Source of the DNA: a virus
Reading direction: 5' to 3' (one strand)
Virus record (IMG/VR): IMGVR_UViG_3300027976_000168
Coordinates: 1-27,627 of that record
DNA: 27,627 nt
Under the pieces are notes generated by a model. It saw only the letters and a program-made list of their open reading frames with translations. It searched no databases and had not been told where the DNA came from. Position 1 is the first letter of the stretch. Every line of letters starts with the position of its first letter. A program made the translations under genes and the position numbers. Shown here in pieces: positions 1-27,627 of this stretch.

Positions 1-2
1 AA

Positions 3-230
3 GGGCTTGACAAATTGGACACCATAAAAGATGCACTTACAAAGGTCAAAACAGAGATAAAAGTGTCGATGCGTTCCAAGTGGTACAAGTCAGAAAACGC
101 TACTTTGCAAATGGGATTAATGAAATTGATAGGAACGGATGATGAACGTAAAAGATTATCACAATCGCATCAGGATATAACAACAAACGGTAAGGATGTA
201 AACATATCACCGATAGAGTGGGTGGAATAA
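3..230 (+). CDS. Terminase small subunit, C-terminal part (5' truncated by window edge)
   Basis: The frame is open from the first bases, so the gene starts upstream of the window; the TTG at 15 is not a likely start. The visible 76 codons hold a stretch (KWYKSENATLQMGLMKLIGT) of the kind seen at the C-terminus of small terminase subunits in Bacteroidota phages: an MG/LMKLIGT segment followed by a polar tail. TerS recognises phage DNA and hands it to TerL for packaging. It overlaps the next gene, a clear TerL, by 13 bp, which fits a TerS-TerL pair. The DNA-binding N-terminus cannot be seen, so the call rests on this tail and the position. Confidence 0.7.
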   Translation, partial: GLDKLDTIKDALTKVKTEIKVSMRSKWYKSENATLQMGLMKLIGTDDERKRLSQSHQDITTNGKDVNISPIEWVE

Positions 231-1447
231 AAATACATAGTGCTTATAAACCATTAATAACATCAAATAAAAGATACTTTCTTTTAACAGGTGGTAGAGG
301 CTCATTGAAATCTACAACCGTACATGACTATTCTTCACGATTAAGTTACCAAAAAGGTCATGGTATTTTAGTAACACGTTACACAATGGCGAGTGCTGAA
401 AAATCTATTATACCAGAGTTTGAAAATTCAATACGATTAAACGGTAGTGAGGCGGATTTTAAGAAGTCCGGCAACAAATATACTAATATACATACAGGTT
501 CTTTTATATTGTTTAGCGGTATCAAGACTAATCAAGGAGATCAGACAGCAAACCTTAAATCATTGGCTGGAATCACTACATGGATTATAGATGAAGGTGA
601 GGATTTTCAAGACGAAAAAACCTTTGATGACATAGACGATAGCATAAGGGGAAACTGGAATCAAAACAGGGTTATATGGATTCAAAACCCAAGCACAAAA
701 GAACACTTCATTTATAAGCGTTGGATTGAAGGAAGCAATAAGTTTATAAACATTGAAGGCGAACAGGTTTTAATATCAGACAACGAGAATGTAGAGGCAA
801 TTCACACGACCTATCACATAGCAGAAAAGTTAGGTTACTTATCACAAAGTTTCTTAGATAAGATTAACCGAACTAAACTATCAGACCCTAAGAAATATAA
901 GCACAAGTATCTTGGAGGGTGGTTAGACAAAGCAGAGGGCGTTGTATTCACTAATTGGAAGTATGGGGAGTTCAATCCTGACAACTTTCAAACATCTTTC
1001 GGTCAAGATTACGGTTTTAGCGTTGACCCTACAACATTAGTTGAAGTAGCAATAGATAAAAAGAAAAAGATAATATACCTTAAAGAGCATTTGTATAAAC
1101 CTAAATTAACAACCTCACAAATATCGCATATCAATTTAACAGTATGTGGTAATAAACTTATAGTAGCAGATAGTGCAGAGCCTCGTTTAATAGATGAACT
1201 TAGCGCATCAGGTTGTAACATTGTGGGAGCAGAGAAAGGTCCGGGAAGCATATCATTAGGCATTGCTTTGCTTTTAGACTATCAGTTAATAGTCGATGGT
1301 GAAAATATAGGTAAAGAGTTAAATAATTACGTCTATGCAGATAAAGGCTCTAAGTTATTCGTCGATGCTTACAATCATATCATTGATCCGGTAAGATATA
1401 ACGTGACTTATCAATTAGGGAGAAGTTTCGGAATAGAAATCCGATAA
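218..1447 (+). CDS. terL: Terminase large subunit (packaging ATPase and nuclease)
   Basis: This is the DNA-packaging motor and headful/site nuclease. The ATPase half shows a Walker A-type P-loop (GGRGSLKST, residues 25-33) and a Walker B with catalytic acid (WIIDEGE, about 122-128; D125, E126). The RNase H-like nuclease half shows the three expected acidic positions: D264 in GQDYGFS, D318 in VADSAEP and D383 in FVDAYNHIIDPVRYN, the last typical of PBSX-type TerL. At 409 residues it is normal length for that group. The start is GTG at 218, overlapping TerS by 13 bp; the P-loop near residue 25 leaves little room for a later start. Confidence 0.95.
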   Translation: MGGIKIHSAYKPLITSNKRYFLLTGGRGSLKSTTVHDYSSRLSYQKGHGILVTRYTMASAEKSIIPEFENSIRLNGSEADFKKSGNKYTNIHTGSFILFSGIKTNQGDQTANLKSLAGITTWIIDEGEDFQDEKTFDDIDDSIRGNWNQNRVIWIQNPSTKEHFIYKRWIEGSNKFINIEGEQVLISDNENVEAIHTTYHIAEKLGYLSQSFLDKINRTKLSDPKKYKHKYLGGWLDKAEGVVFTNWKYGEFNPDNFQTSFGQDYGFSVDPTTLVEVAIDKKKKIIYLKEHLYKPKLTTSQISHINLTVCGNKLIVADSAEPRLIDELSASGCNIVGAEKGPGSISLGIALLLDYQLIVDGENIGKELNNYVYADKGSKLFVDAYNHIIDPVRYNVTYQLGRSFGIEIR

Positions 1448-1487
1448 AGATCAGATAACAATAATCGAATAAAATAGTTTATATAAT

Positions 1488-2090
1488 ATGACAGTAACAT
1501 TACCAGAGCATATTGGAGATATAACATTGAAGCAATATCAAGAATATTCTGCTTTAGAGGATTTATCAGAAGATGAATTAAACAAACGAAAGATTGAGAT
1601 ATTCGCAGGCATATCAATAGATCGTTTTAATGATATAAACCAAAGTGATGTTGATGGTATGTTAACTCAAATAAACTTTGCGTTAACGCAAGATGTAGAG
1701 TTCAAACCTAGATTTAAAATGAAAGGGATTGAGTTTGGATTTATACCTAACTTTGATAAGATAACAGCTGGAGAATGGGGAGACATCTCGAAGTACAATA
1801 CAGATATTGAAACTATGAACAGGCTCATGGCTATATTGTTCAGACCGATAGTAAAAGCAGATAGTTTTGGCAACTATAATATAGCATCGTACAAGGGTAC
1901 AGAAGAGTATGCAGAGCTAATGTTAGAAACTCCTATGGACATGGTGCAGGGTGCTTTGGTTTTTTTTTACAATTTAGCGAAAGAATTACAGATAGCTATC
2001 CCACAGTCTATGGAAAAGGAACTAAGGAAGGTAAACAAGCATCAGACTTCTTTAATCATTGGGGATGGTATGCTACATTCTTTGAATTAG
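1488..2090 (+). CDS. Tail assembly chaperone, short (zero-frame) product
   Basis: This 200-residue protein is predominantly helical, with acidic N-terminal residues and a conserved-looking core (TAGEWGDISKYNTDIETMN, about 92-110). Tail assembly chaperones coat the tape measure before tail tube polymerisation and are commonly made as short and frameshifted long forms. The last third of this gene overlaps a long open stretch in the -1 frame (1880-2227), which encodes an SDFFNHWGWY-type segment seen in the extension of Bacteroidota tail chaperones. The assignment rests mainly on this gpG/gpGT arrangement. It lies directly after terL and is separated by about 5.5 kb from the tape measure gene, an unusual distance for a chaperone. 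Confidence 0.6.
   Translation: MTVTLPEHIGDITLKQYQEYSALEDLSEDELNKRKIEIFAGISIDRFNDINQSDVDGMLTQINFALTQDVEFKPRFKMKGIEFGFIPNFDKITAGEWGDISKYNTDIETMNRLMAILFRPIVKADSFGNYNIASYKGTEEYAELMLETPMDMVQGALVFFYNLAKELQIAIPQSMEKELRKVNKHQTSLIIGDGMLHSLN
1960..2018 (+). other. Candidate -1 ribosomal frameshift sites
   Basis: Two possible slip sites lie inside the overlap. A run of nine T (1960-1968) contains T TTT TTT in exactly the right phase (1961-1967), a classical X XXY YYZ heptamer. Further on, A AAG (2015-2018, codons GAA AAG) matches the single-codon slip used by some IS3-family elements. Residues on both sides look more natural if the shift occurs at A AAG, because the -1 frame between the two sites reads poorly while frame zero (AKELQIAIPQ) reads well. 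No clear downstream stem or pseudoknot was seen by eye. Confidence 0.45.
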
Positions 2091-2227
2091 CGAAAGGCAA
2101 TATACTAAAAATTGAAAAGGTTACAGAAATGAATATACATGAGGTGCTGACATTTGTTAGTCATAAGATAGAGAAGCAAGAATTAAAAGCAGAGTTAAGA
2201 AAGCCGAAAGGTCAAACGAATTTATAA
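2018..2227 (+). CDS. -1 frame extension of the tail assembly chaperone (gpGT-like)
   Basis: Reading in the -1 frame relative to the upstream gene, codons are open from 1880 to the TAA at 2225-2227. The stretch from 2018 reads naturally as a protein: GTKEGKQASDFFNHWGWYA, then a helical FELAKGNILKIEKVTEMN and a charged end, stopping one base before the next ATG. The only in-frame ATG (2129) would discard the WGWY segment, so expression by -1 frameshift from the upstream gene is the simplest reading. The predicted fusion is about 246 residues (177 + 69 if the slip is at A AAG, 160 + 86 if at the T run). It lacks its own start and would be missed by standard gene callers. Confidence 0.6.
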   Translation, partial: GTKEGKQASDFFNHWGWYATFFELAKGNILKIEKVTEMNIHEVLTFVSHKIEKQELKAELRKPKGQTNL

Positions 2228-2228
2228 A

Positions 2229-2705
2229 ATGGGATTGAATCAATACACACAACTACTAACATATATCAAATCACTAGGTGAGAGTTCACAAGAGCCGTTT
2301 ATTAATACAGTGACACAGGGCAACTTTTCACGCATTGACTTAGACAAAGGAAGTGTCTTTCCATTGCTTCACATAACGATTACGGGCGGGAACTTTACTA
2401 ACGGAAGCACAGTAGTTTTTAATGTAGAAGTTGCAGCATTGCAACAAAGAGATACGAATAAAGAAATAAACACAGATAAGTTTTGGGAAAACGACAATGA
2501 AGTTGATAACATGAATGAAATGTTAGCGGTGCTTAATAGAATGTGGACCAGAATGTACAGAGATTTTGATGACAATAATATAGTAGCAAGCGAAAATCCA
2601 ACGCTTAGTATTGTTGAGCCTGAAACACAAAGCAATAGTATTGAGGGATGGTTATTGAATTTTGAAGTAGAGATACCGAACACAACCATTTCGCTATGTC
2701 CGTAA
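2229..2705 (+). CDS. Conserved flavophage protein, probable tail terminator/completion
   Basis: A 158-residue protein of mixed alpha/beta type resembling a family commonly found in Bacteroidota phages: a helical start, then FINTVTQGNFSRIDLDKGS and VFPLLHITI, a central helical acid-rich part with NEMLAVLNRMWTRM, and a beta-rich end. I know no experimental function. The position between the tail chaperone and an HK97 gp10-like gene suggests a tail terminator or head-tail joining role; this is inference from context. ATG follows the frameshift-product stop by one base, and the end overlaps the next gene by 10 bp. Confidence 0.5.
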   Translation: MGLNQYTQLLTYIKSLGESSQEPFINTVTQGNFSRIDLDKGSVFPLLHITITGGNFTNGSTVVFNVEVAALQQRDTNKEINTDKFWENDNEVDNMNEMLAVLNRMWTRMYRDFDDNNIVASENPTLSIVEPETQSNSIEGWLLNFEVEIPNTTISLCP

Positions 2706-3235
2706 AAGAAGCCCTAGATAATTTTGCCTTTGATGTAATAGATGAAGCTAAAAAGATTTTAGATAAGAAGGATAAGAACGCAAGCAAGAAACTATCTGAT
2801 AGTTTAGATTATAAACTAAAGGTATCGGCTAAAAAAGATAATTTTGCCTTGACTTTCTTAATGGAAGATTATGCGGAGTATATCGATAGAGGAGTAAAAG
2901 GTAAGGGAGGCACAAAGGCAGATGGCACGCAATGGAAGAAGAAGCGAATTAGTAATATAAGTATTTGGAAACAAAGAACAGGTTATAAAGATGAAAGACC
3001 GCCAGCATCAGCATTTAGCAATTGGGTTGTTCGTAGAGGGATAGCGCCAAGAAATAAAAAAGGTCAATTTATGACCAGAAAATCATTGATGTTTGCAATT
3101 GCTACGATTGTATATCATACAGGACAGGCAGCGACTAACTTCTTTACATTGCCTTTTAATAGGTACTTGAAAGGATTACCAGACAGGTTAGCAATATCAG
3201 TAGCAGATGAATTAGTATTAAAGTTAAAATTATGA
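2696..3235 (+). CDS. Possible HK97 gp10-like tail completion protein
   Basis: A basic protein of 179 residues. The central part (DYAEYIDRGVKGKGG, about 59-73, followed by a lysine-rich region and an SNWVVRRGIAPRN stretch) resembles the minor tail/tail-completion proteins of the HK97 gp10 group, in which an 'YAxYIdrG' motif is common. Such proteins join the tail tube to the head. It overlaps the preceding gene by 10 bp and the following one by 4 bp (ATGA), so the three are probably translationally coupled. Family membership is by motif resemblance only. Confidence 0.45.
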   Translation: MSVKEALDNFAFDVIDEAKKILDKKDKNASKKLSDSLDYKLKVSAKKDNFALTFLMEDYAEYIDRGVKGKGGTKADGTQWKKKRISNISIWKQRTGYKDERPPASAFSNWVVRRGIAPRNKKGQFMTRKSLMFAIATIVYHTGQAATNFFTLPFNRYLKGLPDRLAISVADELVLKLKL

Positions 3236-4560
3236 TTAAAAATTTAAGTCCTTATTATAGAAACATCCCTTTTGTTAGTCCTCTTACAGGGTTAACTTGT
3301 TCAGCTTATACATTAAAGATATACGCATGGACTGGATTAAAAACATCAGCTCCAATAGTCCCGCATTACACCATAACAAAGAATAATATTACTGATGGTG
3401 TAGGTAATGACCAAGTAAATATTGCACGATTAGTGAGTGATTTTATAGACTTTCAGGTTCAAACAGATGCAGGTGCAACAGTCTTACTTGATGGAGTTAA
3501 CCAAGCGTGGATTAAGACAGAGATTTACTACACAACAACCGATACAGCGGAGTTAACATTGCCACAATCAATTGAAGTTGTGATAATGACGAATGGATAT
3601 ACCTATGGATTGGATGGTGAGAATGGACAAACACCAACTAATAAGGTGTTAATTCCAATTAACAGTTATAAGGTATATAAAGATACTGGAAGATTTGTAG
3701 TGCCAATATTATTAGACGAGTTACCGAGTTTGATTAATGCAATAGATGACACGTTTGATATATATTTTCAGGATACTTTAATGGATGTAATGGCGAATGA
3801 TACTTTAGGTTATCAGCCAACTAATATTATAAATGTTTCTTATGATTGGCTTGCGACAGATGGCACGTTAACAATATCAGAAGGTCAGGTTAAATACAAC
3901 TTAGGAAGCGTTTTAAACACTCCTTTAACAGCTACATACATAATACAAGATAGCACGGGAGAAACAGACACAGCAACAATTACAATTAATATAACAGTAT
4001 TGCCATCAACAATTACAGCAGTTGATGACTCTTATTTGCTCGTTAATAGTGGAACGCAAAATATGTTAGTGCAAAGCAATGATGTAACAGGAACAGAACC
4101 TACAACTATAACAGCCATAAGTGTTGGAGCAATTACAAGCGGAACCATTACAATAGACGGAACGAGTGAGTTTTTAATCTTTACTCCAAACGGTGTTATT
4201 CCAAGTGGTTCAGAACAATTCACATACACGATAACAGATAGCACGCCAGCATCAGACACAGCAACAGTTACATTATCTGTTAAGGTGGCGAGTGGTGGTT
4301 CTAGTAGTTCTGTTACAATGCAAACGACAGGTTCGGCGGGTGGTGCTACAAGTTGCACACAACCATTAGCGACGTTAAGATACCACAATGGCTCAGGAAC
4401 TAATCCAACATTAGGAGATTTTATTTATACTAATTTAGCACTAACAACCGTATTTGCAGGAGCGGATTTGTATTATAGAATACCAGATGGCAGAAGCGTA
4501 CAAGTAGCAAACGATGGAGAGGTTAATAATTTATGGATTTGCGGAGCAGGCCCAGCATAA
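3232..4560 (+). CDS. Virion protein with two Ig-like/cadherin-like domains
   Basis: The N-terminal 165 residues look like a phage structural beta-rich domain (LSPYYRNIPFVSPLTG at the start). Two tandem Ig-like repeats of the Big_9/VCBS type follow, at about 168-257 and 261-350. Both show the A-[IV]-DD start, an inner ND (MANDTLG; QSNDVTG) and a closing YxIxDST...DTATxTxxV strand. A Ser/Gly-rich linker (about 351-372) leads to a small C-terminal domain with CTQPLATLRYHNG and LWICGAGP. Such Ig-like repeats are often displayed on capsids or tails and may bind surface glycans weakly. Whether this is a tail or head decoration is unclear; neighbours favour the tail. Confidence 0.6.
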   Translation: MIKNLSPYYRNIPFVSPLTGLTCSAYTLKIYAWTGLKTSAPIVPHYTITKNNITDGVGNDQVNIARLVSDFIDFQVQTDAGATVLLDGVNQAWIKTEIYYTTTDTAELTLPQSIEVVIMTNGYTYGLDGENGQTPTNKVLIPINSYKVYKDTGRFVVPILLDELPSLINAIDDTFDIYFQDTLMDVMANDTLGYQPTNIINVSYDWLATDGTLTISEGQVKYNLGSVLNTPLTATYIIQDSTGETDTATITINITVLPSTITAVDDSYLLVNSGTQNMLVQSNDVTGTEPTTITAISVGAITSGTITIDGTSEFLIFTPNGVIPSGSEQFTYTITDSTPASDTATVTLSVKVASGGSSSSVTMQTTGSAGGATSCTQPLATLRYHNGSGTNPTLGDFIYTNLALTTVFAGADLYYRIPDGRSVQVANDGEVNNLWICGAGPA

Positions 4561-4569
4561 TATACAACT

Positions 4570-5151
4570 ATGGCAGTAACAGTAATATCATATCCAGACA
4601 ACGAAATAAACGAAAGTTTTGCAACAGCAGACACTTTTAATAGTGCTGACTTAATCAGTTATGTATGGGTTAACATTGAGGATATAACAAACGACACTTA
4701 TATCGAGGTCATTTATAACGGGCAAACCATAACATTAACGGTTGAGGATGAGTGCAGATATACACCAGTAAATATTATATTCCAAAACAAAGAAGGAGCA
4801 GAGCAAACGTTACAATTCTTTAAGGCTCGAACAGACACATTAACAGTTGAAAGTAAGAACTATGAAAGTGACAGAGGACAACCAAGTTTAGGTAACCATC
4901 AATTTGTAACCTATAATGTACAAGGCAAAACTAAATTTAAGGTTAATTCAGGATTTGTAAATGAAACTAATAATGAAAGTTTTAGGCAGTTATTTTTAAG
5001 TCAACGAATTTGGTGGTTAGATGCTACATTAAACAAAATACCGTTAAACATAGAGAGCAAATCTTTTGAATATAAAACTAGGGCAAAGGATAGATTAATC
5101 AATTATGAGGTTGAATTTTCGATGGCGTTCAATGAGATAAACAGCATATAG
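4570..5151 (+). CDS. Conserved tail-region protein, function unknown
   Basis: A 193-residue, beta-rich protein with no signal peptide or membrane segment. Notable stretches are a repeated YNGQTITLTVEDECRYTP region (about 49-66) and a C-terminal SQRIWWLDATLNKIPLNIES region followed by a strand ending in a NYEVEFSMAF segment. This mix of beta strands suggests a structural tail component such as a distal tail or hub-associated protein, but no family is recognised. It starts nine bases after the Ig-like gene and is followed immediately by the large 763-residue tail protein. Confidence 0.45.
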   Translation: MAVTVISYPDNEINESFATADTFNSADLISYVWVNIEDITNDTYIEVIYNGQTITLTVEDECRYTPVNIIFQNKEGAEQTLQFFKARTDTLTVESKNYESDRGQPSLGNHQFVTYNVQGKTKFKVNSGFVNETNNESFRQLFLSQRIWWLDATLNKIPLNIESKSFEYKTRAKDRLINYEVEFSMAFNEINSI

Positions 5152-5152
5152 T

Positions 5153-7444
5153 TTGGTAACGAAATTATACATAGGCAATAGTAGATTAGATTTATACAAG
5201 GATGAAAATATAGCCTTGACTTCTTCTATTGCAGATACGCAAGATATAACTAAGAATACAACAGACTTTACTAAGAGTTTTACAGTACCAGCTTCTAATA
5301 TAAACAACGGTATATTTAAGCATTATTACGATGCAACAATAGACAATTCATTTGATGCAAGAATAAAGATTGACGGAAGGATTGAATTAGATGGCATTCC
5401 TTTTAAGACTGGAAAATGGAGGCTTTCAAAAGTAAGTGTTAAACATGGTAAGGCAGATTCATATACGATTAATTTTTGGGGAAACTTAGTTGATTTACCA
5501 GCGAAATTAAAAAACCTAGAATTAAAGGATTTAGATTTATCAGCATACAATCACGATTACGATGGTGCAAATGTATTAACGGGCTTAACATCTTCTTTAT
5601 TTAGTGGTGCAATAGTTTACAATCTACTTGCTAAGAAGCAACTTTATTATAATAATGATGCTGCAGACAACAAGCAAACAGATATATTAGCAAATATTGC
5701 CTTTGGTGGTGGTGCTGCGACTGGTGTTAAGTTTAGCGATTTGAGACCAGCGATACAAGTTATAAAAATAATTGAAGCAATCGAAACAGATTTGTCTTTA
5801 ACTTTTTCACGTGATTTTTTTGGTCGAGCAGAATTTTCACAGTTATATCTATGGCTCAATAATGATACGGATGCAAATGTAGGAGGCTCAATACAGATAG
5901 TTGATTTTGATGATGGAGATACTACTAATGTAAATCTAACAACAGACATCGGAACGTTTACAGCAGTTAACACTTCTGCGAGTGGAGACAGACGATTTTG
6001 GGAACTACAACTAACAATAACACCTTCATTAGGTTATGGGTTAATAGATTATACAATTAGAATGTATAAAGACGACGAGATAACTAAAGAGCAGGCATAT
6101 ACAGGAGGCACTAAAACATTAAAATACACATTAATTAGAGATGGAGGGGCGCAAACTTATGAGATTTTCTATGATGTTATAGCAGAATCAGAGTTTAAAT
6201 ATACTGCAAGTTGGAAACAAGAATATAAAAGCACAAGTTCAACGCTTGCAACTTATACAACCACAGCTTCTGAAAATACTATCGACCCTTTTATAGATGT
6301 TTCTGACAATATACCTAAGATAAAACTAACAGACTTTTTAAAGGGGTTATTTAAGGCGTTTAAATTAGTTGTTATACCACAAGAAGATGGCACTTTATAT
6401 ATTAATACGTTAAAAAGCTACTATGCAGAGGGTGTTTTATATGATTATACCAAGTATATAAACTTTGATTCATACGATGTAGAGCGTGGAAATATATTAA
6501 ACGAAATAAATTTCAATTTTGAAGCACCAACGACACTATTAAACGTTCAATTTGAAAATAATAATAGGATTGCGTATGGGGATGAAGAGGCACAACTAAC
6601 TGATTCCGCTGGGGAGCCTTTAGATGGAGATAAACAAGACTTTAAATTACCATTTGAGCAGGTTATTTATGAGCGTTTAAATGATTTAGACGACAATACA
6701 GAAACAAATATACAGTACGGTGCAATTGTAGATGAAGAAATACAAGGCGTAAATCCAAAACCTCATATATTTTATAATATTCTGCAATCAGTAGGTGTTA
6801 AAACAATTGCTTTTATAGATGAAGATGGGACGAGGTCAGAGATAAGCACTACAATTAACACAGCTTCACATTCTGAAACATTCGAGCAACAACAATATGC
6901 ATTTTTGTTCAGTTCGGAATTTAGTACATGGGACGGTGAATTAATGGCAAATACTTTATACTCAAATTACCATCAAGAATATATAAACGACTTGTTTAAT
7001 ATCAAACGTAGAAACTGGAGTTTTAAGGCTCAACTACCTTTAGACAAATTAAGTGTTTTAGAGTTGAACGATATCCTAAAAATTAAAGATGACTATTACA
7101 GGATTGACAAGTTTGATTTAAACTTGTTAACAGGTGAAGCAAATCTAAAATTAATCAATGCTTTTGATACACAGATAGGAGCATTTACACCAAGTGAGAC
7201 TTCTATTTATGTAGATTACCAAGCGCAACAAGCGTCTATTTATGTAACATTTTTAAATAATTATAGTTATAATAAGACAGACTTAGGAAGTGGAACAGCA
7301 TGGATTACGGTATCAAATGTAGGAAGCAATATCTTCTTTGACTTTACAGAAAATGCAACAGGTTCAATAAGAGATATGGAAATTGTATTTACGAACACAG
7401 ATACAAGTCAAGAATTTACAATCTACTTAAATCAAAGTTTATAA
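5153..7444 (+). CDS. Large tail protein with C-terminal BACON-like domain
   Basis: 763 residues. The N-terminus carries a pattern common in flavophage tail proteins: LYIGNSRLDLYKDE, then ITKNTTDFTKSFTVPAS and IFKHYYDATIDNSFDA. The middle is a long beta-rich region with KLTDFLKGLFKAFKLVVIP and LYINTLKSYY stretches that resemble baseplate or tail-tip proteins. The last 80 residues (about 683-763) have a BACON-like layout: aromatic WITVSNVGSN, GSIRDMEIVFTN and a final FTIYLNQ strand; BACON domains bind carbohydrate or mucin in some Bacteroidota proteins. The start is TTG at 5153, the only usual start codon between the in-frame stop at 5138 and the conserved N-terminal motif. Role in the tail tip is inferred from position before the tape measure. 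Confidence 0.55.
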   Translation: MVTKLYIGNSRLDLYKDENIALTSSIADTQDITKNTTDFTKSFTVPASNINNGIFKHYYDATIDNSFDARIKIDGRIELDGIPFKTGKWRLSKVSVKHGKADSYTINFWGNLVDLPAKLKNLELKDLDLSAYNHDYDGANVLTGLTSSLFSGAIVYNLLAKKQLYYNNDAADNKQTDILANIAFGGGAATGVKFSDLRPAIQVIKIIEAIETDLSLTFSRDFFGRAEFSQLYLWLNNDTDANVGGSIQIVDFDDGDTTNVNLTTDIGTFTAVNTSASGDRRFWELQLTITPSLGYGLIDYTIRMYKDDEITKEQAYTGGTKTLKYTLIRDGGAQTYEIFYDVIAESEFKYTASWKQEYKSTSSTLATYTTTASENTIDPFIDVSDNIPKIKLTDFLKGLFKAFKLVVIPQEDGTLYINTLKSYYAEGVLYDYTKYINFDSYDVERGNILNEINFNFEAPTTLLNVQFENNNRIAYGDEEAQLTDSAGEPLDGDKQDFKLPFEQVIYERLNDLDDNTETNIQYGAIVDEEIQGVNPKPHIFYNILQSVGVKTIAFIDEDGTRSEISTTINTASHSETFEQQQYAFLFSSEFSTWDGELMANTLYSNYHQEYINDLFNIKRRNWSFKAQLPLDKLSVLELNDILKIKDDYYRIDKFDLNLLTGEANLKLINAFDTQIGAFTPSETSIYVDYQAQQASIYVTFLNNYSYNKTDLGSGTAWITVSNVGSNIFFDFTENATGSIRDMEIVFTNTDTSQEFTIYLNQSL

Positions 7445-7447
7445 AAA

Positions 7448-7600
7448 ATGATAGCAGATATAATAAAAGCAGTTAGAAGTGATGACTATTATGGTGGTGG
7501 TGAGTTTATAGAACTTGCTAAAGGCAAACATGAATTTACTTTAAAATGGAACGATGTTAAACGCAAAATAAAAAGAGAATGGCTATCAAGAGGGAAGTAA
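7448..7600 (+). CDS. Small protein upstream of tape measure
   Basis: A 50-residue ORF too short for most gene callers, running from ATG at 7448 to TAA at 7600. The peptide contains VRSDDYYGGGEFIELAKG and ends in a basic segment (VKRKIKREWLSRGK). It fills the gap between the 763-residue tail protein and the tape measure and overlaps the latter by 22 bp, as coupled genes do. No function is known. Its position just upstream of the tape measure is where tail chaperone extensions sometimes sit, but its sequence does not resemble one. Confidence 0.6.
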   Translation: MIADIIKAVRSDDYYGGGEFIELAKGKHEFTLKWNDVKRKIKREWLSRGK

Positions 7601-9735
7601 AAATAACAGCAAACACTAGCGAAGCTGTAAAAGAAGTAGACAAACTATCCTCGTCGGTTGATAACACAGCTAACAGCGTTGAAAAATCTAAAGGTAGTTT
7701 ATCAGGATTAACAGGAACGCTTGACAAGTTTACAGGTGGAGCGGTTACAAAGATAAAAGGATTTACTACTGGACTTAAAGGAATGGCTTTAGGTTTTAAT
7801 GGTGTAGGGCTTGCTGTTGCTTCCTCTGGTATTGGTTTAGTTATAATTGCTATTGCTGCGGTTGGTGCTGCTTTTAAAGGTAGTGAAGAAGGTCAAAATA
7901 AGTTTGCTAAACTCATGGCAGTTATAGGAACTGTGATTGGAAACGTAGTTGATGTTCTAGCAGATTTAGGGGATTTTATAATAGACTTGTTTAGCGGCAA
8001 TGGTGAGGCTATGACTAAATTAAAATCGTTCGGAGCTGCTATATTTAACGTCATCGGCTTACCTATAAAGAATATAATTGATGTTGTCAAAGCATTAGGC
8101 AAGGTTTTAGGCGCGTTATTTAGTGGTGATATTAGTGGAGCATTTGATGAATTACAAGCAGGAGTTGCAAATGTAAAAGGTAGTTTTGACGAGGCAACAG
8201 AAAGCATAAAAGGAGCAACAGGAGCGTTAAAAGATTTTGCGAAACAAAATATTGATGAAGCAAAAGCAGCCGCAAAAGTAGCAGACCAAAGAGCAAAGGC
8301 AGATAAAATTGAACGAGATTTAATTGTAGATAAAGCAAAGGCAGAGCGCAAAATTGCAGACCTTAGATTAAAGGCAAAAGACTTAAACAATGTAAGTGCT
8401 AAAGAGCGTGAGGATGCGTTAAAAACTGTTTTATCAATACAAGATGAATTAATAACAAGGGAAACAGAAGTACTTGAACTTAGAAGGGACGCACAAATTG
8501 CAGAGAATGGGTTTGCACGTTCTGATAAAGAGAATTTAGATAAAGAACAGAATGCAATTGCTGCGGTCATTGATGCAGAAACTAGAAGGGTTGACCAACA
8601 GAGAGCAATACAACGAGAATTAACCGCGGCAGAGAATGAGATAAATGCAGAGCGAAAAGCAAGGGCAAAAGAATGGCAGGCTATACAAGATGAAAATGCT
8701 AAAAGTGAACTTGAAAGGCTTAAATCATTATCAGATTTTAAAGAGGCTTTACTAAAAAAAGACGCTGAACTTGATGCAAAAACAGAAGATGAAAAACTAG
8801 CATTAAATAGGTTTAGAGCAGAGACAGAATTAGAAAATTTAGTCGGTACAATAGAAGAAAAAAGAGAAGCAAAAATTGCTTTAAATGCTTATTATGACCA
8901 ACTCGAGGACGAACTAGCAGAGGAAAGAGCTAAGACAGAAGCAGAAAGCAAAGAAAAGAGAGATTTAATACAAGCACAATTTGACGCTTCTAAAATTGAA
9001 GACCCTTTAACTAAGTTAGATGCAGAAAAGGATATTTTAAATAAACAAAATGAAAATTTATTAGAAGATTTAGAAGCAAAAAGAGCAATATATGAACAAG
9101 GCACGAAGGAGCGTTCAGATGCTGAACAAGAATATTTAGACTTTAAACAATCAATTGATAATAAATTAATCGATAACGCTAAAGCAAAAGCACAAGAAGA
9201 AAAAAGAATAGCCGAAACTATTGCAGAACAAAAAAAGGACATAGACACGAATCTACAAAAAACTATTTTAAACATTGCAAAAGAAGGAAGTGCAGTAGCG
9301 AAAGGGTTGGCTATTGCTAATATAGTCAGAGACCAAGCGGCATCTGTAAGTAGTACAATCTCCGCCACAACAGAGGCGAATGCTAAAGCAGTAGCAGCAA
9401 GTCCATTAACACTAGGGCAGCCATTTGTAACGTTAAATACTATACAAGCAGGAATAGGAATAGCGGCAGGAGTTACTGGAGCAATCAAATCAATAAAAGC
9501 AATTAGCAGTGACAAGAAAAGTCCATTAGGAGGCTCATCGTCAGGAGGTGGTGGAGGCGGTGGAGGCGGTGGAGCATCAGCACCATCATTTAACTTAGTT
9601 GCAGGAAGTGGCACAAATCAAATAGCTGAAGGATTATCACAACAACCAACACCTTTAAGAGCCTTTGTGGTTAGTTCAGAGGTCACGACAGCGCAATCAC
9701 TAGACCGTAACATTGAAGCCAACGCATCATTCTAA
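7579..9735 (+). CDS. Tail tape measure protein
   Basis: 718 residues. The tape measure fixes tail length and is ejected with the DNA. Typical features are all present: an N-terminal VKEVDKLSSSVDN segment, a hydrophobic Gly/Ala-rich region (about 65-105, FNGVGLAVASSGIGLVIIAI), a very long charged coiled-coil (about 215-575) rich in Ala, Glu and Lys, a second hydrophobic segment (about 580-650, including LGQPFVTLNTIQAGIGIAAG) and a poly-glycine linker before a short C-terminal domain. At about 1.5 angstrom per residue, a rule from other siphoviruses, the tail would be near 0.1 micrometre. The start at 7579 overlaps the small upstream gene; the coding strand has no good alternative nearby. Confidence 0.9.
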   Translation: MAIKREVKITANTSEAVKEVDKLSSSVDNTANSVEKSKGSLSGLTGTLDKFTGGAVTKIKGFTTGLKGMALGFNGVGLAVASSGIGLVIIAIAAVGAAFKGSEEGQNKFAKLMAVIGTVIGNVVDVLADLGDFIIDLFSGNGEAMTKLKSFGAAIFNVIGLPIKNIIDVVKALGKVLGALFSGDISGAFDELQAGVANVKGSFDEATESIKGATGALKDFAKQNIDEAKAAAKVADQRAKADKIERDLIVDKAKAERKIADLRLKAKDLNNVSAKEREDALKTVLSIQDELITRETEVLELRRDAQIAENGFARSDKENLDKEQNAIAAVIDAETRRVDQQRAIQRELTAAENEINAERKARAKEWQAIQDENAKSELERLKSLSDFKEALLKKDAELDAKTEDEKLALNRFRAETELENLVGTIEEKREAKIALNAYYDQLEDELAEERAKTEAESKEKRDLIQAQFDASKIEDPLTKLDAEKDILNKQNENLLEDLEAKRAIYEQGTKERSDAEQEYLDFKQSIDNKLIDNAKAKAQEEKRIAETIAEQKKDIDTNLQKTILNIAKEGSAVAKGLAIANIVRDQAASVSSTISATTEANAKAVAASPLTLGQPFVTLNTIQAGIGIAAGVTGAIKSIKAISSDKKSPLGGSSSGGGGGGGGGGASAPSFNLVAGSGTNQIAEGLSQQPTPLRAFVVSSEVTTAQSLDRNIEANASF
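9550..9575 (+). repeat. Three imperfect 9-bp repeats coding poly-glycine in the tape measure
   Basis: GGTGGAGGC is repeated at 9550-9558 and 9559-9567 and continues as a partial third copy from 9568. It codes a run of about ten glycines. It is the most GC-rich short tract of the window and a likely place for slippage, which would change linker length without altering the frame. Confidence 0.8.
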
Positions 9736-9775
9736 CAAAAGTGTAACAAATATACTAATTATTAGTTTTTAAATT

Positions 9776-10900
9776 ATGAAAACATACGAAGCTGTATTTG
9801 ATGAAAACGAAGTTGATGGGGTATTTGGTATTTCTTTAGTTTCCGAGCCAGCAATGGAGGGAAAATTTATAGCCTTAAATAAGCATAAAGAAAATATTAT
9901 ACAATTCGCAGCGGTTGACGAAAAACAATATATTTTGGTAGGTTTGGTATTAAGTCCAGACAAACCAATTTATAGAAATCAAGACGGTGAGGAGTTTGAA
10001 ATGTTCTTTACAGCCGATACGGTTAAAAATCTTTGTTACGCATTTACAAAAAATAAATTCAATAATAATAGTTCGGAAGAACATGACGAAAATTCTAAAA
10101 TAGCAGGAATTTCATTTGTTGAAAACTGGATTGTAAGAGATGAAAAAAATGATACTTCAATTGCTTTAGGTTTAACACCAAAAAAAGGAGAGTGGATTAG
10201 CGTCGCAAAATGTGATAATAAAGAAATATATGACAAAGCATTATCGGGAACTTTTACAGGCTTCTCTATTGATGCAATGATTAAATTAAAACAAGTAAAT
10301 TTAAAATCAGATATAAAAATGGCAGATATTACAGAAACGTTAACAGCGTTTAAAAATGACATTCTTATTGCTTTAAACCTAAAAGAGAAAGAGGTTATAA
10401 TTAAGGCAGGGAGTGTAAATTCAGCAGATGGGCAATTTGCCTTTATGTATGATGGTGAAACACCACAAGAAGGTGGTGCAGTTTGGATTGAAGCAGAGGA
10501 TGGTACGAAAGTTCCAGTTCCTGTTGCAGAATACGAATTAGATAATGGTATGATTTTGACAGTTGTAGAAGAGGGTGTTATTGGAAGCGTTATGGAAGCA
10601 GTTGCTCCTGAATTAGCTGACGATGTTGCTACTCCAAACACAGGACAAGCAGACGCAAACAATGTAGTTAGTCAAGTTCAAGAGAGTATTAAATCTATCA
10701 TGATTAAATACAAAGAAGATTCAGACGAAAAGTTTAAGGCTATTCAAACGCAACTAAGCGAAATCATAGAAGAGAATAAAGCATTAAAAACGCAAGTTGT
10801 GGAATTATCTAATGAGCCAGCTACAAAGCCAAAGCAACAAGTTCAGCAAGTAGCATTAAACAACAAAGGGCGAATTTTATCAAAATTAAGACAAAATTAA
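9776..10900 (+). CDS. XkdF-like prohead protease fused to scaffold domain
   Basis: 374 residues. The N-terminal half is of the XkdF/S78_2 putative serine protease type: GISLVSEPAMEG (about 18-29), GLVLSPDKPIYR, a probable catalytic H103 in EEHDEN, then FVENWIVRDEKND and the probable nucleophile S164 in GTFTGFSID. The C-terminal half is acidic and ends in a helical coiled-coil (about 300-350, KEDSDEKFKAIQTQLSEI) with a Lys/Gln-rich tail, as expected for a scaffold. Such fusions help build the procapsid and then cleave the scaffold and sometimes the capsid N-terminus. It lies directly before the major capsid protein. ATG is preceded by AAATT, a context shared by several genes here. Confidence 0.75.
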   Translation: MKTYEAVFDENEVDGVFGISLVSEPAMEGKFIALNKHKENIIQFAAVDEKQYILVGLVLSPDKPIYRNQDGEEFEMFFTADTVKNLCYAFTKNKFNNNSSEEHDENSKIAGISFVENWIVRDEKNDTSIALGLTPKKGEWISVAKCDNKEIYDKALSGTFTGFSIDAMIKLKQVNLKSDIKMADITETLTAFKNDILIALNLKEKEVIIKAGSVNSADGQFAFMYDGETPQEGGAVWIEAEDGTKVPVPVAEYELDNGMILTVVEEGVIGSVMEAVAPELADDVATPNTGQADANNVVSQVQESIKSIMIKYKEDSDEKFKAIQTQLSEIIEENKALKTQVVELSNEPATKPKQQVQQVALNNKGRILSKLRQN

Positions 10901-10925
10901 TAAATAAATAAATAATAAATAAACA

Positions 10926-11855
10926 ATGGCAACAACAACAAATGTAACCAGCAATTATGTTGGAAAAGAAGCTGGTTCGATTATTGGAGCTGCTTTTAAA
11001 GAAGCAGACACTTTAAGATTAGGACTTTTAACAGTAGCGGATAACGTTAACTATAAGTTAAACCTAAGAAAAATTGCGTATGCAGATGGCACTACTGATT
11101 ATTCTTGTGGATTTACACCAGCAGGAACTATTACTTTAAGCGAAAAGCAATTAGTAATCGAAAAGCTAATGAATCCTATCCAAATTTGTAAAGAGGATTT
11201 TAGACAAACATGGAGCGAAGATTCAGAGGGAGCATCAGCATCAAACCCAAACGCACCAGCTCACATTATGGAAGCAATATCTTTAGAGGTGCTATCTAGT
11301 CAAGCAGCTAAAGTTGATACTGATATTTGGACAGGATTAGCAGCAACAGCTGGAGAATTTGCAGGATTGATTGAGCAGTTTACAGCAGATGGTGCAGTAA
11401 TAAAAGCTAACAACGGTATTACAGCATTAAACGCAGCAACAACAGAGGCGAATGTAGAGGCTCATTTAAAAGCAGCTTTAGCAGCAGTTCCTGTATCAAT
11501 TAGAAGAGCTAATTTAACAGTTGCAGTTTCACCTGATGTATTCCAATCGTATTGGTTTTACTTAGTTTCCAATCGTATTGCAAATGACGGTAATACAGAG
11601 CCTAAGCAAACTAGATTTGGAAGATATACTTTAACTGAGGTTAATGGATTACCAGATGACACAATCGTTATTTTTGAAAAGAAAAACGTAGTGTTTGCAA
11701 CAGGATTGCAGTCAGATTTTAATGAATTAAATTTTGTGGATGAAGATGAGATTGGATTAATGACAGGACAAGTTAGAGGTAAGATTGTATATGGAGCAGC
11801 AGTTGGATATTACAATTCTGAGGATATTGTTTGGTTGTTAACTACAACAGCATAA
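10926..11855 (+). CDS. Major capsid protein
   Basis: 309 residues, mixed alpha/beta, of the size and composition of HK97-fold major capsid proteins of Bacteroidota phages. It follows the protease/scaffold gene with a 25-bp AT-only spacer. Points that fit: a conserved-looking region with QICKEDFRQTW (about 87-97), a run of helices rich in Ala (LKAALAAVPVSIRRANLTVA), a segment VSPDVFQSYWFYLVSNRIAN (about 199-218) and a closing strand with RGKIVYGAAVGYYNSEDIVW. The HK97 fold is inferred from size, place and pattern rather than from a single diagnostic motif. It should be the most abundant virion protein. Confidence 0.75.
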   Translation: MATTTNVTSNYVGKEAGSIIGAAFKEADTLRLGLLTVADNVNYKLNLRKIAYADGTTDYSCGFTPAGTITLSEKQLVIEKLMNPIQICKEDFRQTWSEDSEGASASNPNAPAHIMEAISLEVLSSQAAKVDTDIWTGLAATAGEFAGLIEQFTADGAVIKANNGITALNAATTEANVEAHLKAALAAVPVSIRRANLTVAVSPDVFQSYWFYLVSNRIANDGNTEPKQTRFGRYTLTEVNGLPDDTIVIFEKKNVVFATGLQSDFNELNFVDEDEIGLMTGQVRGKIVYGAAVGYYNSEDIVWLLTTTA

Positions 11856-11869
11856 TTAATAACATTGAA

Positions 11870-11902
11870 ACTAGCGGTTAATAATTTAATTGACTGCTTA
11901 GT
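11870..11902 (+). other. Intergenic RNA hairpin between capsid and tail-tube genes
   Basis: An imperfect 13-bp stem: ACTA pairs TAGT, and GCGGTTAAT pairs ATTGACTGC with two G.U pairs and one bulged T, around a 6-nt AT loop. It is not followed by a T run, so it is not an intrinsic terminator. It may stabilise or process the mRNA between two highly expressed genes. Confidence 0.4.
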
Positions 11903-11926
11903 ATTCACTAAAAACATATATAAAAA

Positions 11927-12442
11927 ATGGCATGCGATATTACCAAAGGGAGAGTAAAAGAATGTAAACAAAATATTGGTGGAAACTCCAAGTTATTTGT
12001 ATTTAACTACGAGCAAGACCCATTTACAGTTGCTGCTGGAAGTGGTGTGGCATCAGCAGTAAATGCTGCAATTACAACCGTTTATGTTTACGAGATAGAA
12101 GGAACGTTGAACACGTTGGTTGAGGACCAAGTTTCAAACGTTGATACAGGTTCGACTGTTAATACCCAAACATTAAGTATTACACTTAGAAAGCAAGATG
12201 CAGCGACATCAGCAGAATTTAACCTACTTACTTATGGAAATGCACAAGCAGTAATAAAAGACAGAAATGGAATTTATCATGCTTTAGGATATTCAGAAGG
12301 CTTAAACTGGAGTGTTAACTCACAAACAGGAGGGAATTATACGGACTTGAATGGTTACACTGTTACAGGAACAGCCATAGAGGGTTCTTTATCTCCTAAA
12401 TTAGATGCAGCGACTATTACAGCGTTTGAAGCATTAGTTTAA
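11927..12442 (+). CDS. Major tail tube-like protein (paralogue 1)
   Basis: 171 residues, beta-rich. The N-terminus DITKGRVKECKQNIGG and the segment VIKDRNGIYHALGYSEG followed by SQTGGNYTDLNGYTVTGTA are matched by a second gene in this window (15090-15632), so the two are paralogues. Pattern, size and place right after the major capsid protein fit a tail tube subunit. An intrinsic terminator lies just downstream, consistent with high expression of capsid and tube together. It could also be a different beta-barrel virion protein; tube is inferred. Confidence 0.55.
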   Translation: MACDITKGRVKECKQNIGGNSKLFVFNYEQDPFTVAAGSGVASAVNAAITTVYVYEIEGTLNTLVEDQVSNVDTGSTVNTQTLSITLRKQDAATSAEFNLLTYGNAQAVIKDRNGIYHALGYSEGLNWSVNSQTGGNYTDLNGYTVTGTAIEGSLSPKLDAATITAFEALV

Positions 12443-12470
12443 AACCTAAAAATGGTTATTAAAATTTAAG

Positions 12471-12497
12471 AAGCACTCGTTATTGGGTGCTTTTTTT
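12471..12497 (+). terminator. Intrinsic terminator after capsid/tail-tube genes
   Basis: An 8-bp stem (AAGCACTC with GGGTGCTT, one G.U pair) around the 6-nt loop GTTATT, followed by seven T. It starts 28 bp after the stop codon at 12442. It separates the capsid/tube genes from the portal group. Confidence 0.85.
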
Positions 12498-12530
12498 ATA
12501 ACAAATTTTTAATTTAATAGTTTATAATAC

Positions 12531-12599
12531 ATGGAAGAGGTTTATAAGGATATAAAAGTAAGTAACGCCTATCAAAAGGCATTAAAAGAATTAGTTTGA
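12531..12599 (+). CDS. Possible 22-residue leader peptide before the 101-aa gene
   Basis: A short ORF, ATG at 12531 to TGA at 12599, coding a helical, charged peptide (EEVYKDIKVSNAYQKALKEL). It lies in the spacer after the terminator and overlaps the TTG start of the next gene by 4 bp (TTGA), the layout of a coupled pair. It may be a real micro-gene or a translational leader that provides re-initiation for a gene with a weak TTG start. An AATAGTTTATA motif lies 4 bp upstream. Confidence 0.35.
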   Translation: MEEVYKDIKVSNAYQKALKELV

Positions 12600-12901
12600 A
12601 AGTAGTTAACCCTAATGACGCAACGCATAATATGACGTTAATACCACGTTTCGATAGTTCAAACGCATTAACTTTGTATCTATATAACGAAACTTCACAA
12701 GTAAAAAGTACGGTTGAAAACACTTATGTAGTTACAGATGGTAATTTAACGATGAATTACAGCTTTACTTTTGCAGATAATAGCAAATATAAGATTGAAA
12801 TTAAGGATGGCGCAAATGTAATTTATAGAGGCAAGCTAATTGCTACTACACAAACGCCACAAGATTACAAATTAACAGACGGAGAATACATTTATGGATA
12901 G
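12596..12901 (+). CDS. Small beta-rich conserved flavophage protein
   Basis: 101 residues, TTG start at 12596 (MKVVNPNDATHNMTLIPRFD follows directly, which resembles the start of homologous-looking flavophage proteins, so no later start is needed). The body is made of strands: ALTLYLYNE, NLTMNYSFTFADNSKYKIEI, VIYRGKLIATTQ and an end LTDGEYIYG. It resembles small Ig-like or accessory virion proteins coded near portal genes. No function is known. It overlaps the portal gene by 8 bp. Confidence 0.55.
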   Translation: MKVVNPNDATHNMTLIPRFDSSNALTLYLYNETSQVKSTVENTYVVTDGNLTMNYSFTFADNSKYKIEIKDGANVIYRGKLIATTQTPQDYKLTDGEYIYG

Positions 12902-14543
12902 TCAAATTAAGTTAATACAGTTAAACGGTTATGTTAGACCGAAGGTACAAGAATCTACAAGTCAAGAATGGGTTTTAAACGGAAAAAAGAACTGGTTTTA
13001 TGAGTATATCATAGACAGAAAGACTGGAAGCGTTACTAATTCGGCAATTATAAACTCTTATGTAGATCTAATATACGGAAAAGGGATTGGCGCAAAAAAT
13101 TCAGGAACTAGAATAGAGGACTGGTTAAAATTAAAACAAATATTAAAACCAGAGCAACTTCATAGGATTGTTTCAGATTTTGCTTTATTTGGCGAAGCTA
13201 GTTTTGAAATTATACAAACGAAAGGGAGAAGTATATCAAGCATTAACCATATACCAAAACAAAAAGTAGTCCCTAATAAGGTTAACGATGACAATGAAAT
13301 TGATATTTATTGGTATTGTGACGATTGGAAGAACACAAACGCCAACAAACCAGAGGAGTATCAAGCATTTAAAGGGAGTGATGGCAAGGCATCGCAAATG
13401 TATGTTATAAAGCCTTACCAAGCTGGTAATAGGAATTACTTTAGTGACCCTAGTTGGATTGCTTGCGCTCCTTATTGCGAAATGGAGGAGGAGATAGCTA
13501 ATATGAATATTAGTTCTATTAAGAGCGGATTAAGTGCTGGTTATATTATAAACATTCCTGACGGCAAGAGTTTAAGCAATGAAGAAAAAGACGACTTTGA
13601 AAAGAAGATAAGAGCGAGATTAACAGGATCACCAAACGCAAGTCAATTTATATTAAGTTTTAACGGTAGAGATATTGAGGTTACTATAACACCTTTTCCA
13701 GTAAATGACAACATTCATAAGCAATGGCAATGGTTAACAGATTCCGCAAGACAGCAAATAATCACAGGTCATCGATTAACTTCACCAGTATTGGCTGGTA
13801 TAAGCACGCCGAGTGGTTTTAGTAGTACATCCGACGAGATGGAAATGGCAGAAGAGCAATTGATGAAGCGTGTGATTTCACCAATGCAAAATCATATACT
13901 GACAGCTTTAGAAGAAGTTTTAGAAGCCTATGGTATAAACTTAGATTTATATTTTATTCCTTTAGGAGGTGAAGTTGTTGCGCCAACTAAAACAGAACTT
14001 TCAAAAGAAGATGAATTTGCTTTTTTAGAAATGTACGCACAAGACAGTCCTGAAGGTTACGAATTAACAGATGGTTCTGAATACGAACTACAATTATCAG
14101 CAAACCAAACAAGCGAACAAGATTCTGCAAGGTGGAAAATTAGATATGCTTATGCGGTAGGTACAAGTAAGACACCAAAAGGAAAATCAAGGGGTTTTTG
14201 TAATAAAATGATTTCACTTTCCAGTAGTGGTAAGGTCTTTAGAAAAGAAGATATTGAATTAATGAGTATGCAAGGAGTTAACGGACAATTTGCACATGAA
14301 GGCGGCAAATACGACATATTTTTATATGGTGGTGGAGTTAATTGTTATCATAGATGGGAGCGTAGAATATTCAAAAAAGAACTAGGTGCAGATGGCAAGC
14401 CTAAAAAGGGAGGTGCTTTAGCATCAACTAATGAGGTTAATGTAAATGAAGCAAGACGACAAGGCGCAAAAATACCAAAAAACAGTCCTGATGTAGCTAT
14501 TGCAGAGATAGATAAACCAAATAAGGGAGCATACTCAAATTAA
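12894..14543 (+). CDS. Portal protein with a MuF-like C-terminal extension
   Basis: 549 residues. The first 380 or so look like a portal: NSAIINSYVDLIYGKGIG (about 50-67), FALFGEASFEII, SGLSAGYIINIP and a stem-like region with TDSARQQIITGHRLTSPVLA, then an acidic EMEMAEEQLMKRVI helix. The portal ring is the DNA entry and exit pore and binds TerL. The C-terminal 140 residues contain TPKGKSRGFCNKMIS, VFRKEDIELMSMQGVN and YGGGVNCYHRWERRIF, a pattern that recalls the C-terminal conserved motif of MuF-type head morphogenesis proteins. So it may be a portal-MuF fusion. It follows the capsid gene, the reverse of the usual order. Confidence 0.7.
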   Translation: MDSQIKLIQLNGYVRPKVQESTSQEWVLNGKKNWFYEYIIDRKTGSVTNSAIINSYVDLIYGKGIGAKNSGTRIEDWLKLKQILKPEQLHRIVSDFALFGEASFEIIQTKGRSISSINHIPKQKVVPNKVNDDNEIDIYWYCDDWKNTNANKPEEYQAFKGSDGKASQMYVIKPYQAGNRNYFSDPSWIACAPYCEMEEEIANMNISSIKSGLSAGYIINIPDGKSLSNEEKDDFEKKIRARLTGSPNASQFILSFNGRDIEVTITPFPVNDNIHKQWQWLTDSARQQIITGHRLTSPVLAGISTPSGFSSTSDEMEMAEEQLMKRVISPMQNHILTALEEVLEAYGINLDLYFIPLGGEVVAPTKTELSKEDEFAFLEMYAQDSPEGYELTDGSEYELQLSANQTSEQDSARWKIRYAYAVGTSKTPKGKSRGFCNKMISLSSSGKVFRKEDIELMSMQGVNGQFAHEGGKYDIFLYGGGVNCYHRWERRIFKKELGADGKPKKGGALASTNEVNVNEARRQGAKIPKNSPDVAIAEIDKPNKGAYSN

Positions 14544-14544
14544 T

Positions 14545-15093
14545 ATGGCAACATTATTATTCATATCACCGACAGAACTAGCAAAAACCACAATTTTAGG
14601 TGGCAATGTTGACATAGACAAGTATCAATTTACGATTGAACAGACGCAAATCATGGTAATTGAGCCATTATTAGGCACGGAATTATACGATAAGATTATA
14701 ACCTTAGTAACGGCAGGAACTATTGACGATGTGGGCAATGAATTATACAATACTTTATATACAGAATACGTAAAACCTATTACAAAGTATCAAAGCATGG
14801 CAGAATACATAGAAATTAGTAGTTATGTTTTAGACAATGCAGGCTTAATTAAGAACACGCCAGACAACGCAGAGGTGGTATCTAAGGACGAAGCGTTATA
14901 TCTTAGTAATAAGTATTCAGGAATGGCACAAATGTACGTTATACGCTTCAAAAAATGGATATGCAAGAACGTTATTTCGGAATATAAGACGTATCAAGAC
15001 GAGGTTAACGCAGAGAGAAATATGCAATTGACTGGAGGTTTATGGTTTGGTAATAAATTCATTGATGAAGATGACGATTGGCAGACAGCATGA
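14545..15093 (+). CDS. Head completion/adaptor protein (DUF6712-like)
   Basis: 182 residues, mostly helical. It begins with FISPTELAKTTILGGNVDID and has a helix-rich segment around EPLLGTELYDKII (about 40-52), then YVKPITKYQSMAEYIE and YVIRFKKWICKNVISEY. This resembles proteins labelled DUF6712 in Bacteroidota phages, which are thought to be head-tail adaptors of the gp6 type that sit under the portal. The position, one base after the portal stop, agrees. The name is from memory of the family; no catalytic residues apply. Confidence 0.5.
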   Translation: MATLLFISPTELAKTTILGGNVDIDKYQFTIEQTQIMVIEPLLGTELYDKIITLVTAGTIDDVGNELYNTLYTEYVKPITKYQSMAEYIEISSYVLDNAGLIKNTPDNAEVVSKDEALYLSNKYSGMAQMYVIRFKKWICKNVISEYKTYQDEVNAERNMQLTGGLWFGNKFIDEDDDWQTA

Positions 15094-15632
15094 TAGATAT
15101 AACAAAAGGAAGAGCGAGGGTGTGTAACGGATTAGGAGGGTTAAAAGAGTTTTATATTTTTCCTTATGATTCGTCTGTTATTTTAACTGTTGATGGCGTT
15201 ACATTAGTATCAATATCAAGAGTGCAAACGTTATACAGGTTTTATAGCACGAAAGGAGATTTACAAGAAAAGCAAGAAGAAGATGGTGGCGGGAAGTTTT
15301 ACAATCAAAGTATATCTTTTACGTTTCCCGTAATAAAAGCAAACACCGAACTTAATAGATTATTAAAAAAAGATTATTGGGTAATTGTTAAAGATAATAA
15401 TGGTTTATATAGATTTTTAGGAGCAAATAACGGAGGGCGATTTAATAATTTAAAAGAACAAACAGGAGGTGCTTATAGTGATTTATCAGGTTATACAATT
15501 AACTACGAAGCAAAGGAAGAGTTAACAGCGTTATTTACAGATTTAGAAACCTTTACAGATTTAGGATTTTTATTAATAGAAGATGGTTCATTGCTTTTAT
15601 TAGAAGATGGCTCAAAAATAATATTAGAATAA
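15090..15632 (+). CDS. Tail tube-like protein paralogue 2 with LLEDGS-repeat tail
   Basis: 180 residues from ATG at 15090; an in-frame ATG at 15078 exists, but 15090 gives the common 4-bp ATGA overlap and aligns with the start of its paralogue (11927-12442). Shared with it: DITKGRARVCNGLGG, KDNNGLYRFLGANNGG and EQTGGAYSDLSGYTINYEA. The C-terminal 25 residues add a repeating pattern (FLLIEDGSLLLLEDGSKI) that the first copy lacks. It is probably a tail tube or tail tip ring protein related by duplication; the extra tail may bind the fibre coded next. Confidence 0.55.
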   Translation: MIDITKGRARVCNGLGGLKEFYIFPYDSSVILTVDGVTLVSISRVQTLYRFYSTKGDLQEKQEEDGGGKFYNQSISFTFPVIKANTELNRLLKKDYWVIVKDNNGLYRFLGANNGGRFNNLKEQTGGAYSDLSGYTINYEAKEELTALFTDLETFTDLGFLLIEDGSLLLLEDGSKIILE

Positions 15633-15633
15633 T

Positions 15634-17448
15634 ATGGATAAGAAATTAACAGCATTAACGGAAGTTACAACATTAGGGGATGATACACTAATATATGCAG
15701 TTGACCCAGATAGAACGGTAGGAGATAGGTCGGTAGGAATAGACAAAGATGTTCTTTTCGGACTTATAGGTGCGTTACTTAAAGGTAATAACCTCTCAGA
15801 TTTGTTAGATGCTTCAGCAGCTAGAACTAACTTAGGCGTGGCTATTGGTACTGATGTACAAGCATTTTCATCTGTTCTTGCAGCTACGACTGCATCCTAC
15901 ACTACTGCTGAAGAATCTAAGTTGTCAGGAATAGAAGCAGGTGCAACAGCGGACCAGACAGCAAGTGACGTTCCTAATGTACCATCAGGAAACCTATCAG
16001 CAACAGATGTCCAAGCAGCTTTAAATGAGTTGCAAACAGCTTTAGATACTAAAAACCCTTTAATATCGCATTTAGAATTTAATGATACAAATAAAACTGT
16101 TTGGAACAATGGAAAGGGTAATATAGCTGGTAACACTTCTTTTGGAGAAGATGCTTTAGAATCAAACACAACAGGAGGTTTTAACACAGCTAATGGAACG
16201 TCTGCTTTAAGGTTAAACACAGAAGGAAATAATAATACCTCTTTTGGTAGTTATGCTTTACTTTCAAACACAACAGGTTCAAACAACACAAGCATTGGAA
16301 GTTACTCAAATGTATCAACAGGTAATTTAACAAACGCTACGGCGATAGGTTTTAATTCGATTGTAAACGCATCAAATAAAATACAATTAGGTAACGCAAG
16401 TGTAACAGATGTAGCTACAAGTGGTAAAATTACGGCAGCACCTGCAACACTATCTACGCACTTAGCAACTAAAGGGCAGTTAGATGATGGTTTAGCTTTA
16501 AAAGCAAACATTGCAGACATTGTAAACAATGTTACTGCAGGTGGTGTGGCTGTACCTTTATCAGCAGAACAAGGTAAGATACTAAAAGCTGAAATATTAG
16601 CTTTGGCAGGTTCGTTAATTCCACAAGGTAATTGGAACGCAAATACAAACACCCCAGACATATCAGCCACAACAGAAACAGGCTACTATTGGATTGTTTC
16701 CGTTGATGGTGCTACTGATATTGGTGGTATTACAGATTGGAAAGTAACAGACTGGGCAATTAAAACGGCAACAGGTTGGGCGAAAATAGATAACACAGAT
16801 AAGGTTTTAAGCGTAAACGGCAGAATAGGAGAAATTGAATTAGATAGTAGTGATGTTGGTTTAGCAAACGCAGACAATACAAGCGATGCTAACAAGCCTA
16901 TTTCAAGTGCGACACAAACAGCGTTAAATGATAAAGCAAATATAGCTTCGCCTACGTTTACAGGCAACGCTACCTTTGGGAGTAATGTAACAGCTACTAA
17001 CTTCATAGGTAATGCTTTGCTGGGATTAACTTCAAAATATGTTGCTGGCTCAGACTCAGCTAATTATTATTTTGCAAATACCTTTCAGGGTACAGGTAGT
17101 ATATTTTTTGGGGCAGATAATGAAACCGCTGTTTATAGATTTAGGGGTGGCAGCACAAACTTTAATCACGAAATAACAGCTACTAACTTCATAGGTTCAG
17201 GTGACGGATTAACCGACGTTGTAAAATTAACAGGAACGCAAACGGTTGGGGGTGTTAAGACTTTTAGTAATGACGCTACCTTTGAGGGTAGTGTAAAGGC
17301 TGATGCATTTAAATTATCAGCACTAAACACAGCACCAGCATCAGCATCTTCAACAGGTGTTACAGGCGACATAAGATACACAGCAGATTATATCTACGTA
17401 TGCGTAGCAACAGACACTTGGAAGCGTTCAGAAATAACAACTTGGTAA
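15634..17448 (+). CDS. Tail fibre / receptor-binding protein
   Basis: 604 residues, typical of long phage fibres. Early part: LLDASAARTNLGVAIG, EESKLSGIEAGATADQT and SDVPNVPSGNLSATDVQAAL. A region of Ser/Asn/Gly repeats (about 165-240, SFGEDALESNTTGG, SFGSYALLSNTTGSNN, SIGSYSNVSTG) resembles the YadA-like head repeats of trimeric fibres. The later part has repeats around ATNFIG, and the end (about 560-604) is a flavophage-like tip with TAPASASSTGV, GDIRYTADYIYVCVATDTWK. It probably forms a trimer and binds the host surface. No chaperone cleavage domain was seen. Confidence 0.8.
   Translation: MDKKLTALTEVTTLGDDTLIYAVDPDRTVGDRSVGIDKDVLFGLIGALLKGNNLSDLLDASAARTNLGVAIGTDVQAFSSVLAATTASYTTAEESKLSGIEAGATADQTASDVPNVPSGNLSATDVQAALNELQTALDTKNPLISHLEFNDTNKTVWNNGKGNIAGNTSFGEDALESNTTGGFNTANGTSALRLNTEGNNNTSFGSYALLSNTTGSNNTSIGSYSNVSTGNLTNATAIGFNSIVNASNKIQLGNASVTDVATSGKITAAPATLSTHLATKGQLDDGLALKANIADIVNNVTAGGVAVPLSAEQGKILKAEILALAGSLIPQGNWNANTNTPDISATTETGYYWIVSVDGATDIGGITDWKVTDWAIKTATGWAKIDNTDKVLSVNGRIGEIELDSSDVGLANADNTSDANKPISSATQTALNDKANIASPTFTGNATFGSNVTATNFIGNALLGLTSKYVAGSDSANYYFANTFQGTGSIFFGADNETAVYRFRGGSTNFNHEITATNFIGSGDGLTDVVKLTGTQTVGGVKTFSNDATFEGSVKADAFKLSALNTAPASASSTGVTGDIRYTADYIYVCVATDTWKRSEITTW
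16988..17196 (+). repeat. Direct repeats inside the tail fibre gene
   Basis: A 23-bp block is repeated exactly at 16988-17010 and 17174-17196 (coding the repeated TATNFIG). A related block containing ACGCTACCTTTG lies at about 16967 and again at about 17271, coding ATFGSNV and ATFEGSV. These short repeats could drive recombination or length change in the receptor-binding region. Confidence 0.75.
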
Positions 17449-17457
17449 TATAATAAA

Positions 17458-17784
17458 ATGAAAGTATTTGAAATTATAAAGCCGTTTATCCCAGAAATAA
17501 TTCTATTTTTATCAGGTGCTGGTGCTTGGGGTTACGAAAGAAATAAAAGAAAGCAATCTTTAAAGACAGCAGAAACAAGCAACGATAAGAGCATTATGGA
17601 ACTTTATCAGGCTGCACTTACAGACTTAAAATCAAGATACGATAAAGATTTAGAAGATATGCAGTCCAGACACGACTCTAATTTAAAAGAAATGCAGATA
17701 AGATACGACCAAAAGTTTAAAGATTTAGAAAAGCGATATACTCGTTTAAAATCAGCTTTTGAAAGTTACAAAAAACAGCACTAA
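17458..17784 (+). CDS. Membrane-anchored hendecad coiled-coil protein, spanin-like
   Basis: 108 residues. A membrane segment (about 10-26, FIPEIILFLSGAGAWGY) with an N-terminal Lys and a basic stretch after it, then a long coiled coil. Residues 59-101 show a clear 11-residue repeat: an Arg (R60, R71, R82, R93) followed by Y/H-D, an L/F five residues after the Arg and an M/L eight residues after it, then Q/E. Hendecads favour a slightly right-handed coiled coil. Placed before the endolysin and holin-like genes it may be an inner-membrane spanin that spans the periplasm, though no lipoprotein partner was found; it could instead be a holin-associated protein. Confidence 0.45.
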   Translation: MKVFEIIKPFIPEIILFLSGAGAWGYERNKRKQSLKTAETSNDKSIMELYQAALTDLKSRYDKDLEDMQSRHDSNLKEMQIRYDQKFKDLEKRYTRLKSAFESYKKQH

Positions 17785-17788
17785 AAAA

Positions 17789-18172
17789 ATGAAGCTAACT
17801 AAAAATTTTAATAAATCGGAGTTTGACAGCAAAGATGGCGCAGATATGCCAGACGAGGTTTTGTTTAATATTCAAAGATTGGCAAACCAGATGCAGCATC
17901 TTAGAACGCACCTAAACAAACCAATTACTATAAATAGCGGCTATCGTTCAATTTCGCATAATGAAGCGATTGGTGGGTCTTTAAATTCTCAGCATATATT
18001 AGGAAAGGCTTGTGATATTACAGTGCAAGGAATGACACCTAAAGAGGTTGCAGAAGTTATTGAAGATTTAATATTAAAACGTGAAATAAAACAAGGTGGT
18101 GTTGGCAGATATAACACGTTTACACACTACGATATTAGAGGCTATAAAGCACGTTGGAATAAAACAAGTTAA
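17789..18172 (+). CDS. Peptidase M15A-type endolysin (L-Ala-D-Glu / D-Ala-D-Ala type)
   Basis: 127 residues from ATG at 17789; a TTG further up (17759) would add a low-complexity lead and lies inside the previous gene. The zinc and catalytic pattern is intact: SGYRS (50-54), H69-(6)-D76 in SQHILGKACD, and H113-x-D115 in FTHYD. M15 enzymes cut peptide bonds in peptidoglycan, here probably to release phage. No signal peptide is seen, so it needs a holin or similar for access to the wall; the following gene is holin-like. Confidence 0.85.
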   Translation: MKLTKNFNKSEFDSKDGADMPDEVLFNIQRLANQMQHLRTHLNKPITINSGYRSISHNEAIGGSLNSQHILGKACDITVQGMTPKEVAEVIEDLILKREIKQGGVGRYNTFTHYDIRGYKARWNKTS

Positions 18173-18191
18173 TTAATTAATTATTTATAAA

Positions 18192-18467
18192 ATGGGAGTA
18201 ACAAAAAAAGTACAAGACGCAAAAGCATGGTGGAAATCAAAGACAATTATTGGTACAATTTTAATGATTATGCCGATGCTTATTAAAATTATTTCACCAG
18301 AGGCAGAAATCAATGTAGGCGATGCAATAAACACCGCTTGGAAAGGTGCAGAGGGTTTGGCTGTATATGCTGATTCAACATGGGCGCAATTGCAAGAAGT
18401 ACTTGGATTTATATTGGCGATATACGGAAGAATAAAGGCTGAGGTAGGTATTAAAAAAGCAATTTAA
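18192..18467 (+). CDS. Holin-like small membrane protein
   Basis: 91 residues with two membrane-compatible segments: TIIGTILMIMPMLIKIIS (about 19-36) and VLGFILAIYGRIKAEVG (about 68-84), joined by an acidic loop. This is the size and layout of a small holin. It comes right after the endolysin and before a strong terminator that closes the late gene block. The ATG at 18192 follows an AT-only spacer of 19 bp. Confidence 0.6.
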   Translation: MGVTKKVQDAKAWWKSKTIIGTILMIMPMLIKIISPEAEINVGDAINTAWKGAEGLAVYADSTWAQLQEVLGFILAIYGRIKAEVGIKKAI

Positions 18468-18478
18468 CAATTAATTAG

Positions 18479-18505
18479 GGCAGCTATTAATTTAGTTGCC
18501 TTTTT
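18479..18505 (+). terminator. Intrinsic terminator closing the late operon
   Basis: An 8-bp stem (GGCAGCTA with TAGTTGCC, one G.U) around a TTAATT loop, then five T and a further T/A stretch. It lies 11 bp after the stop of the holin-like gene and 6 bp before the next ATG. Confidence 0.8.
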
Positions 18506-18511
18506 ATTATT

Positions 18512-18706
18512 ATGGATGACATAGAAATAACAGAAAAAGAATTAAGGTCATTCGATAACGTTAGTCATTTTAATGAATGGTTATTGGAAATGCACGACGA
18601 ATACGAAATAACCAATATTGATGAGATGAAATCTTTTTATCTAATAGAGGGTTTTATGGATTATTATTTATCATGCAAGAATTTTGAATTAAACTATTTA
18701 AGATGA
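18512..18706 (+). CDS. Small acidic protein, unknown function
   Basis: 64 residues, acidic (DDIEITEKELRS at the N-terminus, with more E and D through the middle) and probably helical. No motif or membrane segment is recognisable. It begins 6 bp after the terminator stem and overlaps the next gene by 4 bp (ATGA), which suggests joint translation. It may belong to a small two-gene unit of unknown role. Confidence 0.5.
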   Translation: MDDIEITEKELRSFDNVSHFNEWLLEMHDEYEITNIDEMKSFYLIEGFMDYYLSCKNFELNYLR

Positions 18707-18945
18707 AAGAAATTATTTTATTAATACCAGCATTAATTAGATTGATAACTCCAGACCCACAATTTAAGGGTATAAGATTAGAAAAAAAGGAGTTGAAAAT
18801 GGCTAAGAAAAAGTTAAGAATAGCCGAAAAGATGTACAAGCAAATCTATAAAGAATTTAAAAAGGATGGGTTTGATGCTGATGAAACTAAACAGCTTTTA
18901 GATTTACGAGACAAAATAGTAAATAGAAAAATAGAATTAATTTAG
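18703..18945 (+). CDS. Small basic helical protein, unknown function
   Basis: 80 residues: a hydrophobic N-terminus (IILLIPALIRLI, about 4-15) that could be a membrane segment, then a highly charged helix (KGIRLEKKELKMAKKKLRIA) and an acidic end (FDADETKQLLDLRDKI). The helix looks like a membrane-anchored coiled coil. Expressed after the terminator together with the upstream gene. No family is recognised. Confidence 0.5.
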   Translation: MKEIILLIPALIRLITPDPQFKGIRLEKKELKMAKKKLRIAEKMYKQIYKEFKKDGFDADETKQLLDLRDKIVNRKIELI

Positions 18946-18994
18946 TATATTGCAGAAAATTGTGATAAAACCTAATATCACATAAAACCGATAT
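18946..18994 (+). promoter_or_regulatory. Putative promoter and inverted repeat before the exonuclease gene
   Basis: A TATATTG box (18946-18952) resembles an incomplete Bacteroidota -10 (TAnnTTTG), but no clear TTTG -33 was found. An inverted repeat GTGATA (18962-18967) and TATCAC (18976-18981), spaced 8 nt, lies where an operator or 5' hairpin would sit. Both are by eye and tentative. Confidence 0.35.
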
Positions 18995-19903
18995 ATGGAA
19001 GAATTTACACCTAACAGAACAAGAAGGTATAGATTAAAACCTGAACAAGCGCAGCGACTAGGGTTAGAAGTCAAAACTACAAATAATAAATATACCTTAT
19101 CCGATTCACAAGAAAAACAGCTTTTTAATTACGACCAAGAAACCGTAAAAAGGCTGTTTTTTGATATTGAAACTTCTCCTATGATAGTTTATTCGTGGCG
19201 TGTTGGTTGGAAACTTAACATAGGAACTGATAACATAATTGAAGATTGGAAAATAATATGTATTAGTTATAAATGGGAAGGCGAAGATAAAGTACAAACC
19301 CTTTCTTGGGGTAAAAATAGATGTGATAAACAACTATTAATAGACTTCATTAAAATAGCAAATACAGCCGATGAAATGGTTGCTCACAATGGCGATAGAT
19401 TTGACATTAAGAAGATACGAACTAGATGTATATTTCACAGAATACCAACCTTTCCTAAATATAGAACATTAGACACGCTTAAAAAGGCTAAATATGGATT
19501 TGTGTTTAACTCCAATAGATTAGACTATATTGCTAAGTTTTTAGGAGTTGGAGCGAAGCTAGAACATGAAGGATTTACAATGTGGGTTAAATGTATGCAA
19601 GGCGATAAACAAGCATTAAAAGATATGATTGAATATTGCGAAATGGATATAATTGTTTTAGAGGATGTTTTTACGGTTCTACAAAATTATACGCTTCACA
19701 ATACACATACAGGCGCACATAACGGCAAATTAAAGGTTTCCTGCCCTAGTTGTGGTTCTTTAGACGTTGGACTATTAAAAAACGAATTTACAGCATTAGG
19801 AACGATTAAAAGACGAATGGAATGTACACCTTGCGGTTATGTTTATGAAACTTCTAATTCTGCATGGAGAACGTTTTTAGAAATGAAAGAAAATATTATT
19901 TAA
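18995..19903 (+). CDS. DEDDy 3'-5' exonuclease (DnaQ/RNase H-like) with zinc ribbon
   Basis: 302 residues. The exonuclease fold carries all four acidic positions of the DEDD family: D57 and E59 in FFDIETSP, probably D137 (or D134) in HNGDRFD, and D218 in YCEMD, with Y214 four residues before it as in DEDDy enzymes. A C-terminal zinc ribbon uses C250 and C253 (CPSCGS) and C277 and C280 (CTPCG). It may proofread or trim nucleic acid during replication, or process RNA; the family also includes YprB-like RNases. The zinc ribbon probably helps binding. The gene is set apart by a small leader and followed by a strong terminator. Confidence 0.8.
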   Translation: MEEFTPNRTRRYRLKPEQAQRLGLEVKTTNNKYTLSDSQEKQLFNYDQETVKRLFFDIETSPMIVYSWRVGWKLNIGTDNIIEDWKIICISYKWEGEDKVQTLSWGKNRCDKQLLIDFIKIANTADEMVAHNGDRFDIKKIRTRCIFHRIPTFPKYRTLDTLKKAKYGFVFNSNRLDYIAKFLGVGAKLEHEGFTMWVKCMQGDKQALKDMIEYCEMDIIVLEDVFTVLQNYTLHNTHTGAHNGKLKVSCPSCGSLDVGLLKNEFTALGTIKRRMECTPCGYVYETSNSAWRTFLEMKENII

Positions 19904-19933
19904 GTATTATAGTAGTTATATCATTTATTTTAC

Positions 19934-19941
19934 TATATTTG
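19934..19941 (+). promoter_or_regulatory. Putative -10 box (TATATTTG) of a short transcript
   Basis: TATATTTG matches the Bacteroidota TAnnTTTG consensus but has no clear TTTG -33 box upstream. A predicted start near 19947 would give a transcript of about 70 nt ending at the terminator 19981-20014. The same 12-nt TTTGATTAATAG appears at 19938-19949 and 19967-19978. Confidence 0.35.
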
Positions 19942-19980
19942 ATTAATAGATTTAGTTTTTATTAGGTTTGATTAATAGTT

Positions 19981-20014
19981 AGAGGTTACATTGAGGAATG
20001 TAGCCTCTTTTTTT
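19981..20014 (+). terminator. Strong intrinsic terminator
   Basis: A 12-bp stem (AGAGGTTACATT with AATGTAGCCTCT, one G.U) around the tetraloop GAGG, with seven T at its end. It lies 78 bp after the exonuclease stop and would end that transcript as well as any short RNA begun upstream. Confidence 0.9.
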
Positions 20015-20045
20015 ATGCGCTATTTTTAAAATAAATACAAAATAA

Positions 20046-20076
20046 TTTGTGTAATTAAATAATTTGTGTATCTTTG
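20046..20076 (+). promoter_or_regulatory. Bacteroidota-type promoter for the early gene group
   Basis: TTTG at 20046-20049, a 19-bp spacer, then TATCTTTG at 20069-20076: a full match to the TTTG/TAnnTTTG consensus of the main Bacteroidota sigma factor. It faces the gene at 20119 and gives a short A-rich leader. A diverged copy of the whole region lies near 26631-26684. Confidence 0.75.
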
Positions 20077-20118
20077 TAAGGTAGAAAGGAATTAACCACT
20101 ACATCAAACCTAGAAACC

Positions 20119-20325
20119 ATGAAACACCAAATTAAATTTAAAGACGTGTATTTAGACGTTACTGGAACGTATGACAAAGGCAGTTTTGGAACGTATGAAC
20201 AAGAGCCAGGGCCAGAAGAATTTACTATCGACAAAGTAGAAATTCATGGCACAGATATAACAGAATTAGTTGAAGATTATATCAACGATTTAGAAATAGA
20301 AGTAATTAAGAACCATTATAGATAA
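20119..20325 (+). CDS. Small acidic protein, first gene of the early unit
   Basis: 68 residues, acidic and probably beta/alpha (KHQIKFKDVYLDVTGTYDKG, then EQEPGPEEFTIDK and VEDYINDLEIEV). A homologue-like pattern of short acidic early genes is common in flavophages, but no function is known. It is the first gene after a strong promoter, so it would be made early and in quantity. Confidence 0.55.
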   Translation: MKHQIKFKDVYLDVTGTYDKGSFGTYEQEPGPEEFTIDKVEIHGTDITELVEDYINDLEIEVIKNHYR

Positions 20326-20332
20326 AGAAATT

Positions 20333-21097
20333 ATGATGATGGAAGTTAAAGAATATTATAATGGTTATATAAGAATAGGAAATACAAAGGAATATCTTAA
20401 AAAGATAAACGATGAATATAAGTTTTTTGTTTATTCAGACGCCCATATTTACAACAGAATAAAAGAAACTGAATGTTTCGATAAAAATGGAAATAAGTTA
20501 GGTTTTTATAAAGAAGAAGAAAAAGGTATTCGTAAATCAGAAGTAAAAGAGATTGAAAATGAATTATCCGTAATTCAGTTTAACTATGATTTCTATTTAT
20601 TACCAATAGGAGTGGCAAGAACAATTGACGAGCTTGATAGTGCTTATAGGTTAATAAAAACCATTTTTAAGATTAAAGACGTTTCTTTTTCAAATCATTA
20701 TTCAGAGCATTTTAAGAGAGAGCATGCAATTAGCAGATTTAATTACGACGAAAATGAAATAAAATACCCAAGTCCATTTATGCCTTATAATTTTAGAGAA
20801 AATTTTGTGCCTTTTGAAATTGTTAAACTAGGGTTTAGTAGAGAGATAACAAATATAACAAACAAATCACTTTTCGATTTAGACATAAAACAATACACAA
20901 AAAGAAAAAATGATTTTATTAAAAAAAATCCTGAATATAAAACTTCTATCCAATCTATTTACGAAATAAATATAGGACATTTATCATTGTTTTGGGATGT
21001 TCCAGTAAAATTATTATTAAGAGATAATTTTGATAAAAATATTAAATCTATAAACAAATTAAATAAAAAAATAACAAATAAAATTAAAACTAGATAA
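20333..21097 (+). CDS. Unknown protein, 254 residues
   Basis: Charged alpha/beta protein with a basic end (KLNKKITNKIKT). Three in-frame ATG codons are close together (20333, 20336, 20339); 20333 has the AAATT context seen elsewhere, so it is kept. Stretches such as YNGYIRIGNTKEYLK and HAISRFNYDENEIKYPS do not match a family I know. Codon use is more AT-rich than the neighbouring genes, which may mean a recent arrival. Confidence 0.5.
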   Translation: MMMEVKEYYNGYIRIGNTKEYLKKINDEYKFFVYSDAHIYNRIKETECFDKNGNKLGFYKEEEKGIRKSEVKEIENELSVIQFNYDFYLLPIGVARTIDELDSAYRLIKTIFKIKDVSFSNHYSEHFKREHAISRFNYDENEIKYPSPFMPYNFRENFVPFEIVKLGFSREITNITNKSLFDLDIKQYTKRKNDFIKKNPEYKTSIQSIYEINIGHLSLFWDVPVKLLLRDNFDKNIKSINKLNKKITNKIKTR

Positions 21098-21100
21098 ATT

Positions 21101-21340
21101 ATGAAACCAGTAAACAACAAATCACTAATCGCATTTTTATTCGACCAAATGGATAAACTTGATAAAAATGAAATTAATGTAGAAACAGCTAGAGAGCAAG
21201 GCAACCTAGCAAAGCAAGTAAATAATTCCATGAGATATGAACTTGACAGAGCAAAAGTAAAGATGCAACTGACTCAACACAATGCAATTTATAAAGATGG
21301 ATTAGATTTAAGAGAGGCAGAAAGCAAAAACTTTGAATAA
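21101..21340 (+). CDS. Conserved small helical flavophage protein
   Basis: 79 residues. Pattern (NNKSLIAFLFDQMDKLDKNE, then ETAREQGNLAKQVNNSMRYE and LREAESKNF) resembles a short, widely found flavophage protein with no known role. It has a helix-turn-helix-like helix sequence but no clear DNA-binding motif. AAATT precedes its ATG. Confidence 0.6.
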   Translation: MKPVNNKSLIAFLFDQMDKLDKNEINVETAREQGNLAKQVNNSMRYELDRAKVKMQLTQHNAIYKDGLDLREAESKNFE

Positions 21341-21379
21341 TCTTTAAATATATAAACTAATAATTAAAACTTAGAAATT

Positions 21380-21571
21380 ATGAAAACAGAATCATTTAAA
21401 ATTGCAGAATTAGACTTAGAAGCATTCAAAGATGCTTGCAGAAGTGTATCAGTTAACTTTTTATATTACGATAACGGAGTTGCTGTTATTGAATATAATT
21501 ATTGTCACAGTTTGTTTTTCTTAGGCAGACAATTAGAACTTGCTAAACGATTAATAGAGCTAAAATCATGA
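21380..21571 (+). CDS. Small protein, unknown function
   Basis: 63 residues with an acidic N-terminal part (IAELDLEAFKDAC) and a more hydrophobic, Tyr-rich middle (VNFLYYDNGVAVIEYNYCHS). No family is recognised. ATG is preceded by AGAAATT, and the stop overlaps the next gene by 4 bp (ATGA). Confidence 0.5.
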   Translation: MKTESFKIAELDLEAFKDACRSVSVNFLYYDNGVAVIEYNYCHSLFFLGRQLELAKRLIELKS

Positions 21572-21711
21572 GAGTAATAACTAAACACATAGAAAACTCA
21601 AAAAGTTACCATAAAGAGAATAAAGAAAAGGTAACACGAATCGAAGTACAATCAGAATTATATGATTTTGATTTAATTTACCACGAGGTAATAAACAGAT
21701 ATGAAGAATGA
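21568..21711 (+). CDS. Small basic protein of 47 residues
   Basis: Too short for most gene callers. ATG at 21568 overlaps the previous stop by 4 bp and its own TGA overlaps the following ATG in the same way, so it is embedded in a chain of coupled genes. Peptide runs from MRVITKHIENSKS through VTRIEVQSELYDFDLIYHE. No motif is recognised. Confidence 0.6.
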   Translation: MRVITKHIENSKSYHKENKEKVTRIEVQSELYDFDLIYHEVINRYEE

Positions 21712-22232
21712 ATCACACAAATATAAAACAAATAATTGAATCCTATTCAGGCTTAAATTTATCTCTATCAACTAATAAGAGGGAGTACGTTTACCATAGG
21801 TGGATGTATTGGGGATTGGCTTACAAATACTTTAAGGTCACTACTTCTGTTTTAGGGGCATCATGTGGAAGGAACCACAGCACAGTTGTAAACGCTCTTT
21901 TAAGACAAAGTTATGGAATGAGTAAATTGGATAACTTACTACAATCTGACGTAAATTATAGAGCGTTGTATAATTCATTTGAGAATTTAATAATAAATCA
22001 TAACCATAAAAAGATTGAAGATATAACAAGTATTGAAACTCTAAAAAACGTGTTTTATTTTGAGCTTAATAAAGTTAGAAAAGAAGAGCGTGAGAGATAC
22101 GAAATAAAACTATCTAAAGAGATAAACGAAATTAAACCAATAGATAAACAATTTTCTACTTTAGGCAATAACAGGGAACACTTCATAGAAACACGCTTAG
22201 TTCCATATTTAAAACTTAATAAATTATGTTAG
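21708..22232 (+). CDS. DnaA domain IV-like DNA-binding protein
   Basis: 174 residues. The N-terminal 95 residues resemble the C-terminal DNA-binding domain of DnaA: a helix with YVYHRWMYWGLAYKYF (27-42), then LGASCGRNHSTVVNAL (49-64), which matches the DnaA signature (G-x-x-x-GR-[DN]-HSTV). In DnaA this helix reads DnaA boxes. The rest is a charged helical region (YFELNKVRKEERERYEIKLS) without ATPase motifs. So it may bind the host DnaA boxes or a phage origin without hydrolysing ATP. Inferred role: origin recognition or regulation of host initiation. Confidence 0.7.
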   Translation: MNHTNIKQIIESYSGLNLSLSTNKREYVYHRWMYWGLAYKYFKVTTSVLGASCGRNHSTVVNALLRQSYGMSKLDNLLQSDVNYRALYNSFENLIINHNHKKIEDITSIETLKNVFYFELNKVRKEERERYEIKLSKEINEIKPIDKQFSTLGNNREHFIETRLVPYLKLNKLC

Positions 22233-22309
22233 TAGCATCAATATTTTCACTCGCATTGGGAGTGTTCGTATTAGTTTATGTCTTAATTGATAGCAATATA
22301 GAAAAATGA
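22226..22309 (+). CDS. 27-residue single-pass membrane peptide
   Basis: An ORF too short for usual calling. ATG at 22226 overlaps the previous gene by 7 bp; TGA at 22309 overlaps the next by 4 bp. It is almost one membrane helix (SIFSLALGVFVLVYVLI, about 5-21) with a short acidic end (DSNIEK). Micro-proteins of this kind can modulate membrane proteins; its embedding between DNA-related genes makes a chance ORF less likely but not impossible. Confidence 0.5.
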   Translation: MLVASIFSLALGVFVLVYVLIDSNIEK

Positions 22310-22587
22310 ACACATACGGAACTTCAAATGGTGAACGATTAACCACGCCAGAGATAGAGCGCAGAATTAGACAAGCTATAAAAATGCTTTTAGAAATACA
22401 ATTTATAGATTATGGCTACAATTTTTGTGAACATTGCAAATCTAATGAAGATAAACCGATAGATGTAAGCCATACTATTAGCAGGAAGAAAGCCAAAGAA
22501 GAAGGTCGAGCAGAAATGCTGTGGGATTTAGGAAATTTAGAAATATTAGGGCGAAAATGCCACAAAATAAAAGACAAATTAATATGA
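22306..22587 (+). CDS. HNH nuclease-like protein
   Basis: 93 residues. Shows C41-x-x-C44 (CEHC), H56 in DVSHTISRKKA, N77 in DLGNLEIL and C85-H86 (RKCHKIKD), the order of a zinc-bearing HNH nuclease fold of the kind found in phage NinG-like and related proteins. It could nick or cut DNA during recombination or packaging, or cut host DNA. The basic short size suggests a stand-alone nuclease. Its place among recombination genes supports a role in DNA processing. Confidence 0.65.
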   Translation: MNTYGTSNGERLTTPEIERRIRQAIKMLLEIQFIDYGYNFCEHCKSNEDKPIDVSHTISRKKAKEEGRAEMLWDLGNLEILGRKCHKIKDKLI

Positions 22588-22721
22588 AAGCACCAAAAAA
22601 ACAAACACAGCTGCAAAGAATTAAAACTATCGAATCAATTTTATCTAAAATTATTTTACAACAGCGTGAAATAGTGAATTTTTTAACTGCTAAAACAAAA
22701 GTAAAAGACGAGAAAGAATGA
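22584..22721 (+). CDS. Small basic helical protein, 45 residues
   Basis: ATG at 22584 overlaps the HNH stop by 4 bp (ATGA) and is preferred to an in-frame ATG at 22521 that would lie deep inside the HNH gene. The peptide is Lys/Gln-rich at the start (KAPKKQTQLQRI) and then helical (ESILSKIILQQREIVNFL). It overlaps the rusA-like gene by 4 bp. A nucleic-acid-binding role is possible from charge only. Confidence 0.5.
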   Translation: MKAPKKQTQLQRIKTIESILSKIILQQREIVNFLTAKTKVKDEKE

Positions 22722-23041
22722 GAATACACGTAAAACCGTTATCAGTAAATCAAGTTTGGCAGGGCAAAAGATTTAAAACACCTAAATACAAATCCTACGA
22801 AATGGAATTGATGTTAATGTTGCCTCCTGTAAAGGTTAAATTTAATGGCAATTTAAAGGTGGATATAACCTTTGGCTTTAGTTCTACACTTGCGGACATA
22901 GATAACCCGTTAAAACCAATCCTAGACATCTTACAAAAGAAGTATGGGTTTGATGATAAACAGATATTTGAATTAAACATCAAAAAAGAGATAGTAAAAA
23001 AAGGTGATGAATTTATTGATTTAATAATAGAGCAAATCTAA
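22718..23041 (+). CDS. rusA: RusA-like Holliday junction resolvase
   Basis: 107 residues, normal RusA length. It carries SVNQVWQGKRFKTPKYKSYE near the start and the acidic cluster D60-x-D62-N63-P-L-K66 followed by D70, then FDD at about 78-80, matching the metal-binding aspartates of RusA-family enzymes (D70, D72 and D91 in E. coli RusA). RusA cuts four-way junctions made during replication and recombination. It lies next to HNH and Rad52-like genes, a typical phage recombination set. Confidence 0.85.
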   Translation: MRIHVKPLSVNQVWQGKRFKTPKYKSYEMELMLMLPPVKVKFNGNLKVDITFGFSSTLADIDNPLKPILDILQKKYGFDDKQIFELNIKKEIVKKGDEFIDLIIEQI

Positions 23042-23043
23042 TT

Positions 23044-23073
23044 TTTGTATTAAAAAATAATAGTATATATTTG
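23044..23073 (+). promoter_or_regulatory. Bacteroidota-type promoter, near-leaderless
   Basis: TTTG at 23044-23047, an 18-bp spacer and TATATTTG at 23066-23073. The start would be about 23078-23080, with ATG at 23082, so the mRNA would be nearly leaderless. It faces the NUMOD4-like gene and the Rad52-like gene after it. Confidence 0.7.
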
Positions 23074-23081
23074 TGTAAATT

Positions 23082-23357
23082 ATGAAAGAAACATTTAAAG
23101 ATATTACAGATTTTGAAGGTAGTTATCAGATTGATAAACAAGGTAACATTAAGAGCATTAAATTTCCAGAACATCGTATTTTAAAAGAGCGAATTAATGG
23201 ATCTGGTTATTCAATAGCAAACTTATCAAAAGACAAAAAGAATAAAAATTACTACGTTCATTTATTAATGGCTAGAACTTTTTTAGACTGCTATAAAGTA
23301 ACATGGAAAAACAATATTAAAACCGATAATCGATTAATTAATTTAATAAAACTATGA
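23082..23357 (+). CDS. NUMOD4/HNH homing nuclease remnant
   Basis: 91 residues. The N-terminus is a NUMOD4 DNA-binding motif (FKDITDFEGSYQIDKQGNIK, about 4-23), followed by RILKERINGSGYSIANLSK and VHLLMARTFL, as in HNH homing nucleases. Where the HNH usually has a conserved 'vnHidg..NN..NLew' the sequence is VTWKNNIKTDNRLINLIKL: the catalytic His is replaced by Trp and the end is missing. It is probably a decayed or repurposed homing nuclease. It has its own promoter, and its stop overlaps the next gene by 4 bp (ATGA). Confidence 0.7.
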   Translation: MKETFKDITDFEGSYQIDKQGNIKSIKFPEHRILKERINGSGYSIANLSKDKKNKNYYVHLLMARTFLDCYKVTWKNNIKTDNRLINLIKL

Positions 23358-23839
23358 AACTAGAAGATTTAAAAAAAGACATACCCTTTAAATGGAGGGT
23401 ACAAAGCGCAAATCAATATGGTGCTTCTTGCGTTGCTTACATTGATGCTCGACAAGTTCAAGACTTGTTAGATGAAGTTTGTGGTCAGGAATTTTGGCAA
23501 AGCAGATATTCAGAACATAAAGGAAATTTATTTTGTGAAATCGGAATAAAAACATCAGTGATATTAAATGTAGATGATAAAAAAGTAAATTATAGTAATT
23601 GGGTGTGGAAGTCAGATTGTGGATCTGAATCTAATATTGAGAAACAAAAAGGTGAAGCGTCAGACGCTTTTAAACGAGCTGCGGTTATGTGGGGGGTTGG
23701 CAGATTCTTATATTCTAAAAAGATTGTTAAACTACCTGTAAAAGAAAAAGGCGGAAAATGGCTACCATATTCAGAAAAAACATCAAAGTTTATATATGGA
23801 GACGATATATCTAAATGGTGCAACCTGTTAAATAAATAA
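23354..23839 (+). CDS. Rad52/22-type single-strand annealing protein
   Basis: 161 residues. Shows the Rad52-like core: IPFKWRVQSANQYGASCVAY (10-29), IDARQVQDLLDEVCGQEFW, then NWVWKSDCGSESNIE and KGEASDAFKRAAVMWGVGRF (about 99-118), the region conserved in phage Rad52/22 (Sak-type) recombinases. Such proteins bind single strands and anneal complementary DNA, and usually work with an exonuclease. The C-terminal GDDISKWC end is short. Neighbours (RusA-like, NinB-like, HNH) fit a phage recombination module. Confidence 0.85.
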   Translation: MKLEDLKKDIPFKWRVQSANQYGASCVAYIDARQVQDLLDEVCGQEFWQSRYSEHKGNLFCEIGIKTSVILNVDDKKVNYSNWVWKSDCGSESNIEKQKGEASDAFKRAAVMWGVGRFLYSKKIVKLPVKEKGGKWLPYSEKTSKFIYGDDISKWCNLLNK

Positions 23840-23841
23840 CC

Positions 23842-24249
23842 ATGAAAAGAATAAACGCAACATTTGAAGTTGAAAACGATTTACAAGAACATAATTTAAG
23901 AAACATCTTAGAGGGAATTAATGCTAAATACGTTAATACTTTGCCAAACACAGACCACTTAAAAGATAATGAAACTTTTATAAAGCTGGTTAAAGGAAAA
24001 AGGAACGCTCAACTATTACTGGATAGATTTACAAATGAAAATCGATGTTCTAATATATCAATTAAAGATGTAGAAAATTTAGAAGTTGACGGAGTTGACA
24101 TAAAAGATTATCCAGATTTTTGTGATGCTTTTTTTGCTGATGGTTGGTTAATATCTGAAAATAGAAATTTAACAGATGACGAGCTTATGAAATTAGGAGA
24201 CGACTATCCAGAGGTGTTAAGCGAAATGGCTTATGAACGTTATTTATGA
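23842..24249 (+). CDS. Acidic conserved phage protein, unknown function
   Basis: 135 residues. The C-terminal half has a phage-typical acidic pattern (DGVDIKDYPDFCDAFFADGW, then LTDDELMKLGDDYPEVLSE), resembling short conserved proteins of Bacteroidota phages. The N-terminal half (INATFEVENDLQEHNL...) is less clear. No enzyme motif is visible. It sits three bases after the Rad52-like gene and overlaps the NinB-like gene by 4 bp, so a role in recombination or replication is a guess from position. Confidence 0.5.
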   Translation: MKRINATFEVENDLQEHNLRNILEGINAKYVNTLPNTDHLKDNETFIKLVKGKRNAQLLLDRFTNENRCSNISIKDVENLEVDGVDIKDYPDFCDAFFADGWLISENRNLTDDELMKLGDDYPEVLSEMAYERYL

Positions 24250-24671
24250 TATTCAATCTTCAAAATAACGATGAAACAATAAAGGCAAATGAACGCTTTA
24301 AATGGCTAAAAGATAAAGGAAAGACTATTGAGTTATTAGAGAAAAAACAAACCCGTAGTGATAGCCAAAATAGGGCGTTGCATCTATTCTTTACAATCAT
24401 ATCAAGTCAATTAAACGAAATGGGTTTAGAGTTTAAATACTTAGGCTTAAAAGGGCAAATTTTAGAAACTAGATATACACCTGATTTAATAAAAAATTAT
24501 GTTTGGCGTCCTATTCAAGAAATAATGTTTGATATTAAAAGTACTAGAAAAATTAATACCAAACAGATTAATGATATTATAGATGTACTTGCTAAATTCT
24601 TTGCAGAGCGTGGAGTATTAATTGAGTTCCCAAGCATAGAAACATTAATGAATAAAAACACCAATAATTAA
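24246..24671 (+). CDS. NinB-like recombination protein
   Basis: 141 residues. The pattern KKQTRSDSQNRALHLFFTII (about 33-52), NYVWRPIQEIMFDIKSTRKI (about 83-102) and FAERGVLIEFPSIET (about 119-133) resembles the NinB/Orf family of phage proteins, which act as recombination mediators and bind single-stranded DNA. It is the last gene before a small RNA or attenuator element. Assigned on motif order and position next to Rad52-like and RusA-like genes. Confidence 0.6.
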   Translation: MIFNLQNNDETIKANERFKWLKDKGKTIELLEKKQTRSDSQNRALHLFFTIISSQLNEMGLEFKYLGLKGQILETRYTPDLIKNYVWRPIQEIMFDIKSTRKINTKQINDIIDVLAKFFAERGVLIEFPSIETLMNKNTNN

Positions 24672-24682
24672 ATAATATTTAG

Positions 24683-24690
24683 TATATTTG
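24683..24690 (+). promoter_or_regulatory. Putative -10 box (TATATTTG) before the terminator element
   Basis: TATATTTG fits TAnnTTTG. No TTTG -33 box is found 18-20 bp upstream. A start near 24695-24697 would place the transcript's 5' end at the pairing arm 24699-24710. Confidence 0.4.
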
Positions 24691-24698
24691 AACTTTAA

Positions 24699-24785
24699 AA
24701 ACTCACCACAATGAAAAAATTTATTAATAGCAAAAGAGTAAAAGCGAGTTCCTGTGGTGGGTTTCTTGCTTTTGCTCTTTTTTTT
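24699..24785 (+). ncRNA. Terminator with loop complementary to transcript 5' end (sRNA or attenuator)
   Basis: A strong intrinsic terminator: 24732-24748 pairs 24765-24781 over 17 bp with two G.U pairs, then eight T (24778-24785). Its 16-nt loop (24749-24764) ends in TGTGGTGGGTTT (24753-24764), complementary to AAACTCACCACA at 24699-24710 with one G.U pair. The two pairings interleave, forming either an H-type pseudoknot or alternating structures. A TATATTTG box upstream would give a transcript of about 90 nt. It could be a stand-alone small RNA or an attenuator of the gene at 24796. Confidence 0.6.
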
Positions 24786-24791
24786 ATATAA
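24711..24791 (+). CDS. Possible 26-residue leader peptide across the terminator
   Basis: ATG at 24711 directly follows the first pairing arm, and TAA is at 24789-24791, past the T run. The peptide has a basic start (MKKFINSKRVKASS), then Cys-Gly-Gly and a hydrophobic end (FLAFALFFI). A ribosome on it would occupy the terminator hairpin, so its translation could change termination. It may equally be an accidental ORF forced open by the hairpin sequence. Confidence 0.3.
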   Translation: MKKFINSKRVKASSCGGFLAFALFFI

Positions 24792-24795
24792 TATT

Positions 24796-25080
24796 ATGAA
24801 AGAGTTAAAAGAATATTTTTCAGGACGAGGTCAAGTAAAGGACTACGTATTTAACCAAATAAGCAAGACTAAACACGCTTTTTTGTACGAAGTCAAAAAT
24901 AATGACGCTATACACTACGAAATTTTTAAACGCAAAGAAAACGCAATGTATGAATGTATTTCATATCCAACAGACAAAGCGTTCGGAGTTTGGGCATGGA
25001 CTACATTATCATTACAGCGAGCAAAAGAAATATTAAAAGATATAGAATTTAATGAAAACTTGAAAGATGGCGGAGAATAA
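24796..25080 (+). CDS. Small conserved phage protein after the attenuator-like element
   Basis: 94 residues from ATG at 24796; an upstream in-frame start at 24754 lies inside the terminator loop and gives a Leu/Phe-rich lead made by the T run, so it is rejected. Pattern: YFSGRGQVKDYVFNQISKT, then FLYEVKNNDAIHYEIFKRK and YPTDKAFGVWAWTTL. Such short proteins occur in Bacteroidota phages near replication genes, without known role. It overlaps the next gene by 14 bp. Confidence 0.6.
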   Translation: MKELKEYFSGRGQVKDYVFNQISKTKHAFLYEVKNNDAIHYEIFKRKENAMYECISYPTDKAFGVWAWTTLSLQRAKEILKDIEFNENLKDGGE

Positions 25081-25732
25081 AAAATCTTTTGTTTTATATG
25101 TTGATTTAATTCATACCGTTTTAAAGATGCCAAATAGTAAGGCTGGTGAATTGTTTAAACATATTTTAAAATATGTAAATGATGAAAATCCAGAAACGAA
25201 GGATTTAATTATCCAATTAACTTTTGAGCCTATTAAACAACAGTTAAAAAGAGACTTAAAAAAGTATGAAGATAAGAAAAAGCAATGGAGCGAAGCTGGT
25301 AAACGTTCAGCAGAAGTAAGAAAGGTTAACAAAAAAGAACGAACGTTAACGACCGTTGAAAGTCGTTCAACGGATTTAACTGTTAGTGTTAATGATAGTG
25401 TTAATGTTAATGTAAATGTAATACCTAAAGGTATTTATACAGAAAAAGATTTTTTAAAAGATTGGAATGATTTAAGAACAGAACATTTAAAGAAGCCGTC
25501 TTTTTTGAATAGATTAACAAATGAAGATTTAACCAACTTAAAAGACTTATTAAACAACTATAAAAAAGAAGATTTTAACAATTCGCTCATAGGCTTGTTT
25601 AAACAAAAGAAATTACCAAACGGAAACACAACAATGCAAAGTAATCCCTCGCATTTTTTAAAATTCTTTAACAGCTACTTAACGGCTTACCACGACAAAA
25701 ATGTAATGCTTTACGGAAAAGAAATAGAATAA
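25067..25732 (+). CDS. Replisome organiser-like protein (DUF6291-like N-terminus)
   Basis: 221 residues. The N-terminal part has SFVLYVDLIHTVLKMPNSKA (about 7-26) and GELFKHILKYVND, then EPIKQQLKRDLKKYEDKKKQ and SEAGKRSAEV, which resembles DUF6291-like and replisome-organiser N-terminal domains. A Val/Asn-rich linker (about 106-118) made of near-hexamer DNA repeats follows. The C-terminal half (KDFLKDWNDLRTEHLKKPSF, LTNEDLTNLKDLLNN) is helical and may bind DNA or the helicase. It directly precedes the ATPase gene (1-bp overlap), as initiator-helicase pairs often do. Confidence 0.6.
   Translation: MAENKKSFVLYVDLIHTVLKMPNSKAGELFKHILKYVNDENPETKDLIIQLTFEPIKQQLKRDLKKYEDKKKQWSEAGKRSAEVRKVNKKERTLTTVESRSTDLTVSVNDSVNVNVNVIPKGIYTEKDFLKDWNDLRTEHLKKPSFLNRLTNEDLTNLKDLLNNYKKEDFNNSLIGLFKQKKLPNGNTTMQSNPSHFLKFFNSYLTAYHDKNVMLYGKEIE
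25379..25419 (+). repeat. Val/Asn-coding short repeats in the replication gene
   Basis: GTTAAT and close variants (GTTAGT, GATAGT, GTAAAT) repeat in tandem, coding a Val/Asn/Ser-rich linker. Such a tract is prone to slippage. It is followed by an inverted repeat AATACC/GGTATT (25420-25435), which resembles the palindrome at 26700-26715. Confidence 0.6.
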
Positions 25733-26568
25733 TGGAAAAACTAAAAATAGAAGATTTTAATATTAAAAAGGTTTTTGATTTTGATGCAGCGTATAAAAAA
25801 TGTTTTGTTGATGTTACAAAACCAGTTGAAAAGCCTCCAGTAGCATTAGGAATAGGCTATCACTATTACAAAAATGAAAAGTACTTAAATCCAACTTTCA
25901 CATACGGAGAATTAAGCGCAATTATAGCACCACAGAAGTCTAAAAAATCATTTTTCAAAAGGGCTGTTGCATCAGCATATATTGGAGGACAATCAATTAA
26001 TTATTTTCCAAGTCTAATCTCATGTAGGCAAGGCAATAAAATTGTTTTAGATTTTGATACAGAGCAGGGAGAGTTCTATGCGCAACGCTCTTTTAAAGGA
26101 GTTTGTGAAATGGTTGGTAATAACTATAAAAATTATCTACCTTTTGGAATTAAACTTTTAACGGATTCAGAAATGCTTTTATTTATTGATGGTGTTATAC
26201 AACGTAATAAAGACAATATTGGAATGGTTTTTATTGATGGTATTGCAGACTTGTGTTTTAATCCAAACGACATAATACAAAGCAACGCAGTAATTAATAA
26301 GCTGAAAGAGTGGACTGGATTCGGTATTCATGTTTGTTGTGTGATTCATAAAACTTTTGATAAAGATAAAGCGTTTGGACATTTAGGAACTTATGTACAA
26401 AAGAAATGCGAAACATCAATCTTTTTATCAGTAACAGATGCAGAGGTAAAAAATAGCCCTATAAAGGTTGTACAAAAAGATTCAAGAGGTGCGCCATTTG
26501 ACGACTTCTATTTTGATTTAGATTTAAACAACTTAACACCTAAAGAGTGCGAGCAAATGAAATGGTAA
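25732..26568 (+). CDS. RecA-fold replicative helicase-type ATPase (RepA-like)
   Basis: 278 residues. RecA-like layout: a P-loop region IIAPQKSKKSFF (64-75), VLDFDTEQG (105-113), Walker B VFIDGIADL (166-174, D169) and a sensor-like VCCVIHKTF. It looks like a phage RepA/DnaB-type helicase or loader. The P-loop is A66-PQKSK-K72-S73, so it keeps Lys and Ser but has Ala for the first Gly and Lys for the second Gly, an irregular form. It follows the initiator-like gene with a 1-bp overlap and is the last gene before a regulatory gap. Confidence 0.75.
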   Translation: MEKLKIEDFNIKKVFDFDAAYKKCFVDVTKPVEKPPVALGIGYHYYKNEKYLNPTFTYGELSAIIAPQKSKKSFFKRAVASAYIGGQSINYFPSLISCRQGNKIVLDFDTEQGEFYAQRSFKGVCEMVGNNYKNYLPFGIKLLTDSEMLLFIDGVIQRNKDNIGMVFIDGIADLCFNPNDIIQSNAVINKLKEWTGFGIHVCCVIHKTFDKDKAFGHLGTYVQKKCETSIFLSVTDAEVKNSPIKVVQKDSRGAPFDDFYFDLDLNNLTPKECEQMKW

Positions 26569-26630
26569 TAGTTATTTTTTTCCATTATAAACGTTAAAAA
26601 GATATAAATTATAGATTATTTTCTATTATA

Positions 26631-26684
26631 AATAAAAATAAATAAAAAATTTGTGTAATTAATTAATTAATTTGTGTATATTAG
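26631..26684 (+). promoter_or_regulatory. Diverged copy of the 20.03-kb promoter region
   Basis: AAAATAAATA, then TTTGTGTAATTAA and TTTGTGTAT occur in the same order as at 20028-20071. Here the spacer between TTTG (26650-26653) and the -10 (TATATTAG, 26677-26684) is 23 bp against 19, longer by one 4-bp AATT-type unit, and the -10 is weaker than TATCTTTG. It faces the gene at 26778 and may be a weak or regulated promoter. Confidence 0.5.
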
Positions 26685-26699
26685 CAATTAATAAATATT

Positions 26700-26755
26700 A
26701 TACCTTTAAGGGTATTAAAGTAGAAATTAATGTACAATTGACACCTAGAGGGTAT
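26700..26755 (+). repeat. Two operator-like repeats before the gene at 26778
   Basis: A near-palindrome ATACCTTTAAGGGTAT (26700-26715, 14 of 16 matching) and a second similar copy ACCTAGAGGGTAT (26743-26755). They lie just downstream of the promoter-like block and 22-78 bp before the next ATG, a place for a repressor or initiator to bind. Confidence 0.4.
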
Positions 26756-26777
26756 AAACAACATTAACCAAAAGCCG

Positions 26778-27275
26778 ATGAATATTGATAAAGCACTAGA
26801 TAGATTAAGATGGAGGTTTCAAAATTCATGGAAACCTAATGAGCTTGATGTTGAAGCATACAATTCTATCATAGCATACAAAGAAAAGCAAGAAGATAAC
26901 AACTTACAAAAAAATGAGAACCTTGCGAAACTATGGATTCATCAATTAATCCTTTTAAACGAGACTAAGATGTATGATGGTGAGCGTTCAATTCAGATTA
27001 TTGACGAGATATTAAAAGATAGCGTGAATGACTGGTGCGTTAAATTACACTCTAAGATATCACAGATGCGTTTAAATGCTTTTTTAATAGACAAGTATAA
27101 CTTAGAAGAAGATAGTCTTTTAAATCGCACTAAAACAATTGAAAAGAACTCGTATATTGCTGAAAAATACAAAGATGATATACTAGAATTTAATAAAATT
27201 AATACTAAAATTGAGGATATTATTAAATTTATTAAGAATCAAATTAATAGGATTGTAAATGATTTTGAAAAATAG
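26778..27275 (+). CDS. Conserved flavophage protein, function unknown
   Basis: 165 residues, helical. Starts NIDKALDRLRWRFQNSWKPN and has NLAKLWIHQLILLNETKM, then GERSIQIIDEILKDSVNDWC. This type of protein is frequent in flavophages near replication genes, with no known role. The second half is charged and helical (DILEFNKINTKIEDIIKFIK). No enzymatic motif is seen. The operator-like repeats upstream suggest it is regulated separately from the operon before it. Confidence 0.6.
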   Translation: MNIDKALDRLRWRFQNSWKPNELDVEAYNSIIAYKEKQEDNNLQKNENLAKLWIHQLILLNETKMYDGERSIQIIDEILKDSVNDWCVKLHSKISQMRLNAFLIDKYNLEEDSLLNRTKTIEKNSYIAEKYKDDILEFNKINTKIEDIIKFIKNQINRIVNDFEK

Positions 27276-27318
27276 ACCACTGGAAACAAGTAAAAAAAGA
27301 AATTAAGAAATTATAAAA

Positions 27319-27396
27319 ATGACAGGCAGAAACAAAAAAGCGATGGCAAAAATAATTTACAGAAAAGTGTATTTTTATTTTGTAGTTAATACATAA
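27319..27396 (+). CDS. Possible 25-residue basic peptide
   Basis: ATG at 27319, TAA at 27396. The peptide is basic and then aromatic (GRNKKAMAKIIYRKVYFYFV). It overlaps the -33 box of the next promoter, so it may not be a gene; it is listed because no other coding is visible in 27276-27437. Confidence 0.25.
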   Translation: MTGRNKKAMAKIIYRKVYFYFVVNT

Positions 27397-27409
27397 TACT
27401 GTATATTTG
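27379..27409 (+). promoter_or_regulatory. Bacteroidota-type promoter
   Basis: TTTG at 27379-27382, a 19-bp spacer, TATATTTG at 27402-27409: a full consensus match. It faces the gene at 27438, leaving a leader of about 20 nt. Confidence 0.75.
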
Positions 27410-27437
27410 AAGTATAATAATTAAAACAAAAGAAATT

Positions 27438-27605
27438 ATGAGAACTTTACAAGACGTTTATTTATCGCAAGAAGCATTTGACAAAGACCTTGATGACTGT
27501 TTAACTATAATTACTTACCCAAGTAAAAGAAAGCCTTTTTATGTGTGTGAACATATATCTCCTGCACTTTACACAAGGAAAGTAAATATTTACATAAATA
27601 AGTAA
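27438..27605 (+). CDS. Small protein of 55 residues
   Basis: ATG at 27438 in the AGAAATT context, TAA at 27603-27605. The sequence starts MRTLQDVYLSQEAFDKDL and ends in HISPALYTRKVNIYINK. It follows a strong promoter, so early expression is likely. No family is recognised. The next gene starts on its stop codon (TAATG). Confidence 0.55.
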   Translation: MRTLQDVYLSQEAFDKDLDDCLTIITYPSKRKPFYVCEHISPALYTRKVNIYINK

Positions 27606-27627
27606 TGAGCAAAGACTTAATAAAATG
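27605..27627 (+). CDS. Start of a gene cut by the right window edge
   Basis: ATG at 27605 overlaps the previous TAA by one base and reads MSKDLIK to the edge. Only seven codons are visible, so nothing can be said about function. Confidence 0.45.

Follow-up and report, generated by a model that had tools for sequence, protein, structure and literature searches.

As a kind, leader RNAs that lie close to a promoter and control termination are already known. In the antisense-RNA attenuators of plasmids pT181 and pIP501, and in the RNAI/RNAII pair of ColE1, a leader or primer RNA is the point at which loop–loop pairing controls replication; the partners there are two RNAs read from opposite strands, whereas in the element described here both loops belong to one RNA, one in a 5' hairpin (H1) and the other in a terminator hairpin (H2). 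The P4 CI and P1 c4 RNAs (Rfam RF01695) act as antisense to distant targets and underlie prophage immunity. The present element resembles them as a phage leader RNA of an early operon with candidate control by base pairing; unlike them, it matches nothing in Rfam and hardly occurs in bacterial chromosomes. Riboswitches with internal loop–loop contacts, such as the purine riboswitch, likewise combine a kiss in the leader with a separate terminator behind it; there the kissing loops sit within an aptamer that its own helix closes off, whereas in the phage element the loop of the terminator itself is one of the kissing partners. An intrinsic terminator that kisses the 5' hairpin of its transcript through its own loop is not, to our knowledge, among the RNAs described so far, and a search of open-access papers turned up no account of this layout. 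The putL and putR RNAs of HK022, finally, are about 70 nt long and form two stem-loops in the early transcript, putL just past the promoter (PMC9378689). Like the element, they are two-hairpin early RNAs, and the passages on put in that source have them act on transcription termination; these passages describe no kiss of the kind seen here, where H2 is an intrinsic terminator whose loop pairs with H1, and the hosts differ.

The element was noticed in a 27,627-nucleotide stretch of viral DNA (IMG/VR record IMGVR_UViG_3300027976_000168), called ‘the window’ below; its features all lie on the plus strand. It begins with an exact match to the sigma-A −7 consensus, TAnnTTTG (TATATTTG, 24683..24690), a box that sits at −12 to −5 in published TSS data (PMC9723704). 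From the position of this box, the 5' end would lie near 24695, and the predicted terminated RNA, reckoned from five nucleotides past the box to the end of the T run, would be about 93 nt long (24695..24787). Nine nucleotides 3' of the box begins the 5' arm, arm A (AAACTCACCACA, 24699..24710), which is complementary to the H2 loop and is the counterpart of the H1 loop of relatives; its core, CACCACA, is the kissing partner. An A/U-rich linker (24711..24731) leads to H2 (24732..24781), which has a 17-bp outer stem (24732-24748 with 24765-24781, including two G.U). The loop arm A' (TGTGGTGGGTTT, 24753..24764) pairs with arm A, and the H2 loop is further folded as UCC-UGUGGU-GGG, that is, an inner UCC/GGG stem and a UGUGGU loop. 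With a folding MFE of −25.6 (z −3.3) and a T run behind it (24780..24787, the first two T being part of the stem), H2 is a stable hairpin followed by a U run, and so classes as an intrinsic terminator. A 26-codon ORF (MKKFINSKRVKASSCGGFLAFALFFI) runs from the ATG at 24711 to a stop at 24791. Box, stem, loop complementarity, T run and ORF are all found in the window sequence at the positions that the earlier note had given them.

Directly 5' of the element lie recombination genes (Rad52/Erf-like and NinB-like, 23354-24671); a transcript from upstream would also run into the terminator. The first gene past it encodes a 94-aa protein (24796..25080, SYP..KAFGVWAWT), and the second (25067..25732) a DUF6291 protein (Pfam PF19808, E 2e-21) that is likely to function in replication initiation; it has a weak PHROG match to a primosomal protein (phrog_6451, E 5e-7), and its homologue in Olleya phage Harreka_1 is annotated ‘replication protein’. 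Searches of Pfam and PHROG placed the 94-aa protein in no family. It has distant relatives in Bacteroides phage C3_41T2LP and in Tenacibaculum phages PTm1 and PTm5; its AlphaFold model (pLDDT 81) is a small beta sheet with a C-terminal helix, for which a fold search of the PDB returned nothing convincing (best E 0.29).

In the window, the helix of arm A with A' comprises 12 bp, one of them U.G, with seven contiguous Watson–Crick pairs. A helix of 12 bp arose in 18 of 5000 dinucleotide shuffles, and random 41-nt stretches taken from the window gave one in 32 of 5000 cases. Taken by itself, the window is suggestive and not decisive: the pairing is only moderately unlikely by chance, and the weight comes from relatives. 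These were gathered in a first comparison set of 13 loci besides the window (L001, L003, L004, L006, L007, L010, L011, L013, L015, L017, L028, L036 and L039), picked solely via relatives of the 94-aa protein. All 13 have, in the same order, a TAnnTTTG-like box, a 5' arm, a terminator with a complementary apical loop, T's—at least four after H2 in every case—and an ATG. Despite this common layout, primary sequences largely differ among the 13 loci and the window. BLAST of one element against isolate phages and plasmids gave chance matches only, as expected of an element whose primary sequence is not conserved. The loops match their own 5' regions over a mean of 7.2 nt and those of other loci over 3.9 nt, a result reached in none of 20 000 permutations. 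The earlier note had made its reading depend on whether related phages keep arm A matched to the loop; they do keep the pairing, through near-complete turnover of the sequence. In other relatives, for example L014, L016, L018 and L019, the gene for the 94-aa protein stands directly behind another gene, without RNA between. A search for relatives of the NinB-type upstream protein found none.

The relatives usually present the arm as the loop of H1 (e.g. GUUGC-CUCUCGACAUUAUA-GCAAC). Their H2 is built of an outer stem and a short inner one, separated by an internal loop and capped by a loop of 6–10 nt; in most relatives the internal loop carries an xGAx/xGAx or AGUA/GAA motif (UGAA/GGAU, GGAA/GGAA, GGAU/UGAA or AGUA/GAA). 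The H1 and H2 loops pair over 6–10 bp. The helices of H1, outer H2 and inner H2 covary (0 of 500 shuffles), and so does the kissing helix, which has changes on both sides at 8 of its 8 pairs and is 85% paired, versus 32–45% when slid. There are 42 distinct loop pairs and 34 kissing sequences; each loop forms at least 6 bp with its own partner, and cross pairing averages 3.1. Sequence in the kiss varies no more than in the inner stem (identity 0.56 versus 0.33), which gives no support to the notion of kissing loops as hypervariable specificity determinants. The structure is well supported, and we read the contact as a kissing loop between H1 and H2 in which both stems would exist together in the cell. 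Where linkers are shortest (11 nt), they look too short to span H1, kiss and H2 if these stack coaxially in a straight line, and the proposed fold would have to bend. The earlier note had suggested an H-type pseudoknot, and here it gives way to the relatives, in which two hairpins kiss loop to loop and keep their stems. At full length, 12 plus 17 bp, such a pseudoknot is sterically excluded because no nucleotides are available between A' and the second arm of the stem to cross a 12-bp helix; a contact of 6–9 bp, unlike one of 12, can coexist with the H2 stem. Loops are of two types, a purine-rich kiss and a pyrimidine-rich kiss with an A/U tail, and at five elements (L212, L441, L445, L209 and L165 at 7585-7695) these are swapped between H1 and H2 relative to the majority; complementarity thus outweighs which hairpin bears which strand.

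The window copy departs from this plan. Its region 24691-24731 forms no stable H1 (MFE −0.2), and its H2 internal loop is U/UUU, neither xGAx/xGAx nor AGUA/GAA. Since box, linker, terminator and complementarity are present, and stable H1 and motif absent, we treat it as an atypical, position-homologous member of the class; its contact core, CACCACA/TGTGGTG, lies within the class range of at least 6 bp. Given what is missing, the copy may be degenerate. A comparable layout, in which the kiss spans 9 bp and H1 is no more than a weak candidate, occurs in Cellulophaga phages phi13:2 and phi19:3, so the window may instead represent a real sub-type rather than decay; the DUF6291 protein of phi13:2 is ~60% identical to that of the window over 86 aa. 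No further element with the window's own loop sequence occurs among the matches listed.

Searches that did not start from the 94-aa protein lead to the same element. A covariance-model search, suggested in the earlier note as a check, was run with H2 alone and reached two new places (L180 and L165 at 5111), each with a matching H1 and the contact. A pattern restricted to the H2 stem and internal loop, with the loop sequence and all that lies upstream unconstrained, added 37 loci, which amount to about 25 distinct elements. All 37 have the TAnnTTTG box, as against 3.2% of background windows, and all 37 have an H1 whose loop pairs with the H2 loop (two use one G.U). Controls—reversed sequences and unrelated pattern matches—seldom scored high with the descriptor, and by eye none showed the complete set of features. 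A scan with a pattern for AGUA/GAA only picked up nothing genuine, and was used as the descriptor's negative control.

Seven isolate phages were selected solely for related replication proteins: tooticki6-1, lillamy9-1, stinky9-1, phi19:1, Nekkels_1, elemoC 13-1C and phi13:2. In all seven, the element lies between the preceding gene and the replication genes; tooticki6-1, lillamy9-1 and stinky9-1 have one identical element in common. It also precedes the replication genes in Harreka_1, 11b, phi10:1 and morran9-1, and was not detected in Leeuwenhoekiella phage Arctus_1. Single-locus shuffle odds among the isolates run from 2/3000 to 222/3000, so the weight lies in the set and not in single loci. 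Between lillamy9-1 and morran9-1, which belong to the same genus, the kiss has undergone compensatory change (GTGAGACG/CGTCTCAC versus GTGAGAAG/CTTCTCAC). In Cellulophaga phage Nekkels_1 (L444, 236-380), H2 seems to contain an extra hairpin insertion, and the kiss, ATTGGAA/TTCCAAT, is the weakest among the isolates by shuffling (222/3000).

The catalogue now holds 46 distinct elements found by descriptor, after removal of one false match, and about a dozen found by eye; in all, more than 50 distinct elements keep the pairing through sequence turnover. Where scored, H1 starts at about +1 to +2, and the median distance from box to H1 is 5 nt. The ATG of the next gene lies 8–46 nt past H2 (median 20), and in none of 45 elements does a TAnnTTTG box occur between the two. 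Genes behind the element encode DUF6291 proteins, other putative replication initiators, or primase/helicase operons; behind some catalogued elements, the gene that follows is no replication initiator but a small unknown gene or another one. Four loci of closely related phages (L150, L102, L157 and L061) have in common an upstream 90-aa gene and a similar RNA, with differing replication initiators behind, and judging by this arrangement the RNA marks a module boundary at which initiators are exchanged. The element occurs in phages of the genera Harrekavirus, Cebadecemvirus, Cellubavirus, Nekkelsvirus, Baltivirus, Lillamyvirus, Muminvirus and Elemovirus. In whole-genome searches it was present in 1 of 395 Bacteroidota and 2 of 397 Flavobacteriaceae genomes, and the few bacterial contigs that have it may be phage. 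No known Rfam family fits: among 4227 models none matched the window, and seven relatives gave just a spurious match to mir-454; the compact, self-contained RNA unit without a described family that the earlier note perceived stands. That note's 26-codon ORF, by contrast, has no counterpart: none of 15 relatives examined has a conserved leader ORF, and on this ground we reject a leader-peptide attenuator.

From the layout we infer how the element might work. On balance, it is probably a leader RNA that acts in cis, close behind its promoter, to gate read-through into the replication operon. The promoter would start the RNA, and its first nucleotides would form H1 (in the window, a single-stranded arm only), followed after a linker of mostly 11–20 nt by the H2 terminator. 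The loops of H1 and H2 would then kiss, both stems being kept, to give a compact two-hairpin fold that ends at the U run. Because the loops are sized to pair and the stems persist, the contact would be part of the folded leader and not a rival of the terminator stem. Transcripts from the element's own promoter or from upstream genes would have to cross H2, since the next ATG follows so closely with no promoter box between. If termination wins, a folded RNA of ~90 nt would be released and the replication genes would stay off; if RNA polymerase reads through, they would be expressed. The kiss, together with the motif in upper H2 (xGAx/xGAx or AGUA/GAA), might set or sense the balance between the two outcomes. 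Regulated read-through is the simplest role because only the terminator separates the promoter from the replication genes.

Of the two functions contemplated in the earlier note, a phage sRNA and an attenuator, we favour the attenuator. A stand-alone sRNA of ~90 nt, its ends protected by H1, H2 and the contact and acting in trans through its A/U-rich linker, with the replication genes served by other transcripts, strikes us as rather unlikely. Promoter, two hairpins and terminator do make a complete transcription unit, the box is present in every H2-only locus and there is usually one element per phage; the anatomy would equally fit an independent sRNA gene merely sited before an operon. Against this, the ATG follows within 8–46 nt, leaving no room for a promoter box, and the unit stays before the operon even where replication modules are exchanged.

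That the element serves immunity or copy control in trans, a terminated RNA kissing the nascent leader of another copy and so altering termination, as plasmid attenuation and the antisense immunity of P4 and P1 would suggest by analogy, we hold to be improbable. The loops form many near-orthogonal pairs, and where a contig contains two elements their loops differ: L004 (429-539 and 2906-2998), L165 (5071-5168 and 7585-7695) and L270 (338 and 3456). Most phage records have one element. Yet the loops are already satisfied inside one RNA, the kiss is no more variable than the inner stem, the element is nearly absent from bacterial genomes, and virulent phages are among those of the hosts (PMC7077304). 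Prophage immunity in particular is rejected on that near absence and on a kiss that is not especially fast-evolving.

We give just as little credence to a put-like function, in which the two-hairpin RNA would bind RNA polymerase while emerging from it and render the enzyme termination-resistant, both at this terminator and at later ones. For put RNA itself, suppression of downstream termination goes through the RNAP beta' zinc-binding domain. The two stem-loops, their total size and their place near an early promoter are similar in HK022 putL, and GA or AGUA/GAA internal loops might suit contacts with protein; H2 has its own U run, however, which is not part of the description of put in the passages on it (PMC9378689). 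An ordinary terminator, its loop complementarity due to chance or to RNA stability without regulation, is the least probable reading: the window match alone is only moderately unlikely and the window has no H1, yet the pairing is conserved in more than 50 distinct elements, and the permutation and covariation tests disfavour chance.

Returning to the cis-acting gate, the element is, judging by its layout, very likely a control RNA of a new kind, belonging to phages of Flavobacteria and their relatives. More tentatively, it could represent an undescribed, widespread class of Bacteroidota-phage RNAs in which a kiss from the 5' hairpin turns a terminator into a gate, timing replication without a dedicated protein. 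Regulation in Bacteroidota phages is little described, and a structured RNA that several phage genera keep before differing replication modules points to a control point. If true, a terminator in tertiary contact with the 5' end of its own RNA would broaden the view of what intrinsic terminators do, and the swappable loop pairs make the idea directly testable in cultured phage–host systems. Two minor observations concern individual records. The contig of L001 has a second, weak covariance-model match of 32 bits (L316, minus strand, 23598-23679). And in morran9-1 (L212), the annotated ‘hypothetical protein’ gp042 (14157-14300) overlaps the RNA element and is unlikely to be a true gene.
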